In this document: in pieces, positions 1 through 64,000 of the stretch
Layout of the letters: each line of letters starts with the position of its first letter
How positions within the stretch are numbered: position 1 is the first letter of the stretch
Origin: Paenibacillus sp. FSL H8-0537
Lineage (GTDB): Bacteria; Bacillota; Bacilli; Paenibacillales; Paenibacillaceae
DNA length: 64,000 nt
NCBI RefSeq assembly: GCF_038051995.1
Contig: NZ_CP150290.1
Span: 6,362,501-6,426,500, forward strand
Reading direction: 5' to 3'
Program-made: the position numbers and the translations under genes
The notes under the pieces: model-generated
Told to the model about the DNA's origin: nothing
Database searches by the model: none
The model's input: only the letters and a program-made list of their open reading frames with translations

Positions 1-281
1 TTGTCCAAGCTCCATAGCTTGGCACGGTGACGATGAGGGTCAAAGCCCTTAAGCAGCTCTCCCCCAACACGCTGTGTTGGCGAATCCGGCAGCACGGTCC
101 CCGTCTCCTTCTCCAATGCGACCAGCTCATCATAAAGCTTGTCATAGTCAGCATCGTCAATGGACGGCTGATCCAGCGTGTAATACTGGTAGTTATGAGC
201 CGTAATTTCATCAATTAACGTAATCATACGTTCGGTTTGGGCAGGTGAAGCTGCAGCTGTTTCCGCTTGGTTCATTTCCAC
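1..281 (-). CDS. ligA: NAD-dependent DNA ligase LigA, N-terminal fragment cut by the window edge
   Basis: Reading the minus strand from 281 gives an open frame that runs off the window. It contains a helical start followed by YQYYTLDQPSIDDADYDKLY and later DSPTQRVGGELL, the N-terminal Ia/adenylation-domain entry of bacterial NAD-dependent ligases. The enzyme seals nicks in replication and repair using NAD. The best start is GTG at 281, because an AAAGGGG Shine-Dalgarno lies about 7 nt upstream; the ATG two codons later (275) is an alternative. The gene follows pcrA after 26 nt, the usual pcrB-pcrA-ligA order of Bacillales. The catalytic KxDG lysine lies outside the window. Confidence 0.93.
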   Translation of the reverse strand, partial: MEMNQAETAAASPAQTERMITLIDEITAHNYQYYTLDQPSIDDADYDKLYDELVALEKETGTVLPDSPTQRVGGELLKGFDPHRHRAKLWSLD

Positions 282-307
282 AGCAAATGTCCCCTTTCAA
301 TAATGAG

Positions 308-2659
308 CTAAACTTTCGTTATTGGCGCAAAGCCTGCAAGCAGGCGTTTCACCCCTGTCGGAGCGGGAAAAGCAATCTGAAGCTCCATGTCATTGCCTGT
401 TCCTTTCACGGAAACGATGACGCCTTCGCCCCATTTGCCGTGGGCTACCCGGTCGCCGGCAGCGAACTGCTTCGCGCCTGCATCTCCAGCCGCCCCCGCT
501 GCACCTGCACCGGCTGCTTGCGGCGTGCTTACTCGAACGCCGCTGCTTGTGCTCGTGCCGAGCGATCGGCCTCCAGAGCCAAGCCCGCCATTTGCCGCAG
601 GACGCGAAGGTGCTGTCCGTCCGCCCGAGCCGAAGCCAGTCGAGCTTCCAGCGCCGTATCTGCTTCCTCCCCCGCTACGGCCAAAACCGCCCGAAGCGGA
701 AGCATCCTTTTTGAGCTCACTAGGCACTTCATCCAAGAAGCGTGAAGGCATATTCGAGGCGGTCCGCCCGAACAAGGTGCGCATCCGAGCCGAAGTCATA
801 AACAGCTGCTTCTCTGCCCGGGTAATGCCTACATAGGCAAGGCGGCGTTCTTCCTCCAGCTCATCATTGTCGTTCAAGGCGCGGCTGTGCGGAAAGATGC
901 TCTCCTCCATGCCAATAATAAAGACAACTGGGAACTCCAAGCCTTTGGCGCTATGCATCGTCATGAGCACAACAGCGTCGCTTGGGGCGGCATTGCCTTG
1001 CTCATCCTGCTTATCCATGGAATCAATGTCCGCGATGAGAGCGAGATCAGTTAGAAAGGATACGAGCGTCTTGTCTTCGTTGCGCTTCTCAAAGTCCATT
1101 GTAACGGACAGGAACTCGTCAATATTTTCGACCCGTGCCGTCGATTCCAATGTTTTCTCGCGCTGAAGCTCCAGCTTGTACTGGGTCATCTCCAGCACCT
1201 TCTCCGTTAGCTCCGTCACCGACAAATATTCAACCATGCCGGCAAGGTTGCTGATCATTATATAGAACTCTCCAAGCAGCGCTTGCGTACGGGCATTGAT
1301 ATCCAACCCCTGCAGGTTGCCCAAAACGTTGAAAATCGAAGTGCCGCTCCGCGCAGCCTCCTCGGCCAGCTTGCCAACCGTCGTGTCACCAATGCCGCGT
1401 TTCGGCACATTAATGACGCGTGCAAGACTAATATCGTCATCTGGATTGGAAATCAGCCGCAAATAAGCGAGCAAATCTTTGATCTCTTTACGATCGTAGA
1501 ACTTGATGCCGCCTACGATTTGATAAGGGATATCCGATTTGATCAAAATTTCCTCTATAACCCGCGACTGCGCATTCGTCCGATACAAAATAGCATGGTC
1601 GGCAAATTTGCGTCCGCTGTTTTTATTTTTGCGAATTTCGCCTGTTACAAAATAACCCTCGTCATGCTCGGAATCCGCCTGATACACCGTAATCTCATCT
1701 CCGGCACCTTGATCGGTCCAGAGGTTCTTCGGCTTGCGTCCGGTATTCAGGCTGATGACCGCATTCGCCGCATTCAAAATATTAGCCGTAGAACGATAGT
1801 TCTGCTCCAGCATAATCGTCTGCGCTTCGGGATAATCGCCCTCGAAATTCAAAATATTCGTAATATCCGCACCGCGCCAACGATAAATCGACTGGTCGCT
1901 GTCCCCGACGACGCAAATATTGTGATGCTTGTCAGCGAGCATGCGGCACAGCATGTATTGCGCACGGTTCGTATCCTGATACTCATCGACATGGAGGTAA
2001 CGGAATTTGTTCTGGTAAAAATCCAGCACCTCCGGCACTTCCTGGAACAACTGAATCGTCTTCATAATCAAATCGTCGAAATCGAGCGAGTTATTGCTTT
2101 TGAGCCGCTTCTGGTAGGACTTGTATACCTTAATGACGATATCCTGAAAATAGTCCCCTGCCTTCTGCTCATACCGCTCCGGCGTAAGCAGCTCATTCTT
2201 CGCGGCGCTGATGGACGCTTGAACAGCCTTCGGCTCGAATTTCTTCGTATCGATATTCAGATCCTTCATGCAATTGCGAATAACCGACAGCTGGTCGCCA
2301 GAATCCAAAATCGTAAAATTGGAAGTAAAGCCAATCCGGTCAATGTCCCTGCGCAAAATCCGTACGCACATCGAGTGAAAGGTAGATACCCAAATATCAT
2401 TGCCCGACGGGCCAATCAGTGCGCTAACTCTGTCGCGCATTTCACGCGATGCCTTATTCGTAAAGGTAATCGCCAAAATGCTCCAAGGCGCTACGCGCTT
2501 CTTCTCAATTAAATAAGCGATCCGATGGGTTAATACGCGGGTTTTGCCGCTGCCCGCTCCAGCCATAATCAACAGCGGCCCATCGGTTGCTTTTACCGCT
2601 TCGCGCTGCGGTGGGTTAAGCTTCTGTACCGCCTCGTCGATGCTTATAAAATTAAACAT
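308..2659 (-). CDS. pcrA: ATP-dependent DNA helicase PcrA (UvrD/Rep superfamily 1)
   Basis: This is a 783-residue 3'-5' helicase for repair and rolling-circle replication. Visible motifs in order are Q-motif NPPQREAV (residues 16-23), Walker A AGAGSGKT (about 33-40), DEYQDTN (about 226-232, motif II), QNYRST (motif IV region), [17 protein letters not shown] (motif V region) and [10 protein letters not shown] (motif VI). The C-terminal tail of about 110 residues is rich in Gly/Ser and then ends in the [10 protein letters not shown] Tudor-like fold known from PcrA, where it binds RNA polymerase. Length fits the family (about 720-780), the excess being the Gly-rich linker. AAAGGAG lies 7 nt before the ATG. 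It is the second gene of pcrB-pcrA-ligA. Confidence 0.97.
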
Positions 2660-2773
2660 GGTCGTACTCCTTTGTTCGCATTTGTTCGCCTATCCATAGT
2701 GTAGACAACGGGCCGTGAAGTGTCAATTTGCAGACGCAAATAAAATCCTAAATTTCTGTTATTTTTATAAAAG

Positions 2774-3505
2774 CTAGGCTTCGTTTCTTGTATGCTTGCG
2801 AATCGTGTTGTGAACGGCAGGCACAGTAGCCAGTGCTGCCTGCAAATCCGCGTAAATAATATTGCCGACAACGACAGTGTCGCAAGCCGCAGCCGCCTCG
2901 CTCGCCTTCTCTGCACCATCGATGCCGCCGCCATAAAATAGCTGGGCCTGCGCGATCGTATCATAAGCTTTTTGAACAAGTGCCATGTCGCCGTACTGAC
3001 CGCTGTATTCCATATAAATGACAGGAAGGCGCATGAGGCGGTCCGCCATTTGCACATGAGCAAGCACCTGTTCCTCGTTCAGCTCGGCATTCGCTCCTGT
3101 CAGCTTGGCGGCGGTCGCTTCCCCATTCAATATAATATAACCTTGCGCCGCCGTTTCCTCCCAAGGAATGAAGGAGCCGAATGCTTGCAGCCCTTCTGTC
3201 TGGCGGCCATTAATCCACTCGGCCTGGCTCGTGTTCAATACAAGCGGCACGAAATAGCCGTCAAAGCCAGGAACCGCCGCATCCATCGACGAGACCTCCA
3301 GCGCGCAATCTACCGCATAACGGCGAATGCGCGACATTAAATCTACAGTATTCTCAAACGTCACGCCGCTAGAGCCTCCTACTAACACGGCATCTGTACC
3401 CGACATGCAAATCGCATCAAGCTCCTCATCGGAGATGCTGCGCTCCGGGTCCAGCTTAAATACATGTCTCCAACCTGCATACCATTGTCCGTCCATCCTC
3501 ACCAT
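2774..3505 (-). CDS. pcrB: Heptaprenylglyceryl phosphate synthase PcrB
   Basis: This is a 243-residue TIM-barrel prenyltransferase that condenses sn-glycerol-1-phosphate with heptaprenyl diphosphate to make an ether lipid. Family features seen are an early HVFKLDPERSISDEELD, the GTDAVLVGGSSGVT segment (about 35-48), PVIYMEYSGQYGD (about 155-167) and the phosphate-binding end LFYGGGIDGAEKA...DTVVVGNIIY. It precedes pcrA by about 114 nt on the same strand, the order that gave the gene its name. ATG 3505 and ATG 3496 are both possible starts, and neither has a clearly better ribosome site. Confidence 0.94.
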   Translation of the reverse strand: MVRMDGQWYAGWRHVFKLDPERSISDEELDAICMSGTDAVLVGGSSGVTFENTVDLMSRIRRYAVDCALEVSSMDAAVPGFDGYFVPLVLNTSQAEWINGRQTEGLQAFGSFIPWEETAAQGYIILNGEATAAKLTGANAELNEEQVLAHVQMADRLMRLPVIYMEYSGQYGDMALVQKAYDTIAQAQLFYGGGIDGAEKASEAAAACDTVVVGNIIYADLQAALATVPAVHNTIRKHTRNEA

Positions 3506-3819
3506 TACCCCGCTTATCCCTATCTGTTATGCTCTCTTGTCGTTATGAGCGCTTCAGTTATTTCAGTAACTATGGCTCTAAATTGCAGCCTGCTTCTTCC
3601 TATGCTAAGCGAGCCGCATGGCGGTGTCAAACAGCTAGAGTGACCCGAAGATCAGGTATCCTCAAGCGTAAACGGCTGAAGCCGTCCTCTGGCAGCAATG
3701 CTTCCGTTTCGCGGTGAAATATAAGCTGATTATACGGATGAAACTTATAATCAGCTTATATTTTCAAAAAAAGCCGACACTGCGTTTCCCGCAATGCCGG
3801 CTCTCCTCTTGCCGCTTTC
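3506..3819. other. Intergenic region between the U32 gene and pcrB
   Basis: This 314-bp stretch without a gene holds one copy of the interspersed two-hairpin repeat (3663-3766). The rest (3506-3662) shows no convincing gene. The small open frames there have no Shine-Dalgarno site and no recognisable product. Confidence 0.6.
3663..3766 (+). repeat. Interspersed two-hairpin repeat, copy 1
   Basis: It starts CAAGCGTAAACGGCT and contains GCCGTCCTCTGGC, then CCGTTTCGCG pairing back to AAACGG. It ends with a long A/T-rich palindrome whose arms are AATATAAGCTGATTATA and its complement near 3762. The layout matches the copies at 6492, 7901, 19292, 22121, 30923, 34074, 34177 and 48851. It lies in the 3' region of the minus-strand U32 gene. 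Confidence 0.75.
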
Positions 3820-6357
3820 TTACTTCACCAATTGTCCGCGCGTTACGCCGATTTGGTTTGTTGCTTTCAGCGTACGCCATACTTTCGTTCCCGTAATCCG
3901 GCCATCAAGCGCATCGCGGTAAAGGGACAATACTTCCGTTACCCGCTCCGGCGTTTCTTCCAAAAATTCGACGCGGAATGATGGAATGCCCAGCTCCAAA
4001 AATTGCTTAATATATTCAGCGCCCGATTGCTCAATCGCGTTGTACACTGTATTGCGGCAGCCTTCGTCTACGCGAACCGGATGGGACATGCCAATACGGT
4101 CCTGCAAGGAAGCGCGCGAATCTTCACATGGACGTCCACAGTTCGTGAAGTTGGTGCCTTCACTCATGAAGGTGCAGTAGACGCAGTGCTCCGTATGGAA
4201 CATTGGCATATGCTGCTGGATTACGACTTCCAGCTTTGCCGTATTGGCCTTATCCAGCATATCCATCATTTGCTGAATATTCAGGTCATAGGACGGTGTA
4301 ATCATATCGAGGCCAACTTCTTCAAAAAGCTTAACCGTCTTGTGATTAGCCACATTCAGCGAGAAATCGCCAATCAGCTTAGGAAATGGCTGATCGGGGT
4401 TTTCGGCCTTGGCGCGCAAATAATAATAAAGCGCACCCGTATTGCGGACAAGCACAGCGTCTGGCTTAAGCTTCAAAATGTTGGCATGGTAGCCGTTCTC
4501 ACCCGGCATATGAATGCGCGGAGTTGCCAGAGCGATAGGCTTGCCTGCCGCTCGCGCCAGCTCTACAGCCGCTGGAAATTGCTTAATAAATTCAAAATCA
4601 GCATAAATCATATCGACATCGGCGGCAATCGCCGCTTCGACTTGCGGCAAGCCGCGGCATAGAGCCGTAAGGCGCGGCGCAAGATCGCCTTCGTGCGAAT
4701 AGCCGGAGGCAGCGGCTGGAACAGCCTCTTGATCCGCGTTGTCTGCCAGCGGGTCGATGTTATTTTTCACATAAACGGGCGGCTTTGGGCGTTCTCCAGC
4801 TAAATGCTCTACCGCTTCGCGGCGCATCCGGTTGAGCTCACGCACGGGCACAATCAGTTCGCCCTCAAGCAGCACTTCCAAATGGTCAAGCTGATAAACC
4901 GTTCCGCCTAGACGGCCCAGTTGATCGGCAAGCAGCTCAGCATCCATCGGACGCTTCTGCGCCTGCTCCAGCAGCAGCTCAGAGACCACCTCTACCGTCG
5001 TCCCCTTCTGCATATCCGTCCATATCGTCCGCAGCGGCTCGCCGAGCTTGCCTGTTACCGATACATGAAGCGGGAAAACGCGGTATGGCTTCTCCGTCTC
5101 ATAGGTCGCACGCAGGCGCTTATCCAGCGCCGGGTCATTCGTCTTCCATACGCGGTCGCCCACATGCACCTTACGCAAATCTACGTCGCTGCGTCCTGGA
5201 ACAAGTTCCAGCAGCGTGCCTTCCTGCGCTTCCCCTTCAATCTTCACGCCTTGGCGGCGAATGTCGTAGACGCGGCCGCCCTCTTCCTTCTTCGTTGGAT
5301 CGCCAGCATCGAAAACGACGCCATCGCCACGCTTAAGCGGAGCTTCCAGACGGACGGTTACAGCATCGCGAAGAATACGCTCGACACGGCCAATGAAGAC
5401 GCCGCGGCTTTTGGGAAACGTGCCTTCTACTAGCATTTTATTGTTCGTGCCAGACAGGAAGCCATGTGTGAAGCCGCGCGAGAAGCTTTGCTGCAATTCG
5501 CGAACTTCCTCTACCGATGGCTTGGACAGGTCGCCGTCAAAATATTTATCAATTGCCTTACGGTATTTGCTGACCACATTGGCAACGTATTCCGGGCTTT
5601 TAAGACGTCCTTCGATTTTGAAGGAAACGACGCCTGCTTCAATCAGCTCAGGCACGAGATCGATCGCCGCCAAATCCTTCGGCGACAGCAAATACGAAAT
5701 ATCGCCCATCGGCTGATGCTTGCCATCGACCATCAGGTCATAAGGCAGACGGCAGGCCTGCGCGCATTCGCCGCGGTTCGCCGAGCGGCCGCCCCACATT
5801 TCCGAAGTCAGACACTGGCCAGAATATGATACGCATAGCGCGCCATGCACAAAAACCTCCATAGGAAGCTTCGCCTGCTCGCCGATTGTTTTGATTTGCT
5901 TTAGGTTATTTTCACGGCCGAGGACGACACGCTCCATATTAAACGGCTTCGTAAATTCCACCGCTTCTGGAGAAGTAATCGTCATTTGCGTCGAGCCATG
6001 AATCGGGAAATCCGGGGAAAGCTCGCGAATGAGCTTCACGAGTCCCAAATCCTGCACGATAACCGCATCTACACCTGCATCTATACACCTTTCAATGAGC
6101 GCTTGCGCATCGCGCAGCTCGTCCTCAAATACTAGAATGTTGAAAGTCAAAAAGCCCTGCACGCCGTAGCTGTGCAAAAAGGCCATAATCTCTGGCAGCT
6201 CCTCACTGCGGAAATTATTCGCTCTCGCACGCGCATTGAATTTTTCCACACCAAAAAAGACAGCATCCGCACCGTTCGCAACCGCCGCCCGCATACATTC
6301 CCAGTCGCCTGCTGGAGCAAGCAACTCTACATCTTGACGCATTATATTTGCTTTCAT
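3820..6357 (-). CDS. Long U32-family protein (collagenase-like 'peptidase' / RNA hydroxylation type)
   Basis: This is an 845-residue protein. It opens with VELLAPAGDWECMRAAVANG and VFFGVEKFNARARANN, the hallmark of U32 proteins. It has the U32 block VFVHGALCVSYSGQCLTSE...RGECAQACRLPYDL (about residues 165-205) and a second Cys cluster HCVYCTFMSEGTNFTNCGRPC near residue 720. Characterised members (RlhA, TrhP) use clustered cysteines in tRNA or rRNA hydroxylation, so the label peptidase is historical. The double U32 layout with a middle DUF3656-like segment is usual for long Bacillota versions. ATG 6357 (MKANIM) is chosen because the reading frame upstream begins only with TTG overlapping the GAGGAG Shine-Dalgarno. 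The precise substrate is unknown. Confidence 0.9.
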   Translation of the reverse strand: MKANIMRQDVELLAPAGDWECMRAAVANGADAVFFGVEKFNARARANNFRSEELPEIMAFLHSYGVQGFLTFNILVFEDELRDAQALIERCIDAGVDAVIVQDLGLVKLIRELSPDFPIHGSTQMTITSPEAVEFTKPFNMERVVLGRENNLKQIKTIGEQAKLPMEVFVHGALCVSYSGQCLTSEMWGGRSANRGECAQACRLPYDLMVDGKHQPMGDISYLLSPKDLAAIDLVPELIEAGVVSFKIEGRLKSPEYVANVVSKYRKAIDKYFDGDLSKPSVEEVRELQQSFSRGFTHGFLSGTNNKMLVEGTFPKSRGVFIGRVERILRDAVTVRLEAPLKRGDGVVFDAGDPTKKEEGGRVYDIRRQGVKIEGEAQEGTLLELVPGRSDVDLRKVHVGDRVWKTNDPALDKRLRATYETEKPYRVFPLHVSVTGKLGEPLRTIWTDMQKGTTVEVVSELLLEQAQKRPMDAELLADQLGRLGGTVYQLDHLEVLLEGELIVPVRELNRMRREAVEHLAGERPKPPVYVKNNIDPLADNADQEAVPAAASGYSHEGDLAPRLTALCRGLPQVEAAIAADVDMIYADFEFIKQFPAAVELARAAGKPIALATPRIHMPGENGYHANILKLKPDAVLVRNTGALYYYLRAKAENPDQPFPKLIGDFSLNVANHKTVKLFEEVGLDMITPSYDLNIQQMMDMLDKANTAKLEVVIQQHMPMFHTEHCVYCTFMSEGTNFTNCGRPCEDSRASLQDRIGMSHPVRVDEGCRNTVYNAIEQSGAEYIKQFLELGIPSFRVEFLEETPERVTEVLSLYRDALDGRITGTKVWRTLKATNQIGVTRGQLVK

Positions 6358-6491
6358 AGTACCGCACATTCTCCTCAATAGTTAGCAATCTGTTGCTACT
6401 AGTGTAACAAACCGCCGCCAGCTATTCCACCATACATTGTTGACAAAATTATAGAAAGTCCAGACATGCTATCAAGCAGTCTTGTAAAAAT

Positions 6492-6595
6492 CAAGGTGAA
6501 TCGGCTTTCGCCGTCCTTTGGCGGCGCAGCGCGTTTCAGTCCGAGAAATATAGAGAAAGGATGGAAAAAATCATATCCTTTCCTAAATTTAAAAA
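6492..6595 (+). repeat. Interspersed two-hairpin repeat, copy 2 (GGTG subtype)
   Basis: It starts CAAGGTGAATCGGCTTTCGC, has GCCGTCCTTTGGCGGCGC and GCGTTTCAGTCCGAGAAATA, then an arm pair TATAGAGAAAGGAT / ATCCTTTCCTAAAT. It is nearly the same as the copy at 22121, which is why the two are treated as one subtype. It lies between the start of the U32 gene and the end of the membrane-fusion gene, so on minus transcripts it is the 3' end of the efflux operon. Confidence 0.75.
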
Positions 6596-6639
6596 AGGAG
6601 AGAGCATAATTGCCGCTCCCTCCTTCTCTTTCGCCTGCC

Positions 6640-7851
6640 TTATGACTGCTTCGCAGCCTCTTCATTCTCGATCTTCTGCCCGTCGCTCAGCGTATGCTGG
6701 CCAGAGACGACAACAGTCTCGCCTTCTTTCAAGCCTTCTTGCACTTCCTGATAGACGCCATTGATGCGGCCCAATTTAACTGCGCGCTTCTCAGCTGTAC
6801 CTGCATTGGACAGCATAACGAAGGTTTCGCTGCCTTCACGTACAATACTCAGCGATGGAACAGCAATTACATTCTCCTCTGCAACGGTCGTCAGCTCCAC
6901 TTGAACGCGACTGCCTGGCTTGAGCGAGCCATCCGCATTGTCCGTTGTGAGCTCAAGCGCGTACATTCTCGTTTTTGCATTAGGCACCGAGGCGAGATAG
7001 ACCACTTTCGCTTTTTTCTTCACAGATGGATTCTCCGAATTGTAGTAGACAAGATCTGACTTGCCGCGGGCCAGCTCGGCTGCTGGTTCGCTAAGCTCGG
7101 TTTTAATCGAAATTTGCTTCACATTCTGCACGACAGCTACTACTGTACCTGCGTTTATCGTCATGCCCTCGCTCACGGCAAAATCAGTAATCGTACCGCT
7201 CGCTGGAGCGGTAATTTGATAGCTGTCCAGCTGAAGATCTGCCTGCTCGACGGCTAATCTAGCCGCATCGATTTGGGACTGCAACCCGGAAAGCGAGCTG
7301 CCATTATCCAAATCCGCAAGCTGCTGCTTGGCCGACTCCAGATTACGACGTGCGGCATCAATCAAATTTTGATCATCACCGGCACTAGCCTGAATGTACT
7401 GCGTCTCCAGACTAGCAATATTATTAAGCAAGGTAGAGCGACCTGAAGCAATTTCCTGCTTAGCCTTTACTAGAGATTGCTCTGCAGCTGACAGGCTGGT
7501 TTCCGCACGTTTACGGTCCAGCACTGCGAGATTCGACTCCAATTGAATGATGGCTTCTCCTTTTTTAACCGTGTCGCCATTGCTCTTAAGCACGCGAGCG
7601 ATTTTGCCAGAAGCCATTGTCGGAATGTCCAGATGAACCGAGGCGCTTACCTCAGCGACCTGCTCGCGCGGAGCTCCCATGCTGTGCTTGGCTACCGCCT
7701 CTGTTTTAATGACTGCCACTTGCTGCTCTACTGCTGTCTCTTCTGCAGCAGGTGCCGCGCTCGAGCATCCCGCAGCCATTAAAGCCATTGCAAACACGGC
7801 TGCGAGAGCTGCTTTGCTTCGCCGCTCCTGCTTGATCAAACGAAAAAACAT
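6640..7851 (-). CDS. Efflux periplasmic-adaptor (membrane fusion) lipoprotein, HlyD/RND type
   Basis: This is a 403-residue protein with an N-terminal signal and lipobox MAAGC (Cys about residue 29), so it should be lipid-anchored on the outer face of the membrane. A barrel-sandwich/lipoyl half (VHLDIPTMASGKIARVLKSN...GDTVKKGEAI) is followed by a coiled-coil hairpin (about 115-205), a second lipoyl half (APASGTITDFAVSEGMTINAG) and a beta-barrel with the family ending GLKEGETVVVSGQHTLSDGQKI. It is 157 nt after the RND permease on the same strand and is its likely partner. A GGGGAG site lies 9 nt before the ATG. No outer-membrane factor is present, as expected in a monoderm. Confidence 0.92.
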   Translation of the reverse strand: MFFRLIKQERRSKAALAAVFAMALMAAGCSSAAPAAEETAVEQQVAVIKTEAVAKHSMGAPREQVAEVSASVHLDIPTMASGKIARVLKSNGDTVKKGEAIIQLESNLAVLDRKRAETSLSAAEQSLVKAKQEIASGRSTLLNNIASLETQYIQASAGDDQNLIDAARRNLESAKQQLADLDNGSSLSGLQSQIDAARLAVEQADLQLDSYQITAPASGTITDFAVSEGMTINAGTVVAVVQNVKQISIKTELSEPAAELARGKSDLVYYNSENPSVKKKAKVVYLASVPNAKTRMYALELTTDNADGSLKPGSRVQVELTTVAEENVIAVPSLSIVREGSETFVMLSNAGTAEKRAVKLGRINGVYQEVQEGLKEGETVVVSGQHTLSDGQKIENEEAAKQS

Positions 7852-7900
7852 ATATTCCAGCTCCCCTCTATATTGTTAACCCTCTTAACCATTTATGTGC

Positions 7901-8005
7901 CAAGCAAAAACGACTTCGTCGTACTTCTAGGACGTGCGAAAAGCTTTGTCGGAGAAATATAAGCCTGTTTATAAGGGAAAAACTTATAAAGGCTTATATT
8001 TTAAA
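7901..8005 (+). repeat. Interspersed two-hairpin repeat, copy 3 (CAAAAACGAC subtype)
   Basis: It starts CAAGCAAAAACGACTTCGTC, continues with a GGACGTGCGAA block, and ends in the palindrome AAATATAAGCCTGTTTATAAG / CTTATAAAGGCTTATATTTT. It sits between the RND permease and its adaptor inside what looks like one operon. It is most like the reverse-oriented copies at 34177 and 48851. Confidence 0.75.
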
Positions 8006-8008
8006 TGT

Positions 8009-11000
8009 TTAGCCTTCCAAATGGGCAGGCTTATTAAAATCTACTGGCGCTGCTTGGCCTTTCCCTTTGCGGAGCAGCTTGTTGCTAATCGCCTCAAGCA
8101 TCTCATATACGACTGGCACGACTACAAGCGTAAGCAGTGTAGAAGTGATCAAGCCTCCGATAACAACGACCGCGAGCCCTTTAGAAATAAGTACGCCTTC
8201 ACCAGTGCCCATTGCCAGAGGTATCATCGCTACTATCGTTGCGCCTGCTGTCATAATAATCGGACGCAGACGGACTCTGCCTGCTTCGACCAGCGCATGG
8301 CGGACGGAGAAGCCTTCATGCCGCAGCTGCTGCGCTCGGTCGAGCAATACGATCGCATTGGTAACGACGATGCCGATCAGCATCATAAATCCAATGAGGG
8401 ATGTAATATTAATGGATTCATTCGTAACCAGCAGGCCTAGCAAACCGCCAATAATGGCGAGCGGCAGCGAGAACAGAATCGCGAACGGCGTGCTGGCATT
8501 GCCGAAGCACAGAACCAGTATAAAATAAACGATAGCGATGGATACAGCCATAGCCATAAACAGCTGCGTGAAGCTTTCGGTGATTTCCTCCGACACGCCT
8601 TGTATCTCGGTAGATACACCTGTTGGAAGCTCAATTGCATCCAGCGCTGCCGCCACTCTTGTGCTGACATCAGTCTGGTTTGCTGCATCAATGGTAGCCG
8701 ACATCTTCACGACCTGCGAGCGCGATTCCCGGCTCAATGCAGCAGGGGCCTGTACTTCCTCTACTTTGGCCACCTCTTGCAAATAAACGATGCCTGCCGT
8801 CTGCGATAAAATCGGCATTTTGCCAAGCTTCTCAAGCGAGCCTTTATCTTCATCGCGAAGCTTGACCACTGTGGAATACAAAACATTATCAAAGCGAATA
8901 TCTCCAAGGCGCTGCTCTGCAAGCCACATCCGAACTGAATCTCTGACATCAGCAGGATTAATGCCAAGCTCTCTAGCCTTCGTCTGCGAAACGGTAATGC
9001 TTATTTCCGTTTTGGCGTCGCTAAGCGTATCCTTGATTTTAGTAAGCTCAGGGAATTCCTTCATTTTATCCTTGACGAGTGCGGCCCCCTGCTCAAGCAA
9101 CTGTTGATCGTCACCTTTCAGCACATAAGAGAAGGTTCCTCCGTTAAGACCTCCACCACCGCTTGCCGTCTCTCCCGTTACTTCCGTGCCTTGCGGCAAC
9201 TGGTTTTTAATCAGCTCCACATAGTTGTTCAAGACCAGCATTGCATCCTCTGCTTCGCTGATCTCAGCGGTAAGCAAGGTTGTATAAGGAACGGTATCGT
9301 CACTGTCCGCATATCCAACCAAGGACTCCACGAAGGTGAACAAGGCGCCGCCCTGGCTGTCTTTGGCATCCAGCAGCATCTTCTCAATTTCCTGTGACTG
9401 CATGTCATTGCTCTCCAGTGACGTTTCATAGGGATACTTCACTTGGAAGTACACGAGCTTCTCTGGGCCGCTCGAAGGCAGGAAGTTAACTGCCAAATTC
9501 GGAATCGTAATCGCCATGGTCACAACCAGCATGACAAGCGACATCAGCAAGGTTTTGATCCGATTAGTCAAGCACCATACTAGAATACGCTCATATAGAC
9601 GCGTTACTTTGCCGTCATGCGCATGCTCGTTCTGCTTAATCTGCTTGCGGCTGCGCAGTACGAGCAGCTTTGTCATCATAGGAATGACCGTCAGCGCCAC
9701 GACCAGTGAAGCAAGCAGAGCACATGATACCGTCAGCGCGAATGGCCGGAACATCTGTCCAACGATTCCGCCAACAACTGCGAGTGGCAGGAACACGCCT
9801 GCCGTAACGAGCGTCGAGGATGTAATCGCCATGGAAACTTGGCGGGTAGCCATAATAATGACGGATTCGCCGCGCTCCTGCGCTTTTTCCAGATTGCTGT
9901 ATATGTTCTCAATGACGACGATACTATCGTCCACAATTCGCCCAATGGCGATAAACATGCCGCCGAGCGTCATAATGTTCAGCGTAATATTCATGCTCGA
10001 CATCATAATCAGCGTGATCAGAATCGAGAGTGGAATCGAGACGAGAACGATCAACGTCATACGAATATTGCGAAGGAATAGCAGAATCATAAGCGAGGCA
10101 AGGGCAATCCCGATAAAGCCTTCCTTTAAAATGCCGCTGATCGATTTTCTAACCTCATCTGCGCCATCGTAAATTTTTTGGAATGTAACCGCTGGCTGCT
10201 TTGTTTCCCAATCGGTCAGCACCGAATTGACTTCATTGGAGAAATCAACCGCATTGGCTTCACTCATCTTATAAAGACGAATGCCCAGCGCAGGCTGATT
10301 GTTGTAGCGGGCAATAAACTTCGATTCGTTCACAGCCTGGACATCTCCCAAATCCTGAAGCAGCACCGTTTGACCGGTCCTCGTGGCAAACTCCAAATTG
10401 CGAAGGCCGTAAATGCTGTTTAAATCACCCGTCACCCGCGCCATCTGCGATTTGCCGTCCAGCTCTACTGAACCGACTGCACCATCCGTCAGAGCGGATT
10501 GAATGGCACTGGTTACCTCTACCGCCGACAAGTTGAACACGGATAAAGCATCTGCGTCCAGCAAAATATCGAGCGAGGTTGAACTAACGCCAATAGAATT
10601 AACATGGTCAATACCATTAACACCTTCCAGCGATGGCTTAATGCTATCCTCGTAAAGCTTGTTGAGCTCCATTTGCGACATGCCTTCCCCGGCATATAGC
10701 GTTAAGTAATAAGCAGGCTGGGAGGAAAAGCCGAAGGTCAAAACCTTTGGCGTACTCGCGCCAGCCGGAAGTGCTACCTCTTGCAGCAGGCTTTCCAGCT
10801 CCGTCTTTTTCTCCTTTATATCGTAGCCCTGCTTAAACTGGACAACGACGCTGGAAATATTATCGCTGGATGTTGAGCTGAGTGTATCTAGCCCCTGTAT
10901 GTTCGCGATTTTATCCTCAATCGGCTTCGTCACCTCATCCATCACATCCATTGGCGGTGCCGGATATGTGGTTTGAATCATGGCGACTGGAAACGAGATA

Positions 11001-11119
11001 TCGGGGATTGTCTCCATTTTCAGAGTCGCCGTTGCGTATAGCCCCCCTCCTACAAGCAGGGCAATCAATATAACCATTGCAGCCACTTTATTCATCGAAA
11101 AGCGGATTAAACCATTCAA
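8009..11119 (-). CDS. RND efflux permease (AcrB/SwrC-type)
   Basis: This is a 1036-residue, 12-TM hydrophobe/amphiphile efflux protein driven by proton influx. Visible features are the first TM with PDISFPVAMIQTTYPA just after it, the TM4 proton-relay block GRIVDDSIVVIENIYSNLEKA (two adjacent Asp), the repeated second half with TNAIVLLDRAQQLRHEG, and the RLRPIIMTAGATIVAMIPLA end motif. Length is normal for the family. The start is TTG at 11119, with AGGAGGGG 6 nt upstream; the next in-frame ATG has no such site. The context is a two-component system upstream and an adaptor lipoprotein downstream. Substrates cannot be read from the sequence; the B. subtilis relative SwrC exports surfactin. Confidence 0.95.
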   Translation of the reverse strand: MNGLIRFSMNKVAAMVILIALLVGGGLYATATLKMETIPDISFPVAMIQTTYPAPPMDVMDEVTKPIEDKIANIQGLDTLSSTSSDNISSVVVQFKQGYDIKEKKTELESLLQEVALPAGASTPKVLTFGFSSQPAYYLTLYAGEGMSQMELNKLYEDSIKPSLEGVNGIDHVNSIGVSSTSLDILLDADALSVFNLSAVEVTSAIQSALTDGAVGSVELDGKSQMARVTGDLNSIYGLRNLEFATRTGQTVLLQDLGDVQAVNESKFIARYNNQPALGIRLYKMSEANAVDFSNEVNSVLTDWETKQPAVTFQKIYDGADEVRKSISGILKEGFIGIALASLMILLFLRNIRMTLIVLVSIPLSILITLIMMSSMNITLNIMTLGGMFIAIGRIVDDSIVVIENIYSNLEKAQERGESVIIMATRQVSMAITSSTLVTAGVFLPLAVVGGIVGQMFRPFALTVSCALLASLVVALTVIPMMTKLLVLRSRKQIKQNEHAHDGKVTRLYERILVWCLTNRIKTLLMSLVMLVVTMAITIPNLAVNFLPSSGPEKLVYFQVKYPYETSLESNDMQSQEIEKMLLDAKDSQGGALFTFVESLVGYADSDDTVPYTTLLTAEISEAEDAMLVLNNYVELIKNQLPQGTEVTGETASGGGGLNGGTFSYVLKGDDQQLLEQGAALVKDKMKEFPELTKIKDTLSDAKTEISITVSQTKARELGINPADVRDSVRMWLAEQRLGDIRFDNVLYSTVVKLRDEDKGSLEKLGKMPILSQTAGIVYLQEVAKVEEVQAPAALSRESRSQVVKMSATIDAANQTDVSTRVAAALDAIELPTGVSTEIQGVSEEITESFTQLFMAMAVSIAIVYFILVLCFGNASTPFAILFSLPLAIIGGLLGLLVTNESINITSLIGFMMLIGIVVTNAIVLLDRAQQLRHEGFSVRHALVEAGRVRLRPIIMTAGATIVAMIPLAMGTGEGVLISKGLAVVVIGGLITSTLLTLVVVPVVYEMLEAISNKLLRKGKGQAAPVDFNKPAHLEG

Positions 11120-11180
11120 CCAGAACCCCTCCTACTCGCGTGTATACCTCAACGTTAAACTTTCTGTATGAACATAACGT

Positions 11181-11230
11181 GAACCATGCAAAAAAAATGA
11201 TGCAAGCAGCCCTTTTTTTTTGCGTGGTTC
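11181..11230. repeat. Long inverted repeat between sensor kinase and RND permease
   Basis: Arms 11181-11197 (GAACCATGC plus eight A) and 11214-11230 (eight T plus GCGTGGTTC) pair over 17 bp with a single G-T wobble. The loop contains GATGCAAGCAGCC. It lies in the 144-nt gap between the two minus-strand genes. It could attenuate transcription from the regulator genes into the pump genes, or act as an mRNA stabiliser. Confidence 0.6.
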
Positions 11231-11263
11231 GCATTTGTAGGAGTGATATGGTGCTTAAGCCCG

Positions 11264-12652
11264 TCAGGAAATGCGTTTTTTGGTTGCCATGCTCGGCAGC
11301 GTCACGTCTACGCGCGCACCGCCTTCCACCCGGTTTGTAATACGTATGACGCCTTGATGCAAATTGACGATTTTCTGGGCGATGGAGAGGCCTAGGCCGC
11401 TTCCGCCCAGCTTTTTGCTGCGCGACTTGTCCGCCTTATAAAATCGTTCAAACAGCCTAAAGCCGTCTTCGTCAGGAAACCCGCTGCCATTGTCCGATAC
11501 GGATACTTTAATGCTGTCTGTATCTAGGCTCATTTCAATGCGTATATATCCGCCTTCCGGAGCAAATTTGATCGCATTGCCGATTACATTTATCCATACT
11601 TGGCTAAGCCCATCCTCATCGGCATTTATTTTCACATGGGGCAGCTCCAGTATCATCTCAATCGATTTTTCGGTCCACTGCGGCTCGCAGACCAAAATAA
11701 CTTGGCGCAGTTGCTCATCGAGATCGTAGGTAACCGGATCAAAAGCAGGCACTGCCGAATCCAGTTCCGCCAGCTTAAGCAAATTATCGCTAAGGCGCGA
11801 CAGACGCTGGCTTTCTGTATAAATAATGTTTAGATACCGCTGCTTCTGCTCGGGATCTTCCACCGCATCCAGCATAAGCATTCGCGAAAATCCGGCAATC
11901 GACGTCAGCGGCGATTGAATCTCATGCGAGACGCTGCTTACAAATTGCCCGCGCAGTTCATCCATCTGTTCAATTTCCTTCGCCATGCCGCTAAAGCTTT
12001 GGGCCAGCTGCCCGAGCTCATCTGTACGCTTGCCTGATCTTAGCTGAATGTCGAAGCGCCCACTCGCCATCCGCTCTACCGCCTGCTTCATTTCTTTAAG
12101 CGGACGCACCAAATAGATGGCGGCCACAAAGATGCACAGACCGCCTACCCCGAGCACAACAGCAAGAGCAACGAAGAGCATCTGGTTGAAAATAACAGTC
12201 TTGCTCGTCGGCTGGTGCACGAACAACGCGTACGTTTTATGATCAGAAGTAAACGGCATCCCGAGCACGAGGCCTTTGCCTTCCGTGAACCCAAAATCAA
12301 AATCTACAAACGGCTCGCCGTTTAATACAGATGTTGAAATGCTGTCTCCGGGAGCAATGCCAAATTCCGCAAACAGCTTCCCCTCCTCGGTGAGCCAGCC
12401 CTTGTCATCCATAACCATATATTTATAGGTCGGGGTAGGCTCTAATAGCGTAACAATTCGCTTCGCTTCCTCAATGCCATACTGCTCATATAAAGCGGCA
12501 ATCGAATGTCCGTATTGCAGAACCTCCTTCTGCACCTCGGTGATCACCTGGTCCTTAAACAGCGTAATCGTAATAAAGAAGGCGCTGACCAGACCGACCA
12601 GCACCGCCGTTATAAAACTAATAATGACTCTGACATATAACGTTCTTAGCAT
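11264..12652 (-). CDS. Sensor histidine kinase (HAMP-HisKA-HATPase)
   Basis: This is a 462-residue membrane kinase. TM1 is at about residues 8-30, followed by an extracytoplasmic sensor loop (about 31-155) and TM2 (about 158-182). A HAMP domain starting LVRPLKEMKQAVERM comes next, then the H-box SSVSHEIQSPLTSIAGF (phospho-acceptor His about 244). ATP-binding boxes are N (NVIGNAIKF), G1 (SDNGSGF) and G2 (LGGSGLGLSIAQKIV). The opening MLRTLYVR and the overall plan resemble HssS-type haem-stress kinases, but the sensor loop does not settle the signal. Its ATG overlaps the end of the response-regulator gene by 7 nt, so the two are translationally coupled. Confidence 0.93.
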   Translation of the reverse strand: MLRTLYVRVIISFITAVLVGLVSAFFITITLFKDQVITEVQKEVLQYGHSIAALYEQYGIEEAKRIVTLLEPTPTYKYMVMDDKGWLTEEGKLFAEFGIAPGDSISTSVLNGEPFVDFDFGFTEGKGLVLGMPFTSDHKTYALFVHQPTSKTVIFNQMLFVALAVVLGVGGLCIFVAAIYLVRPLKEMKQAVERMASGRFDIQLRSGKRTDELGQLAQSFSGMAKEIEQMDELRGQFVSSVSHEIQSPLTSIAGFSRMLMLDAVEDPEQKQRYLNIIYTESQRLSRLSDNLLKLAELDSAVPAFDPVTYDLDEQLRQVILVCEPQWTEKSIEMILELPHVKINADEDGLSQVWINVIGNAIKFAPEGGYIRIEMSLDTDSIKVSVSDNGSGFPDEDGFRLFERFYKADKSRSKKLGGSGLGLSIAQKIVNLHQGVIRITNRVEGGARVDVTLPSMATKKRIS

Positions 12653-13329
12653 GCGTCCACCATTTCGAGCCTGTAGCCAAGCCCCCGCTTGGTCACAATC
12701 GTAAACGGCGCATCCATTTCTACAAAACGTTCGCGCAATCGCTTAATATGTACATCCACTGTCCGCTCATCGCCGAAAAACTGCGGACCCCAAATTTGGC
12801 TGATCAGCTCGTTGCGCGTGAAAATTTTGCCCGGGTTGCCCGCCAGCTTGAACAGCAGCTCAAATTCCTTCAGCGGCAGCGCCACCCGTGCCTGCCCCTG
12901 AATCATCTCAAACGTATGCCGGTCCAGCACAAAATCGCCCAACTGCAGCCGCATAGACGCCTCAATCCGGTAGCGCTTCAACAATGCGCGAACGCGCAGC
13001 ACAAGCTCATAGGGCTCGAAAGGCTTCACCATATAATCATCGGTTCCCAGGCCAAACGCTTTGATTTTCTGATTAATTTCACGCTTTGCTGTTACCATCA
13101 GCACAGGGATATTTGGGTATTCTTCCTTTACATATTTACATAGCTCCCAGCCATCCATGAAGGGCATCATCACATCAAGCACCACTAAATCTGCTTTTTG
13201 CTTTCGCAGCAGCCGCATGGCCTCTTTGCCGTGGCTTGCCTGAATCGTCTGAAATCCCTCACTGCTAAGCTGCGCGTGCATGAGCTCGCGTATATCTGGA
13301 TCATCATCTACCAGCATGACACTTGCCAT
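12646..13329 (-). CDS. OmpR/PhoB-family response regulator
   Basis: The receiver domain starts ASVMLVDDDPDIREL, with acidic pocket DDD, phospho-acceptor in VVLDVMMPFMDGWEL, the switch T in VLMVTAKRE and the K of YMVKPFEPYEL. A winged-helix DNA-binding domain follows, with LPLKEFELLFKLAGNPGKIFT and GDERTVDVHIKRLRERF. The start is placed at ATG 13329 because GGGAGG lies 9 nt upstream; the open frame continues 12 codons further without a better site. It is the first gene of the operon regulator-kinase-pump-adaptor, so it probably controls the pump. Confidence 0.94.
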   Translation of the reverse strand: MASVMLVDDDPDIRELMHAQLSSEGFQTIQASHGKEAMRLLRKQKADLVVLDVMMPFMDGWELCKYVKEEYPNIPVLMVTAKREINQKIKAFGLGTDDYMVKPFEPYELVLRVRALLKRYRIEASMRLQLGDFVLDRHTFEMIQGQARVALPLKEFELLFKLAGNPGKIFTRNELISQIWGPQFFGDERTVDVHIKRLRERFVEMDAPFTIVTKRGLGYRLEMVDAC

Positions 13330-13389
13330 CTCTTTTTTCCTCCCGCTCTCCCGTGGCTTCTCCATTGTTTTCGGCAGCTTCTATACAAA

Positions 13390-13420
13390 ATTATAGCCTA
13401 AAGATAGAAAAAGCTGTCAA
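13390..13420 (-). promoter_or_regulatory. Probable sigma-A promoter of the two-component/efflux operon
   Basis: On the minus strand TTGACA (13420-13415) is followed after 19 nt by TATAAT (13395-13390). Both boxes are perfect but the spacer is 2 nt long, which suggests a promoter of limited strength or one helped by an activator. It lies about 60 nt upstream of the response-regulator start codon. Confidence 0.5.
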
Positions 13421-13528
13421 GTATTATCTTTAACTGTACGGATGAGCGGGGTTTAGGTAACCTTTTGTTTAGTTTATATGCAATTATGTCAAATTTGCAG
13501 TTTTCATTAGATATCGGCAATTAGGCAA

Positions 13529-13537
13529 TGGTATAAT
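13529..13537 (+). promoter_or_regulatory. Extended -10 promoter for the TIM-barrel gene
   Basis: TGGTATAAT fits the extended -10 form TGnTATAAT; no good -35 box is spaced from it. It lies about 40 nt ahead of the start codon at 13578. Confidence 0.55.
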
Positions 13538-13577
13538 GGGAATTAGCTTTTCTTATAAATAGGAGGAATGATTGCAC

Positions 13578-14546
13578 ATGAAATTAGGAGTATTCAGCGT
13601 GCTTTTCGCACAGAAGTCATTTGAAGAAGCGCTCGATTACATAGCTGCCAAAGGACTGGATGCTATTGAAATCGGCACTGGCGGTTACCCTGGCACAGCC
13701 CACTGTGATCCTGATGTCCTGCTTGCTGATGAGGAAAAGTTGAAAGCGTTTAAGCATGCGGTAGAATCACGCGGCCTGATCATCAGCGCCCTGAGCTGCC
13801 ACGCTAATCCGCTGCACCCACAAAAGCATCTAGCTGCTGCGGATGACGCTACGATTCGCAAAACGATTGAGCTCGCAGGCCGCTTGGGCGTTCCTGTCGT
13901 TAATACATTTTCCGGCTGCCCAGGCGACCACGAGGATGCTAAATATCCGAACTGGCCGGTTGCGCCTTGGCCAAACGATTTCCAAGAAATTTTGGCTTGG
14001 CAGTGGGAACACAAAGTTATCCCTTATTGGACTGAGATCGGTGCGCTTGCTGAAGAGCATGGCGTGAAAATCGGACTTGAGCTGCACGGCGGCTTCTCCG
14101 TTCACAGCCCGGCAACGCTGCTTCGCCTTCGTGAAGCGGTTGGCCCGGTTATCGGCGCCAACCTGGATCCGAGCCATATGTGGTGGCAAGGGATTGATCC
14201 GGTTCAAGCTGTTCATATTTTGGGACGCGCTGGCGCAATTCACCATTTCCACGCGAAGGATACGACGATTGATCCAATCAACGTCAACCATCACGGCGTA
14301 ACGGATATGCAATCGTATTCGCTGATGCTGGATCGCGCTTGGCAATTCCGCACCGTCGGCTTCGGGCATGACCTGAAGGTATGGGCGGACATTATTAGCG
14401 CGCTTCGTCTAGTCGGCTACGACTATGTGGTGAGCATTGAGCACGAGGACGGCCTGATGTCCGTTGATGAAGGCTTCACCAAAGCGGTGCAAAACCTGCA
14501 GCAAGTGCTGATTAAAGAACCACTAGGCGAAATGTGGTGGGTATAG
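13578..14546 (+). CDS. Sugar phosphate isomerase/epimerase (xylose-isomerase-like TIM barrel)
   Basis: This is a 322-residue protein of the AP-endonuclease-2/xylose isomerase-like family. It shows KLGVFSVLFAQKSFEEALDYIA, GLDAIEIGTGGYPG, ALSCHANPLHP, VNTFSGCPGD, IGLELHGGFSVHSP, GANLDPSHMWWQGIDP, HHFHAKDT and VSIEHEDG. The E...D...H...E set (in ELHG, LDPSH, FHAKD, IEHED) is the usual divalent-metal site of these enzymes, which isomerise sugars or inositol derivatives. AGGAGG at 13561-13566 precedes ATG 13578 by 11 nt; the TTG two codons earlier is also possible. It stands alone between a promoter and a strong terminator, so context does not name the substrate. Confidence 0.9.
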   Translation: MKLGVFSVLFAQKSFEEALDYIAAKGLDAIEIGTGGYPGTAHCDPDVLLADEEKLKAFKHAVESRGLIISALSCHANPLHPQKHLAAADDATIRKTIELAGRLGVPVVNTFSGCPGDHEDAKYPNWPVAPWPNDFQEILAWQWEHKVIPYWTEIGALAEEHGVKIGLELHGGFSVHSPATLLRLREAVGPVIGANLDPSHMWWQGIDPVQAVHILGRAGAIHHFHAKDTTIDPINVNHHGVTDMQSYSLMLDRAWQFRTVGFGHDLKVWADIISALRLVGYDYVVSIEHEDGLMSVDEGFTKAVQNLQQVLIKEPLGEMWWV

Positions 14547-14559
14547 GTTAAAGGAGGGC

Positions 14560-14596
14560 GGCTGCATCCGGCGAGGATGCAGCCGTTCTTTTTTTG
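14560..14596 (+). terminator. Rho-independent terminator of the TIM-barrel gene
   Basis: GGCTGCATCC (14560-14569), loop GGCGA, GGATGCAGCC (14575-14584), then a run of T from 14587. It is a perfect 10-bp stem. Confidence 0.9.
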
Positions 14597-15125
14597 CTCT
14601 TAGGATAGTGCATTCCATTTAGATTCCTTCATTAAAATCGACTAAATGAAAGACCCCTCCCCATAATTTTGCTTTTTTCTCTAATCTAATCTCACTTTAG
14701 AAACTCCCTAGTTACCTCATTTAAAATGACCCTGTCATTCATACAGATCAAAATTTATACTATAACAGTAAATTTGATCCATTAAACTCAAAACACCACG
14801 GAAAATATCACTCTATATTTCAAACAAAATTCTCATTCTACAATTAATCAACACTTTCACAAAATAGACAAAAACTAATTTGTAATATGATTCCATTTTT
14901 TCATTAATAATATTAAAGTTCTTATAAGGTACATTTAAGCTAAATTGTACCAACAAAAAGCTTCGAATTAGATAATGCACCAATAATATGCAGCATTTGT
15001 TTCGAAAGAAGAAATTAAATTCACCGGTTTTTTAACTACAATTCTACATTCATATTATTTAGCTGAGACTTTGCAAACAAATTGTAGATTCAATCATTCA
15101 CTCTGCAAAATGAGGAGGGCTAGAC
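14597..15125. other. AT-rich intergenic stretch ahead of the ABC exporter
   Basis: About 530 bp with base composition far more A/T-rich than the flanking housekeeping genes and no plausible gene. It contains an imperfect inverted repeat at 14746-14779 (arms GATCAAAATTTA / TAAATTTGATC), which could be an operator. The Shine-Dalgarno site of the following gene is at 15112-15119. The composition continues into the ABC genes and suggests acquired DNA. Confidence 0.6.
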
Positions 15126-15854
15126 TTGGAAAAAGTACTAACTATGAACAAGCTCTACAAGAGTTATTCTGATTTCTCATTAAATAATATAAATTTAGAA
15201 TTGATGCAAGGCGATATCATGGGTTTAATCGGAGAAAATGGAGCTGGAAAAACGATACTAATGAAATTACTTCTGAATCTGTTAAGCCCCGAAAAAGGAG
15301 AACTTATTGTATTCAATAAAAGTTACGCCGATCATTCATCGTACATAAAAAATAGAATAGGGGTCGTTTTTGACGAAAATTACTTGCACGGACTTCTGAC
15401 TCCTAAACAAATAAATTTGATAATGTCTAGTATCTATGAACGATGGAATCAAAAGACGTACTATTATTATTTAGATAATTTCAATTTACCCTTAAACAAA
15501 AAAATAAATGAATTATCGAAGGGCATGAAAGTAAAATTAAATTTTTCTGTTGCATTGTCGCATAAACCTGAACTATTACTATTAGACGAAGCTACCAGCG
15601 GGCTAGACCCTGTTATGAGAATTGAAATTTTAGATGTCCTGAAAGAATATGTTACGGAAAATAACAGCTGCGTTCTCATATCATCTCATATATTATCAGA
15701 TGTTGAACGTATAGCTAATAAAATTACCTTCATGCACAAAGGAAAAATAGTATTTACAGAAAATGTTTCAAATATAACTCAGCATGGGAACCTTGAAAAC
15801 ATCATGAGATCATATATTAAAGGGGAGTCATCTGATGCAAGGTCTAATTATTAA
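15126..15854 (+). CDS. ABC exporter ATP-binding protein (ABC-2 type)
   Basis: This is a 242-residue ATPase with Walker A GENGAGKT (36-43), a signature in NELSKGMKVKLNFSVALSH (LSKGM in place of LSGGQ), Walker B LLLLDEATSGLDP, and the H-loop in LISSHIL. Short single-domain ATPases with the SKGM signature and an ABC2_membrane_5-type partner are typical of small-molecule or peptide exporters such as the YtrB and PmtA/PmtC kinds. The start is TTG at 15126, because GAGGAGGG ends 6 nt upstream; the first ATG is 18 nt further and lacks a site. Its last 20 nt overlap the permease gene. A/T-rich codon use differs from the rest of the window. Confidence 0.9.
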   Translation: MEKVLTMNKLYKSYSDFSLNNINLELMQGDIMGLIGENGAGKTILMKLLLNLLSPEKGELIVFNKSYADHSSYIKNRIGVVFDENYLHGLLTPKQINLIMSSIYERWNQKTYYYYLDNFNLPLNKKINELSKGMKVKLNFSVALSHKPELLLLDEATSGLDPVMRIEILDVLKEYVTENNSCVLISSHILSDVERIANKITFMHKGKIVFTENVSNITQHGNLENIMRSYIKGESSDARSNY

Positions 15855-16479
15855 AGATTTATTAGTGTTAAAAAGCAAGATGAAGATCATTCCTTTTATC
15901 CTTTTATTCATTTTAGCTATTTTGGCTATTTATTATCTAGGTTCCACTGGTGTATTAGCTTTGAATGTGTTTTTCCCAGTCTATTTCTGCGCCCTTACAA
16001 TACCTGTATTTCAGGAAGATGAAAAAGCAGGCTGGCATAATTATGTTTTAGCTTCACCGCTATCGAAGAAGCAAATTGTGATTAGTCGATATATTGTGAG
16101 TTTTTCTATTATTACATTTTCATTAATAAGCTTATTATTGTTGAATATTTTTTATTATTACTTATTTAGCGACCTTTCATTTTCAGTTCATATCCTTACC
16201 TTATTCGCGGCATTGTGCCTGGCTTTTATTTACTTATCATTGCTCATTCCCTCTATATACTATAGTGGAACAAATGGCAGTTCTATTGTGATGTTGATTT
16301 TTATATTGTTATTCTCTGCTGGTGCTTTTCTTATTAACTCTGGAATGCTAACGGTTGATACATTGGTCTCTATCCATCCATTATTTTTAGCAGGCAGTTT
16401 ACTGCTTTTAGCGCTAATTACAATCCTAATATCTCTACTTATTTCCATGAAAGTTTTCTTAACCTCCCAATCTATATAA
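15835..16479 (+). CDS. ABC-2 type permease
   Basis: This is a 214-residue membrane protein with six predicted hydrophobic segments (about 18-36, 40-58, 84-108, 116-136, 146-165 and 180-203). It has the family segment IPVFQEDEKAGWHNYVLASPLSKKQIVISRYI between TM2 and TM3, characteristic of ABC2_membrane_5 permeases. GGGGAG lies 7 nt before the ATG, inside the ATPase gene. The TAA stop (16477-16479) is made of the first three bases of the insertion sequence. Removing the element and one TA restores TCT ATA TAG, so the original protein ended at the same residue and is intact. Confidence 0.88.
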   Translation: MQGLIIKDLLVLKSKMKIIPFILLFILAILAIYYLGSTGVLALNVFFPVYFCALTIPVFQEDEKAGWHNYVLASPLSKKQIVISRYIVSFSIITFSLISLLLLNIFYYYLFSDLSFSVHILTLFAALCLAFIYLSLLIPSIYYSGTNGSSIVMLIFILLFSAGAFLINSGMLTVDTLVSIHPLFLAGSLLLLALITILISLLISMKVFLTSQSI

Positions 16480-16485
16480 GTTGAA

Positions 16486-17043
16486 CTAGATATATTCAGT
16501 GAGTTGATCGTCTTCTAAACGAAGACAAAGACGATCAATAATCGTCTGAGTATCGAGAGCTATGTTTTGCATAAACGCAGCAACTTTTTTGCGGATCTCT
16601 GAGACGGTATGGAAAAACACGTTGTTAATAACATCCGATTTCAGCCATTTCCAAAGTCCCTCCACCAGGTTCAATTGCGGACTATACGGTGGTAAGAAAA
16701 CCAATTCAAGACGCTCTTTGTGATCTTCCAGAAAGGGTTGAAGCAATTTCGCATGATGAATGCGAGCATTGTCCAGTACCATAACCATCTTTCCTTTGGG
16801 ATACGCTTCGACCACCATTTGTAGAAACGATAGAAATGTCTCTGCGTTATACTGCTCATCTTCTTTCCAGAGAATTTGACCCGTCGTATAATCCAGTACA
16901 GCCAACAATTTGACGCCGCGATGTTTGCCTGTGGTCTGGATGTTGCGTTGCTTGCCTTTGAGAAACCATGTATGCTGAAGCGCTTGGTAATCCCGGATCA
17001 TGGACTCGTCTTCGAAGAGTAAATGAGCAATGTCTTCGTTCAT
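16486..17043 (-). CDS. IS630 transposase, DDE catalytic half (OrfB)
   Basis: This 185-residue part carries the DDE domain: LLFEDESMIRDY (first Asp), VMVLDNARIHHAKL (second Asp in LDN) and FLPPYSPQLNLVEGLWKWLK (final Glu), the IS630/Tc1-mariner pattern. Its ATG overlaps the stop of OrfA by one base (TAATG). It lies in the -1 frame relative to OrfA, and a run of six A followed by G precedes the junction, so a fused protein by ribosomal slippage or reinitiation is plausible. It appears intact. Confidence 0.9.
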   Translation of the reverse strand: MNEDIAHLLFEDESMIRDYQALQHTWFLKGKQRNIQTTGKHRGVKLLAVLDYTTGQILWKEDEQYNAETFLSFLQMVVEAYPKGKMVMVLDNARIHHAKLLQPFLEDHKERLELVFLPPYSPQLNLVEGLWKWLKSDVINNVFFHTVSEIRKKVAAFMQNIALDTQTIIDRLCLRLEDDQLTEYI

Positions 17044-17552
17044 TAGTCTTTTTTCAAAGCAGGAAACGTCTCTTCTGTAAAGACCTGTTGCTTGGCTTCA
17101 TCCGCAGCAGCTAACGTATACGTGGGTTTGGTGTAGCTGAGCCCAAGGCGGTGTGCCATTTTGGAAATGCCACGAAGCGAATAGGACGGACCGAACTCCC
17201 GCTTGATATATTGGCCAATAAGGTAGAGCGTCCAGCTGTATTTACTTTCAAAGCCTACTTCGTGTGGAACCGAGGAGACGATCGTCGCTTTCAGTTGCTC
17301 CTGTTGTTCTTTGGTCAGCCGCTCTGGCGCTCCTGTTGAATAGTGGATTTGCAGTCCAGTTACACCTGCTTCGCGGTACGCACGCATATATTTATAGACC
17401 GTTCGTTCCGTTCTGCCTATGATCTCTGCGATTTCTTTTGCATTCTTCCCTTTCAAATACAGAACAATAGCTTGATAACGCTCAAACATTCGTCGCTCTT
17501 TTTCTTTTTTCATTAAGGATTCAATTTCAGTTAACGCTTGTGTCATTTCCAT
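17043..17552 (-). CDS. IS630 transposase, DNA-binding half (OrfA)
   Basis: This 169-residue part has two helix-turn-helix segments: KGKNAKEIAEIIGRTERTVYKYM (about 53-75), then a winged region QEQLKATIVSSVPHEVGF with the second HTH SLRGISKMAHRLGLSYTKP (about 123-141). These bind the terminal inverted repeats. Alone it lacks the catalytic triad, which is in the adjacent frame. It appears intact. Confidence 0.88.
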   Translation of the reverse strand: MEMTQALTEIESLMKKEKERRMFERYQAIVLYLKGKNAKEIAEIIGRTERTVYKYMRAYREAGVTGLQIHYSTGAPERLTKEQQEQLKATIVSSVPHEVGFESKYSWTLYLIGQYIKREFGPSYSLRGISKMAHRLGLSYTKPTYTLAAADEAKQQVFTEETFPALKKD

Positions 17553-17627
17553 GATTTCACCATCGCTTTTAAGTTATGTTTCTTATATTCGACAGTGTGG
17601 AAATGAATTCCTTTAGTTCAACTTATA

Positions 17628-17915
17628 TAGATGAACTATTCTTTAAAAACGAGATCGCGAAACCTTCTCACTTAATATGCAACAACATTTGAGGATGCGA
17701 CTGTTATTTTTTTACAGGTAGAGGGTAGGCAAGCTCGTAAAAGCTTAACATCTCGCCAATAAATAACACTCCCCACGTTAACAACAGAGGATAGGTGATT
17801 CATAATGGCTAGCCATGCTTCTAATTTTACCGTTGCCGTTGCTTCAATCGCCACGCCGAGTTGCGCGGCGATTGCATCGTTTTGACAAATAAGCAAGGCC
17901 AAGTGCCTTACGTAC
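17628..17915. other. Intergenic stretch right of the insertion sequence
   Basis: About 290 bp with no convincing gene. A 90-codon open frame on the minus strand (17672-17944) runs through the terminator at its 5' end and has no recognisable domain or ribosome site, so it is not called. The continuation of the AT-rich island ends about here. Confidence 0.5.
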
Positions 17916-17970
17916 AAAAAAGAGCCGTAACCCGAACCGCCCACGGCAGCCTCGGATCACGACTCTTTCT
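17916..17970 (-). terminator. Rho-independent terminator downstream of the OsmC gene
   Basis: A long stem is formed by 17921-17935 and 17952-17966 (AGAGCCGTAACCCGA against TCGGATCACGACTCT, about 12 of 15 pairs Watson-Crick plus wobbles). Runs of A before it give a T-run on the minus strand. A TTCTTT after it may allow use from the plus side as well. Confidence 0.75.
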
Positions 17971-17990
17971 TTGTGTTCGCTGAAATCAGC

Positions 17991-18413
17991 TTATCCCCGC
18001 GTCATTTCTTCCCCATTGAGCACTAGCCGGTAACGAATGTCCGCTTTCAGCGAATCCGAGACAGCGCAATATTTTTCCTTGCCCAGCTCAATCGCTTTCC
18101 AAATCCGGTAATCCGGCACATCGCCATTCACTTTGAAAATAAGATCAATGGCCGTAAAGCCCTTCGGCATTTCCTCTTTGCGCGTGCCTTCCGCATCTAT
18201 CTCGATGCTGCTGATTGAACCAAGGAACGCATCCATAATCATCGTAATATCGATGCCGATACAGCCCGCGAGGCCTGCAAGCAGCAGCTCCATCGGTGTA
18301 GCTCCTTGCCCGTCGCCGCCATATGCTGCGGTCGCATCCATTCCAACGCTGTAGCCAGATGGCCCTACAGATGTAAATGCACGTTTGCCTGTCCATGTTG
18401 TTGTAACCTTCAT
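17991..18413 (-). CDS. OsmC/Ohr-family protein
   Basis: This 140-residue protein matches the OsmC family (thiol peroxidases that reduce organic hydroperoxides). It has an N-terminal beta-strand pair TTTWTGKRAFTSVGPSG, then GGDGQGATPMELLLAGLAGCIGIDI with the first conserved Cys (about 51), and a C-terminal KYCAVSDSL with the second Cys. The pattern is that of the YhfA-like branch rather than Ohr. GAGGG precedes the ATG. It is transcribed alone before a terminator, and the neighbouring amino acid (cystine-like) transporter is on the same strand. Confidence 0.9.
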   Translation of the reverse strand: MKVTTTWTGKRAFTSVGPSGYSVGMDATAAYGGDGQGATPMELLLAGLAGCIGIDITMIMDAFLGSISSIEIDAEGTRKEEMPKGFTAIDLIFKVNGDVPDYRIWKAIELGKEKYCAVSDSLKADIRYRLVLNGEEMTRG

Positions 18414-18499
18414 TGCGGTGTACCCTCTTTCTTTCGTAAGAATCGAAGGCCAAGCCTCCTACTTTAACTTTGTGGTTCGTATTAATATTCTGTCATTCG

Positions 18500-19270
18500 T
18501 TATTGCTGTTCTTGCTGCAATCCTCTGTGCTGGCCCAGCTTGTTCAGAAATCGACGCGCCCGTTCGGTAACAGGATGATCGAAAAACACATCTGGCGCTG
18601 CCTCCTCGACAATTTGCCCATCATCCATAAACACAACCCGATTCGCTACATGGCGGGCAAAAGCCATTTCATGCGTCACCACCAGCATCGTCATACCTTC
18701 GCGAGCCAGCTGCTGCATCACATCAAGCACCTCGCCGACCAATTCCGGATCAAGCGCAGATGTCGGCTCATCAAACAATAAAACATCCGGCTCCATCGCC
18801 AGCGCCCTTGCAATCGCTACCCGCTGCTGCTGTCCGCCAGACAGCCTTGATGGATATTCATCCAGCTTGCCTTCCAGCCCGACGCGCTCCAGCATTTTTT
18901 TGCCGATAGCAATAGCTTCGCTTCTTGGCAGCTTTTTCACGACGAGCAGCGATTCAATGACGTTGCCCAGCGCTGTTTTATGCGGGTACAGATTAAACTG
19001 CTGAAATACCATCCCGCTATGGCGGCGAATGGTTCGGACATTCTGATTATGCTCGCGTGGCTTCATCTGTGTATCAAGGCGAACACCGTTCATCTCAATA
19101 CGACCTCCGCTGAGCGTCTCTAGCCCGTTCAGGCAGCGAAGCAGCGTGCTTTTTCCCGAACCGCTTGGGCCGAGCAGCACAATAATTTCTCCGGGATTGA
19201 CCTGAAGATTGATACCCTTCAGCACCTCGGTGCCTTGAAAAGATTTCGTTAATTTCTCCGTCGTAATCAT
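18500..19270 (-). CDS. Polar amino acid ABC transporter, ATP-binding protein (TcyC/GlnQ type)
   Basis: This 256-residue ATPase starts [20 protein letters not shown]. Walker A is GPSGSGKST, the signature is [20 protein letters not shown], Walker B is [19 protein letters not shown], and the H-loop is VVTHEMAF. The open frame extends 50 codons further upstream, but that part translates the interspersed repeat (19292-19394) and is not protein. The true start is therefore ATG 19270. It is the third gene of a binding protein-permease-ATPase set. The order and the binding protein's resemblance suggest cystine, but glutamine or a basic amino acid is possible. Confidence 0.93.
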
Positions 19271-19291
19271 CGTATTTCTCACGCCCCAACC

Positions 19292-19394
19292 CAAGCGTAA
19301 ACGGCTGTCGCCGTCCTCTGGCGGCAAAACTTCCGTTTCGCGATGAAAAATAAGCCCATTATAAGAGTGAAACTTATCATTTCTTATATTTTTA
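19292..19394 (+). repeat. Interspersed two-hairpin repeat, copy 4, inside an operon
   Basis: It starts CAAGCGTAAACGGCTGTCGC, with GCCGTCCTCTGGCGGC and TTCCGTTTCGCG, and ends in AAAATAAGCCCATTATAAG / AACTTATCATTTCTTATAT. It is closest to the copy at 3663. It fills the gap between the permease and ATPase genes, and its edge supplies the permease stop codon (19392-19394). Confidence 0.75.
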
Positions 19395-20036
19395 ATAAGC
19401 TTTGGACAAGCGCTTCTCAATCGCTTCTAAAATAGCTGAAAAAGCGGTGCTCATCACCCAATACATAACTCCAATTCCCACATAAAACGGCATATAGACG
19501 TAATATTGTGCTATAAGCAAAGTCGCCTGACGCAGCAACTCGGTTACAGTAATAGCTGAAACGAGCGATGTCTCCTTAAGCATTCCAATAAACGTATTTC
19601 CCATTGGTGGAATGGCTACCCTTGCCGCCTGCGGAAGCACGATTCGATAAAGCGCCTGCCAAGAGGTCATGCCCGTTGCATATGCAGCCTCCATTTGCCC
19701 TTTTGGAATCGACAAAATCGCTCCACGAAACGTTTCCGACAAATACGCACCCACATTAATACTAAGTGCAATCGTTGCTGCCGTCAGTGGCCCTAATATA
19801 ATTTTATAGTCCGCCAACCCATAATAAACGACAAAAATTTGGATAAGCACCGGGGTTCCACGAATAATCGAGACATATCCCCGTGCCAATAGCCGAATGG
19901 GACGGTTACCCTTCAAACGGGCAATAGCTACTACTCCTCCGATTATGAGCCCAAAAAACATCGACATAACCGTAAGCAGTAGCGTGTAATACGCGCCCTT
20001 CAACAGAAAAGAGAAATTTTCAAAAACGAGATTCAT
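19392..20036 (-). CDS. Polar amino acid ABC transporter permease
   Basis: This 214-residue inner-membrane permease has an N-terminal [25 protein letters not shown], the [21 protein letters not shown] segment of the His/Glu/Gln/Arg/opine family, and the EAA loop region [47 protein letters not shown] (about 99-145). About five TM helices. It sits between the binding protein (78 nt upstream) and, beyond a repeat element, the ATPase. GGAAGGGAA precedes the ATG. Confidence 0.93.
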
Positions 20037-20114
20037 AACGTGAAGGTTCCCTTCCGTCTACGTGGTTTCGCAAGGTAAAACTTATAAATCCATATAATAT
20101 GACGAGAGCCGGGC

Positions 20115-20987
20115 TTATTCAGCCGCTGGCTCTTCGCCGAACCATTTCACAAAAATAGTTTTATACGTGCCGTCGGCTTTCATCGCCTTCAAAGCTTCGT
20201 TCAGCGCGTCACGGAATTCCGGGTTATCTTTGCGAACTGCAATGCCTGCGTTGTCCGATTTAATTGGATCGCCAACCGCTTTGATTTTGAAGCCATTTTT
20301 CTCGACGATTGGTTTCAGGGCATACATATTGTTAATAGTCGCATCAATACGTCCGGCATTCAGATCCTTCAGCGACGTAATGACATCATCATAGGTTTTA
20401 ATGGTGAAGTCGCCAACTTCAGGCAGCACCGTTTTGCGAAGATAGGTTTCGTCGTTCGTACCCAGGCCTACGCCAATATTTTTGCCTTTAAAATCAGCCA
20501 GCTTCGTGATCGTATCGTTTTTTTCGGCTACGATGATTTTTACAGAGTTCGTAATGTACGGTTCTGTAAAATCCATTTGCTCCTTGCGCTCGTCGGTAAT
20601 CGTCATTTGGCTAATGACGACGTCAAATTTCTTCGCCTGCAGTCCGGCAATCATACCGGAAAACTCCTGTGCAACAAACTCAGCTTTTACGCCAAGGCGC
20701 TTGGCGATTTCTTTTGCAATATCGGCATCAAAGCCATCTATTTCCTTGTTGTCGTTTAAAAAGTTATACGGCGCATAGGTTCCCATCAAACCTACCTTGA
20801 GAACGCCTGCTTGTTTCACTTGCTCCAGCAGATTGGAAGGAGCAGCTGTTTCTGCTTCCGCAGTCGGCGAAGCCGAGCCCGCATTACCGCTGTTGCCGTT
20901 CTTCGAGCCACAGCCCGCCACAATAACCGCCAGCAGCAAAATAGCTGTCATCATCAATAACGTTGATTTTTTCATTTGAATCCTCAT
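20115..20987 (-). CDS. Polar amino acid ABC transporter, substrate-binding lipoprotein (cystine-like)
   Basis: This 290-residue extracytoplasmic solute-binding protein (SBP_bac_3) has a signal peptide with lipobox VIVAGCGSK (Cys about 26) and a Ser/Ala/Glu-rich linker. Next come LKVGLMGTYAPYNFLNDNKEIDGFDADIAKEIAKRLGV, DVVISQMTITDERKEQMDFTEPYITNSVKIIV and the second lobe GVGLGTNDETYLRK. The GTYAPYNF opening is like cystine-binding TcyA proteins, though this alone does not fix the ligand. ATG 20987 has AAGGAGA 9 nt upstream; ATG 20975 with GAGGA 5 nt upstream is a close alternative. The TetR gene ends only about 80 nt upstream, so co-transcription is possible. Confidence 0.92.
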   Translation of the reverse strand: MRIQMKKSTLLMMTAILLLAVIVAGCGSKNGNSGNAGSASPTAEAETAAPSNLLEQVKQAGVLKVGLMGTYAPYNFLNDNKEIDGFDADIAKEIAKRLGVKAEFVAQEFSGMIAGLQAKKFDVVISQMTITDERKEQMDFTEPYITNSVKIIVAEKNDTITKLADFKGKNIGVGLGTNDETYLRKTVLPEVGDFTIKTYDDVITSLKDLNAGRIDATINNMYALKPIVEKNGFKIKAVGDPIKSDNAGIAVRKDNPEFRDALNEALKAMKADGTYKTIFVKWFGEEPAAE

Positions 20988-21066
20988 CTTCCACTCTCTC
21001 CTTCATAGCTTCTCTAATATTTTATTATTGCTTATTAATGTGTCCGGCTTTCGCAGGGAAATGCAG

Positions 21067-21648
21067 CTAAATGCCTAATAAGCCGAAAAATTCAAAGCGC
21101 GCCGTTTCCGCAGCCAGCAATTCCGCAGATTTTACCGCAATAGCATCGCTTTCCGGCGAGCTGCGAAACAGCCAACGGGACAGTACGCCTTCAATGAGGC
21201 TCATCAGAAATGCCGCTCGCAGCTTGGCATCAATGGTAGCCGGCAGCATGCCCAGCTCAGTGGCGCGTTCAATATTGAGTACAAAGGATTGCTCCATCTC
21301 CATTTGAGTAACCGTTATTTCCTGTCTAACGACTTCGCTGAAGCCTGTGCCATCAAGCAGCATGCCCATTAAATAGCGATTTTCCTTAGCAAAATGGAAG
21401 AGCTCGGTAAGCAGATGCTCAGAGGCTGACACCATATCCTGCACCGAACCAGCATTTTTTCGGTAGCCTTGTCCAATAACCGTAAGCAACCGCTCCCGGC
21501 CATCCTGTACAATTTCTATAGCTATAGCTTCTTTACTTTTGAAATACCAATAGAAAGTACCTTGCGCTACTCCTGCATCCGCTACAATATCCGATACTTT
21601 CGTCGAATGGTAACCATGAAGGGCAAAACGCTTCAGTGCGGACTCCAT
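21067..21648 (-). CDS. TetR/AcrR-family transcriptional regulator (N-terminus uncertain)
   Basis: The 193 residues from ATG 21648 begin inside the first DNA-binding helix: MESALKRFALHGYHSTKVSDIVADAGVAQGTFYWYFKSKEAI is the TetR HTH. The rest is a helical ligand/dimer domain. The upstream codons in the same frame read NAERKRQI, exactly what usually precedes this helix. Yet no ATG, GTG or TTG occurs in frame between 21648 and the stop near 21775. Either translation starts at ATG 21648 (GGAG 14 nt upstream), or an unusual start codon or a small lesion is involved. Sites overlapping its promoter suggest self-repression. Its target may be the adjacent amino acid transporter. Confidence 0.85.
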   Translation of the reverse strand: MESALKRFALHGYHSTKVSDIVADAGVAQGTFYWYFKSKEAIAIEIVQDGRERLLTVIGQGYRKNAGSVQDMVSASEHLLTELFHFAKENRYLMGMLLDGTGFSEVVRQEITVTQMEMEQSFVLNIERATELGMLPATIDAKLRAAFLMSLIEGVLSRWLFRSSPESDAIAVKSAELLAAETARFEFFGLLGI

Positions 21649-21749
21649 AATTTGGCGCTTGCGCTCCGCATTGTTCGCCGTATTGCGATCTACGGTTCCG
21701 ATAACAGCATCGCCTCCATTGATTGACTCGTCAGTCAGTTTTGATTTAA

Positions 21750-21778
21750 ATCCTATCGGATCACTCGTATATTGTCAA
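21750..21778 (-). promoter_or_regulatory. Sigma-A promoter of the TetR gene
   Basis: On the minus strand TTGACA (21778-21773), a 17-nt spacer and TAGGAT (21755-21750). The predicted start leaves a leader of about 95 nt before ATG 21648, which contains a 9-codon open frame (21719-21690). Confidence 0.65.
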
Positions 21779-21787
21779 GTGGATAAC

Positions 21788-21828
21788 AAAAAAAGACCGC
21801 CCAGGTCGTATTCAACTTGGACGGTCTT
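21788..21828 (-). terminator. Rho-independent terminator after the small membrane protein gene
   Basis: AAGACCGCCCAGGT (21793-21806) pairs with ACTTGGACGGTCTT (21815-21828). The A-run before it is a T-run on the minus strand. Confidence 0.85.
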
Positions 21829-21840
21829 TCTTGTTTGTCG

Positions 21841-22053
21841 TTATGCCAACCATACTTTGGTGATCATGATGTAATCAATAAACAAAAACAATCCCAAAGA
21901 TACAGCTGTGAAACCAATCGCGAAAATGTTCTTCTTGCGCTCTTTCACCAACCGGACAAAGCCGATCAATAACAAAATTGTAAACGCAAGCATAAACCAG
22001 TCAAACGTGTTAATGTTGCTGGTCGCTTGTGCTGCTTCTTCTGCCAAAAACAT
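21841..22053 (-). CDS. Small membrane protein, DUF2759-like
   Basis: A 70-residue protein with two predicted TM helices (about 18-36 and 44-64) separated by the basic loop RLVKERKKN, ending IDYIMITKVWLA. This matches the plan of DUF2759 (YqgW-like) proteins of Bacillales, whose function is unknown; the assignment is from memory of the pattern. The start at ATG 22053 (MFLAEEAAQ) is preferred because GGGAGGGG lies 8 nt upstream; the frame extends 14 codons further without a good site. It is monocistronic, followed by a terminator. Confidence 0.7.
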   Translation of the reverse strand: MFLAEEAAQATSNINTFDWFMLAFTILLLIGFVRLVKERKKNIFAIGFTAVSLGLFLFIDYIMITKVWLA

Positions 22054-22461
22054 TTGAATGACCCCTCCCACAGTTAAGCTTTTGCTCCATTTCACTTGCT
22101 TCAGGACCTGTCCTCCAAACCAAGGTGAAACGGCATTCGCCGTCCTCTGACGGCGCGGCGCGTTTCATTCCGAGAAATATAGAGAAAGGATGGAAACCTC
22201 ATATCCTGTCCTATATTTTAAAAATCCATTTGGCCACACGCATCCTATCCTAACCTATATGTTATCTTTTCCATGCGCCTGACGCAAGTCCGAATCTGTT
22301 TTCGTAACAACTTTGTCACGTTTGTCCATCAAGCATGACTAATACCTTATTGCCAATCAGGCTAATCCTTTTCCACTATCTCCTTATACGTTGTCCAGCT
22401 TTGCCCAACCTTATAACCTGCGGCCGTCATGGAATATAGATGAAATTCAAATCAGACAAAG
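22054..22461. other. Intergenic region upstream of the DUF2759-like gene
   Basis: About 400 bp. It holds one interspersed repeat (22121-22224). The remainder, 22225-22461, has no recognisable gene or RNA. Confidence 0.6.
22121..22224 (+). repeat. Interspersed two-hairpin repeat, copy 5 (GGTG subtype)
   Basis: It starts CAAGGTGAAACGGCATTCGC, has GCCGTCCTCTGACGGCGC and GCGTTTCATTCCGAGAAATA, with arms TATAGAGAAAGGAT and ATCCTGTCCTATAT. It is very close to the copy at 6492, 15.6 kb away. Confidence 0.75.
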
Positions 22462-22496
22462 AAAAAAAGGCTAACACACATCAGTGGGCTAGCCTT
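22462..22496 (-). terminator. Rho-independent terminator of uvrBA
   Basis: AAGGCTA (22467-22473) and TAGCCTT (22490-22496) form the stem. The A-run 22462-22468 is a T-run on the minus strand, directly after the uvrA stop. Confidence 0.75.
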
Positions 22497-22508
22497 ACAT
22501 CATCAGGC

Positions 22509-25391
22509 CTAATTAGACGCCGCAGCAACGGAAGCCTGCGTCTCGCGCCGCTGGATAGTCCGTTCCCGGTCACGCTCCATAATCGGCTTCAGGTATTTCC
22601 CTGTATAGGACTTGTCTACCTTCGCCACTTCCTCCGGCGTTCCCGTCGCAACGATTAAGCCGCCACCGCTTCCGCCTTCCGGTCCCAAATCGATCAAATA
22701 ATCGGCTGTCTTAATGACATCGAGATTATGCTCAATGACAAGCACCGATTCACCCGAATCAACAAGGCGATGCAAAACCATCAACAGACGGTCAATATCA
22801 TCGGCATGCAAGCCTGTCGTAGGTTCATCCAAAATGTACAACGTTTTCCCCGTACTCCGGCGATACAGCTCGGAAGCCAGCTTAACACGCTGTGCTTCGC
22901 CTCCAGACAATGTCGTTGCAGGTTGTCCCAGGCACATATAACCTAAGCCTACATCAAGCAGCGTCTGCAATTTGCGCTGGATTTTCGGGATATTTTCGAA
23001 AAACTTGCAGCCATCCTCAATTGTCATTTCCAGCACATCGGAAATGCTCTTGCCTTTATATTTCACTTCCAGCGTTTCGCGATTGTAACGCTTGCCTTTG
23101 CAAATTTCGCAAGGGACATACACGTCAGGCAGGAAATGCATTTCAATCTTGATAATGCCGTCTCCACGGCAAGCCTCGCAGCGGCCGCCCTTCACATTAA
23201 AGCTGAATCTGCCCTTCTTATAGCCCCGAACCTTGGATTCATTCGTCGAAGCGTAAAGATCGCGCACATCGTCAAACATGCCCGTATACGTAGCGGGATT
23301 CGAGCGTGGCGTTCTGCCAATTGGCGATTGGTCAATATCAATAACCTTCTCCAAATGCTCGATGCCGCGCATTTCCTTATATTGTCCAGGCCGTGTTCTC
23401 GCTCGGTTCAAATCACGCGCCAGCGTCTTATAGACGATTTCGTTGACGAAGGTTGATTTGCCCGAACCAGATACGCCAGTAACCGCCGTAAAAATGCCAA
23501 GCGGAATCTTTACATTGACACCGCGCAAATTGTTTTCCTTCGCACCGCGAACCTCCAGCCATTTGTCTCCCGCCGCACGACGCTCCAGCGGCACCTCAAT
23601 AAACTTGCGCCCGCTCAAATATTGGCCCGTCAACGAATTTTCATTGTGCATGATTTCCGCCGGTGTTCCTTCCGCGATAACGGTACCGCCATGAATGCCC
23701 GCACCAGGGCCAATGTCGATAATATAGTCAGCAGCCAGCATCGTATCCTCATCATGCTCTACAACAATAAGCGTATTGCCGATGTCCCGCATATGCACAA
23801 GCGTCTCAATCAATCGATCATTGTCCCGCTGATGAAGTCCGATGCTCGGCTCATCCAAAATATAAAGAACGCCCATCAGGCTCGAACCAATTTGTGTTGC
23901 CAATCGAATCCGCTGCGCCTCACCGCCGGACAGCGTTCCAGCCGCCCGGTTCATCGCCAAATATTCCAGCCCGACATTGACAAGGAAGCCTAGCCGACTG
24001 TTGATTTCCTTCAAAATCAGATTGGCAATCGTTTGTTCCCTCTCCGTTAATACCAGTCCTTCGAAGAAGCGCTGCGAATCACCAATAGAAAGTGAAGTGA
24101 CATGAGCGATGTTCTGGGAGGCAATCGTTACAGCAAGTGTTTCCTTGCGCAGCCGCTGGCCTTTACAGCCGCCACAAGGCTTGGCACTCATATAAGCTTC
24201 GATGTGTTCCCGCATGGAATCGGACGCTGTCTCGCGGTAGCGCCGCTCCAGATTATTGACTATACCTTCAAACGGTACATAAGCCTCTTTACGATGGCCA
24301 AAGTCATTTTCATATAGGAAGCGAACACGTTCTCCACCGGTACCATAAAGCAGCTTATTCATTTGCTCGTCGCTGAGCTCAGAAACCGGCACATCCTGTG
24401 GAATGCTATAATGCTCACAAACCGAGCTTAAAAACTGCGGATAATAATTGGACGTGCTTCCAGCCCAAGCAAGAAAAGCAGCTTCTTTAATAGATTTGCT
24501 CATATCGGGAACGAGCAGATCCGGATCGACAATCATCTTCGCGCCTAGTCCATCGCAATCCGGACAAGCACCGAACGGGCTGTTGAACGAAAACATCCGC
24601 GGCGCGAGCTCCTCTACGCTAAAGCCGCATACTGGACAAGCCAGGTTTGAGCTGAACAACAGCTCTTCCTTCTCCATTACGTCAACGAGCACTCGGCCAT
24701 CGGCCAATTTAAGCGCCGTCTCTATCGAATCAGCTAAGCGGCTGTGCACGTCTGCCTTCACAACGATACGGTCAACAACGACCTCAATGCTATGTTTTTT
24801 ATTTTTCTCCAGTTCGATCTTCTCACTGAGCTCGCGCAGCTCGCCATTTACGCGAACGCGGACAAAACCCTGCTTCTGAATGTCGGCAAACAGCTTCGTA
24901 TGCTCGCCCTTGCGGCCGGATACGAGCGGAGCCAAAATTTGCAGCTTCGTCTTCTCAGGATATTCCATAATACGATCAACCATTTGTCCTACGGTCTGCG
25001 AAGTAATTTCAATCCCATGCTCCGGACAATGCGGCTTGCCGATTCGTGCGTATAACAAGCGAAGGTAGTCGTAAATTTCCGTTACTGTACCTACAGTGGA
25101 GCGCGGATTACGGCTCGTCGTCTTCTGGTCAATTGATATCGCCGGAGACAATCCTTCGATAGAATCTACATCTGGCTTCTCCATTTGGCCGAGAAACTGT
25201 CTTGCGTAGGCAGATAAAGACTCCACATAACGGCGCTGTCCTTCGGCGTAAATGGTATCAAATGCGAGGGACGATTTGCCTGAGCCGCTCAAACCCGTCA
25301 ATACAACAAACTTGTCGCGCGGAATGGTGACATCAATATTTTTCAAATTGTGTGCACGAGCGCCTTTTACTACAATTTTGTCGCTTCCCAA
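22509..25391 (-). CDS. uvrA: Excinuclease ABC subunit A
   Basis: The damage-recognition ATPase of nucleotide excision repair, 960 residues. It shows the opening [17 protein letters not shown], Walker A1 [12 protein letters not shown], a zinc site CPVCGF...CPDCDGLG, signature [17 protein letters not shown], Walker A2 [13 protein letters not shown], a second zinc site CEACRGDG...[10 protein letters not shown] and a second signature [16 protein letters not shown]. The start is placed at TTG 25391, because GAGGAGG lies 8 nt upstream and the product then begins like known UvrA proteins. ATG 25418, nine codons earlier, would add an atypical DRKEEAIR. It follows uvrB closely and shares its SOS promoter. 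Confidence 0.97.
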
Positions 25392-25433
25392 TCTTATTGC
25401 CTCCTCTTTCCTATCCATTCTCTTCTTTCGCTT

Positions 25434-27440
25434 CTACATTCCCGCACGCAGCTCCAACAACGCATCCCGAAGCTCGGCCGCCCGCTCAAATTGCAGGTTT
25501 TTCGCCGCATCCTTCATTTCGACTTCCAATCTATTAATCATCGACTGACGGTCCTTCTTCGACATCTTGCCAGATCCGGCATCCGCCAAATAATCAGCCT
25601 TCTGCTCGGCAACCTTAGTCGCTTCAATAACTTCCAATACTTTCTTGCGAATCGTCTGCGGCGTAACGCCATGCTTCTCGTTGAAGGCTTCCTGAGTCGT
25701 CCGCCTACGTTCCGTTTCCTTCATCGCACGGCTCATTGAATCCGTCACTTTATCGCCATACATGATGACCCGGCCCTCGCTGTTGCGCGCCGCACGTCCA
25801 ATCGTTTGTATCAGCGAGCGGTCTGAGCGCAGGAAGCCTTCCTTATCCGCGTCCAAAATCGCTACCAGCGATACTTCAGGCAAATCCAGCCCCTCCCGGA
25901 GCAGGTTAATGCCAACCAGCACGTGGAACACGCCAAGTCTGAGGTCACGCAATATCGCAATCCGCTCCAGCGTCTTAATATCCGAGTGCAGATAACGCAC
26001 CTTCACACCAATTTCCTTAAAATAATCGGTTAAGTCCTCCGCCATTTTCTTCGTCAGCGTCGTGACCAATACCCGCTCATCCTTCGCCACCCGATCGCGA
26101 ATTTCGCCTAGCAAATCATCAATTTGCCCCTTCGTTGGACGAAGCTCAATGATCGGATCAAGCAGGCCTGTAGGCCGAATAATTTGCTCTACCATTGTTG
26201 GACATTGCTCCAGCTCAAAAGGACCCGGCGTAGCCGAAACATAAATCGTCTGCTTGGCCTTCGCTTCAAACTCCTCGAACTTAAGCGGCCGATTGTCCAT
26301 CGCCGATGGCAGCCGGAAGCCATGGTTGACGAGCATTTCCTTCCTTGCCCGGTCGCCGTTGTACATCGCGCGAATTTGCGGCAGCGATACATGCGACTCG
26401 TCAATAACAATGAGCATATCATCTGGAAAATAGTCGAAGAGCGTGTAAGGTGTCGCTCCCCGTTCCCGGAACGTCAATGGCCCCGAATAGTTCTCAATGC
26501 CCGAGCAAAAACCCATCTCGCTCATCATCTCGATGTCATAGCGCGTACGCTGCTCAAGCCGCTGCGCTTCCAGCAGCTTACCCGCTTCCTTAAGCTCGGC
26601 AAGCCGCTCCTCCAGCTCGCGCTCAATATTAACGAGCGCAAGCTTCATCGTATCCTCATGGGTAACGAAGTGAGACGCCGGGAAAATCGCTACATGCTCG
26701 CGCTCGCCCACGATCTCGCCGGTCAGAACATCGATTTCCGTAATCCGTTCAATCTCATCGCCGAACAGTTCAATTCTAATCGCCCGCTCATTATTGGCAA
26801 CGGGAAAAATCTCTATAATATCGCCGCGGACACGGAATGTGCCGCGAATAAAGTTAATATCGTTGCGCTGATATTGAATATCGACGAGCTTATGCAAAAT
26901 CGCATCGCGGGGCTTCTCCATCCCCACGCGCAGCGACAGCAGCATGCTGCCGTACTCCTTCGGCGAACCTAACCCGTAAATACAGGAGACGCTGGCCACA
27001 ACGATGACGTCTCTTCGTTCGAATAGCGAGCTGGTCGAAGAGTGGCGCAGTTTATCGATCTCTTCATTAATGCTCGAATCCTTCTCAATATAGGTATCGG
27101 TTGAAGGAATATAAGCTTCCGGCTGAAAATAGTCGTAATAGCTGACGAAATATTCCACGGCATTATCGGGGAAAAATGACTTAAATTCGCTGCACAGCTG
27201 CGCTGCGAGCGTCTTGTTATGCGCAATAACGAGCGTAGGCCGATTAACCTGCGCAATCATATTGGCAATCGTATAGGTCTTCCCCGTTCCAGTCGCACCC
27301 AGCAGCGTTTGAAACCTCTCTCCTGCTTCAACGCCTTCAACCAGCTGCCTAATAGCACGCGGCTGGTCGCCTTGCGGCGTATAATCGGATTTAAGCTCAA
27401 AATTGCGGGCTTGCGGTGCAAAATTACTCACTTCAGCCAT
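25434..27440 (-). CDS. uvrB: Excinuclease ABC subunit B
   Basis: This 668-residue helicase-like subunit verifies damage and recruits UvrC. Motifs are [17 protein letters not shown], Walker [15 protein letters not shown], the beta-hairpin region [36 protein letters not shown] box [50 protein letters not shown] and the C-terminal UVR coiled coil [21 protein letters not shown] (about 632-652). Upstream lie a strong promoter and a LexA-like box, so it should be SOS-induced. ATG 27440 has purine-rich GAGGAAGGAAG about 9 nt upstream. Confidence 0.97.
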
Positions 27441-27568
27441 CCACTCCTTCTTCCTTCCTCAGCTATCTATCATTATAGTCTATATCGCGCAAAAGAAGCA
27501 GCAAGCCTCAATTTGTTCATGCTGTTACAAGTAATCCCAATTCATAAAGGCAAGTCTGCCCTTTATAA

Positions 27569-27580
27569 GAATATGTGTTC
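27569..27580 (-). promoter_or_regulatory. LexA (DinR) box at the uvrB promoter
   Basis: GAATATGTGTTC differs from the Gram-positive consensus GAACRNRYGTTC at one position. It starts 6 nt downstream of the -10 box, overlapping the expected transcription start, the right place for repression. Confidence 0.7.
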
Positions 27581-27586
27581 CCGTTT

Positions 27587-27615
27587 ATTATAGCTCTAAG
27601 AATTCTCCGTTGCAA
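27587..27615 (-). promoter_or_regulatory. Sigma-A promoter of uvrBA
   Basis: Minus-strand TTGCAA (27615-27610), 17 nt, TATAAT (27592-27587). A second isolated TATAAT lies closer to the gene (27477-27472) without a good -35 box. Confidence 0.7.
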
Positions 27616-27636
27616 CCAGCTAAATTTCCCTACATT

Positions 27637-27680
27637 AAAAAACCGCACTGACAGCAGAAAAAGTCTGTCAGTGCGGTTTT
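27637..27680 (-). terminator. Rho-independent terminator after the MinJ-like gene
   Basis: AAAACCGCACTGACAG (from about 27639) pairs perfectly with CTGTCAGTGCGGTTTT (to 27680). The minus strand then continues with T residues. Confidence 0.92.
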
Positions 27681-27757
27681 GAATGATATTTGATAGGCAG
27701 TTTGTCCAGCAACTCCAGGCACAGGCCATTCATTTCGGAAATCGCCTCTGCTTGCAG

Positions 27758-29095
27758 CTATACTGTTGTTTTCTCGCTAGTAGCAGCGCCTTTCACAGGG
27801 ACTGGCCCTGCTGATGTGCTCCGGCGATGCGCAGTTCGCTTGTGCCTCAACAAATCAAGCAGCGAAGCTGGGCCCGATGCCGCATAGAAATTCGCATCCT
27901 CATCTGGCGCCAAAATAACCCCGAGCTGATGATGCTCATTTTCATAACGCGCACGCTGCATAAACTTTACTTCTCCCGCAAAGTTCAGCACTTCCAGCTT
28001 GCAGAAAGCCGAGTTGAGATGAAGCGCGGCATGCAGATCTGTTTTCGAATGCACGCGAACGCCATTAACCTTCGAAATAATCTCGCCTGCCTGAAGCCCC
28101 AGCGCCTCAGCCGGCGTTTGCGGCAAAATACCTAACAGGCGCAAGCCGCGCTGGTCATGAACGAATAGCGGGCTGCTGGCATTTTCCAGCCTGCGGCTGT
28201 GCCAGATAATCGCTTCATGGAGCAGCAGCGAGCAAAGCGCGGCAATGGGCAGCAGCACGGGCAGCCACCAAGCCAGCAAAGCTGCTGCTGCGAGTGCGAC
28301 ACTGTAAAGCAGCAAGCCTTTCGCAGCGTGCTTGGCCTTCTCCTCAGGCAGCATCGAGCGTGTCAATTCGCTAAAGCCGATAATCATTGGCAGCGCAGCT
28401 ATTGTCCAGCCCTGCGACCAGTCCGCGCCGAGCAGCGGTGTCCATGGCAATGCTGTTGTTGAAGCATCTGCACCCGCACCTCCGCCAATGGGAACGAGCA
28501 GCAGCAAAGGGACTGGCCAAAAGCTTTGCAGCATGTAGCCGCCGACAATTTTCCCTCTCTTGCCCGAGAGGAACAGTGGCGTCGCCAGCTTGCCGCCCTG
28601 TTTTCGCACGAGCAGCGCCTCTGCCAAATGCAGCAGAGCTACCAGCATGAACAACCCTGTCATATCCATGGCAGCGAGCGAGGCCGCTGCTTGACCGGCT
28701 ATGCCTTCGCCCGAAGCAAGCGGCGTAAACCCAACGATCCATTGCAGCAGCCCAAGTACGCCAGCCGCATAAGCAAAGCATAAATATCGGATGCGAAACA
28801 GCATCAGCAGCGCGGATACGCCCCATAGCCACATGACCGACTGCTGCGTAACGGAAACGCCGATAAAAGCCCCTATGAGAGATACAGCTAGGCCTACCAG
28901 CAAGCCTGTGACGATTGCCCGGCCGAGCAGCCGGGGCCATATATGCAGCTTAACGGCGAACAATTGCCGTTCAAGCTTGATCTGCTTCGTGTATTGGAGC
29001 AATATAAATAAAATAGCCACATAATAAAAAGGTTGTACCAGCAGTTGAAGCAACGCCAACTGGAATTGCTGCAACAAAGCAAGAGCCTGATTCAC
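27758..29095 (-). CDS. minJ: PDZ-domain polytopic membrane protein, MinJ-like
   Basis: A 445-residue protein. It has about eight or more hydrophobic segments between residues 10 and 340, then a C-terminal PDZ domain: LLGILPQTPAEALGLQAGEIISKVNGVRVHSKTDLHAALHLN (about 340-385). In B. subtilis the PDZ membrane protein MinJ bridges DivIVA and MinCD and lies in the same neighbourhood (ctpB, ftsEX, uvrBA). This context is the main support for the name. The start is GTG 29095, with GAAGGAG 8 nt upstream; the frame extends 28 codons further without a site. It is followed by a strong terminator. Confidence 0.78.
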   Translation of the reverse strand: MNQALALLQQFQLALLQLLVQPFYYVAILFILLQYTKQIKLERQLFAVKLHIWPRLLGRAIVTGLLVGLAVSLIGAFIGVSVTQQSVMWLWGVSALLMLFRIRYLCFAYAAGVLGLLQWIVGFTPLASGEGIAGQAAASLAAMDMTGLFMLVALLHLAEALLVRKQGGKLATPLFLSGKRGKIVGGYMLQSFWPVPLLLLVPIGGGAGADASTTALPWTPLLGADWSQGWTIAALPMIIGFSELTRSMLPEEKAKHAAKGLLLYSVALAAAALLAWWLPVLLPIAALCSLLLHEAIIWHSRRLENASSPLFVHDQRGLRLLGILPQTPAEALGLQAGEIISKVNGVRVHSKTDLHAALHLNSAFCKLEVLNFAGEVKFMQRARYENEHHQLGVILAPDEDANFYAASGPASLLDLLRHKRTAHRRSTSAGPVPVKGAATSEKTTV

Positions 29096-29177
29096 CGCAT
29101 ACACTCCTTCATTTTTACCAACTTGTTCCTGTGTCCGCCCTTGCGGCTTTTTCCCGTCTCTAACCTGCTGTCTACTC

Positions 29178-29214
29178 AAAAGAAAAGGCTGACTCCGAAG
29201 ACAGAGTCAACCTT
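29178..29214 (-). terminator. Rho-independent terminator after ctpB
   Basis: AAGGCTGACTC (29185-29195) pairs with GAGTCAACCTT (29204-29214). A-rich sequence before it is a T-rich tail on the minus strand. Confidence 0.8.
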
Positions 29215-29237
29215 GTTATGGATTCGACAACGATACG

Positions 29238-30773
29238 TTATTTCCTGCCTACACGTTCAATCGCTTCCCGAAGCTGCACATCGTTGTTCTTGTCTTTAAT
29301 CCAAGCAACAACTGCTTTCTCCAATGCTGTCGCTGTAGTCTTGTCCAGTTTTCCCGTCACCGCCAGACTCGATTCTCTCTGGAATTGCTTGACCGCCTGC
29401 ACGGTTTCCTCATTGAAATAACCATCGTCACGCTTCGGCTCATAACCAAGCCCCTTAAGCATAATTTGCGCACTGCGAATTTGCTCATTGTTCATATCAC
29501 GCTGCAGCGTTTCGTTTATGGTCAGCCGCGCAACAGTGTAAAGCGAAGGCGGAGCTACGGCAACAGTCGGCTCAACGCCCTTCTCATGAATCCAGATGCC
29601 TTCCGGCGTCAGCCACTTGGCAATCGTCATTTTTACCAGACTGCCATCGCCCAGCGCTTTATTATAGCTGACCTGTACCGTTCCTTTGCCGAATGTCGTC
29701 TCGCCGACAAGTATCGCACCGGCTTCCTCGCCAAGCGCTCCTGCCAATATTTCCGAGGCGCTGGCGCTTCCTTTGTTCATGACTACGGCAACTGGGTAAG
29801 CTTTGCTGCTCCCCTTGGACAATGTCTTTTCCCGCTTGCCGTCGCGATCCTCCACCTGAACAATTGCATCGCCCTTCGCAATAAACTGCTCGGCAATTTC
29901 CACTACGACCGGCAATACGCCGCCAGGATTATTGCGGACGTCAATTACGAGGCCCTTAAGCCCCTGCTGGCCCTTATCGGCTGCTCCTTCGCTGCCCCCG
30001 GCGCCAGACTGTACCTGAGCCTGCCCTGCTGACTGCTGCTTCGCTTCCTGCTCCAGACGAGCAAGCTCTTCCTTGAAGCGTTCGGCCGTATTGAGCGAAA
30101 ACTGACGAATTTCAATGACACCAATCCGGTCATCGGACAAATGGGCATATACGGTTTCCACATCAATATCATCCCGAATTAAAATCAGCTGGATCGATTC
30201 GCTGGTGCCTGTCCGCTGGATTTGCAGCTTGGCCTTCGTCCCTTTCGGTCCGCGAATTTTGTCTACCGCCTCATTCAGTCCAAGGCCCTCCAGCTTCTCT
30301 CCATTAACCGAAATGACGACATCCTTCGCCAGCAGTCCCGCCCGTTCGGCAGGGGAGCCTTTGATCGGTGATACAACGACCAGCTTGCCGTTTTGCAGCG
30401 TCACTTCCGCACCAATACCTGTGAAGGACCCTTCGATGGATTCGGAAAAATGCTGCGCCGATGTCTTCTCCATATAAACGGAGTAAGGGTCATCCAGCGA
30501 TTCCAGCATGCCTTTGACTGCGCCATCTACCAGCTCTTCACGATCCGTCTTCTTCACGTATTTGGTTTCAATCAAATCCAGCACCGCATTCATTTTGTCA
30601 ATCTCGGCTTCATTCAGATCATGTTGCCCGCTAGTTTCGGCAGCTGCCGGAGCGGAGCCTGACGCCTGATAGCTGCCCACGACAAGATCGCGAGCCACTA
30701 CAAGCGTGACCAGAACAGAAGCGAGCATCGTAATCATTACAAAAGCAATGACTGTACGGCCTCTAAACTGCAT
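29238..30773 (-). CDS. ctpB: Carboxy-terminal processing protease CtpB (S41)
   Basis: This 511-residue secreted or membrane-anchored serine protease has an N-terminal TM (about 7-30) and a PDZ domain around GSFTGIGAEVTLQNGKLVVVSPIKGSPAERAGL (about 116-148). The S41 core has VIDVRNNPGG, nucleophile in NKGSASASEI (Ser about 338), general base Lys in TFGKGTVQ (about 363), and a C-terminal peptidoglycan-binding-like domain (about 415-490). In B. subtilis CtpB cleaves SpoIVFA in sigma-K activation. A Gln/Gly-rich insert (about 243-271) interrupts the core and is unusual. ATG 30773 with AAGGTGG upstream is preferred to a GTG ten codons earlier. Confidence 0.93.
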   Translation of the reverse strand: MQFRGRTVIAFVMITMLASVLVTLVVARDLVVGSYQASGSAPAAAETSGQHDLNEAEIDKMNAVLDLIETKYVKKTDREELVDGAVKGMLESLDDPYSVYMEKTSAQHFSESIEGSFTGIGAEVTLQNGKLVVVSPIKGSPAERAGLLAKDVVISVNGEKLEGLGLNEAVDKIRGPKGTKAKLQIQRTGTSESIQLILIRDDIDVETVYAHLSDDRIGVIEIRQFSLNTAERFKEELARLEQEAKQQSAGQAQVQSGAGGSEGAADKGQQGLKGLVIDVRNNPGGVLPVVVEIAEQFIAKGDAIVQVEDRDGKREKTLSKGSSKAYPVAVVMNKGSASASEILAGALGEEAGAILVGETTFGKGTVQVSYNKALGDGSLVKMTIAKWLTPEGIWIHEKGVEPTVAVAPPSLYTVARLTINETLQRDMNNEQIRSAQIMLKGLGYEPKRDDGYFNEETVQAVKQFQRESSLAVTGKLDKTTATALEKAVVAWIKDKNNDVQLREAIERVGRK

Positions 30774-30922
30774 ATTCAGGACACCACCTTCTCGTTTGAC
30801 CACAGCATTAAATAGAACCTACTTCAGTTCATGCCTTCCCGCTTGGAAGACACGCCCTAGTATATGACAAGTTCTGTCCATTTATTTGCGTATGCCCAGC
30901 GACCCACCTATTCCATATTTTT

Positions 30923-31020
30923 CAAGCGTAAACGGCGTTGCCATCAAAGGATGGCAACGCCCGTTTCACACAGAAGCAGAAATAGAAGCTAATTTATTAT
31001 GAAGACTCGTATCATTGCTT
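30923..31020 (+). repeat. Interspersed two-hairpin repeat, copy 6 (diverged)
   Basis: It starts CAAGCGTAAACGGCGTTGCC. The first hairpin is extended (GGCGTTGCCAT / ATGGCAACGCC) and closed by CCGTTTCACA. The A/T-rich second half is degraded (AAATAGAAGCTAATTTATTATGAA). It lies between ctpB and the M23 hydrolase gene. Confidence 0.65.
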
Positions 31021-31028
31021 AAATTTCG

Positions 31029-31059
31029 AACAAGGGCAGCCCGAAGGCTGCCGCTTGTT
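31029..31059 (-). terminator. Hairpin after the M23 hydrolase gene
   Basis: AACAAGGGCAGCCC and GGCTGCCGCTTGTT form a strong stem with loop GAA, 11 nt after the stop codon on the minus strand. There is no T-run, so it may act as a weak terminator or an RNA-stabilising end. Confidence 0.5.
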
Positions 31060-31069
31060 ACTGATCTTC

Positions 31070-32332
31070 CTATTTTAAATAGCTGCTTGGATCCGTTGTT
31101 GACCCATTAATCCGCACCTCAAAATGCAAATGCGGTCCGGTGGAATTGCCCGTACTGCCAACCTCGGCAATTTTTTGGCCTTTTGAAACGCTGTCGCCTT
31201 TGCTTACTTTAATGCCGCCTTCGCGAATGTGGCCATACAGCGTCCACATGCCGCCACCATGGTCGATAATGACGGCATTTCCATAACCGCTCCAGCGCTG
31301 CGCCATAAGGACAACGCCACTTTCTGCTGCATGTATAGCCGTTCCCTGCGGAGCTGCAAAGTCGATGCCGGTATGCAGCTTCCTAGAGCCCGTTATCGGG
31401 TGAATCCGGTAGCCGTAGCCCGAACTGACACGATACGAATCGAAAATAGGCATGCCCAGCTTTCCGCCTGTATAGACGGCACCGCCGCTTCCGCCTCCAC
31501 TGCTGCCATTGCCTTTACCCGCAGCAGCGGCCGCAGCCGCTGCTGCTTTTTCCCTCGCGATTCTTTCCGCTTCCAGCTTCGCTACCTTCTCGGCTTCCAG
31601 CTCGGATACCTTCTGTGCGAATTCAATCATTAGCTCTTCCTGCTCTGCGCTTATATCTTCAAGATCCTCAAGCTGATGATCATATTCAGCAACCAGCTTG
31701 TTTTTCTCGGCTTCTTTTTTCGCTAGATCGCTTTGGTAATTTTGCAGCTTGGTGTACATCGTTTTGACTTCTTCAAGCTTGTGCTCAACCTCAGCTTTTT
31801 TCTCCTCAACCAATGCCTGATCGACTTTGTTTTGCTCTAAAATGCTGCGATCCTGGCTTAGAATCAGCTGGAGCGAATCAAACCGGTCGATAAAATCGGA
31901 AAAGCTGCTCGCATTCAGCAAGACGTCAAGATACGACACCGAGCCGTTCTCATACATAAGCCGCAGACGCTGCTGGATTAGAATGTCGCGTGTTTTAACA
32001 CGGCCTTCCGCCTCTACCAGCTCTGCACCGGCCTGCTGAAGCTCCGATTCCGTTTGGTCAACCTTTGCTTGCGTATTATTCATATTGACTACAACCGCAT
32101 CCAGCTGTGCCAATACAGCTTTAATTGAGGCTTGTACATCAGATTTGAGCGTCGATACTTCCGTCTTTTGCTGCTCTGTCGCGTCAGCTTCCTTCTGCGC
32201 TTTGTCAATGGCCTTCTTGGCATCTGTAAGCTGCTTGTTAATGCTGTCCAGCGATGCGGCACTACTGCTCAGTGGCTGAACAAGCAATACCGTCATTATC
32301 ACCATAAGAACGATTAGATTTCTTCTCTTCAC
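31070..32332 (-). CDS. Murein hydrolase activator / M23 peptidase with N-terminal coiled coil
   Basis: About 420 residues (numbering here from the upstream GTG at 32344). A signal peptide is followed by long coiled coils (about 30-265) that include the EnvC/CwlO-type hinge FIDRFDSLQLILSQD. Then come an Ala-rich and Gly/Ser linker and a LytM/M23 domain (about 295-424) with zinc ligands in KLHTGIDFAAP (His 324, Asp 328) and GPHLHFEVR (His 407). It lies just after ftsX, and FtsEX-type complexes control this kind of hydrolase in other bacteria, so it is the likely target of FtsEX here. The preferred start is GTG 32332 (AGGTGG 8 nt upstream); GTG 32344 directly follows the ftsX stop. Confidence 0.92.
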   Translation of the reverse strand: MKRRNLIVLMVIMTVLLVQPLSSSAASLDSINKQLTDAKKAIDKAQKEADATEQQKTEVSTLKSDVQASIKAVLAQLDAVVVNMNNTQAKVDQTESELQQAGAELVEAEGRVKTRDILIQQRLRLMYENGSVSYLDVLLNASSFSDFIDRFDSLQLILSQDRSILEQNKVDQALVEEKKAEVEHKLEEVKTMYTKLQNYQSDLAKKEAEKNKLVAEYDHQLEDLEDISAEQEELMIEFAQKVSELEAEKVAKLEAERIAREKAAAAAAAAAGKGNGSSGGGSGGAVYTGGKLGMPIFDSYRVSSGYGYRIHPITGSRKLHTGIDFAAPQGTAIHAAESGVVLMAQRWSGYGNAVIIDHGGGMWTLYGHIREGGIKVSKGDSVSKGQKIAEVGSTGNSTGPHLHFEVRINGSTTDPSSYLK

Positions 32333-32344
32333 TGACGCGTCCAC

Positions 32345-33256
32345 CTACACTTTCAAATATTTTCGAATGGATATCGTACTTCCCCATATGCCGATCAAGG
32401 AGCCCAGTCCAATTAATACACCGCTAATTTCAAGTCCAACCTGCTGAACCGATACGAGACTAAGCATCATCAGCCCAAGTCCCTCCTGCGTCAATTTGAC
32501 AAACTGCGCGTAGCTGACGAGCAGTACCGCCGTTGTCAATATCGAAGCAATCATGCCAATAAGCGCACCTTCAATGAAAAATGGCCAGCGGATAAACGCA
32601 TTCGTTGCGCCTACCAATTTCATAATGCCGATTTCCCGGCGCCGAGCAACAATCGTCACTTTAATCGTGTTGGAAATGAGGAACATCGCCGTAACCGTAA
32701 GCGCAAGTACGATCACGAGGCCAATTGTACGCACCGCATTCGTAATTTTGAACAGCGTCTCGATTTTGCCTTCCCCATATTTCACACTCGTAATTGGCGC
32801 TGTTTCATCGCCCGTGTTAAGCGCCTCGATCTGCGTGGCTGCAATGCTGACAGACTGAGGTTTAAATACTTCTACCGTAAATGAGTCCGGCAGCGGATTG
32901 CTCGCATCATCATAGCCGTCAAGCAAGCCTTCGTCACTCAAGTTTTTGCGAAGCTCCTCAAGTCCCTCTTCCTTCGTAACCAGCGTAACTTGCTTCACTA
33001 CAGAAAGGGCGAGAATTTTATTCTCGACCTCTTTCATCTTCGCCTTGTCTATATCCAGCTGCAGAAATACGCGAATTTCCACCTTGCTCTCTACCGAGGA
33101 GGCAAAATTGTTTACATTCAGCGCCAGCAGCATAAACGCCCCGAGCAAAAACAACGAAATAAAAATCGAGCTAATGGAAGCAAACGACATCCAGCCGTTG
33201 CGAATTATATTTTTACAGCCTTCTCTAAGGTGGCGGAGCAGGGTTCTAAATTTCAT
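32345..33256 (-). CDS. ftsX: Cell-division ABC transporter permease-like protein FtsX
   Basis: A 303-residue protein with TM1 at about 21-47, a large extracytoplasmic loop (about 48-175: VEIRVFLQLDIDKAKMKEVENKI...PLPDSFTVEVFKP) and three C-terminal TMs with RRREIGIMKLVGATNAFIRWPFFIEGALIGM, the FtsX signature. FtsX passes the ATPase signal of FtsE to a wall hydrolase outside the cell. ATG 33256 with GAGGGGAG 7 nt upstream is used, overlapping ftsE by 11 nt. Confidence 0.95.
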   Translation of the reverse strand: MKFRTLLRHLREGCKNIIRNGWMSFASISSIFISLFLLGAFMLLALNVNNFASSVESKVEIRVFLQLDIDKAKMKEVENKILALSVVKQVTLVTKEEGLEELRKNLSDEGLLDGYDDASNPLPDSFTVEVFKPQSVSIAATQIEALNTGDETAPITSVKYGEGKIETLFKITNAVRTIGLVIVLALTVTAMFLISNTIKVTIVARRREIGIMKLVGATNAFIRWPFFIEGALIGMIASILTTAVLLVSYAQFVKLTQEGLGLMMLSLVSVQQVGLEISGVLIGLGSLIGIWGSTISIRKYLKV

Positions 33257-33932
33257 AACCGTACTCCCCTCTTGCCTCATCCCGAACGACCAAGCCATTC
33301 TCGATAGCGATGACACGCTTGCGCAAGCTGTTTACAATATCGCGGTTATGCGTCGCCATGACGATGGTTGAACCGCGAAAGTTGATTTCCTCCAGCAAAG
33401 CCATAATTTCCATGGACGTCTCCGGGTCTAGGTTGCCAGTAGGCTCGTCCGCTACAATAACCGACGGGTTATTCACTATTGCCCGGGCAATCGACACACG
33501 CTGCTGTTCTCCTCCTGAAAGCTGGGCCGGCAGGCTGGCATGCTTATGCTTCAGACCAACGAGATCGAGAACCTCCATCGTCCGTTTTTTAATAATCCGC
33601 TTGGGCGCTTCGATAACCTCCATCGCAAAAGCGACATTTTCAAACACCGTCAGCTTCGGAAGCAATCTAAAATCTTGAAAAATAACGCCTATGTTGCGCC
33701 GTACAAATGGAATTTTGCGCGGCTTGAGCTTGCCTATATTAAAACCATTTACGGAAAGCTGCCCTTTCGTAGGCACTTCCTCGCGATAGATCAGCTTCAT
33801 GAAGGTTGATTTCCCTGCCCCGGAAGGCCCTACCAAATACACAAATTCATTACGATCTATGCGTACGGACACTCCTCGCAGTGCATGGGTACCGTCGACG
33901 TAAGTCTTCCAAATGTCTTGCATTTCAATCAC
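33246..33932 (-). CDS. ftsE: Cell-division ATP-binding protein FtsE
   Basis: A 228-residue ABC ATPase with Walker [17 protein letters not shown]-loop [25 protein letters not shown], signature [19 protein letters not shown], Walker [14 protein letters not shown] and H-loop MATHNRDIV. The segment [15 protein letters not shown] is typical of FtsE. The start is GTG 33932. It is the first gene of ftsE-ftsX-M23-ctpB-minJ, with a tandem repeat element just upstream. Confidence 0.96.
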
Positions 33933-34073
33933 GTTATCACATCCTGTTTTTAGTCAGCATTAGTAATTCGACAATGACGTGGCAAATCCTTTCTTTTCGA
34001 CGGTTTCTTTCCTCATTTTTCACAATTCTCATATTCATTCTAGCTGCTTGCATATACATAACAGAGTCGCTTT

Positions 34074-34176
34074 TGAAATATAAAAATTTATAAGTTACGC
34101 ACTTATAAATGGGCTTATATTTCTCGGAGTGAAACGAGCTGCGCCGCCAAAGGACGGCGAAATCCATTTCACCTTG
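34074..34176 (-). repeat. Interspersed two-hairpin repeat, copy 7
   Basis: Read on the minus strand it starts CAAGGTGAAATGGATTTCGC, with GCCGTCCTTTGGCGGCGC and CGTTTCACTCCGAGAAATA, and ends in ATAAGCCCATTTATAAG / CTTATAAATTTTTATATTT. It combines the GGTG-type first half with the TTATAAG-type second half. Confidence 0.75.
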
Positions 34177-34275
34177 AATTCTAAGAATTTAGAAGTTTCA
34201 TCCTTTGATCCGCTTAGAATTCTAGGGCAAAGCTCTTCGCTCGTCCCAGAAGGACGACGAAGTCGTTTTTGCTTG
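34177..34275 (-). repeat. Interspersed two-hairpin repeat, copy 8, abutting copy 7
   Basis: On the minus strand it starts CAAGCAAAAACGACTTCGTC and GTCCTTCTGGGACGAGCGAA, then arms GAATTCTAAGCGGATC and CTAAATTCTTAGAATT. It begins exactly where copy 7 ends. The second-half palindrome is GAATTCTAAG rather than AATATAAGC, but has the same layout with GGATGAAACTT in the middle. Confidence 0.7.
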
Positions 34276-34300
34276 ACCCGAAGGAAGGGGGATTGTCCCA

Positions 34301-35782
34301 TTGAAAAAATTGCATCTCATCAGCATTTTTGTATTTGCCCTGCTGCTTGCAGCGTCCGTCAGCTGGGGTGGACTCACCTATTATGCCGAGCAGCGCACCG
34401 TGCCGACAGGCGTAACAGCGGGTGGGCTTAACATTGGCGGAATGCCTATTACAGAAGCGATAAAGCTGCTGAGCGACTATGAGCAGGCTCTAGGAGCACG
34501 CGAACTGACGGTTGCTACTGGCAACGCCGGCTCGGACAGGCGCACATGGAGGGCGAAGGAGCTCGGCTACCAAGCAAATACTGCGGAAGTGCGCGAGGCT
34601 TTACAGCAACTCGGCAAAGGAACGTTATGGGAAGCGGCGAAATACCGCTATCATTTTCCGCGAACCTTTGAGCTTGCGCAGACGTTTGATCAAGCATTGT
34701 TCGAAAAGCTTGTTCGCCAGCAGTGGGGCTGGCTAGAGCAAAATGAGCCCAAAGATGCCACCCGAACCATCACGGATCAGGACGAAATTTTTTATGAGCC
34801 AGAGGCAGAAGCCTACCGTATTGAAATGAGTCGCCTCGCTGCTGAAGTGAAAAATTGGCTCTGGCTCGCCACCGGTGCTAGTTCTCCTGCGAAACAGGCG
34901 GCGTATCGCACCGAGCTTCCTATCCTCACCCTATCTCCTTCCGTCACGCTGGAGCAGCTCAAGGCGCAGGGGGTCGAGCGCAAATTGATGTCGTTCACGA
35001 CCGACTTCGCCGCTAGTACAGAAGGCCGCGCTTATAATGTCGCCTCAACGGCAGCGGCTCTCGACAACTGGCTGCTGGCTCCGGGCGAGGTTTTTGACTA
35101 CAGCAAAGTCATTCGCAGGGTCGAGGAAAAATACGGCTTTCGCGAAGCGCCCGTCATTTTGAACGGCAAGCTTGTACCCGGTATTGGCGGCGGCATCTGC
35201 CAAGTGTCCAGCACGCTTTACAATGCCGCACTGCGCGCCGGACTTGAAATTGTCGAAAGACGCAACCACTCGCTTCCCGTTTCTTATTTGCCCGTTGGAC
35301 AAGACGCTACCTATGCCGACGGCGCCATTAACTTTCGGTTTCGCAACTCAACGGACAAGTACATCGTCATTCGTGCTACATCTGAGGGACGCAAGCTGAC
35401 GGTCAAGCTATTCGGAAATATGTCCGAGGACGTCCAGTACCGCATTGAATCGGTTACTGTCGGCACGCTGTCTCCAGAGGTGCAGCAGCTTCAAGACCCT
35501 GCACTGCCAGCTGGCACACGCAAGGTAATCGCTCCTGGGCGCAATGGCTACGTCGTCGACACATTTAGAGTGACACTGGAAAATGGCAAGCCTCCATTAA
35601 AGGAACGCATTTCGCGCGACACTTACCGTGCTCAGCCTACTGTCATTCATATTGGCACAGGGAAAGCAGGGGGCACCGATCAGGCACCCGTCCCCGAGCC
35701 CGCTCCAGCTCCAAGCGCGTCAAGCTCACCCAACGGATCGGGTACACCGACAGAACCGCTGCTTGAGGATGGCATTAGCTAA
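34301..35782 (+). CDS. VanW-family secreted protein
   Basis: A 493-residue protein with an N-terminal signal/TM (about 4-26) and a peptidoglycan-binding-like repeat region (about 40-220). The VanW domain lies at about 240-370: RAYNVASTAAALDNWLLAPGE, FDYSKVIRRVEEKYGF, LVPGIGGGICQVSSTLYNAALRAGLEIVERRNHS and FRNSTDKYIVI. The Pro/Ser-rich tail is disordered. Proteins of this layout (YoaR-like) are common in Bacillota and their role in the envelope is not known; VanW itself is an accessory vancomycin-resistance gene. The start is TTG 34301, with AAGGAAGGGG 10 nt upstream. It is monocistronic. Confidence 0.9.
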   Translation: MKKLHLISIFVFALLLAASVSWGGLTYYAEQRTVPTGVTAGGLNIGGMPITEAIKLLSDYEQALGARELTVATGNAGSDRRTWRAKELGYQANTAEVREALQQLGKGTLWEAAKYRYHFPRTFELAQTFDQALFEKLVRQQWGWLEQNEPKDATRTITDQDEIFYEPEAEAYRIEMSRLAAEVKNWLWLATGASSPAKQAAYRTELPILTLSPSVTLEQLKAQGVERKLMSFTTDFAASTEGRAYNVASTAAALDNWLLAPGEVFDYSKVIRRVEEKYGFREAPVILNGKLVPGIGGGICQVSSTLYNAALRAGLEIVERRNHSLPVSYLPVGQDATYADGAINFRFRNSTDKYIVIRATSEGRKLTVKLFGNMSEDVQYRIESVTVGTLSPEVQQLQDPALPAGTRKVIAPGRNGYVVDTFRVTLENGKPPLKERISRDTYRAQPTVIHIGTGKAGGTDQAPVPEPAPAPSASSSPNGSGTPTEPLLEDGIS

Positions 35783-35831
35783 ATCTCGATATTCAACATC
35801 GTAATTATATAATAATTGTATAACATGAATA

Positions 35832-35866
35832 TAACATTAATAGATTCGAGATTATCATTAATGTTA
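35832..35866 (+). terminator. AT-rich inverted repeat after the VanW gene
   Basis: TAACATTAAT (35832-35841) and ATTAATGTTA (35857-35866) are a perfect 10-bp inverted repeat followed by GTTTTATT. It could be a weak terminator, or an operator for the following gene. Confidence 0.4.
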
Positions 35867-35957
35867 GTTTTATTAACACATTGAGATAATGGGATGAAAT
35901 AGCTGATATATCTAGTAATTCAGTTATTCAACCGCTTACTTGGATGATTTATGAACC

Positions 35958-35985
35958 TTGCATACTTTATGCCCTCTACTATACT
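35958..35985 (+). promoter_or_regulatory. Probable promoter of the amidase gene
   Basis: TTGCAT (35958-35963), 16 nt, TATACT (35980-35985), about 47 nt ahead of the ATG. Confidence 0.5.
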
Positions 35986-36032
35986 CTTTAATTATGTCAG
36001 GTTACATTACATAATAGAGAGGGAGTTTAAAG

Positions 36033-37982
36033 ATGCCAAATCTTCTTTCATCATGGAAAAAACACAGTGCTGCTTTGCTTGTCGGCGCATTGCTGCTCAC
36101 AGGGCCTTTAACAGCCTCTACTGCTGCGGCAGCAGCTGTCTATCAAGGAGAATCTTCGAAAGCGATAGAGCTGAAGCTGGGGGATGCCAGCATTTCCCCT
36201 GATAAACTTATTCCTTCGGCGGAGCTAAAAATACTGTTTGACCAAAGCGCCAAGCTCGCAGGCGGAGACGCTACGTTTAAAGCCGCACCGAAAGGGGCGA
36301 CCGTCACTCGCAAGGATGCTGCGGTTATGATCGCTGAAGGACTGCATTTGTCCCCAGCCGCCGAACCATACAAAGACGTGCCGGATAAAGCATCCTATGC
36401 TGCATCGGTAGGAGCGGTCATGGAAGCGAAGCTGATGCTTGGCGTTAACCAGACCCAATTTGCGCCAAACCAATCGTTAACTTATGCGGGGGCCTATGCG
36501 CTTGCCTATCGCATTTATAATTACAGCATGCCATTCCTGCTGCCAGAAGCGACGATTGCCAGCATTCAGCAGGCTGTCGGTCAAGGCAAGCTTACTTACA
36601 AAGAACTGGTTCAGCAATATTTGGACCGCATCGAGAAATACGATGACCAAAGCATTAAGCTGAACGCGATTTTGACGATTAATCCAAGGGCGCTTGAAAT
36701 CGCCGAGGAGCTGGATAAAGAACGTGCTTCCTCCGGCATTCGCGGCCCGCTGCATGGCATTCCCGTTATTGTGAAGGACAACTATGACACAAATGACATG
36801 CCAACGACGGCAGGCTGCCTCTGCCTGAAGGATTCCATTCCTTCGGAGGATGCCGATCAGGTTGCCAAGCTTAAGGCGGCAGGCGCCATTATTTTAGCCA
36901 AAGCCAATTTGCATGAGTTTGCATTCGGCATTACAACTAGCAGCTCCCTAGGCGGTCAAACCTTGAACCCTTATGCACTGGACCACTACCCCGGCGGCTC
37001 TAGCGGCGGTACAGGCGCTGCCATTGCGGCAAACTTCGGCGTCATTGGCATGGGCACCGATACAGGCGGCTCCATCCGCATCCCTTCGACCTATAACAGT
37101 CTGGTCGGCATCCGCCCAACGATCGGCCTCTCCAGCCGCGACGGCATCATCCCGCTTGCCCTGTCGCAGGATGTAGGCGGACCTATGACCCGGACCGTGA
37201 CGGATGCAGCCATCGTATTGGACGCAACGGTTGGTTATGACCCTGACGATGTCGCGACAGCAGCAAGCATCAGCCACATTCCGAGCAGCTACACGAGCTA
37301 TCTGGATGCAAAAGGCTTGAAAGGCGCGCGCATTGGAGTGGCGACCGAGCTATTCGGAACTGCGGAAGCAGAGCAGCCTACCACTGAAGTGGTACAAGCG
37401 GCTGTTAAGGATTTAGCCAAGCTAGGAGCGGTAACTGTCGATATTACCATTCCAAACCTGAAGGAAATTATGGCTTACCCAAGCCTCAGCGGCTACGAAT
37501 TCAAATTCCAGCTGAATGAATATTTAGCTGAACTGGGCTCCAGAGCCCCTTACCACTCGCTTACTGAAATTATTGCTTCCGGTCAATTCGACAAGTCGAT
37601 GGAAGCTTCGCTCAAAACACGTGATGCCAGACAATCGCTGAATACAGAGGACTACAAAGATATCGTGCTGTTCCGCACCAAAACGACAAAAGATGCGCTG
37701 CTGAAAGTGATGGCTGATCATAAGCTTGATGCGATCGTCTATCCTTCCACTACGCAAACAGCAGCATTGATTGGCGAAGCACAAAGCGCAGGCGGCAACA
37801 ATCGCCTCAGCCCGTTCTCCGGCTTCCCAGCTATTACAGTGCCTGCCGGCTACACAGCTGAAGGACTCGGAGCGAGCATTGAATTCCTGGGCCGCGAATA
37901 CAGCGAGCCGACGCTGATCAAGCTGGCTTACTCCTACGAGCAAGGGACGAAGCATCGCGTCGCTCCTGTACTTGCCCCATAA
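36033..37982 (+). CDS. Secreted amidase-signature hydrolase with N-terminal SLH-like region
   Basis: A 649-residue protein with a signal peptide (cleavage likely after TAAAAA, about 34) and a segment resembling one or two S-layer-homology repeats (about 85-165: KDAAVMIAEGL, YKDVPDKASYAASVGAVMEAKLMLG and FAPNQSLTYAGAYALAYRI). The amidase domain (about 175-645) carries the Ser-cisSer-Lys triad: Lys in VIVKDN (248), cis-Ser in GGSSGG (about 323-324) and nucleophile in GTDTGGSIRIPS (347). The family hydrolyses amides; some are peptide amidases. The SLH-like part would tether it to the wall. GAGGGAG precedes the ATG. It is convergent with argH across a bidirectional terminator. Confidence 0.9.
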   Translation: MPNLLSSWKKHSAALLVGALLLTGPLTASTAAAAAVYQGESSKAIELKLGDASISPDKLIPSAELKILFDQSAKLAGGDATFKAAPKGATVTRKDAAVMIAEGLHLSPAAEPYKDVPDKASYAASVGAVMEAKLMLGVNQTQFAPNQSLTYAGAYALAYRIYNYSMPFLLPEATIASIQQAVGQGKLTYKELVQQYLDRIEKYDDQSIKLNAILTINPRALEIAEELDKERASSGIRGPLHGIPVIVKDNYDTNDMPTTAGCLCLKDSIPSEDADQVAKLKAAGAIILAKANLHEFAFGITTSSSLGGQTLNPYALDHYPGGSSGGTGAAIAANFGVIGMGTDTGGSIRIPSTYNSLVGIRPTIGLSSRDGIIPLALSQDVGGPMTRTVTDAAIVLDATVGYDPDDVATAASISHIPSSYTSYLDAKGLKGARIGVATELFGTAEAEQPTTEVVQAAVKDLAKLGAVTVDITIPNLKEIMAYPSLSGYEFKFQLNEYLAELGSRAPYHSLTEIIASGQFDKSMEASLKTRDARQSLNTEDYKDIVLFRTKTTKDALLKVMADHKLDAIVYPSTTQTAALIGEAQSAGGNNRLSPFSGFPAITVPAGYTAEGLGASIEFLGREYSEPTLIKLAYSYEQGTKHRVAPVLAP

Positions 37983-38043
37983 GGAAGCAGCACATACGCA
38001 TACGCATGCGATTACTTTAATTATAAGCTCATGCGAGAAAGTA

Positions 38044-38086
38044 AAAAATCTCCAAACCCACTGTAAAGGTGGATTTGGAGATTTTT
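38044..38086. terminator. Bidirectional terminator between the amidase gene and argH
   Basis: AAAAATCTCCAAACCCAC (38044-38061) and GTGGATTTGGAGATTTTT (38069-38086) pair at 17 of 18 positions, with A and T runs on both sides. Confidence 0.92.
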
Positions 38087-38108
38087 GATTTTATATCACA
38101 AACAGAGC

Positions 38109-39524
38109 TTAACGGCTGCGCTCTGCGTATTCCGTTACCCATGCGGCTACCTTCAGCAGGTCCTCATCGGCACGGCCAATAGCTGCTTCAACCTGTACAG
38201 TCGCTGTGCCGCCATAGACGTTGCGCGCATCCACAACCTGCTCCGGCTGGAGCACCGCATAAATGCGATCATCAAACAGCTCGGAAAATCGCTTGAATTC
38301 CTCCAGCTTCAAATCGAGCAAATATTTGCCCTGCTCGATGCAATAAAGCACCGTTTTACCGATAACTTCATGCGCTTGGCGGAAAGGCAGACCTTTGCCC
38401 ACGAGGAAATCGGCAATATCGGTCGCATTAGAGAAATCTTGATTAACCGCTTGGCGCATCCGGTCTTTGTTGACCTTCATCGTAGCGATCATCGGCGCGA
38501 ACAGTTGCAGCGCGCCTTGCAGTGTGCGAACCGTATCAAACATACCTTCCTTGTCTTCCTGCATATCCTTGTTGTACGCGAGCGGAAGCGATTTTAAAAC
38601 CGTCAGCAGGCCAACAAGGTTGCCATAGACACGACCTGTTTTGCCGCGCACTAGTTCAGGCACATCCGGATTTTTCTTCTGCGGCATAATGCTGCTGCCT
38701 GTGCAGAAGGCATCATCCAGCTCGACGAAATTGAACTCTGTGCTGGACCACAGGATGAGCTCCTCGCTCAGACGCGACAGATGCATCATAATGATCGAAG
38801 CATGGGAGAGAAATTCCAAAATAAAGTCGCGGTCACTGACTGCATCCAGGCTATTTTCATAAACACGATCAAATTTCAGCTGGCTGGCTACAAAATGACG
38901 GTCGATCGGAAACGTTGTACCCGCAAGCGCGCCTGCGCCAAGCGGCAGCATATTGATGCGTTTGTAGCTGTCTTGCAGGCGCTCGATGTCGCGTCCGAAC
39001 ATCGCCACGTATGCCATCAGATGATGGGCAAACAAAATCGGCTGGGCGCGCTGTAAATGCGTGTAGCCCGGCACGATTGTAGCCGTATTCGCTTTCGCCT
39101 GCTCCACGAGCGACGCTTGCAGCTTTTGCAGCAAATCCACAAATTCTACAACGCGCTTGCGCAAGTAAAGATGCATATCGGTCGAAACCTGGTCATTACG
39201 GCTGCGTCCAGTGTGCAGCTTGCCGCCTACGGAGCCAATGTCGTCAATGAGCGTTTTTTCGATATTCATATGAATATCCTCGTCGGACACCGAGAACTCC
39301 AGATCATTGCGCTTAATGCGCTGCAAGACGCGGTGCAGGCCGTCCTGAATCGTCTCCACATCTTTATCTGGCAAAATGCCCTGCTTGCCCAGCATCGTCA
39401 CATGAGCCAAGCTGCCCTGAATATCTTCTTCCGCCAGTTCCTTGTCGAACAGGATGGATGCTGTGTACTCCTCCACCAACTGATCGGTCTTCTTCGTAAA
39501 TCTGCCGCCCCATAACTTGCTCAC
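38109..39524 (-). CDS. argH: Argininosuccinate lyase
   Basis: The last step of arginine synthesis: argininosuccinate to arginine plus fumarate. The 471-residue protein starts [21 protein letters not shown]. It shows [43 protein letters not shown], and the fumarase/aspartase signature [16 protein letters not shown] with the catalytic Ser loop. The start is GTG 39524, preceded by GAGGGAG at 9 nt and matching the usual VSKLWGGRF opening; the frame runs 23 codons further without a site. It follows argG after a perfect palindrome. Confidence 0.96.
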
Positions 39525-39553
39525 GTTATCGCACTCCCTCCCGGATAAGGCAC

Positions 39554-39575
39554 AGGCCGCTGCATGCAGCGGCCT
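39554..39575. repeat. Perfect 22-bp palindrome between argG and argH
   Basis: AGGCCGCTGCA followed by its exact complement TGCAGCGGCCT. In RNA it would form a strong stem in the 96-nt gap between argG and argH on the minus strand; no T-run follows. Confidence 0.6.
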
Positions 39576-39620
39576 CTCCTTTGCTTCCGGCATCTATTAA
39601 TAAATGACGTACTTTTATTG

Positions 39621-40850
39621 TTATTTACCGCTGTATTTCGTTCCGACCTTCAAACGCAGTGCGTTCAGGCGGATAAAGCCTGTAGCATCGCCTTGGTCAT
39701 AAGCTTGTGTCGGATCAGCTTCCATCGTAGCGATTTCTGGGTTGTACAAGCTCACAGGGCTTTGTACGCCAGCGCCGATGACATTGCCTTTGTACAGCTT
39801 CAGGCGAACAGTACCCGTCACGTTTTTCTGGGATTCCAGCACGAGAGCTTGCAGCGCAAGACGCTCAGGTGCGAACCAGAAGCCGTTATATACAAGCTGG
39901 CTGTATTTTGCAATGAGGGAATCACGCAGATTCATGACTTCACGGTCCATCGTGAGCGACTCCATTTTGCGGTGTGCGCTGAACAGGATTGTGCCGCCCG
40001 GCGTCTCATAGACACCACGGCTCTTCATGCCGACAAAACGGTTTTCGACCATATCCACGCGACCAATACCGTGCTTGCCGCCCAAGTCATTAAGCTTGTC
40101 CATGACTTGCAGCGGAGTCAACGACTCGCCATTAATGGCCGTACAGTTGCCCGCTTCGAAGGACAATTCCACATATTCGGATTGGTCCGGTGCATCTTCC
40201 GGCGCTACGCTGAGCACGAACATATCTTTGTTCTCATCGGAGCTTGGATCGAACCAAGGATCTTCCAGCATGCCGCTCTCAAAGCTGATATGCAGCAGGT
40301 TGCGGTCAGTAGAATATGGTTTGGCAGCCGAAGCTTGAACGGGAATGTTGTGCTTCTCGGCATAAGCGATCATTTCTGCGCGTCCCGGGAACTCTTCACG
40401 GAACTGCTCTTCACGCCAAGGCGCGATCACTTTAATATCAGGAGCAAGCGCGGCAACGCCGAGCTCAAAACGAACTTGGTCATTTCCTTTGCCAGTCGCG
40501 CCATGAGCGATAATGGTCGCACCTTCAGCGCGTGCAATATCAACCATACGCTTCGCGATCAGCGGGCGGGCAATCGAGGTGCCAAGCAGGTATTGACCTT
40601 CATAGAAAGCGCCAGCTTGGAACATCGGGTAAATAAAATCAGACGCGAACTCATCGCGCAGATCGTCGATATAAACTTTCGAAGCGCCTGTCGCAAGCGC
40701 TTTTGCTTCCAGTCCATCCAGCTCATCCTTTTGCCCGATGTCAGCTGTGAACGCGATAATTTCCGCATCATACGTTTCTTTCAGCCATTTGAGAATGACG
40801 GACGTGTCCAAACCGCCCGAATATGCCAATACGATTTTTTCCTTAGCCAT
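39621..40850 (-). CDS. argG: Argininosuccinate synthase
   Basis: A 409-residue enzyme joining citrulline and aspartate with ATP. It shows the PP-loop [15 protein letters not shown] near residue 9, [26 protein letters not shown], the [24 protein letters not shown] block and [10 protein letters not shown]. The start is ATG 40850 ([13 protein letters not shown]), with AAGGAGTG 11 nt upstream; nine further codons in frame lack a site. Followed by argH; argF lies 94 nt upstream on the same strand. Confidence 0.97.
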
Positions 40851-40944
40851 TGTAATTGTCGCACTCCTTAAAATCATGATGAATAATCCTGGCGAATAAT
40901 CCGCTATGCGGGTGGCAAACTGAATAACGCCGAATTAAGCTTTG

Positions 40945-41901
40945 TTACATAATCGCGGCCATAATGGCCTTTTGAGCATGAAGACGATTTTCCGCCTGAT
41001 CAAAAATAATCGAGTGGTCGCCGTCAATAACACCCTCACTCACTTCCTCGCCGCGATGTGCAGGCAGGCAGTGCATGAATAAGTAGTCTTTCTTCGCATG
41101 TGCAGTCAATGCTTCATTCACTTGATAAGCGGCAAATGCTTTCTCGCGTTCCTTCTGCTCCGCTTCTTGCCCCATGCTCGCCCATACGTCCGTATAAACA
41201 ACGTCAGCGCCTTCAATGGCTTCTCTCGGATCGCGGCATACATGAATGCGCGAGCCGGTCTCAGCTGCATGATCCTTCGTCTGCTGCACGATGTCTGCAT
41301 CCGGCTCATAACCTTCCGGAGTCGCAACCGACATGTCGATGCCCAGCTTAGCTGCTCCCATCAGCAGGGAGTGAACCATGTTGTTGCCATCGCCGATATA
41401 AGCCACTTTCAGCCCTTCCAGCTTGCCTTTGTGCTCAAGAATAGTCTGGTAGTCGGCCAGCGCCTGACAAGGGTGGGAAAGGTCGGTCAAGCCGTTAATA
41501 ACCGGTATCGTTGCGCCGCGTGCCAGCTCCACTACTTTGCGATGAGCAAACGTACGAATCATAATGCCGTCCAAATAACGCGAAAGCGTCTGTGCCGTGT
41601 CCCAAATCGACTCGCCCCGTCCGATTTGCAAATCATTGCCGCTCAGGAATAGTCCGTGTCCACCGAGCTGGTAAATGCCCGTCTCGAACGATACGCGCGT
41701 ACGCGTCGACGATTTTTCAAAAATCATTCCGAGTGTTTTTCCTTTAAGCAAATGATGCGTTTCGCCCGCTTTCAGCTTTTGCTTGAGCTCGATAGCGAGA
41801 TCGATCAGGTAACGGATTTCCGCTGGCGCATAATCCACCAGCATGAGAAAATCGCGGCCTTTCAGGCTCGCAACCATTTCTTCTTTTACTGCTTCTTGCA
41901 A
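40945..41901 (-). CDS. argF: Ornithine carbamoyltransferase
   Basis: A 318-residue enzyme forming citrulline from ornithine and carbamoyl phosphate. Carbamoyl-phosphate motif KSSTRTRVSFE, then IMIRTFAHRKV, the TDLSHPCQALADYQT loop, GDGNNMVHSL, TDVWASMGQE and the ornithine motif HCLPAHRGEEV are all present. The start is set at TTG 41901, because GGAGGAG is 6 nt upstream; ATG 41922 would place that site inside the coding region. It is the last of the closely spaced argCJBDF series. Confidence 0.95.
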   Translation of the reverse strand: MQEAVKEEMVASLKGRDFLMLVDYAPAEIRYLIDLAIELKQKLKAGETHHLLKGKTLGMIFEKSSTRTRVSFETGIYQLGGHGLFLSGNDLQIGRGESIWDTAQTLSRYLDGIMIRTFAHRKVVELARGATIPVINGLTDLSHPCQALADYQTILEHKGKLEGLKVAYIGDGNNMVHSLLMGAAKLGIDMSVATPEGYEPDADIVQQTKDHAAETGSRIHVCRDPREAIEGADVVYTDVWASMGQEAEQKEREKAFAAYQVNEALTAHAKKDYLFMHCLPAHRGEEVSEGVIDGDHSIIFDQAENRLHAQKAIMAAIM

Positions 41902-41958
41902 TCGTATCTCCTCCACTTCCATCTATGCGTTTCATTTATGATAGCTGTTAGACAGCTG

Positions 41959-43167
41959 TTATTTATTGTCGCCAGCGCCTGTGCCTGCCAGCAGCTCTGC
42001 CAAAATACTCACCGCTTGATCAATCTCCTCATTCGTAACGAGCAGATTTGGCAGCAGACGGATGACATTCGGCCCTGCCGAAATGACGAGCAGCCCTTTA
42101 TCCTGCGCTGCCGTGAGCAATCCAGCGATTGGCTCCGCGCATTCGATACCTACAAGCAGCCCTTTGCCGCGAATGTCCTTCACGAATGAATTGCCCTCAA
42201 GCTTCGCTTTCAGTTGCGACGTCAAGTAGTCGCCCTTCTCCTCCGCACGCTCAGACAGACGGTCGCCGACAATGGTCTCCAGCGTCGCCTTCACAACAGC
42301 TGTTGCAATAGGTGTTCCACCAAAAGTTGAACCGTGGCTTCCTGGACCAAACGCTTCACGCAGCTCTTCCCTGCACACAGCTGCCCCTACCGGGAAGCCG
42401 CTGCCAAGCCCTTTGGCCAGCGTGAAAATATCCGGTTCAATGCCGTAATGCTCATAAGCGAACAGCTTGCCTGTACGGCCCATGCCCGTCTGAATTTCAT
42501 CGACGATAAGCAAAATGCCATGCTTGCGGCATAGCTTGCACAGGGCATGCACAAATGCCGGATCAGCCGGATAAATGCCTCCTTCTGCCTGAACCAGCTC
42601 CAGCATAACTGCCGCTGTTTTATCGCTGATTGCCGCCTCCAGCGCTTCAATATCATTGTAAGGAATGTATCTGAAGCCCTCCGGCAACGGAGCAAAACCT
42701 TCCTTTACCTTCTCTTGGCCCGTCGCAGTCAAGGTTGCCAGCGTCCGTCCATGGAAAGAATTTTCGAACGTAATGATTTCATAACGGCCATTGCCTTTAA
42801 TCTTCTGCTGGTATTTGCGCGCCAGCTTAATTGCCGCTTCATTCGCCTCTGCGCCCGAGTTGCAGAAAAATACAGCGTCGCCGCTGCTGTTGTCCGTCAA
42901 CAGCTTAGCAGCTTCCTCCTGATTCGGAATATGAAACAGGTTGGATACATGCCACAGCTCATCCAGCTGCTTAATTAAAGCTTCCTTGATTTTGCGAGGC
43001 GCATGTCCCAAATTCGTAACGGCAATGCCGCTCATGAAATCAAGGTAACGCTTGCCCTGATCATCCCATAGCCAGCTTCCCTCGCCCTTCACCAGCGCGA
43101 TTGGGTATCTCGCATAAGTAGGAAGCAGCGAATTTGCCGCTACCGAAGTTGTTGTTTTCTCACTCAT
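41959..43167 (-). CDS. argD: Acetylornithine aminotransferase
   Basis: A 402-residue class-III PLP aminotransferase. It shows YLDFMSGIAVTNLGHAP, FFCNSGAEANEAAIKLAR, ITFENSFHGRTLATL, LLIVDEIQTGMGRTGKLFAYEH and the PLP lysine in FTLAKGLGSGFPVGA, then HGSTFGGTPIATAV. It converts N-acetylglutamate semialdehyde to N-acetylornithine. It lies 30 nt after argB. Confidence 0.96.
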   Translation of the reverse strand: MSEKTTTSVAANSLLPTYARYPIALVKGEGSWLWDDQGKRYLDFMSGIAVTNLGHAPRKIKEALIKQLDELWHVSNLFHIPNQEEAAKLLTDNSSGDAVFFCNSGAEANEAAIKLARKYQQKIKGNGRYEIITFENSFHGRTLATLTATGQEKVKEGFAPLPEGFRYIPYNDIEALEAAISDKTAAVMLELVQAEGGIYPADPAFVHALCKLCRKHGILLIVDEIQTGMGRTGKLFAYEHYGIEPDIFTLAKGLGSGFPVGAAVCREELREAFGPGSHGSTFGGTPIATAVVKATLETIVGDRLSERAEEKGDYLTSQLKAKLEGNSFVKDIRGKGLLVGIECAEPIAGLLTAAQDKGLLVISAGPNVIRLLPNLLVTNEEIDQAVSILAELLAGTGAGDNK

Positions 43168-43197
43168 CGTTTATATCCTCCCTCCCGCTCTCGCGAT

Positions 43198-43989
43198 TTA
43201 AACCCCTTTGACGATACGCGTACCGACTCCGCCCTCGCGCACTGCCTTAGTCAATACGCCTGGCTCCTCGCCGCTGACGATGACCACTTCCTGCACCTGT
43301 CCTTGAATACATTGCACAGCTGCGCGAACCTTCGGAATCATTCCGCCATATATTTCTCCGCTTGCGATCATCTCGTCAATATCAGCAACAGTGACCACAG
43401 GCAGCACCTGCTTCACGCCATCGACCGTGCGCATAATGCCCGGCACATCGGTTACTACGATCATTTGATGAACGCCCAGATGGGAAGCTACAGCTCCAGC
43501 CGCAGTATCCGCGTTAATGTTATAGCGCTGCCCCTGTGCGTCAATGCCTACAGGCGCGATAACAGGAATATAACCCATTGCCATCACGCCTTCTATAACA
43601 GCAGCATTAATGTCCGTCACATCGCCTACAAAGCCAATCTCATCAGCGTTTGCGACCGGGCGGGCTGTAATCAGCTGGCCATCCACACCGGATAAGCCGA
43701 GCGCCTGTGCGCCGCAGGAAGACATTTTCCGCACAATTTCCTTGTTGATGCGTCCAGATAAAACCATTTCGACGACATCCAGCACCGCTTCGCTCGTCTT
43801 GCGCAAGCCGCCGACAAACTCGGTCTCAATGCCAAGCTTCGCCAACGTCTCCGAGATCGCCGGGCCGCCGCCATGTACAATAACCGGGCTAACGCCGGAT
43901 TGCTGCAGCTCCCGCAGCTCGCCAAAGAAAGATTCCGGCAGCGCAGCCAGTGTACTGCCGCCGCATTTCATTACAAATCGTTGCGTCAT
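43198..43989 (-). CDS. argB: Acetylglutamate kinase
   Basis: A 263-residue amino acid kinase fold: FVMKCGGSTL, PVIVHGGGPAISETLAKLGIETEFVGGLRKTSE, YNINADTAAGAVASHLGV and GGMIPKVRAAVQCI. It phosphorylates N-acetylglutamate, and is often the arginine-inhibited step. Shorter than the hexameric inhibited types with N-terminal helix, so feedback control is uncertain. It lies between argJ and argD. Confidence 0.95.
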   Translation of the reverse strand: MTQRFVMKCGGSTLAALPESFFGELRELQQSGVSPVIVHGGGPAISETLAKLGIETEFVGGLRKTSEAVLDVVEMVLSGRINKEIVRKMSSCGAQALGLSGVDGQLITARPVANADEIGFVGDVTDINAAVIEGVMAMGYIPVIAPVGIDAQGQRYNINADTAAGAVASHLGVHQMIVVTDVPGIMRTVDGVKQVLPVVTVADIDEMIASGEIYGGMIPKVRAAVQCIQGQVQEVVIVSGEEPGVLTKAVREGGVGTRIVKGV

Positions 43990-44034
43990 GCTATTATGAG
44001 CCCCTTTATCGCTTAATGCCCGCCTTATGCACCG

Positions 44035-45276
44035 TTATGTACGGTAAGCCGCATTAATTCGCACGTAGTCATAAGTCAGGTCACAGCCCCAAGCTGTTGC
44101 CGCGCCCGCTTCCATATGCAGATCCACATGAATGACGACCGTGTCGCCCTTCAAATATTCCAAAGCTTTCTCCTCGTCAAAAGCAACCGGCTTCGACTGC
44201 TGCAGCGTTACAATGCTGCCTAGCGAAATATCGACCGTATCCGGATTGACAGGCTCGCCAGCGCGGCCTACTGCCGCAATAATCCGGCCCCAGTTCGCAT
44301 CAGCTCCAAAAACCGCTGATTTCACAAGGGAAGAACCAATGACCGTCTTTGCAATCGCCTGCGCCGATGCATCGCTAACCGCTCCACGCACCTGAACCTC
44401 GACAAGCTTCGTTGCGCCTTCGCCGTCACGCGCGATCGCTTTCGCAAGCACCTCGCACACATGGCGAAGCGCCGCGCCGAAAGCTGCCCAGCCTTCATGC
44501 TGCGGATGAAGCTCGCTGTTGCCGGCAAGTCCGCTTGCCATCGCAACGAGCATATCGTTCGTGCTTGTATCGCCATCAACCGTAATCATATTAAAAGTAT
44601 GGTTCGTCGCTTCACGCAGCACTTGCTGCAGCGCTTCGCTGCCAATTGCCGCATCCGTCGTAACGAAACCAAGCATCGTTGCCATGTTTGGGTGGATCAT
44701 GCCGGAGCCTTTCGCCGCTCCAGCGATATGAATGAGCTGTCCGTCAATTTCTACGGATACGCAGACCATTTTTTGCACTAAATCGGTCGTCAAAATCGCT
44801 TGGCAGAAGCTTTCTGCCGCTTGCTTATCGGAAGCCAGCTTCGCTGGCAGCTCACTGATGCCGCTGCGTACTTTGTCCATCTTGAGCAGCTCACCAATGA
44901 CGCCGGTAGAAGCTACCGCTACTTCATCCGCTGCAACGCCAACCCGCTCAGCGAATTTATTGCGCATTTCATAAGCATCCGCTTCACCCTGCTCGCCCGT
45001 GCAAGCATTGGCATTGCCGCTATTGACCAGCACAGCACGCAGGCGGCCATCCGCGCCAATGCTCTCGCGCGTCACCTTAAGCGGTGCCGCCTGAAATACA
45101 TTTGTCGTGTACACGCCCGCCGCTGCCGCCGGAACCTCGCATACAATCGCGCCAAGGTCATTGCGCGTGGTTTTTTTGAGGCCGCAGTGAATGCCGCCCG
45201 CTGTAAAGCCCTTTGGTGTTGTAATCGAGCCTTCCGCCACAACCGTATAAAGGGGTGCCGTGTGTCCCTGTTCCAT
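44035..45276 (-). CDS. argJ: Bifunctional ornithine acetyltransferase/N-acetylglutamate synthase
   Basis: A 413-residue self-processing Ntn-type enzyme. It has FTAGGIHCGLKK, VVAVASTGVIGELL, GSGMIHPNMATMLGFVTTDA with the self-cleavage Ala-Thr bond (ATML) and catalytic Thr, and TVDGDTSTNDMLVAMASG. It recycles the acetyl group from N-acetylornithine to glutamate. The presence of argJ means a cyclic pathway, so argA is not required. Confidence 0.96.
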   Translation of the reverse strand: MEQGHTAPLYTVVAEGSITTPKGFTAGGIHCGLKKTTRNDLGAIVCEVPAAAAGVYTTNVFQAAPLKVTRESIGADGRLRAVLVNSGNANACTGEQGEADAYEMRNKFAERVGVAADEVAVASTGVIGELLKMDKVRSGISELPAKLASDKQAAESFCQAILTTDLVQKMVCVSVEIDGQLIHIAGAAKGSGMIHPNMATMLGFVTTDAAIGSEALQQVLREATNHTFNMITVDGDTSTNDMLVAMASGLAGNSELHPQHEGWAAFGAALRHVCEVLAKAIARDGEGATKLVEVQVRGAVSDASAQAIAKTVIGSSLVKSAVFGADANWGRIIAAVGRAGEPVNPDTVDISLGSIVTLQQSKPVAFDEEKALEYLKGDTVVIHVDLHMEAGAATAWGCDLTYDYVRINAAYRT

Positions 45277-45325
45277 AATTACATCGTTCTCCTTCGCTTC
45301 ATGCTAAATTAGATTATGCTGCTTC

Positions 45326-46375
45326 TTATGGATAAACAGGAACAAACTGCAAACCAAGCGTCTCATCCCAGCCCATCATAAGGTTCATGTTCTGAATCGC
45401 TTGTCCCGCTGCACCTTTGACCAAATTATCAATGACCGAAACAATCGTTATTCTGCCTGTACGGCTATCGAACGCAAAGCCGATATCGCAATAGTTGGAG
45501 CCCCACACTTCCTTCGTCGCAGGCAGTTGTCCTTCAGGACGAATGCGCACGAACGGGCGGTTCTCGTAATAGCTGCGATACAGGTCCATAAAATCATCCG
45601 CGCTTCTGCCATCTTTCACCGTTGCATACATCGTTGTCATAATGCCGCGCGTCATCGGCACGAGATGGGTTGAGAACGTCGTCACAACCGAACGGCCCGC
45701 TACATCAGAGAGCACCATTTCGATTTCAGGAGTATGCTGATGCTGATTCAGCTTGTATGCTTTCAAGCTCTCGTTCAGCTCGGAATAGTGCGTGCCAAGA
45801 CTCGCGCCGCGGCCCGCTCCAGAAACGCCGGATTTCGCATCAATAATGATGCTGTCCGGATCGATAAAGCCAGCTTGCACAGCCGGAACTAGGCCAAGAA
45901 GCGCCGCCGTAACGTAGCAGCCTGGGTTGGAAATGAGATTCGCACCCCGCACACGGTCGCCATAAACTTCAGCCAATCCGTACACCGCTTGCTTCAAAAA
46001 CTCCTCGTCCGCCGCCGGCTTTTTGTACCATTTTTCATATAACTCTCTATCTTGCAGGCGGTAATCGCCGGATAAATCAATCACTTTAAGGCCTACAGCC
46101 AGCAAACCGGGTGCCAGCTTGGAAGCGACAGCCGCTGGTGTTGCCAAAAACACAACATCCGCTTTGCTGCGAATCGTCTGCGGCTCTACATCATCTAGCA
46201 GTTCTTCGCGAATGCTTATTAAGTGCGGGTATCCTTCCGTTATCGGCGTCCCCGCGCTGGATGATGAAATAACCGAGGTCACCTCAGCAAGAGGATGTGA
46301 GGCTAACAATCGAATAAGCTCAACGCCGCCGTAGCCGGTTGAACCGATAATAGCTATTTTCAGTTTTTCGCTCAT
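45326..46375 (-). CDS. argC: N-acetyl-gamma-glutamyl-phosphate reductase
   Basis: A 349-residue NADPH enzyme: IAIIGSTGYGGVELIRLLASHP, ATPAAVASKL, VIDLSGDYRL, the catalytic Cys in LISNPGCYVTAALLGL, KSGVSGAGRGAS and HLVPMTRGIMTT. First gene of the operon behind the ARG-box promoter. ATG 46375 has GGAGAG 9 nt upstream; ATG 46384 and 46381 lie too close to that site. Confidence 0.96.
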   Translation of the reverse strand: MSEKLKIAIIGSTGYGGVELIRLLASHPLAEVTSVISSSSAGTPITEGYPHLISIREELLDDVEPQTIRSKADVVFLATPAAVASKLAPGLLAVGLKVIDLSGDYRLQDRELYEKWYKKPAADEEFLKQAVYGLAEVYGDRVRGANLISNPGCYVTAALLGLVPAVQAGFIDPDSIIIDAKSGVSGAGRGASLGTHYSELNESLKAYKLNQHQHTPEIEMVLSDVAGRSVVTTFSTHLVPMTRGIMTTMYATVKDGRSADDFMDLYRSYYENRPFVRIRPEGQLPATKEVWGSNYCDIGFAFDSRTGRITIVSVIDNLVKGAAGQAIQNMNLMMGWDETLGLQFVPVYP

Positions 46376-46454
46376 ATCCATCATCTCTCCCTATGAGACT
46401 ATCTAAAAGTATATTGTACATGATTCGGCAGTCGATTAAAACACACTGTTTTTC

Positions 46455-46489
46455 CGTATTATTATACATGTCATTTCATATTAATACAA
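46455..46489 (-). promoter_or_regulatory. argC promoter overlapped by two tandem ARG boxes
   Basis: Minus strand: TTGTAT (46489-46484), 17 nt, TATAAT (46466-46461). Two ArgR/AhrC-type half-palindromes, TGTATTAATATGAA (46488-46475) and TGTATAATAATACG (46468-46455), fit TGNATWWWWATNCA with one mismatch each. They start 20 nt apart, two helical turns, as in known ARG box pairs. Binding would block both promoter boxes. Confidence 0.75.
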
Positions 46490-46560
46490 TGAGCGAATGG
46501 ATGTATTTTTGCGCCTCGCACGCTCGAACAACCCGCTGTCATGGAGCGATATCGCTATTT

Positions 46561-47484
46561 CTATTCCAGCTTAAACCCTTCCCCTACTACCTCTGATGTG
46601 TTGCTGATGATGACAAATGCAGTCGGGTCCACCGTCCGAACGAGCTGCTTGAGCTTCGCCACCTCCATTTGCCCCACAACGACCATCAGCACGGTCCGAC
46701 CTTCCCCGCTGTAGCCGCCATGCCCAGCAAGCTTGGTCAAACCGCGGTCGAGATCATAAAGAATCGCCTCCGACACTTTTTCAGGCTCGCTGCTAATGAT
46801 AAAAGCGACCTTCGACACTGGCAGCCCGCTTTGAATAATATCAATCGTTTTGCTCGTCACAAAGAGCCCGACTAAAGCATACAACGCCACTTCCGGCGAA
46901 ATAAGCAGGCCAGCTGCAATAATGACACATCCGTCAAAAATAGCAACGGCGAGCCCTAGCGATATTCCCGTGTAACGATGCAAAATTTGCGCAGCCAAGC
47001 CAAGCCCGCCCGTCGAGCCGCCCCCACGAAAGACAATGCCAAGCCCGAGACCAACGCCGATCCCTCCATATATAGCAGCAAGCAATGGATTATGTGTGGG
47101 TGTTTCCCAATGGGATGTAAGCAGAACGAATAACGGCAGCACAACGGAGCCCAGCGCCACCTTAAGCGCATAACGCTTGCCCAGCAGCCACAGCCCCACA
47201 AAAAACAAGGGGATATTTACAGCCCACTGTGTATAAGCTGGCGGAATGTCAGCAAAACGTTGGACCAAAATCGAAATGCCGGAAACGCCGCCTGAGGCAA
47301 TCTCATTGGGCACCAGAAATAAATTAAAGCTTGCCGCCATTAAAAAAGAGCCCAGCAGCACCTGAAGCATGCTCCAAAAGAGCTGTTTTCCAGGGCTGAG
47401 CGGTTTCTTTATTCGTTTATTTATTACTGTCGATTTAGCTGTGTATGACCTGGGGTTGCCTTTATCATTCATTTCTTTCACCAT
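46561..47484 (-). CDS. YitT family membrane protein (DUF161 + DUF2179)
   Basis: A 307-residue protein with five or more TM helices (about 35-215), including the repeated family blocks FNLFLVPNEIASGGVSGISILV and GIGVGLGLGIVFRGGGSTGGLGLAAQIL. It ends in a cytoplasmic DUF2179 domain (about 225-305: KVAFIISSEPEKVSEAILYDLDRGLTKLAGHGGYSGEGRTVLMVVV). Function unknown across the family. ATG 47484 is used; GTG 47496 is possible. It stands between prfB and the arg operon, with a terminator just upstream. Confidence 0.92.
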   Translation of the reverse strand: MVKEMNDKGNPRSYTAKSTVINKRIKKPLSPGKQLFWSMLQVLLGSFLMAASFNLFLVPNEIASGGVSGISILVQRFADIPPAYTQWAVNIPLFFVGLWLLGKRYALKVALGSVVLPLFVLLTSHWETPTHNPLLAAIYGGIGVGLGLGIVFRGGGSTGGLGLAAQILHRYTGISLGLAVAIFDGCVIIAAGLLISPEVALYALVGLFVTSKTIDIIQSGLPVSKVAFIISSEPEKVSEAILYDLDRGLTKLAGHGGYSGEGRTVLMVVVGQMEVAKLKQLVRTVDPTAFVIISNTSEVVGEGFKLE

Positions 47485-47528
47485 ATCGAATCCCACCCAA
47501 ATTCATAAAGTCTTATGTAAAACGCTCA

Positions 47529-47572
47529 TAAAAAAGAAGAGTTCCACCCTTGTTCGAGTCGGAACTCTTCTT
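47529..47572 (-). terminator. Rho-independent terminator of prfB
   Basis: AAGAAGAGTTCC (47534-47545) and GGAACTCTTCTT (47561-47572) form a perfect 12-bp stem. The minus strand then has a T-run. Confidence 0.92.
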
Positions 47573-47691
47573 AGCTTACGTCAATATGGCTTGATCCATG
47601 CGTATTCATCCAGATCCTGTATCCTTATAGCCTTTTACCGCAAATGCCCAGCACTCGGGCTAGCTTATAGGAACGCTGCAATCGTCAGCTG

Positions 47692-48799
47692 TTAGTCGTG
47701 GCGAATTTGATGGCGCAAATATCCGTTGATGAAGGCGTTCAGGTCGCCATCCATAACGGCTCCCACATTGCCTGTCTCCACCGATGTGCGATGATCCTTG
47801 ACCATGCTGTACGGATGAAAAACATAGGAGCGAATTTGGCTGCCCCAAGCAATTTCCGATTGCTCGCCGCGAATTTCCGCGAGATGCTGACGCTGCTCTT
47901 CGATTTTCCGCTCATAAAGCTTGGAACGCAGCATATTCATAGCCCGCTCACGGTTCTGAATTTGCGAACGTTCCTGCTGGCAGGCAACGACGATACCCGA
48001 GGGAATATGCGTAATACGAATCGCCGATTCTGTCTTGTTGACATGCTGTCCGCCCGCCCCGCTTGCGCGGTATGTATCGACCTTCAAATCCTCGCTGCGA
48101 ATTTCAATATCGATGTCATCGGTGATTTCCGGTACTACATCGCAAGATGCGAAGGACGTATGACGACGGCCTGACGCATCAAATGGTGAAATACGAACGA
48201 GGCGATGTACGCCCTTCTCCGCTTTAAGATAACCGTAGGCATTGTAGCCTTTGACCAAAATCGTGACGCTCTTGATGCCTGCCTCATCACCTGGCAGATA
48301 ATCAAGCAGCTCGACCTTGAAGCCGCTTTTCTCCGCCCAGCGTGTATACATGCGGTACAGCATTTGGCCCCAGTCCTGCGACTCGGTGCCGCCGGCGCCA
48401 GGATGCAGCTCAACGATAGCGTTGAGCTTATCATACGGCTGGTTGAGCAGCAGCGTCAGCTCAAAGTCATTCAGCTTGCGCAGCAGCTGGGCTGTTCCTT
48501 CCAGCAGCTCAGGCTCAAGCGTCACGTCCTGCTCTTCTTCCGCAAGCTCCAGCATCGTTTGCAAATCTTCCATCTCGCCGTTCAAGCGCAAATATTGATC
48601 GACGACCGATTTGACCGCATTCATTTCGGAAATCACGTTTTGCGCCTTGTCATTGTCATCCCAAAAATCAGGCGCCGTCATTTTTTCCTCAAAGTTTGCG
48701 ATCAGCTCATTCTTAAGATCTAAGTCAAAGAGACCCCCTGAGATCTTGGAGCCGCTTCGCTATTTCTCGCAAGTCCTGTTTCACCGTTGGTTCTATCAT
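47692..48799 (-). CDS. prfB: Peptide chain release factor 2, with programmed +1 frameshift
   Basis: Frame one starts at ATG 48799 and reads 24 codons, [17 protein letters not shown] to ...GSL, then meets TGA at 48727-48725. The site CTT TGA C is preceded by AGGGGG (48739-48734), the internal Shine-Dalgarno that drives the known autoregulatory +1 shift. After it the frame continues [15 protein letters not shown] and 344 residues follow in all, giving about 368. RF2 features are [38 protein letters not shown] (the GGQ motif) and SPFD in place of the RF1 PxT. It recognises UGA and UAA. secA lies upstream on the same strand. Confidence 0.96.
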
Positions 48800-48850
48800 A
48801 GCGTACGCTTCACCTCAAATTTCTTATCTTGTCTGGTTGCCCAGCTTTTA

Positions 48851-48956
48851 CTTGAAATATAAGAATTTATAAGTATTTCCCCTTATAAATAGGCTTATAT
48901 TTCTCCGACAAAGCTCTTCGCACGTCCTAGAAGGACGACGAAGTCGTTTTTGCTTG
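48851..48956 (-). repeat. Interspersed two-hairpin repeat, copy 9
   Basis: On the minus strand it starts CAAGCAAAAACGACTTCGTC, GTCCTTCTAGGACGTGCGAA, then AAATATAAGCCTATTTATAAGG / CTTATAAATTCTTATATTT. It is closest to the copy at 7901. It lies between prfB and secA. Confidence 0.75.
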
Positions 48957-48976
48957 CTATGCTGCTTGATGGCATA

Positions 48977-49036
48977 AACGCGCCTGCTGCGAAGCGAAGC
49001 AGCTTCTGCCGCATCTCTTTCGCACACTGGCGCGTT
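48977..49036 (-). terminator. Hairpin region after secA
   Basis: AACGCGCC (48977-48984) and GGCGCGTT (49029-49036) pair, with a second inner stem GCTGC...GCAGC. There is no T-run, so the function is uncertain. It lies 25 nt after the secA stop. Confidence 0.35.
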
Positions 49037-49061
49037 AAGCCTTGCCTATCCAATCAGTACC

Positions 49062-51566
<2,505 letters not shown>

Positions 51567-51800
51567 GGGGCTTCCCCTTTCACCTTACGCTTGTTTGCCT
51601 TAAATTGTAACAGTTTGCAGGATGCACCGCAACGCATCACCATTATTTTCAGGTAAGAATATAACAAACCTTTCGAAAAGAAAAAAGGCGAACCGTCTAT
51701 GTTTTCAACTGAGTTCATTATACATCGCGCAGAGGGCGAAATCAAAACGTCTACCTATTAAAAAACAGCACTGTCTCCTATGGATAAATGCACCATGACA
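51567..51800. other. Intergenic region between secA and hpf
   Basis: About 230 bp before the hpf terminator; the whole gap between the genes is 313 bp. It should contain the secA promoter, but no box pair is good enough to name. No other feature seen. Confidence 0.5.
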
Positions 51801-51841
51801 AAAAAATGAAAAAGCCTTCCCTCCCGCAGGAGGAAAGGCTT
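51801..51841 (-). terminator. Rho-independent terminator of hpf
   Basis: AAGCCTTCCCTCC (51812-51824) and GGAGGAAAGGCTT (51829-51841) form the stem; the A-rich run before it is a T-run on the minus strand. Confidence 0.88.
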
Positions 51842-51879
51842 AAAATTGCAATAAATATATAAGTACGACTGGCCTTGTA

Positions 51880-52425
51880 TTAGCCTTGTTCAATTAATCC
51901 ATATGTTCCATCATCGCGTTTGTACACGACGTTCACCTCTTCATTAATGCTATTGGCGAATACGAAAAAGTTATGGCCGACCATATTCATTTGCAAAATG
52001 GCCTCCTCCACATCCATCGGCTTGAGCAGGAATTTCTTCGTTCTTACGACTTCGAAATCCTCTTCCTCATGCTCGAGAACGCCTACGGCGGAGCCTTCTT
52101 CCCTGAATAGCGATTTCACACCGCTGTCATGGCGGAATCTACGGTTAACTTTCGTTTTGTGCTTGCGAATTTGTCTTTCGAGCTTATCCACAACTGTATC
52201 AATAGAGGCGTACATGTCGGCACTTTTTTCCTCTGCTCTCAAAAAGTTGCGGGCAATCGGAATCGTGACCTCAACAGCGTGTATGCCTTTCGTCACCGAT
52301 AAGGTTACGGTTGTTTCGGAGGTAGGGGCTTCAAAATACTTCTCTAAGCGGCCGAGCTTCTTCTCGACATATTCCTTGAGTGCATCTGTCACTTGTAAAT
52401 GTTGACCTCGAATGATGTATTCCAT
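51880..52425 (-). CDS. hpf: Ribosome hibernation promoting factor, long form
   Basis: A 181-residue protein. The N-terminal domain (about 1-100) YIIRGQHLQVTDALKEYVEKKLGRLEKYF...HAVEVTIPI binds the decoding centre. The C-terminal domain (about 125-181) VRTKKFLLKPMDVEEAILQMNMVGHNFFVFANSINEEVNVVYKRDDGTYGLIEQ causes 100S ribosome dimers. This two-domain form is typical of Bacillota. ATG 52425 follows an AAGGAGG site. Confidence 0.96.
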   Translation of the reverse strand: MEYIIRGQHLQVTDALKEYVEKKLGRLEKYFEAPTSETTVTLSVTKGIHAVEVTIPIARNFLRAEEKSADMYASIDTVVDKLERQIRKHKTKVNRRFRHDSGVKSLFREEGSAVGVLEHEEEDFEVVRTKKFLLKPMDVEEAILQMNMVGHNFFVFANSINEEVNVVYKRDDGTYGLIEQG

Positions 52426-52570
52426 GGGGCATGCCTCCTTTACATGTTCTTATTATAACATAGTAGGGGAGGTATAGTAAAACTATTTTCTATTAATTTA
52501 GAATTTTCTAATAATTTATGTCGAAGGTTTGAACGAGCAAAGATTAACAAGCACCTAGTGCCATTCGGCA

Positions 52571-52598
52571 AAATAAAAGCCCCGGTTGCCCGGAGCTT
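52571..52598 (-). terminator. Rho-independent terminator of the cold-shock gene
   Basis: AAGCCCCGG (52577-52585) and CCGGAGCTT (52590-52598) form the stem with a T-rich tail on the minus strand. Confidence 0.8.
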
Positions 52599-52648
52599 AA
52601 AGTTTACATATAAATAAATCCTATAGACTGGCTATTGCAGCCTGATGA

Positions 52649-52846
52649 TTACAGTTTAGTGACGTTAGCAGCTTGTGGACCGCGTGCGCCTTCTACGATG
52701 TCAAATTCAACCGCTTGGCCTTCGTCAAGAGTTTTGAAGCCTTCTGTTTGAATAGCCGAGAAGTGAACGAATACGTCGCCGCCTTGATCAGTTTCGATAA
52801 ATCCATAACCCTTCTCCGCGTTAAACCATTTAACTTTACCTTGCAT
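52649..52846 (-). CDS. Cold-shock protein (CspA/CspB family)
   Basis: A 65-residue OB-fold RNA chaperone with RNP1 KGYGFI and RNP2 VFVHFSAI. The start is [24 protein letters not shown] lies about 11 nt before the ATG. Monocistronic with its own promoter, a leader of roughly 57 nt and a terminator. Confidence 0.97.
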
Positions 52847-52909
52847 GCATAAACAGTCCCTTCATCTTCAAATACTGTGAAACACCTTACTCATGTGGCC
52901 CACAATTTG

Positions 52910-52939
52910 ACTATAACACCGCGTTATTAGAATTGTCAA
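52910..52939 (-). promoter_or_regulatory. Sigma-A promoter of the cold-shock gene
   Basis: Minus strand TTGACA (52939-52934), 18 nt, TATAGT (52915-52910). Confidence 0.65.
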
Positions 52940-53078
52940 ACAATTTATTGTAAGCGAATACATTGCGACTGTATATGCCTTTTGCTTGTAAATGAATTGT
53001 ACAACTTCTTAAGAAAGCACCGTGAGATTCATCCTACATTACGCTTTTCAAAATAAGAGAAGGTTCTCACCATTCTGC

Positions 53079-53984
53079 CTATTCCAGCTTTGTTTGATAT
53101 TTAGTGGCCACTATTGCATTTTGAGGCAGCAAACACGGAATACCGCCTAAAATCGGATACGCTAGTAGGCTTTCAGGTGAATAGTAGCAATCCTCGTATT
53201 GAATCAACTCGCTTTTTGTAATCGGACAACATAGCGGCTTTTCCGACTTCGATACACCTTCATTATTTTTCCTAATAATGATGACACTAACAGGGTTAAG
53301 TTCATGGTAGTTCGCCTCAAATGGACGATGCTCAATTACATCGTAACCTAGCTCGACTGCTTTAGAGTATAAATCCTTCACGTAACCATGCTCTTGCATT
53401 CTCTTCTTTGCTTCTTCAGAAGAAAATTCATGTGTAGGCTCAAGGAGCACCAAGAATTTGGCTGCAATTCGATAGAGTTCCTTTAAAGCTTCTTCTTCTC
53501 TGCCACCATTAGATTCAATCGAATGAGTTGCATAAACAACATCTATCGCATTATCCTTAAATGGGGACTGAAACATATCGCCGGTGAGCAGCCTTACGCA
53601 CTCCAAATCTTGCTCTTTGATGAAGGCTTTAGCATATTTTATTCTAGACCATGATATGTCGAATCCATATGCCTTATCGGGTTGTTTTTGAAGTCGAGGA
53701 ATGGTGATTCCAAGCATAGTCCCCTCGCCAACGCCCACTTCCAATAAAGAATCGTATGACTCAAGGCCATCTAATATTTTAGCCAATGCAGTACTGAATG
53801 CATCTCGTGATACGGGATTGCTCTTATAACCTGCAATGTATGAACCAGCTTGAAAATCATAGCTGATCATTATATCTTCCGTGCTATTCATCGGGCTTCC
53901 GCTCATTTTTTTTAAGTGCTGAATGATATTTCCGTTTTGTTGATAAATCGCTTTGATTTTATGAAGAATTGAGTATTTATCCAT
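53079..53984 (-). CDS. SAM-dependent methyltransferase with C-terminal Trm112-like zinc-ribbon tail
   Basis: A 301-residue protein. Class-I methyltransferase motif I LLEVGVGEGTMLGITIP (about 98-114) is followed by GFDISWSRIKYAKAFI, LLTGDMFQSPFKDNAIDVVYATHSIES and a partner helix. The last about 60 residues, CCPITKSELIQYEDCYYSPESLLAYPILGGIPCLLP, look like the small Trm112/UPF0434 zinc-ribbon domain with a CC...C pattern. It lies 19 nt after the PseC-type gene, so it is the last gene of the nonulosonate operon. Its target (O-methylation of the sugar or another cluster product) is inferred only. Confidence 0.82.
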   Translation of the reverse strand: MDKYSILHKIKAIYQQNGNIIQHLKKMSGSPMNSTEDIMISYDFQAGSYIAGYKSNPVSRDAFSTALAKILDGLESYDSLLEVGVGEGTMLGITIPRLQKQPDKAYGFDISWSRIKYAKAFIKEQDLECVRLLTGDMFQSPFKDNAIDVVYATHSIESNGGREEEALKELYRIAAKFLVLLEPTHEFSSEEAKKRMQEHGYVKDLYSKAVELGYDVIEHRPFEANYHELNPVSVIIIRKNNEGVSKSEKPLCCPITKSELIQYEDCYYSPESLLAYPILGGIPCLLPQNAIVATKYQTKLE

Positions 53985-54003
53985 AGTTCCTCCAATAGGC
54001 GAG

Positions 54004-55185
54004 CTATATTCCTGAATAATATTGTTTATATATTTTCAACACGGCTGTTATTACATCAGCCACATCATGTTCATTCATCCTTGGAAACAACGGAAGTGTA
54101 ATGCAGGTTTGATAATACGTCTCCGCTTCGGGGCAATGCACTACCTCATTAACCTTATTCTTATAAAATGGCTGGTGGTACACAGGGATATAATGAACGT
54201 TAACCCCAATATTATTTTCCCTAAATGCCTCAAAAATCTCCCTACGGTCAGCCGTAAACTTGCCCTGCTCAAAGCGGATCATATATAAATGCCAGCTGGA
54301 GTCGCTTTTCTCGTGCTGGAACGGCAGGACTAACCCATCCAAGCCGGATAGAGCCTCGTTATAAGCCCCAGCAATCTCCCGTCGACGATCTACAAAATGA
54401 TCGAGCTTGCCCATTTGTGAATGGCCTAATGCCGCTTGAATATCTGTCATTCTGTAATTGTAGCCTAGCTCCGACATTTCATAATACCAAGGGCCATCGT
54501 TTTTCTGCATAACAGCAGCATCCCGTGTCATACCATGGTTTCTAAACAATAGCAGGCGTTTATAATAATGCTCGTCATCGGTTACGATCATGCCGCCTTC
54601 ACCTGAAGTCACATGTTTGACAGGATGAAAGCTGAACATTGTCATATGTGCCAATGAGCCTACCTTCTTCCCTGCATAAGAGGCTCCTAAAGAATGGGCG
54701 GCATCATGAATGACGACCAAATTATTTTTGCGAGCCAGTTCATTAATTCGATCCATATCTACAGGCTGTCCTGTAAAATCCACCGGAATAATCGCCTTGG
54801 TACGGCTCGTAATTAGCCTCTCTACCTCAGCCGGGTTGATATTATAGGTATCAGGCAATATATCTGCGAAAACTGGCTTGCCTCCCATATACAACACACA
54901 ATTGCTGCTGGCTATAAAGGTAATTGGCGTTGTTATAACCTCATCATCATCACCGATGCCCGCAGCAAAACAGGCGCCATGAAGGGCCGCCGTTCCATTA
55001 CAAAAAGCAACCGCGTAACGAACGCCGGCGTATTCCGCCACCCGGCGCTCAAACCGCTCAATAGCTGGACCCTGAGTAATAAGCTCGCCGCGCAAAACCT
55101 GCACCACAGCCTCGATATCCTCTTCATCCAGCCACTGCTTGCCATAAGGCAGCAGCGCTTCTCTAACTGGTCCCGCATATTCCAT
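54004..55185 (-). CDS. pseC: PseC-type sugar-nucleotide aminotransferase (DegT/DnrJ/EryC1/StrS)
   Basis: A 393-residue PLP enzyme. It shows LPYGKQWLDEEDIEAVVQVLRGELITQGPAIERFE, VAFCNGTAALHGACFAAGIGDDDEVITTPITFIASSNCVLYMGGKPVFADI, IHDAAHSLGA and the PLP lysine in FHPVKHVTSGEGGM (about 186). The opening and the FIASSNC block match PseC (UDP-4-keto-6-deoxy-L-AltNAc aminotransferase) better than LegC. It would place the amine that becomes N-7 of pseudaminic acid. It lies 22 nt after the SDR gene. Confidence 0.87.
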   Translation of the reverse strand: MEYAGPVREALLPYGKQWLDEEDIEAVVQVLRGELITQGPAIERFERRVAEYAGVRYAVAFCNGTAALHGACFAAGIGDDDEVITTPITFIASSNCVLYMGGKPVFADILPDTYNINPAEVERLITSRTKAIIPVDFTGQPVDMDRINELARKNNLVVIHDAAHSLGASYAGKKVGSLAHMTMFSFHPVKHVTSGEGGMIVTDDEHYYKRLLLFRNHGMTRDAAVMQKNDGPWYYEMSELGYNYRMTDIQAALGHSQMGKLDHFVDRRREIAGAYNEALSGLDGLVLPFQHEKSDSSWHLYMIRFEQGKFTADRREIFEAFRENNIGVNVHYIPVYHQPFYKNKVNEVVHCPEAETYYQTCITLPLFPRMNEHDVADVITAVLKIYKQYYSGI

Positions 55186-55207
55186 CTGATCTGCCGCCTT
55201 TCCTAAA

Positions 55208-56158
55208 TTAAATCAAATCCGTTACGCGAATCCAGTCCTCTGTCCGCTTAATCCCTTCTTCCAGAGTCACCTCTGGCTTCCAGCCAAGCAGCCCAAAGGC
55301 TTTGGATGAGTTGCAAAGCAGCTTCTGAATTTCACTCTGCGGATGGATATGCTCAACATGGTGGATACGGGATTCATCCCCCTCCAGCACGAGCTTCGCC
55401 AATTCATTAACCGAAATGTCACGGCCCAAGCCCGCATTGACGATTTCGCCGTTCACTTTATCGGAATAGCCTGCTTCAACGACAAATCTCGCACAGTCCG
55501 CCACATACAGCAGGTCACGCGTCTGCGTACCTTCCCCGTATATATTCAAATCTTTGCCTGCTAGCTTGTTCTTTAAGAAAATAGCTACAACTCCGCCTTC
55601 GCCTCCGGTCTTCTGAAACGGACCATAGGTATTAAATGGACGTATAACAACCGTCGGCAAACCGTATGCATGATAATACGACAGTACCATATTTTCAGCA
55701 GCAATTTTGGCGCCTGCATAAGGCGAAGCCGGTTTGATCGGATGATGCTCTGCAATTCCGCTCTCTTCTGTACAACGGTCATAAACCATGCAGGTGCTCA
55801 TAAATACGACTTTGACATTATGCTTACGAGCCTGCTCCAGCACATGAAAGGTTCCAATTGTATCATTGTTGAAGGTAGTGCGAGGATCATCTATAGAATC
55901 CTGTACATTTATAGATGCGCCAAGATGATAGCAAATGTCGAATTTATGTTCTTCGAAAAGCTGCTTCAGCAAAGACTCGTCGAGTATTGACCCCTCAATG
56001 AAACGCTCCAGACGCGAATGCTGGCGAAATTCCTCAATATTCGCTTCCCTGCCATTAGATAAATCATCAATAATCCATAAGTTGTGGCCATCCTCAAGCA
56101 GTTGCTTGGCTACCCATCTTCCAATAAAACCAGCTCCGCCGGTCAGCAATATATTCAC
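55208..56158 (-). CDS. NAD-dependent epimerase/dehydratase (extended SDR) of the nonulosonate operon
   Basis: A 316-residue Rossmann protein with glycine motif TGGAGFIGRWVAKQL, D at the end of beta-2 (IIDDLSNG), the active-site Ser/Thr region VVFMSTCMVYD, the Tyr-Lys pair in SPYAGAKIAAENM (about 147-159), and FNTYGPFQ. The usual Asp-Glu pair of 4,6-dehydratases (STDEVYG) is replaced by TCMVYD, so an epimerase or related oxidoreductase role is as likely as the first dehydratase step. The start is GTG 56158, with AGGAGG 6 nt upstream. Substrate not known; from context probably a UDP-sugar. Confidence 0.82.
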   Translation of the reverse strand: MNILLTGGAGFIGRWVAKQLLEDGHNLWIIDDLSNGREANIEEFRQHSRLERFIEGSILDESLLKQLFEEHKFDICYHLGASINVQDSIDDPRTTFNNDTIGTFHVLEQARKHNVKVVFMSTCMVYDRCTEESGIAEHHPIKPASPYAGAKIAAENMVLSYYHAYGLPTVVIRPFNTYGPFQKTGGEGGVVAIFLKNKLAGKDLNIYGEGTQTRDLLYVADCARFVVEAGYSDKVNGEIVNAGLGRDISVNELAKLVLEGDESRIHHVEHIHPQSEIQKLLCNSSKAFGLLGWKPEVTLEEGIKRTEDWIRVTDLI

Positions 56159-56200
56159 AATAGTCCTCCTAAAGGATATTCTTCTTATCCTGAAATCAAA

Positions 56201-57001
56201 TTAAAAAGCTCTAACAAGCTTAGGTTCTTCATGGCCTAGCTCTCCGTCCAAATAACGATCAACGATATCATTATTAAATGTGTTATATACCAGCCTTAAA
56301 TGCTGTGGAGCCCAATCTTTCGATGTAAACAGCTTGCCGCTGGAGCGCTGCGGAATTGCTTTAAACGATTGACCTTCACCCATCTTATTAAAAAGGTGGA
56401 TGAGATCCTCGGCAGCCTGCTTAACCGCATTACAGGCAACATCATGCAGACCTTCCCCCCGGTGCAGCTCAGGCACAGAATGATGAATGACGGCTCCCCC
56501 ATCCAATTGGGAAGTCAGTTGGTGAATCGTCATACCCGCCCAGTTCGGCTTAAGGAAATAGAATGGCCAGAAAAGCGTAATATTCCCACGATACCAAGGA
56601 GATAAGCCTCCATGTATATTCCAGGATATTTCCGGGAAAACGCTCAGCGTCTCTTCGTCAAGCTTATGAACCCCATAGCTCACTACAGCCTGGGGATTTT
56701 GCTCAATCACCCATTGTCTAGTCTCACTGCTATTTAATTGATCTATAGTTACCTCACGCACGGGTATGCCTTCAAATACTTTGAGATCAGCTTCCCCAAA
56801 TGCCTGCTCTTCCGCGCTCTGACGATCCGAAAAATGGCGAACGAAATTATGTTGATCCAGCTCCGACCAGCTAGGGTGCGGATTGGGCATTAGCTCTTCA
56901 CGTTTTTCAATCAATAATGCTTGCAGCAGCCCCTCTTCATGCAAACGTTTTGCAATATGCAAATGCCGCGGATGGGACCCCGTCAGAAAAATCAATTTCA
57001 T
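56201..57001 (-). CDS. Formyltransferase-family protein (sugar N-formyltransferase candidate)
   Basis: A 266-residue protein with the formyl-transferase core: SWNIHGGLSPWYRGNITLFW contains the N-I-H of the catalytic triad (about 128-130), and MTIHQLTSQLDGGAVIHH contains the Asp (about 167). It lacks the C-terminal tRNA-binding domain of methionyl-tRNA formyltransferase and is embedded in a sugar operon. It therefore probably transfers formyl from 10-formyltetrahydrofolate to an amino sugar. It overlaps the DUF4910 gene by 4 nt (ATGA). The N-formylated position is inference. Confidence 0.83.
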   Translation of the reverse strand: MKLIFLTGSHPRHLHIAKRLHEEGLLQALLIEKREELMPNPHPSWSELDQHNFVRHFSDRQSAEEQAFGEADLKVFEGIPVREVTIDQLNSSETRQWVIEQNPQAVVSYGVHKLDEETLSVFPEISWNIHGGLSPWYRGNITLFWPFYFLKPNWAGMTIHQLTSQLDGGAVIHHSVPELHRGEGLHDVACNAVKQAAEDLIHLFNKMGEGQSFKAIPQRSSGKLFTSKDWAPQHLRLVYNTFNNDIVDRYLDGELGHEEPKLVRAF

Positions 57002-58347
57002 TTGAACAGCCTTCCTTTCTCTGCGTATGGACCTTCAATAATTCCTTTTTCCTTTAATTGCTCGATGAACGGGAGAATTGCAGCAATACTGGATCGGCAC
57101 AATTCGGCAATTTCAGTCAAAGTATGCTCGCCATCTGCATAGTTGAGTATCGTTAATATAATATTCAGCTGTCTGCGGTTGTCCATAACTTCATTGGACG
57201 ACTGGGAACGATTAATGGGTGAATTAATATCCGGATACAGACCATGCTTATCTAGTTTAACCTCACCATAAGGTGAACGGTTTACATAATAACCTTCTGC
57301 TTCATTCAACTCCAACAGCCGCTCCAATTCCTCCACACTGCGCTGCAGCGCTTCAATGGTCATAGCTTCTTTCGTATCCAAGGAATTATGATAGCCATCA
57401 TAAAGCCCATATACCGTGCGGGCCATCTGGCCAACAGGGAGATTGAAGCCTGGAGAGCAATATTGACGCTCATCCGATCCAAAAGCCGGGGTGAATGGGC
57501 GAGTTTTCCCCTCCAATTCTCCCCTTTCAAGAAGCTGTTGCCATATGTGATCCAATGGATTAGCACCCGAGCGTGAGAGCTTATAGTTTAACGGCTCGGG
57601 CCCTCCTAAGCAGGTTAATACTAGGCCTGCTTGTGTATTTTGCTTCATTTCTGTACCAAAACGATGTAAATAAGCAATGCTGCCAATCGTCTCCGGCACA
57701 AAAACAAAACGGTATGTATAACGGCGCTTGCTCCATTTAGCAATCCGATTATATAAAAATGCAGCAACAAGAGGTCCACTTAATTCGTTGTTAGCCATCG
57801 ATGGATGACAAATGTAGGTGCTAATCAACACCTCTCGATCCGTTTCGCCTGGAAGCACAGAGTGGGCGTAATTAAGCTCTCCGTCAATATGCTCACTATC
57901 TATGTATGCTTCGTACTCTCCTTCTACCAACTGCTCCCTCTCGCAATGCGGCAGACAAAAACCCCAGCGCTCTTTGTAGTAGGAGGTAACATAAGGAACA
58001 GCCTCTGGCAGATGAGGAATCGAAAATAAATGTCCTTCCAGCTCAGCCAGCGAAAGCTTTGTTTGGACTGGCGTGCTGTAATTGAGAATTTGCAAATTGC
58101 TGCTCTTAAAATCTGCAAGCTTGCGTCCATCCGGCGCCTTTAACCAGCCATCACGAATGACCCATTCCTTCGGTATTTCCCAATCGAATGCCTGCTTTCC
58201 CGTCGGCTCACCAAATACCTCTAGAGGCATATATTCTGACAAGATTTCGATAGTTTCGCGCAGCCCTTCTCCTGTAATGCTTCGGCATATGGGAAAAAGA
58301 CGGTCGAATAGCTTGTCCATTGCTTCCAATTCTTTTACTTTATCCAC
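56998..58347 (-). CDS. DUF4910/DUF2172 aminopeptidase-like protein with winged-helix tail
   Basis: A 449-residue three-part protein. The M28-like metal-peptidase fold has STYICHPSMANNELSGPLVAAFL (His about 181), VPETIGSIAYL (Glu about 219), AFGSDERQYCSPGFNLPVGQM (Asp about 292) and YHNSLDT (His about 320), the conserved ligand positions of the family. DUF2172 is inserted early. The last about 75 residues (about 375-449) LNIILTILNYADGEHTLTEIAELC form a winged helix. Proteins of this type occur in polysaccharide and nonulosonate clusters with no known reaction. The start is GTG 58347 with AAAGGGC upstream. Placement between PseI and the formyltransferase makes an N-deacylase role possible. Confidence 0.84.
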   Translation of the reverse strand: MDKVKELEAMDKLFDRLFPICRSITGEGLRETIEILSEYMPLEVFGEPTGKQAFDWEIPKEWVIRDGWLKAPDGRKLADFKSSNLQILNYSTPVQTKLSLAELEGHLFSIPHLPEAVPYVTSYYKERWGFCLPHCEREQLVEGEYEAYIDSEHIDGELNYAHSVLPGETDREVLISTYICHPSMANNELSGPLVAAFLYNRIAKWSKRRYTYRFVFVPETIGSIAYLHRFGTEMKQNTQAGLVLTCLGGPEPLNYKLSRSGANPLDHIWQQLLERGELEGKTRPFTPAFGSDERQYCSPGFNLPVGQMARTVYGLYDGYHNSLDTKEAMTIEALQRSVEELERLLELNEAEGYYVNRSPYGEVKLDKHGLYPDINSPINRSQSSNEVMDNRRQLNIILTILNYADGEHTLTEIAELCRSSIAAILPFIEQLKEKGIIEGPYAEKGRLFK

Positions 58348-58374
58348 AGCGACTGCCCTTTCTTATTCGGTTTG

Positions 58375-59424
58375 CTAGAGGATATCCCATGATAACGGGG
58401 TACCTTTCTTGAGGTCCGTTCTTGCTTGTTTGCCTAGAATCAGTTCCATATATTTGGTTGGAAGGCCTAGCCCCGGCCTTATCGCTCTTACATTTTGCTC
58501 TGTAAACGCCTCTCCTGCCTTCACATCTTCTGCAATGTATAAGGAGCGGCGATAATTTCTGGAATCCTGCTCCGCCTGCGTTGCGCCGTAAACTACACCG
58601 CCAATTGCCTGCCAAGCACGCTCCGTCTCAATGGAAAGCGCCTTAAACTCCTCCGGCTCTAAAGAGAATGTCGAATCCACTCCTCCATCAGCCCGTGACA
58701 GTGTAAAATGCTTTTCGATAACAGTTGCGCCAAGCGCCACGCTCGCGACGGAAACTCCGACACCCATTGTATGGTCGGAGAGCCCTACTTGGCATTGAAA
58801 CAGCTTCTCCAGATGCGGAATTGTTGCTATATTCGTGTTAGCTGGCGAGGCAGGGTATGTACTGGTACATTTTAATAAAATAAGATTATCGCAGCCTGCT
58901 TCTTTCGCCGCTCTCACTGTTTCATCCAATTCAGCGATAGAAGCCATCCCTGTCGAGATAATGACGGGTTTACCTGTTGCCGCTACCTTGCGGATCAGCG
59001 GAATATCTGTATTTTCAAATGAAGCAATTTTATAAGCCGGCACGTCCAGCTCTTCCAGAAAATCAACGGCGCTCGCATCAAACGGTGTGCTGAACGCAAT
59101 CATGCCACGCTCGCGGCAGCGATCAAAGATTGGCTTATGCCACTCCCAAGGCGTGTATGCTTCTTGATACAGTTTATAAAGCGAAGTGCCCTGCCACAAA
59201 TTATCGGAGCTGGAAATGAAAAAATCGCCTTCGTGAATATTGAGCGTCATCGTATCCGCTGTGTAGGTTTGCAACTTGAGTGCATCTGCCCCAGCATCGG
59301 CCGCTGCATCCACTATAGCCAGTGCACGCTCAAGTGATTGATTATGATTACCCGACATCTCGGCAATTAAAAATGGCTTATGTGTTTTCCCAATTATGCG
59401 GTCCAAAATGTGAATGTCTTTCAT
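58375..59424 (-). CDS. pseI: Pseudaminic acid synthase PseI (NeuB family)
   Basis: A 349-residue enzyme condensing a 6-deoxy diamino-hexose with phosphoenolpyruvate. The TIM barrel has FLIAEMSGNHNQSLERALAIVDAAADAGADALKLQTYTADTMTL (the KLQTYTADTMT form is characteristic of PseI rather than NeuB or LegI), IAFSTPFDASAVDFL, YKIASFENTDIPLI, PVIISTGMAS, GLSDHT and VIEKHFTLSRADGGVDSTFS. The C-terminal SAF/antifreeze-like domain (about 285-349) has RRSLYIAEDVKAGEAFTEQNVRAIRPG. GGAGGA precedes the ATG. It overlaps the end of pseG by 47 nt. Confidence 0.92.
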   Translation of the reverse strand: MKDIHILDRIIGKTHKPFLIAEMSGNHNQSLERALAIVDAAADAGADALKLQTYTADTMTLNIHEGDFFISSSDNLWQGTSLYKLYQEAYTPWEWHKPIFDRCRERGMIAFSTPFDASAVDFLEELDVPAYKIASFENTDIPLIRKVAATGKPVIISTGMASIAELDETVRAAKEAGCDNLILLKCTSTYPASPANTNIATIPHLEKLFQCQVGLSDHTMGVGVSVASVALGATVIEKHFTLSRADGGVDSTFSLEPEEFKALSIETERAWQAIGGVVYGATQAEQDSRNYRRSLYIAEDVKAGEAFTEQNVRAIRPGLGLPTKYMELILGKQARTDLKKGTPLSWDIL

Positions 59425-60520
59425 CTCGTAATCGTTCCTCCGTTATCACCGTAATCACCCGGCTCTGCTTCTGGCCAGGCTGGCTGCCCATCAATTCTAG
59501 AGCTTTGGTCCCCATAGCACCTAGATTAAAGATAGAACCACATGCTTTATTAAGTATATCGGCATATTGCTCCGAATTTATTTGTCCGTGCCAGCCCATT
59601 TCAATGACCGCCCCTAGCTGCCCAGCTAATGCAACGGTATCTGCCTGATTTTCAGCAACAACCGCAACAGCAGAGGGCAGGCCCAAGTAGCAACGTTCCC
59701 ACATCGCCACGCCGCCCGCTCCTAAAGCAAAATCTGCTGCAGCAATAAGCTCTGCCATGTTTTCAATTTGAATATGTAAGGCGACACCCGTCATTTCATC
59801 ACAAAACTGCTTAATCTCCTCCAGACGTGGATTCGCTGTTCCTATCACTACATCGGTGTGGATCAGCGGGGTATCCATCGGGGAATTTGCAGTTAGACTA
59901 TTCAATGCCTTCAAAGCCTTCAGCGTTTCATTGGTAGGGTCACTGCCTCCGAAAAAAACGAGCAGCCGCTTCACTTCTTCCCCTCGCCGCCTTAAAGCCG
60001 CCCGCTGCTCATAAAATGAGGGCCTCAAAAGCAAGTAAGAGGGGCCAAGCAGCATCTTGCAGTCATCGGGAACGAGATTACGGTAACGATACTCCTGATC
60101 CGATGACAAGTTTTGGTCCAGAAGCAGATCTGCTGAATGCCTACGGTCAGCAAGATCATCAATGACCATTAACTTGCCAGCATGCGGCTTAACGCTCACC
60201 TCCCATTGCTCATCTAGAGCATAATGGTCAACGATGAGCCAGTCCGGATGCATCTTCGCACACAGTTGAACGGTGTATTGCGCATCCTGCTCTACAGCCG
60301 CAACATCTAATCTCTCCAACGGAGCAGTCGAGGGAATCCCGACAAATGGATAGCCTCGTTGAATAATATAATCACGCAAATTCCCTTCCAGCAGGCGGCT
60401 TATGAAAATAATGCAGTATCCGCAAGAAGCAAGCTCATCCGCCAGCGAGAGGCATCGCATAATATGTCCCGTTCCGATTGCACCTGACGCATCCGCACGT
60501 ATAATTACATTAGCCGCCAT
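59378..60520 (-). CDS. pseG: UDP-2,4-diacetamido-2,4,6-trideoxy-altropyranose hydrolase PseG (SpsG-like)
   Basis: A 380-residue GT-B-fold hydrolase that removes UDP before PseI acts. Visible are RADASGAIGTGHIMRCLSLADEL (the GxGHxxR catalytic His), WLIVDHYALDEQWE, MVIDDLADRRHSADLLLDQN, LLVFFGGSDPTNETLKAL and GAGGVAMWERCYLGLPSAVAVVAENQ. It starts at ATG 60520, sharing one base with the stop of the SpsF/PseF gene (TGATG). The C-terminal about 15 residues overlap the pseI start. Confidence 0.9.
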   Translation of the reverse strand: MAANVIIRADASGAIGTGHIMRCLSLADELASCGYCIIFISRLLEGNLRDYIIQRGYPFVGIPSTAPLERLDVAAVEQDAQYTVQLCAKMHPDWLIVDHYALDEQWEVSVKPHAGKLMVIDDLADRRHSADLLLDQNLSSDQEYRYRNLVPDDCKMLLGPSYLLLRPSFYEQRAALRRRGEEVKRLLVFFGGSDPTNETLKALKALNSLTANSPMDTPLIHTDVVIGTANPRLEEIKQFCDEMTGVALHIQIENMAELIAAADFALGAGGVAMWERCYLGLPSAVAVVAENQADTVALAGQLGAVIEMGWHGQINSEQYADILNKACGSIFNLGAMGTKALELMGSQPGQKQSRVITVITEERLRDERHSHFGPHNWENT

Positions 60521-61245
60521 CAAACAACCGGCTTTTGCTCAATATGAGCATTTAATCGAGCGACTTCCGGATGAGCCAATAAATAATCGACCACCTCAGC
60601 GGCGGGCACGGCCATATCGCCATGAAAAGCTTCCGCTAGCGCGCGGCATAAGGCATAATCCTCAGCTGTATCAAGAGTAATTCTCAGCTCGGGATGCCTC
60701 AGCTTCTCGGGAACTTGGACAGCTATATTCGAAAACTGCTCTGCATATTCATAGGCATAGTAGGTAACATGCTCCCGGTGCCGCTCTTCTGTAGGGGCAT
60801 GCTGGATTTTAGTCAAAGCGCGATAGGAAATCATTTCGACGGCAAGTCCTCTTGGGAGTGCTCCCTCCAGTAGAGCTATATCCGCCGGCTGCTCCTCCAT
60901 TGCTTGAACAATGCGGCTGGCGAGAGCATAATCCACAAATGGACAGTCCGAGGTCACTCGAATAATATAATCAGGCGCATAGGGAGCCGCACATTCATAA
61001 TAACGGGATAAAACATCCTGCTCTGCCCCTCTAAAGCAGGCTACACCATTTTCAGCACACCAGCTTGCAATGGCATCATCGCCTGGCAAAATCGAAGTCG
61101 CTACGACAACCTCCTGAACGGAAGCAATGCTCCGGCTTCGCTTCACCACATAATGGAGAACACAGCTGTCTCCTAGCGGCAGCAGTATTTTTCCAGGGAG
61201 TCTGGATGAGCCCATTCGAGCCTGAATAATAACAATGGTTTTCAT
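60520..61245 (-). CDS. CMP-nonulosonate cytidylyltransferase, SpsF/PseF type
   Basis: A 241-residue nucleotidyltransferase: MKTIVIIQARMGSSRLPGKILLPL, VVVATSILPGDDAIASWC, RVTSDCPFVDYALASRIVQAM and RITLDTAEDYALCRALAEAF. This is the SpsF family of B. subtilis spore-coat polysaccharide clusters, whose members are taken to activate a nonulosonate with CTP. The start at ATG 61245 has GGGAGGG 5 nt upstream; the frame runs 38 codons further without a site. First gene of the minus-strand operon. Confidence 0.88.
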   Translation of the reverse strand: MKTIVIIQARMGSSRLPGKILLPLGDSCVLHYVVKRSRSIASVQEVVVATSILPGDDAIASWCAENGVACFRGAEQDVLSRYYECAAPYAPDYIIRVTSDCPFVDYALASRIVQAMEEQPADIALLEGALPRGLAVEMISYRALTKIQHAPTEERHREHVTYYAYEYAEQFSNIAVQVPEKLRHPELRITLDTAEDYALCRALAEAFHGDMAVPAAEVVDYLLAHPEVARLNAHIEQKPVV

Positions 61246-61327
61246 GAATTCCCTCCCTTGCAGTAAACTATGTATATGTATTTTATCGGTTAACATGGCC
61301 GTTCCGAATAGAGCAAATGTTTCCTGT

Positions 61328-61336
61328 ATTATAGCA
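61328..61336 (-). promoter_or_regulatory. Extended -10 promoter of the minus nonulosonate operon
   Basis: Minus strand TGCTATAAT fits TGnTATAAT. It lies about 85 nt ahead of the SpsF/PseF start at 61245. No good -35 box is visible. Confidence 0.5.
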
Positions 61337-61533
61337 TAAGAGACAAAATCGATCGGCACACCAACATACAGCTAATCTATTTCCAATATCGCGCCGCGAC
61401 TTTGAAATTCGCAAAAATAATAAAGCACAAACAGCCTAAGAAGTTTCGTCTGAAATGCCGATATTTAAAAAAGACACTTACGAAACGACAAGCTGCCCCA
61501 TCTGGAAAATTGGAAACGTATTTCTTTTGAAAA

Positions 61534-61542
61534 TGGTACAAT
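61534..61542 (+). promoter_or_regulatory. Extended -10 promoter of the plus nonulosonate operon
   Basis: TGGTACAAT fits the extended -10 pattern, 68 nt ahead of the acetyltransferase ATG (61610). A TTGAAA just upstream (61527) is too close to be its -35. Confidence 0.4.
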
Positions 61543-61609
61543 TACAATAGTCATTTAAGCACATTTGATAAGCCGCTTACACATGCAGCAGGGGTCAAGG
61601 AGGTTTTTC

Positions 61610-62146
61610 ATGATAGAATTTATTAAGCTCCGCGAAGAGCATTTGGAGCAAGTCCTAAGCTGGCGGATAAAAGAGAGCGTCACCAAATATATGTTTTCGG
61701 ATATTACCTATAATTTGGACAACCAGAAAAAGTGGTTTGATCACATCTCCCGTTCTGAAACCGATAAATATTGGATCATTTCCATAAAAGGTGTGCTGGT
61801 TGGAGTCATTTCCTTAAACGGGATAGATTACGCCCATAAACGGACAAGCTGGGGCCTTTATATTGGAGAAGAGGATTACACCCTGTACGGCGGCATCCTT
61901 CCTCCTTACCTTTATTATCATGTATTCCATGAGCTTGGGCTTCATAAAATAATCGCCGAGGTCATGGAAGGCAATGATAATATTATGAAAATACATAAAC
62001 TGCACGGCTACCGGGAAGTCGGCATTTTGAAAGAGCATATCTTTAAATATGGACGCTTCCACGATGTTCATGTTATGGAGCTGATGAAGGAAGCCTGGGC
62101 TGCAAAAAGCAAGCCAAAAAAATATGCAGACAGCTTTGAACGTTAG
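61610..62146 (+). CDS. GNAT acyltransferase, PseH-like
   Basis: A 178-residue GNAT protein. It shows IKLREEHLEQVLSWRIKESVTKYMFSDITYNLDNQKKWFD, ISLNGIDYAHKRTSWGLYIGEE, then LGLHKIIAEVMEGNDNIMKIHKLHGYREVGILKEHIF. The WR...F start and the GLYIG / HKLHGYR blocks are those of PseH/SpsD enzymes that acylate the 4-amino group of the UDP-sugar in this pathway. The start ATG 61610 has AAGGAGG 6 nt upstream; the frame extends 15 codons further without a site. It is followed by an ACP gene, so the acyl donor may be acyl-ACP rather than acetyl-CoA. Confidence 0.85.
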   Translation: MIEFIKLREEHLEQVLSWRIKESVTKYMFSDITYNLDNQKKWFDHISRSETDKYWIISIKGVLVGVISLNGIDYAHKRTSWGLYIGEEDYTLYGGILPPYLYYHVFHELGLHKIIAEVMEGNDNIMKIHKLHGYREVGILKEHIFKYGRFHDVHVMELMKEAWAAKSKPKKYADSFER

Positions 62147-62172
62147 CAGCTGCCTGCCTTGGAGGAACGATT

Positions 62173-62400
62173 ATGAACGGACAACTATTAAATATATTAA
62201 ATGAAATGCTTGAGGAAGCTGGAAATGCACCGATCGCAACTCTTGAAGACAGTCTAAGCCTGAGAGAAGATTTACATATGGATTCCTTTATGCTAGCCGA
62301 GCTGACAGTGAGAATCGAAGAGGCATTTGATGTCGACATTTTTGAGGATGGCATTGTTCTGACGATTGGTGAAGTGATTGCCAAGATCGAAGGTCAATAA
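62173..62400 (+). CDS. Dedicated acyl carrier protein
   Basis: A 75-residue four-helix carrier with the phosphopantetheine Ser in HMDSFMLAELTVRIEEAF (Ser 38), acidic as expected, and ending VIAKIEGQ. It is distinct from a housekeeping AcpP, which carries ADSLDTVE at this site. It sits between a GNAT gene and an adenylate-forming ligase, which together imply loading and transfer of an acyl group. AGGA in CTTGGAGGAAC precedes the ATG. Confidence 0.88.
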   Translation: MNGQLLNILNEMLEEAGNAPIATLEDSLSLREDLHMDSFMLAELTVRIEEAFDVDIFEDGIVLTIGEVIAKIEGQ

Positions 62401-62401
62401 A

Positions 62402-63649
62402 ATGGAGCCGATTTTTTTGTCCGATGACGGCAAGCCATATACCTACGCCCGACTGCTAGGTGATCTGCAGGCCTTACAAACCTACTCCCCATTCGTTTAT
62501 GTGAAAAATAACGAGCCATACGCTATTTTTCTGGCGATTGTGCACAGTCTCGTCCATCAGCATGCCATAGAGGTGCTGGACGGAGATTTTTCACAGCAGG
62601 AGCTAACCGCTTTGGGTATAGATGCTGCGGCTCTAGCCGTGGAATACCCTGTTAAGAGGCCGCTCGATATCAAAAATGTGTCTGAATTACTTATGTTAAT
62701 TAGGCAAAACAAGGACTGGTCAGCAGCTCTGCTGACCTCCGGCACAACGGGCAGGCCAAAGAAGGTCATTCATACGCTGGAGACGCTAACGCGGACGGTT
62801 AAAATAAATGATCGCTTTCGCGACCATGTTTGGGCTTTTGCCTATAACCCAACTCATATGGCCGGCTTACAGGTTTTTTTCCAAGCGTTATTTAACCAAA
62901 ATACAATTGTTTATGCCTTTGACGGCAGACAAAGACAGCTTGGCGAACATATTCGGCGATATGCCATTACTCATATTTCGGCAACTGCAACCTTCTATCG
63001 CAATGTGATACCTCATTTGCGCGGAGATGTTTACCCAAGCGTTAAGGCGGTTACTTTTGGCGGTGAGAAATACGATCCCCATTTGGAAGGCTCTATCGCC
63101 ACTCTTTTTCCAAAAGCTAAAATCCGTAATATTTATGCATCTACTGAGGCTGGAAGCTTATTTACAGCTAACGGGGATATTTTTGAAATAGGTGAAGAGA
63201 TGGAGAAGCTCGTCCGCTTCACAGAAGCGAATGAACTAATGATTCACCGTTCCTTGCTTGGTGGCTCAGATACCTTTTCCTTGGATGGAGAATGGTACCG
63301 TACAGGGGATATTGTCGAGCTTGAAGGAGATGGCCGTTTCCGGTTTGTGTCGAGGGAGACTGAACTTATTAATATTGGTGGTTATAAAGTTAATCCTTCT
63401 GAGGTAGAGAATACCTTAATACAGGTACCCGGCGTACTGAATCTACTTGTTAAAGCTAAGGCCAATAGTGTAACGGGCCAGATTCTTGTGATGGATGTCG
63501 TCAAAGACACCGGCTATGAAGATGCTGCTTTAAAAAAAGCGATTAAACAATATGCGACCGAGCAGCTGCAGGAGTGGAAGGTTCCCCGAATTATTAAATT
63601 TGTGGACGACATTCCTGGTTCGCGGACAGGAAAGAAGGTTAGAGCATGA
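62402..63649 (+). CDS. Adenylate-forming acyl/aryl ligase (ANL superfamily)
   Basis: A 415-residue ligase, shorter than usual (about 500) because the N-terminal part is compact. Motifs are A3 LLTSGTTGRPKKV (about 111-123), A5 IYASTEAGSLF, A7 WYRTGDIVEL, A8 SRETELINIGGYKVNPSEVENTL, and the A10 lysine in GSRTGKKVR at the very end. It would activate a carboxylic acid as AMP ester and load the adjacent ACP. The acid is not predictable here. ATG 62402 overlaps no gene; the frame reaches back into the ACP gene, which is coding in another frame. Confidence 0.86.
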   Translation: MEPIFLSDDGKPYTYARLLGDLQALQTYSPFVYVKNNEPYAIFLAIVHSLVHQHAIEVLDGDFSQQELTALGIDAAALAVEYPVKRPLDIKNVSELLMLIRQNKDWSAALLTSGTTGRPKKVIHTLETLTRTVKINDRFRDHVWAFAYNPTHMAGLQVFFQALFNQNTIVYAFDGRQRQLGEHIRRYAITHISATATFYRNVIPHLRGDVYPSVKAVTFGGEKYDPHLEGSIATLFPKAKIRNIYASTEAGSLFTANGDIFEIGEEMEKLVRFTEANELMIHRSLLGGSDTFSLDGEWYRTGDIVELEGDGRFRFVSRETELINIGGYKVNPSEVENTLIQVPGVLNLLVKAKANSVTGQILVMDVVKDTGYEDAALKKAIKQYATEQLQEWKVPRIIKFVDDIPGSRTGKKVRA

Positions 63650-64000
63650 AGTGGATTATAGTGACTGGTCACTCAACCGGCCTCGGCAAAGAAATCGCCA
63701 CTCAAATTTTATCAGAGACGGACTACGGCGTAATTGGAATCAGCCGCTCCGGGGAAGCTTCAGTTCAAGACCTTATAGAGAAGTATCCGGAGAGATTGAA
63801 AGCTATTTCCTTCGACCTGTCGAACAGCTCGGATATTAAAGCGTTATATTTGCAGCAAATTCGCAAAATTGGTCCTGTCTACGGGCTTGTCAACAATTCG
63901 GCCGCTGCATATGACGATATTATTACCAATATGAATATGGAACGGCTAGAGCAAATGTTTCAAGTCAATGTGTTTGCAGCTATGCATTTAACCAAATATG
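63646..64000 (+). CDS. Short-chain dehydrogenase/reductase, FabG-like, N-terminal fragment
   Basis: Starts at ATG 63646 with a 4-nt ATGA overlap to the ligase stop. It reads MKWIIVTGHSTGLGKEIA (the TGxxxGxG NADP site), GVIGISRSG, and VYGLVNNSAAAYD (NNxA), then runs off the window at residue 118. The Tyr-Lys active site is not in the window. As part of this operon it could reduce a beta-ketoacyl-ACP to the hydroxyacyl form. Confidence 0.82.
   Translation, partial: MKWIIVTGHSTGLGKEIATQILSETDYGVIGISRSGEASVQDLIEKYPERLKAISFDLSNSSDIKALYLQQIRKIGPVYGLVNNSAAAYDDIITNMNMERLEQMFQVNVFAAMHLTKY

Follow-up and report, generated by a model that had tools for sequence, protein, structure and literature searches.

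The 64,000 nt window holds, near its end, two divergent operons for the synthesis of a pseudaminic acid (Pse), and in one of these a sugar N-formyltransferase gene overlaps a gene of the DUF4910 family by 4 bp. DUF4910 is a near-constant partner of this type of formyltransferase. The two genes adjoin in 44/47 loci from named records of bacteria and archaea; two of the three exceptions begin at a contig end and the third is a 26% match. The chances appear about even that the locus makes, by the steps proposed below, a CMP-Pse for flagellin with two non-standard N-acyl groups, i.e., formyl at N5 and an acyl carrier protein (ACP)-borne acyl at N7. A broader and more tentative reading is that the pair represents a portable two-gene cassette for N-acyl exchange in bacteria and archaea. 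DUF4910 would remove the N-acetyl of an amino sugar, after which the partner (the formyltransferase, or an AAC(3)-type enzyme in another clade) would refill the amine, here giving a flagellin Pse with 5-N-formyl and 7-N-hydroxyacyl groups through an ACP-dependent branch of PseH.

Gene content and island setting

The minus-strand operon encodes the Pse core. An earlier note, made from the letters of this DNA, had named genes of both operons, and all are found where it placed them. The SpsF-type cytidylyltransferase (60520–61245; CTP_transf_3, 108.7 bits) has a longer open reading frame that reaches 61359, and its start is probably near 61245 because relatives are mostly 240–250 aa. The operon continues with PseG, a UDP-sugar hydrolase (59378–60523; TIGR03590, 300.7 bits, cut-off 153.55), the Pse synthase PseI (58375–59424; TIGR03586, 511.2 bits, cut-off 340.25), the DUF4910 protein (56998–58347), the formyltransferase (56201–57001), Pal (55208–56158), the aminotransferase PseC (54004–55185; TIGR03588, 506.9 bits, cut-off 423.5) and, as last gene, a SAM methyltransferase (53079–53984; Methyltransf_11, 42.3 bits). 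The cut-offs for PseC, PseI, PseG and PseH are the curated NCBIfam values. The motif KLQTYTADTMT, which the earlier note had cited for PseI, is at residue 50. Its calls of PseG, PseI, PseC and SpsF hold, with a corrected SpsF start, and its Pse pathway is confirmed in the core; the Pal and DUF4910 genes had been left unnamed. Pal is the second enzyme of the Pen/Pal route. It has 475.3 bits to PDB 6bwl 'Pal', which rules out an ordinary 4-epimerase. Pen is located at 79551–80540, 15.5 kb past the end of the window (370.3 bits to 6bwc). Pen and Pal are both present, PseC, PseH, PseG and PseI each exceed the curated cut-off, and by its gene content the pathway belongs to the Pen/Pal type of Pse synthesis. 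The SAM methyltransferase has the same place in locus L019 (76%) and another place in L024 (54%); in the remaining loci of the homologue set blastp gives no homologue.

The plus-strand operon begins with a PseH-type GNAT (61610–62146; TIGR03585, 112.6 bits, cut-off 93.1), in an open reading frame from 61565. The PseH start is probably near 61610, judging from the lengths of relatives. It is followed by an ACP (62173–62400; PP-binding, 26.5 bits) with the attachment site HMDSF (Ser38), an AMP-forming ligase that is a proposed ACP loader (62378–63649; AMP-binding 71.9 bits, C-terminal domain 51 bits) and a FabG-like SDR (63646–64000, the gene running to 64371; adh_short_C2, 160 bits). The SDR has 171 bits to TIGR01830, below the cut-off of 297.75, and the S-Y-K motif is present. 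The PseH-like GNAT, ACP, ligase and FabG-like reductase previously proposed are confirmed. PseH is the only one above the cut-off in the genome and is 4.6 kb from the formyltransferase. It falls in a clade of 24, and acyl-loading genes are present in 24/24 of the loci. In locus L026 the module has a FabH-ACP-SDR form.

Reading past 64000, as the earlier note had suggested, shows that the plus operon does continue and ends at 64371, just outside the window. The next genes are convergent island genes. The two operons make up one end of an island for flagellin glycosylation in this Paenibacillaceae genome, with Pen, Maf and flagellin genes beyond 64000. Maf is recognized by its MptE-like (141.4 bits) and Maf N-terminal (31.3 bits) profiles and flagellin by a profile score of 139.8 bits; the Maf and nonulosonate genes adjoin flagellin genes. 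The case that the earlier note had set against itself, an unrelated lipid or peptide cluster past the window that would include the ACP, ligase and reductase, is ruled out by these island genes. It had left flagellin, S-layer and spore coat as targets. The flagellin setting stands, and from gene position flagellin is a likelier target than S-layer or spore coat. The island also carries aminoethylphosphonate genes.

A flagellar-sigma-like site, TAAG-N16-GCCGATAT, is found by pattern match at 61437–61464 on the plus strand. It has the same place in L019, and the same pattern is ahead of the flagellin gene. A search for sigma-70 promoters between the operons gave 0, compared with 1.4 expected from shuffles.

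The formyltransferase and its DUF4910 partner

The formyltransferase barely reaches the cut-off of Pfam Formyl_trans_N (26.2 vs 26.1 bits). The N-H-D triad pointed out in the earlier note consists of N128, H130 and D167, and these are invariant in 41/41 aligned homologues. The adjoining protein, a proposed sugar N-deacetylase, has DUF4910, DUF2172 and HTH_47 domains (282.3, 115.1 and 49.9 bits). It is above the gathering score of DUF4910 (PF16254), with an inserted DUF2172 and a C-terminal winged helix, and has 307.9 bits to PDB 3k9t. The pair stands between PseI and Pal in a single operon. Among strong family matches the formyltransferase adjoins DUF4910 in 10/10, and PseI, Pal and PseC accompany the pair in all ten. 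Where pairs were measured, both genes are on one strand (43/43) and the gap is mostly ≤20 bp (38/43). Four weak homologues of the formyltransferase (26–35%) are in loci without DUF4910, and none of these genomes is in the set of DUF4910 matches at E 1e-30; the one of the four that was compared has PseJ as nearest relative. The formyltransferase has no match among phages, and its haloarchaeal homologue has none among plasmids. A search of the open literature found no paper that ties DUF4910 to a formyltransferase.

The association is specific to part of the DUF4910 family. A different DUF4910 clade has an AAC(3)-family gene, an unrelated acyltransferase, in the place of the partner. Neither partner is nearby in 12/25 Firmicutes DUF4910 neighbourhoods fetched and in 10/15 plasmid neighbourhoods. 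An N-acyltransferase next to every DUF4910 is not the rule, as Cohnella-type, rhizobial and Streptomyces loci show.

In the DUF4910 proteins Glu219 is kept in 51/51 formyl-linked and 9/9 AAC(3)-labelled rows, and Cohnella-type loci keep it in their second DUF4910 copies as well; in the plasmid CDP-sugar clade the position is Gly or Ala in 9/9 rows, none with either partner. Of the candidate positions for the two-zinc ligands of M28 peptidases, as judged from sequence, His181, Glu219, Asp292, Glu293 and His320 are kept and position 187 is Asn. The position of Asp195 of the 3k9t authors is Asn in 33/51 formyl-linked rows, including that of the present locus. In the text available, those authors report that a canonical peptidase site is missing and put transacylation ahead of deacylation, which they consider possible in principle (PMC4000134). 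For the DUF4910 family a structure has been solved by crystallography and a phenotype is known from a knockout; the literature examined, in part, contains no proven reaction. In C. jejuni the DUF4910-family relative Cj1295 is needed for a 5-N-acyl Pse variant, and cleavage of the C5 acetamido group is proposed in the accessible part of that paper (PMC3068675). The dimethylglyceroyl sugar forms there though Cj1296/7, the N-acetyltransferase next to it, is out of frame (PMC3068675), and a 2026 figure legend gives Cj1296–Cj1310 as not involved; therefore the neighbour of a DUF4910 gene is not always the re-acylase.

DUF4910 could supply a missing step, i.e., removal of the N-acetyl derived from GlcNAc. 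With that step included, N5 is the better position for the formyl and N7 for the ACP-borne acyl. The conserved pair resembles a general means of exchanging the acid group carried by sialic-acid-like sugars.

Predicted pathway and alternatives

In the proposed pathway Pen and Pal would convert UDP-GlcNAc to UDP-4-keto-6-deoxy-L-AltNAc, and PseC would aminate C4. The ligase would load an acid onto the dedicated ACP, where the FabG-like enzyme would reduce it, most likely from a 3-keto to a 3-hydroxy acyl. The PseH-type GNAT would move this acyl, probably hydroxylated, to the C4 amine, which is the later N7. PseG and PseI would build the nonulosonate. DUF4910 would hydrolyse the GlcNAc-derived N-acetyl at N5, and the formyltransferase would formylate the freed amine with formyl-tetrahydrofolate as donor. 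SpsF would make the CMP sugar and Maf would attach it to flagellin. The model is built on families, gene order, pairing and clades; every reaction, the timing of the DUF4910 and formyl steps, the acyl identity and the positions are predictions from these. The earlier note had proposed a nonulosonate with formyl and/or hydroxyacyl groups. This is supported in part: the Pse genes are joined by an additional formyltransferase and an ACP, ligase and reductase, and PseH is of the module-linked clade; DUF4910 changes the positions, and hydroxybutyryl as the loaded acyl is a guess. The pilin glycan of Pseudomonas aeruginosa 1244 carries Pse with 5-N-hydroxybutyryl and 7-N-formyl groups, and in our best reading the predicted Pse is its isomer, with the acyl positions mirrored.

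It is unlikely that the locus makes the P. aeruginosa 1244 isomer itself. The formyltransferase would then act on the C4 amine (N7), as does PseJ, which formylates the PseC product, and once DUF4910 has removed the acetyl, the PseH-type GNAT would transfer the ACP-borne acyl to N5. The C. jejuni requirement for Cj1295 is consistent with this, as is C. acetobutylicum CA_C2195, described in the available text as near an ACP and N-acetyltransferases (PMC4000134). However the present formyltransferase is nearer to ArnA than to PseJ. The module-linked PseH clade also occurs without DUF4910 (5/10 genomes of the class draw have no match), whereas this formyltransferase, where it could be judged, is not seen without DUF4910 except for the 26% match. 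There are also formyltransferase-DUF4910 loci where no ACP is found in the finite stretches covered, e.g., L035, L044 and L129. Rather doubtful is a DUF4910 that is no hydrolase, i.e., a transacylase or a carrier or scaffold for the formyltransferase, with the pair acting elsewhere in the glycan, on a different amino sugar, and Pse N5 ordinary. The non-canonical site and the preference of the 3k9t authors agree with it, as do pairs without a NeuB-family gene (15/47 loci in the stretch covered, several stretches being incomplete), one of which pairs adjoins RmuC and glutamine synthetase genes. The place of the pair between PseI and Pal, the company of PseI, Pal and PseC in all strong family matches, and a relative, Cj1295, that alters Pse itself argue against it.

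Two further alternatives concern the other parts of the model. That the ACP, ligase and SDR serve another purpose, with PseH using acetyl-CoA in the ordinary way, is improbable: PseH passes the ordinary cut-off, and 22/30 class-wide PseH loci have no ACP, LuxE or LuxC within 1.5 kb, but this PseH is in the clade in which every locus has the module genes, and convergent island genes are directly beyond the operon. Very improbable is legionaminic acid or another isomer in place of Pse, with unchanged acyl chemistry. B. subtilis Pen and Pal can feed legionaminic acid and the sps enzymes are related, according to the text available (PMC7439481). However, PseI and PseC score well above the cut-offs of their models, and at E 1e-99 the PseI model matches only Caulobacter among 14 control genomes and not B. 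subtilis.

In the preferred N5-formyl reading, the DUF4910-formyltransferase pairing would explain the origin of N5-formylated nonulosonic acids when the pathway starts from GlcNAc. The near-constant partner provides a concrete and cheap test of the DUF4910 reaction, and the ACP-tied PseH branch could help to predict acyl variants of flagellar sugars by sequence.

Comparison with known systems

Formyl-Pse enzymes (PseJ) and ACP modules are already known, separately. PseJ (PDB 6ci2, 6ci4 and others) is a formyltransferase in a Pse setting and of the same fold family by sequence, and takes the place of PseH. The present enzyme is not assigned to PseJ: ArnA is ahead in both searches (37.5 vs 27.8 bits by phmmer, 63.0 vs 43.9 by profile), PseH is present, and DUF4910 is the partner. 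The similarity to P. aeruginosa 1244 concerns the glycan, i.e., formyl and, as a guess for the present locus, hydroxybutyryl on one Pse, with the predicted positions reversed and on flagellin rather than pilin.

Formyl on the N5 of a nonulosonate exists in Halorubrum sp. PV6 as 5-N-formyl-legionaminic acid (PMC6137143). That sugar differs in being Leg in an archaeal N-glycan, and the available text names a formyltransferase gene (953-bp product) and no DUF4910 gene. Cj1295 and CA_C2195 share the DUF4910-DUF2172 family, flagellin loci and a flagellar sugar context; the accessible accounts mention no formyltransferase partner. Flagellin islands of Aeromonas group II and enterobacteria (acp, fabG, ligase, luxE, luxC) likewise hold an ACP, a reductase and a ligase, and Aeromonas AH-3 has a Pse derivative of 376 Da (PMC7874193; PMC4875605). 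The present locus is without LuxE and LuxC, and DUF4910 is unmentioned for those islands in the text available. The Bacillus thuringiensis Pen/Pal Pse pathway has Pen, Pal, PseC, PseG and PseI-type enzymes in common with the present locus, which adds DUF4910, the formyltransferase and an ACP, ligase and reductase of its own.

A flagellin glycosylation island with pseudaminic acid genes

The window (positions 6362501–6426500 of one 7.0-Mb contig) ends within a flagellin glycosylation island. The minus-strand operon consists of SpsF, PseG, PseI, DUF4910, formyltransferase, Pal, PseC and methyltransferase genes, and the plus-strand operon of PseH, ACP, ligase and FabG-like reductase genes, with intergenic gaps of -47 to 42 bp inside both. 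The earlier note held that the window stops before the operon does, and the DNA past 64000 confirms this: the plus operon finishes at 64371. It is followed by glycosyltransferase-like genes, phosphonate genes, Pen, a Maf protein gene and then flagellar genes (FliT, FliS, FliD, FlaG, flagellin, CsrA, FliW, FlgL and FlgK). The names Pen, Maf, flagellin and those of the phosphonate genes rest on sequence matches; the remaining flagellar genes were named by eye, as were hpf, secA and prfB at the opposite side of the locus. Of the carriers proposed earlier for the glycan (flagellin, S-layer or spore coat), flagellin is the likelier from this position. The segment from 64466 to 82700 is AT-rich, with 37.6% GC vs 48.8% in the window.

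Four Pse enzymes exceed the NCBIfam cut-offs, in agreement with the pathway first proposed. Pal is encoded by the gene at 55208 (475.3 bits to 6bwl) and Pen by a PseB-like gene at 79551–80540 (370.3 bits to 6bwc, called Pen in PMC8987622). The latter is the genome's best PseB-type match, yet it is below the PseB cut-off (335.2 vs 407.75). Because Pen and Pal can also feed legionaminic acid (Leg) (PMC7439481), the PseI model was tried on 14 control genomes. Five match at E 1e-60, including B. subtilis, one of them above the cut-off; at E 1e-99 only Caulobacter matches. The product is taken, from sequence, to be pseudaminic acid (Pse). PseG (59378–60523) has about 85 residues outside the PseG-model match (5–296 of 381), and its relatives are similar in length (357–380 aa).

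A site of the form TAAG-N16-GCCGATAT at 61437 resembles the flagellar sigma consensus. The same pattern precedes PseH in one relative (L019). It is also found 78 bp upstream of the flagellin gene in this genome, and two further sites lie among flagellar genes. There is one other match in the window, at 10090, and 0.31 are expected per mononucleotide-shuffled window. A scan of 12 relative loci gave no site in ten and one at another place in L043.

Phosphonate genes are present in the same island at 72586–79508 (9587–16509 of L003, the stretch fetched past the window). They encode a PEP mutase (395.7 bits) fused to a nucleotidyltransferase, a phosphonopyruvate decarboxylase (406.6 bits), an AEP aminotransferase (388.6 bits), another nucleotidyltransferase and a TauD dioxygenase that also matches TmpA weakly. 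It is plausible that a flagellin glycan here bears aminoethylphosphonate, a group that can occur on the type A glycan of C. difficile (PMC8861647). Four proteins encoded between 64466 and 72575 (433, 668, 375 and 481 aa) look alike by eye in a Rossmann-like stretch late in the sequence, and in the 481-aa protein this stretch contains a CoA_binding match.

The formyltransferase and DUF4910

The formyltransferase gene (56201–57001, minus strand) adjoins the DUF4910 gene (56998–58347, minus strand), a proposed sugar N-deacetylase. Among 295 family genomes, 14 have formyltransferase matches at E 1e-5 or better, ten strong (identity at least 57%, the window's own genome included) and four weak (26–35%). 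DUF4910 directly adjoins all ten strong genes, and Pal, PseC and PseI are in the locus in all ten. No DUF4910 is present within the 18–20 kb taken around each of the four weak homologues, and their genomes are absent from the 21 family genomes matching DUF4910 at E 1e-30.

An alignment-based scan of named records gave 47 formyltransferase loci from Bacillota, Pseudomonadota, Actinomycetota, Chloroflexota, Bacteroidota, Cyanobacteriota, Planctomycetota, Acidobacteriota and archaea. This set is not independent of the family set, since several genomes are common to both (e.g., L036/L023, L039/L026, L040/L027). DUF4910 adjoins the formyltransferase in 44 of the 47. Two exceptions cannot be judged, as the stretch starts 204 (L056) and 275 (L059) bases ahead of the gene, and the third (L078) is a match of only 26%. 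All 43 pairs measured are on the same strand, with gaps of 20 bp or less in 38, a 4-bp overlap in 22 and a widest gap of 355 bp. In a Phycisphaeraceae MAG (L075, 8297–10795) the pair is flanked by RmuC and glutamine synthetase genes on one side and by an ORF with no Pfam hit on the other, with no NeuB-family gene within the stretch taken. Among the open papers searched, none was found that links the two families. PMC6321876 names DUF4910/DUF2172 and formyltransferase genes as separate phase-variable genes. Formyltransferase genes are reported in Geobacillus flagellin islands (PMC5109656); one locus here (L041) is from Geobacillus icigianus.

The converse was assessed in 25 DUF4910 neighbourhoods: 12 family genomes outside the strong formyltransferase set, eight from the class draw and five from the phylum draw. 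The last five are the full-length strong matches besides the window's, two fragments and low-scoring matches in larger proteins being left out. A gene of the AAC(3) acyltransferase family is within 152 bp of DUF4910 in seven (L118, L125–L128, L133, L135); six of these were checked by Pfam (95.8–119.2 bits) and served to build the profile used for the count. Formyltransferase is present in six (L129–L132, L136, L137), of which L131, L132 and L137 recur in the 47-locus set as L064, L041 and L058. Neither gene adjoins in 12 (L113–L117, L119–L124, L134); L117 matches AAC(3) more weakly at a distance of 2.4 kb. Of the 21 DUF4910-bearing genomes of the family draw, 10 have formyltransferase beside that gene. 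Eight loci (L113, L115, L116, L119, L120, L121, L123, L124) carry a second, very divergent DUF4910 gene some 3 kb from the first.

A plasmid sample comprised 15 DUF4910 loci out of 42 matching records. AAC(3) adjoins DUF4910 in two (L139, L152) and is 1.4–1.6 kb off in three (L140, L141, L143); the search found none in the other ten. Seven of these ten (L144, L146–L151) share the annotation of a single CDP-sugar cassette, carried by rhizobial, Roseateles, rhodobacteral and Streptomyces plasmids. DUF4910 is accompanied there by genes for an SDR, RfbC, a methyltransferase and a cytidylyltransferase, and in six of the seven by a PIG-L deacetylase. L142 and L145 carry no annotation, and L138 is a haloarchaeal nonulosonate cluster.

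A quick tree was made of 93 DUF4910 proteins (51 formyl-linked, 9 AAC(3)-labelled, 33 unlabelled). One clade of 13 (support 100) has eight of the nine AAC(3)-labelled rows and five unlabelled ones; among the latter, AAC(3) is present in L152 and, farther off, in L117, L140 and L141. Another clade, of 35 (support 99), has 33 formyl-linked rows, and L138 and L139, the last being the ninth AAC(3) row, fall inside it; the other 18 formyl-linked rows, from many phyla, are in separate groups. Labels change twice each vs 8.7 and 8.6 times when shuffled, the 33 unlabelled rows not being counted. His181, Asp292, Glu293 and His320 are conserved in 92 of the 93 proteins and Glu219 in 84, including all 51 formyl-linked and all nine AAC(3)-labelled rows. 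In nine plasmid rows (L142, L144–L151) position 219 is Gly (eight) or Ala (one). Eight divergent second copies in Cohnella-type loci keep Glu219 and differ at Ser183, Ser190 and Gly191.

Acyl-loading genes beside PseH

The earlier note suggested a check for co-occurrence of the formyltransferase with ACP, ligase and PseI genes. Among 34 formyltransferase loci (L022 and L037 being one genome), a first search found a GNAT in 15, each with an ACP alongside. In the remaining 19 a more sensitive search gave weak GNATs only (35–46 bits; L022, L033, L037) and no ACP, several of these stretches ending early; L052 and L131 have LuxC or LuxE and a ligase at the stretch edge. The acyl-loading module takes the forms ACP-ligase-FabG (window), FabH-ACP-SDR (L026 and L039, a single record) and ACP-FabG-ligase-LuxE-LuxC. 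In a control of 30 PseH loci (the best 30 of 35 class-draw matches, 1.5-kb flanks), ACP, LuxE or LuxC is found in eight, counting the window's own and L184, which depends on a 28-bit ACP match.

In a tree of 45 PseH proteins, the window's is in a clade of 24 (support 99/99). Module genes are in the stretch taken for 22 of these and about 3 kb away for L169 and L174. A separate clade of 19 has no module genes within 1.5 kb. Two proteins do not fit: L040 has the module and is beside the second clade, and L171 adjoins the first without it. The module label changes three times vs 15 with shuffled labels. PseH of the module-linked clade occurs in ten class-draw genomes, five of which (G699, G786, G018, G849, G874) are not among the class-search DUF4910 matches at E 1e-30, the two draws being inferred to cover the same 398 genomes.

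Placement of the formyl and acyl groups

DUF4910 is thus not required by the module-linked PseH clade, whereas the formyltransferase seems to need it; for this reason the formyl group is assigned to the amine that DUF4910 would free. Given the FabH form of the module, a C4 3-hydroxyacyl group would be the simplest product of the latter, and the predicted window residue would have a calculated mass of 346.138 if the acyl group is hydroxybutyryl.

DUF4910 may free the N5 amine, with formyl then placed on N5. This position was chosen because Cj1295 is required for 5-N-(2,3-di-O-methylglyceroyl) Pse, a variant for which its authors suggest that the C5 acetamido group is cleaved (PMC3068675). There is counter-evidence: Cj1296/7 is out of frame in each of the two C. 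jejuni variants studied (PMC3068675), a 2026 legend gives Cj1296-Cj1310 as not involved (PMC13317340), and transacylation is named ahead of deacylation in PMC4000134. That a 5-N-formyl group can exist is shown by the Leg of Halorubrum (PMC6137143). For the acyl module, Aeromonas AH-3 has a Pse derivative of 376.14 Da and belongs to an island group with acp, reductase, ligase, luxE and luxC (PMC7874193); Pse with acetyl and dihydroxybutyryl groups has a calculated mass of 376.148, which fits this derivative by mass only.
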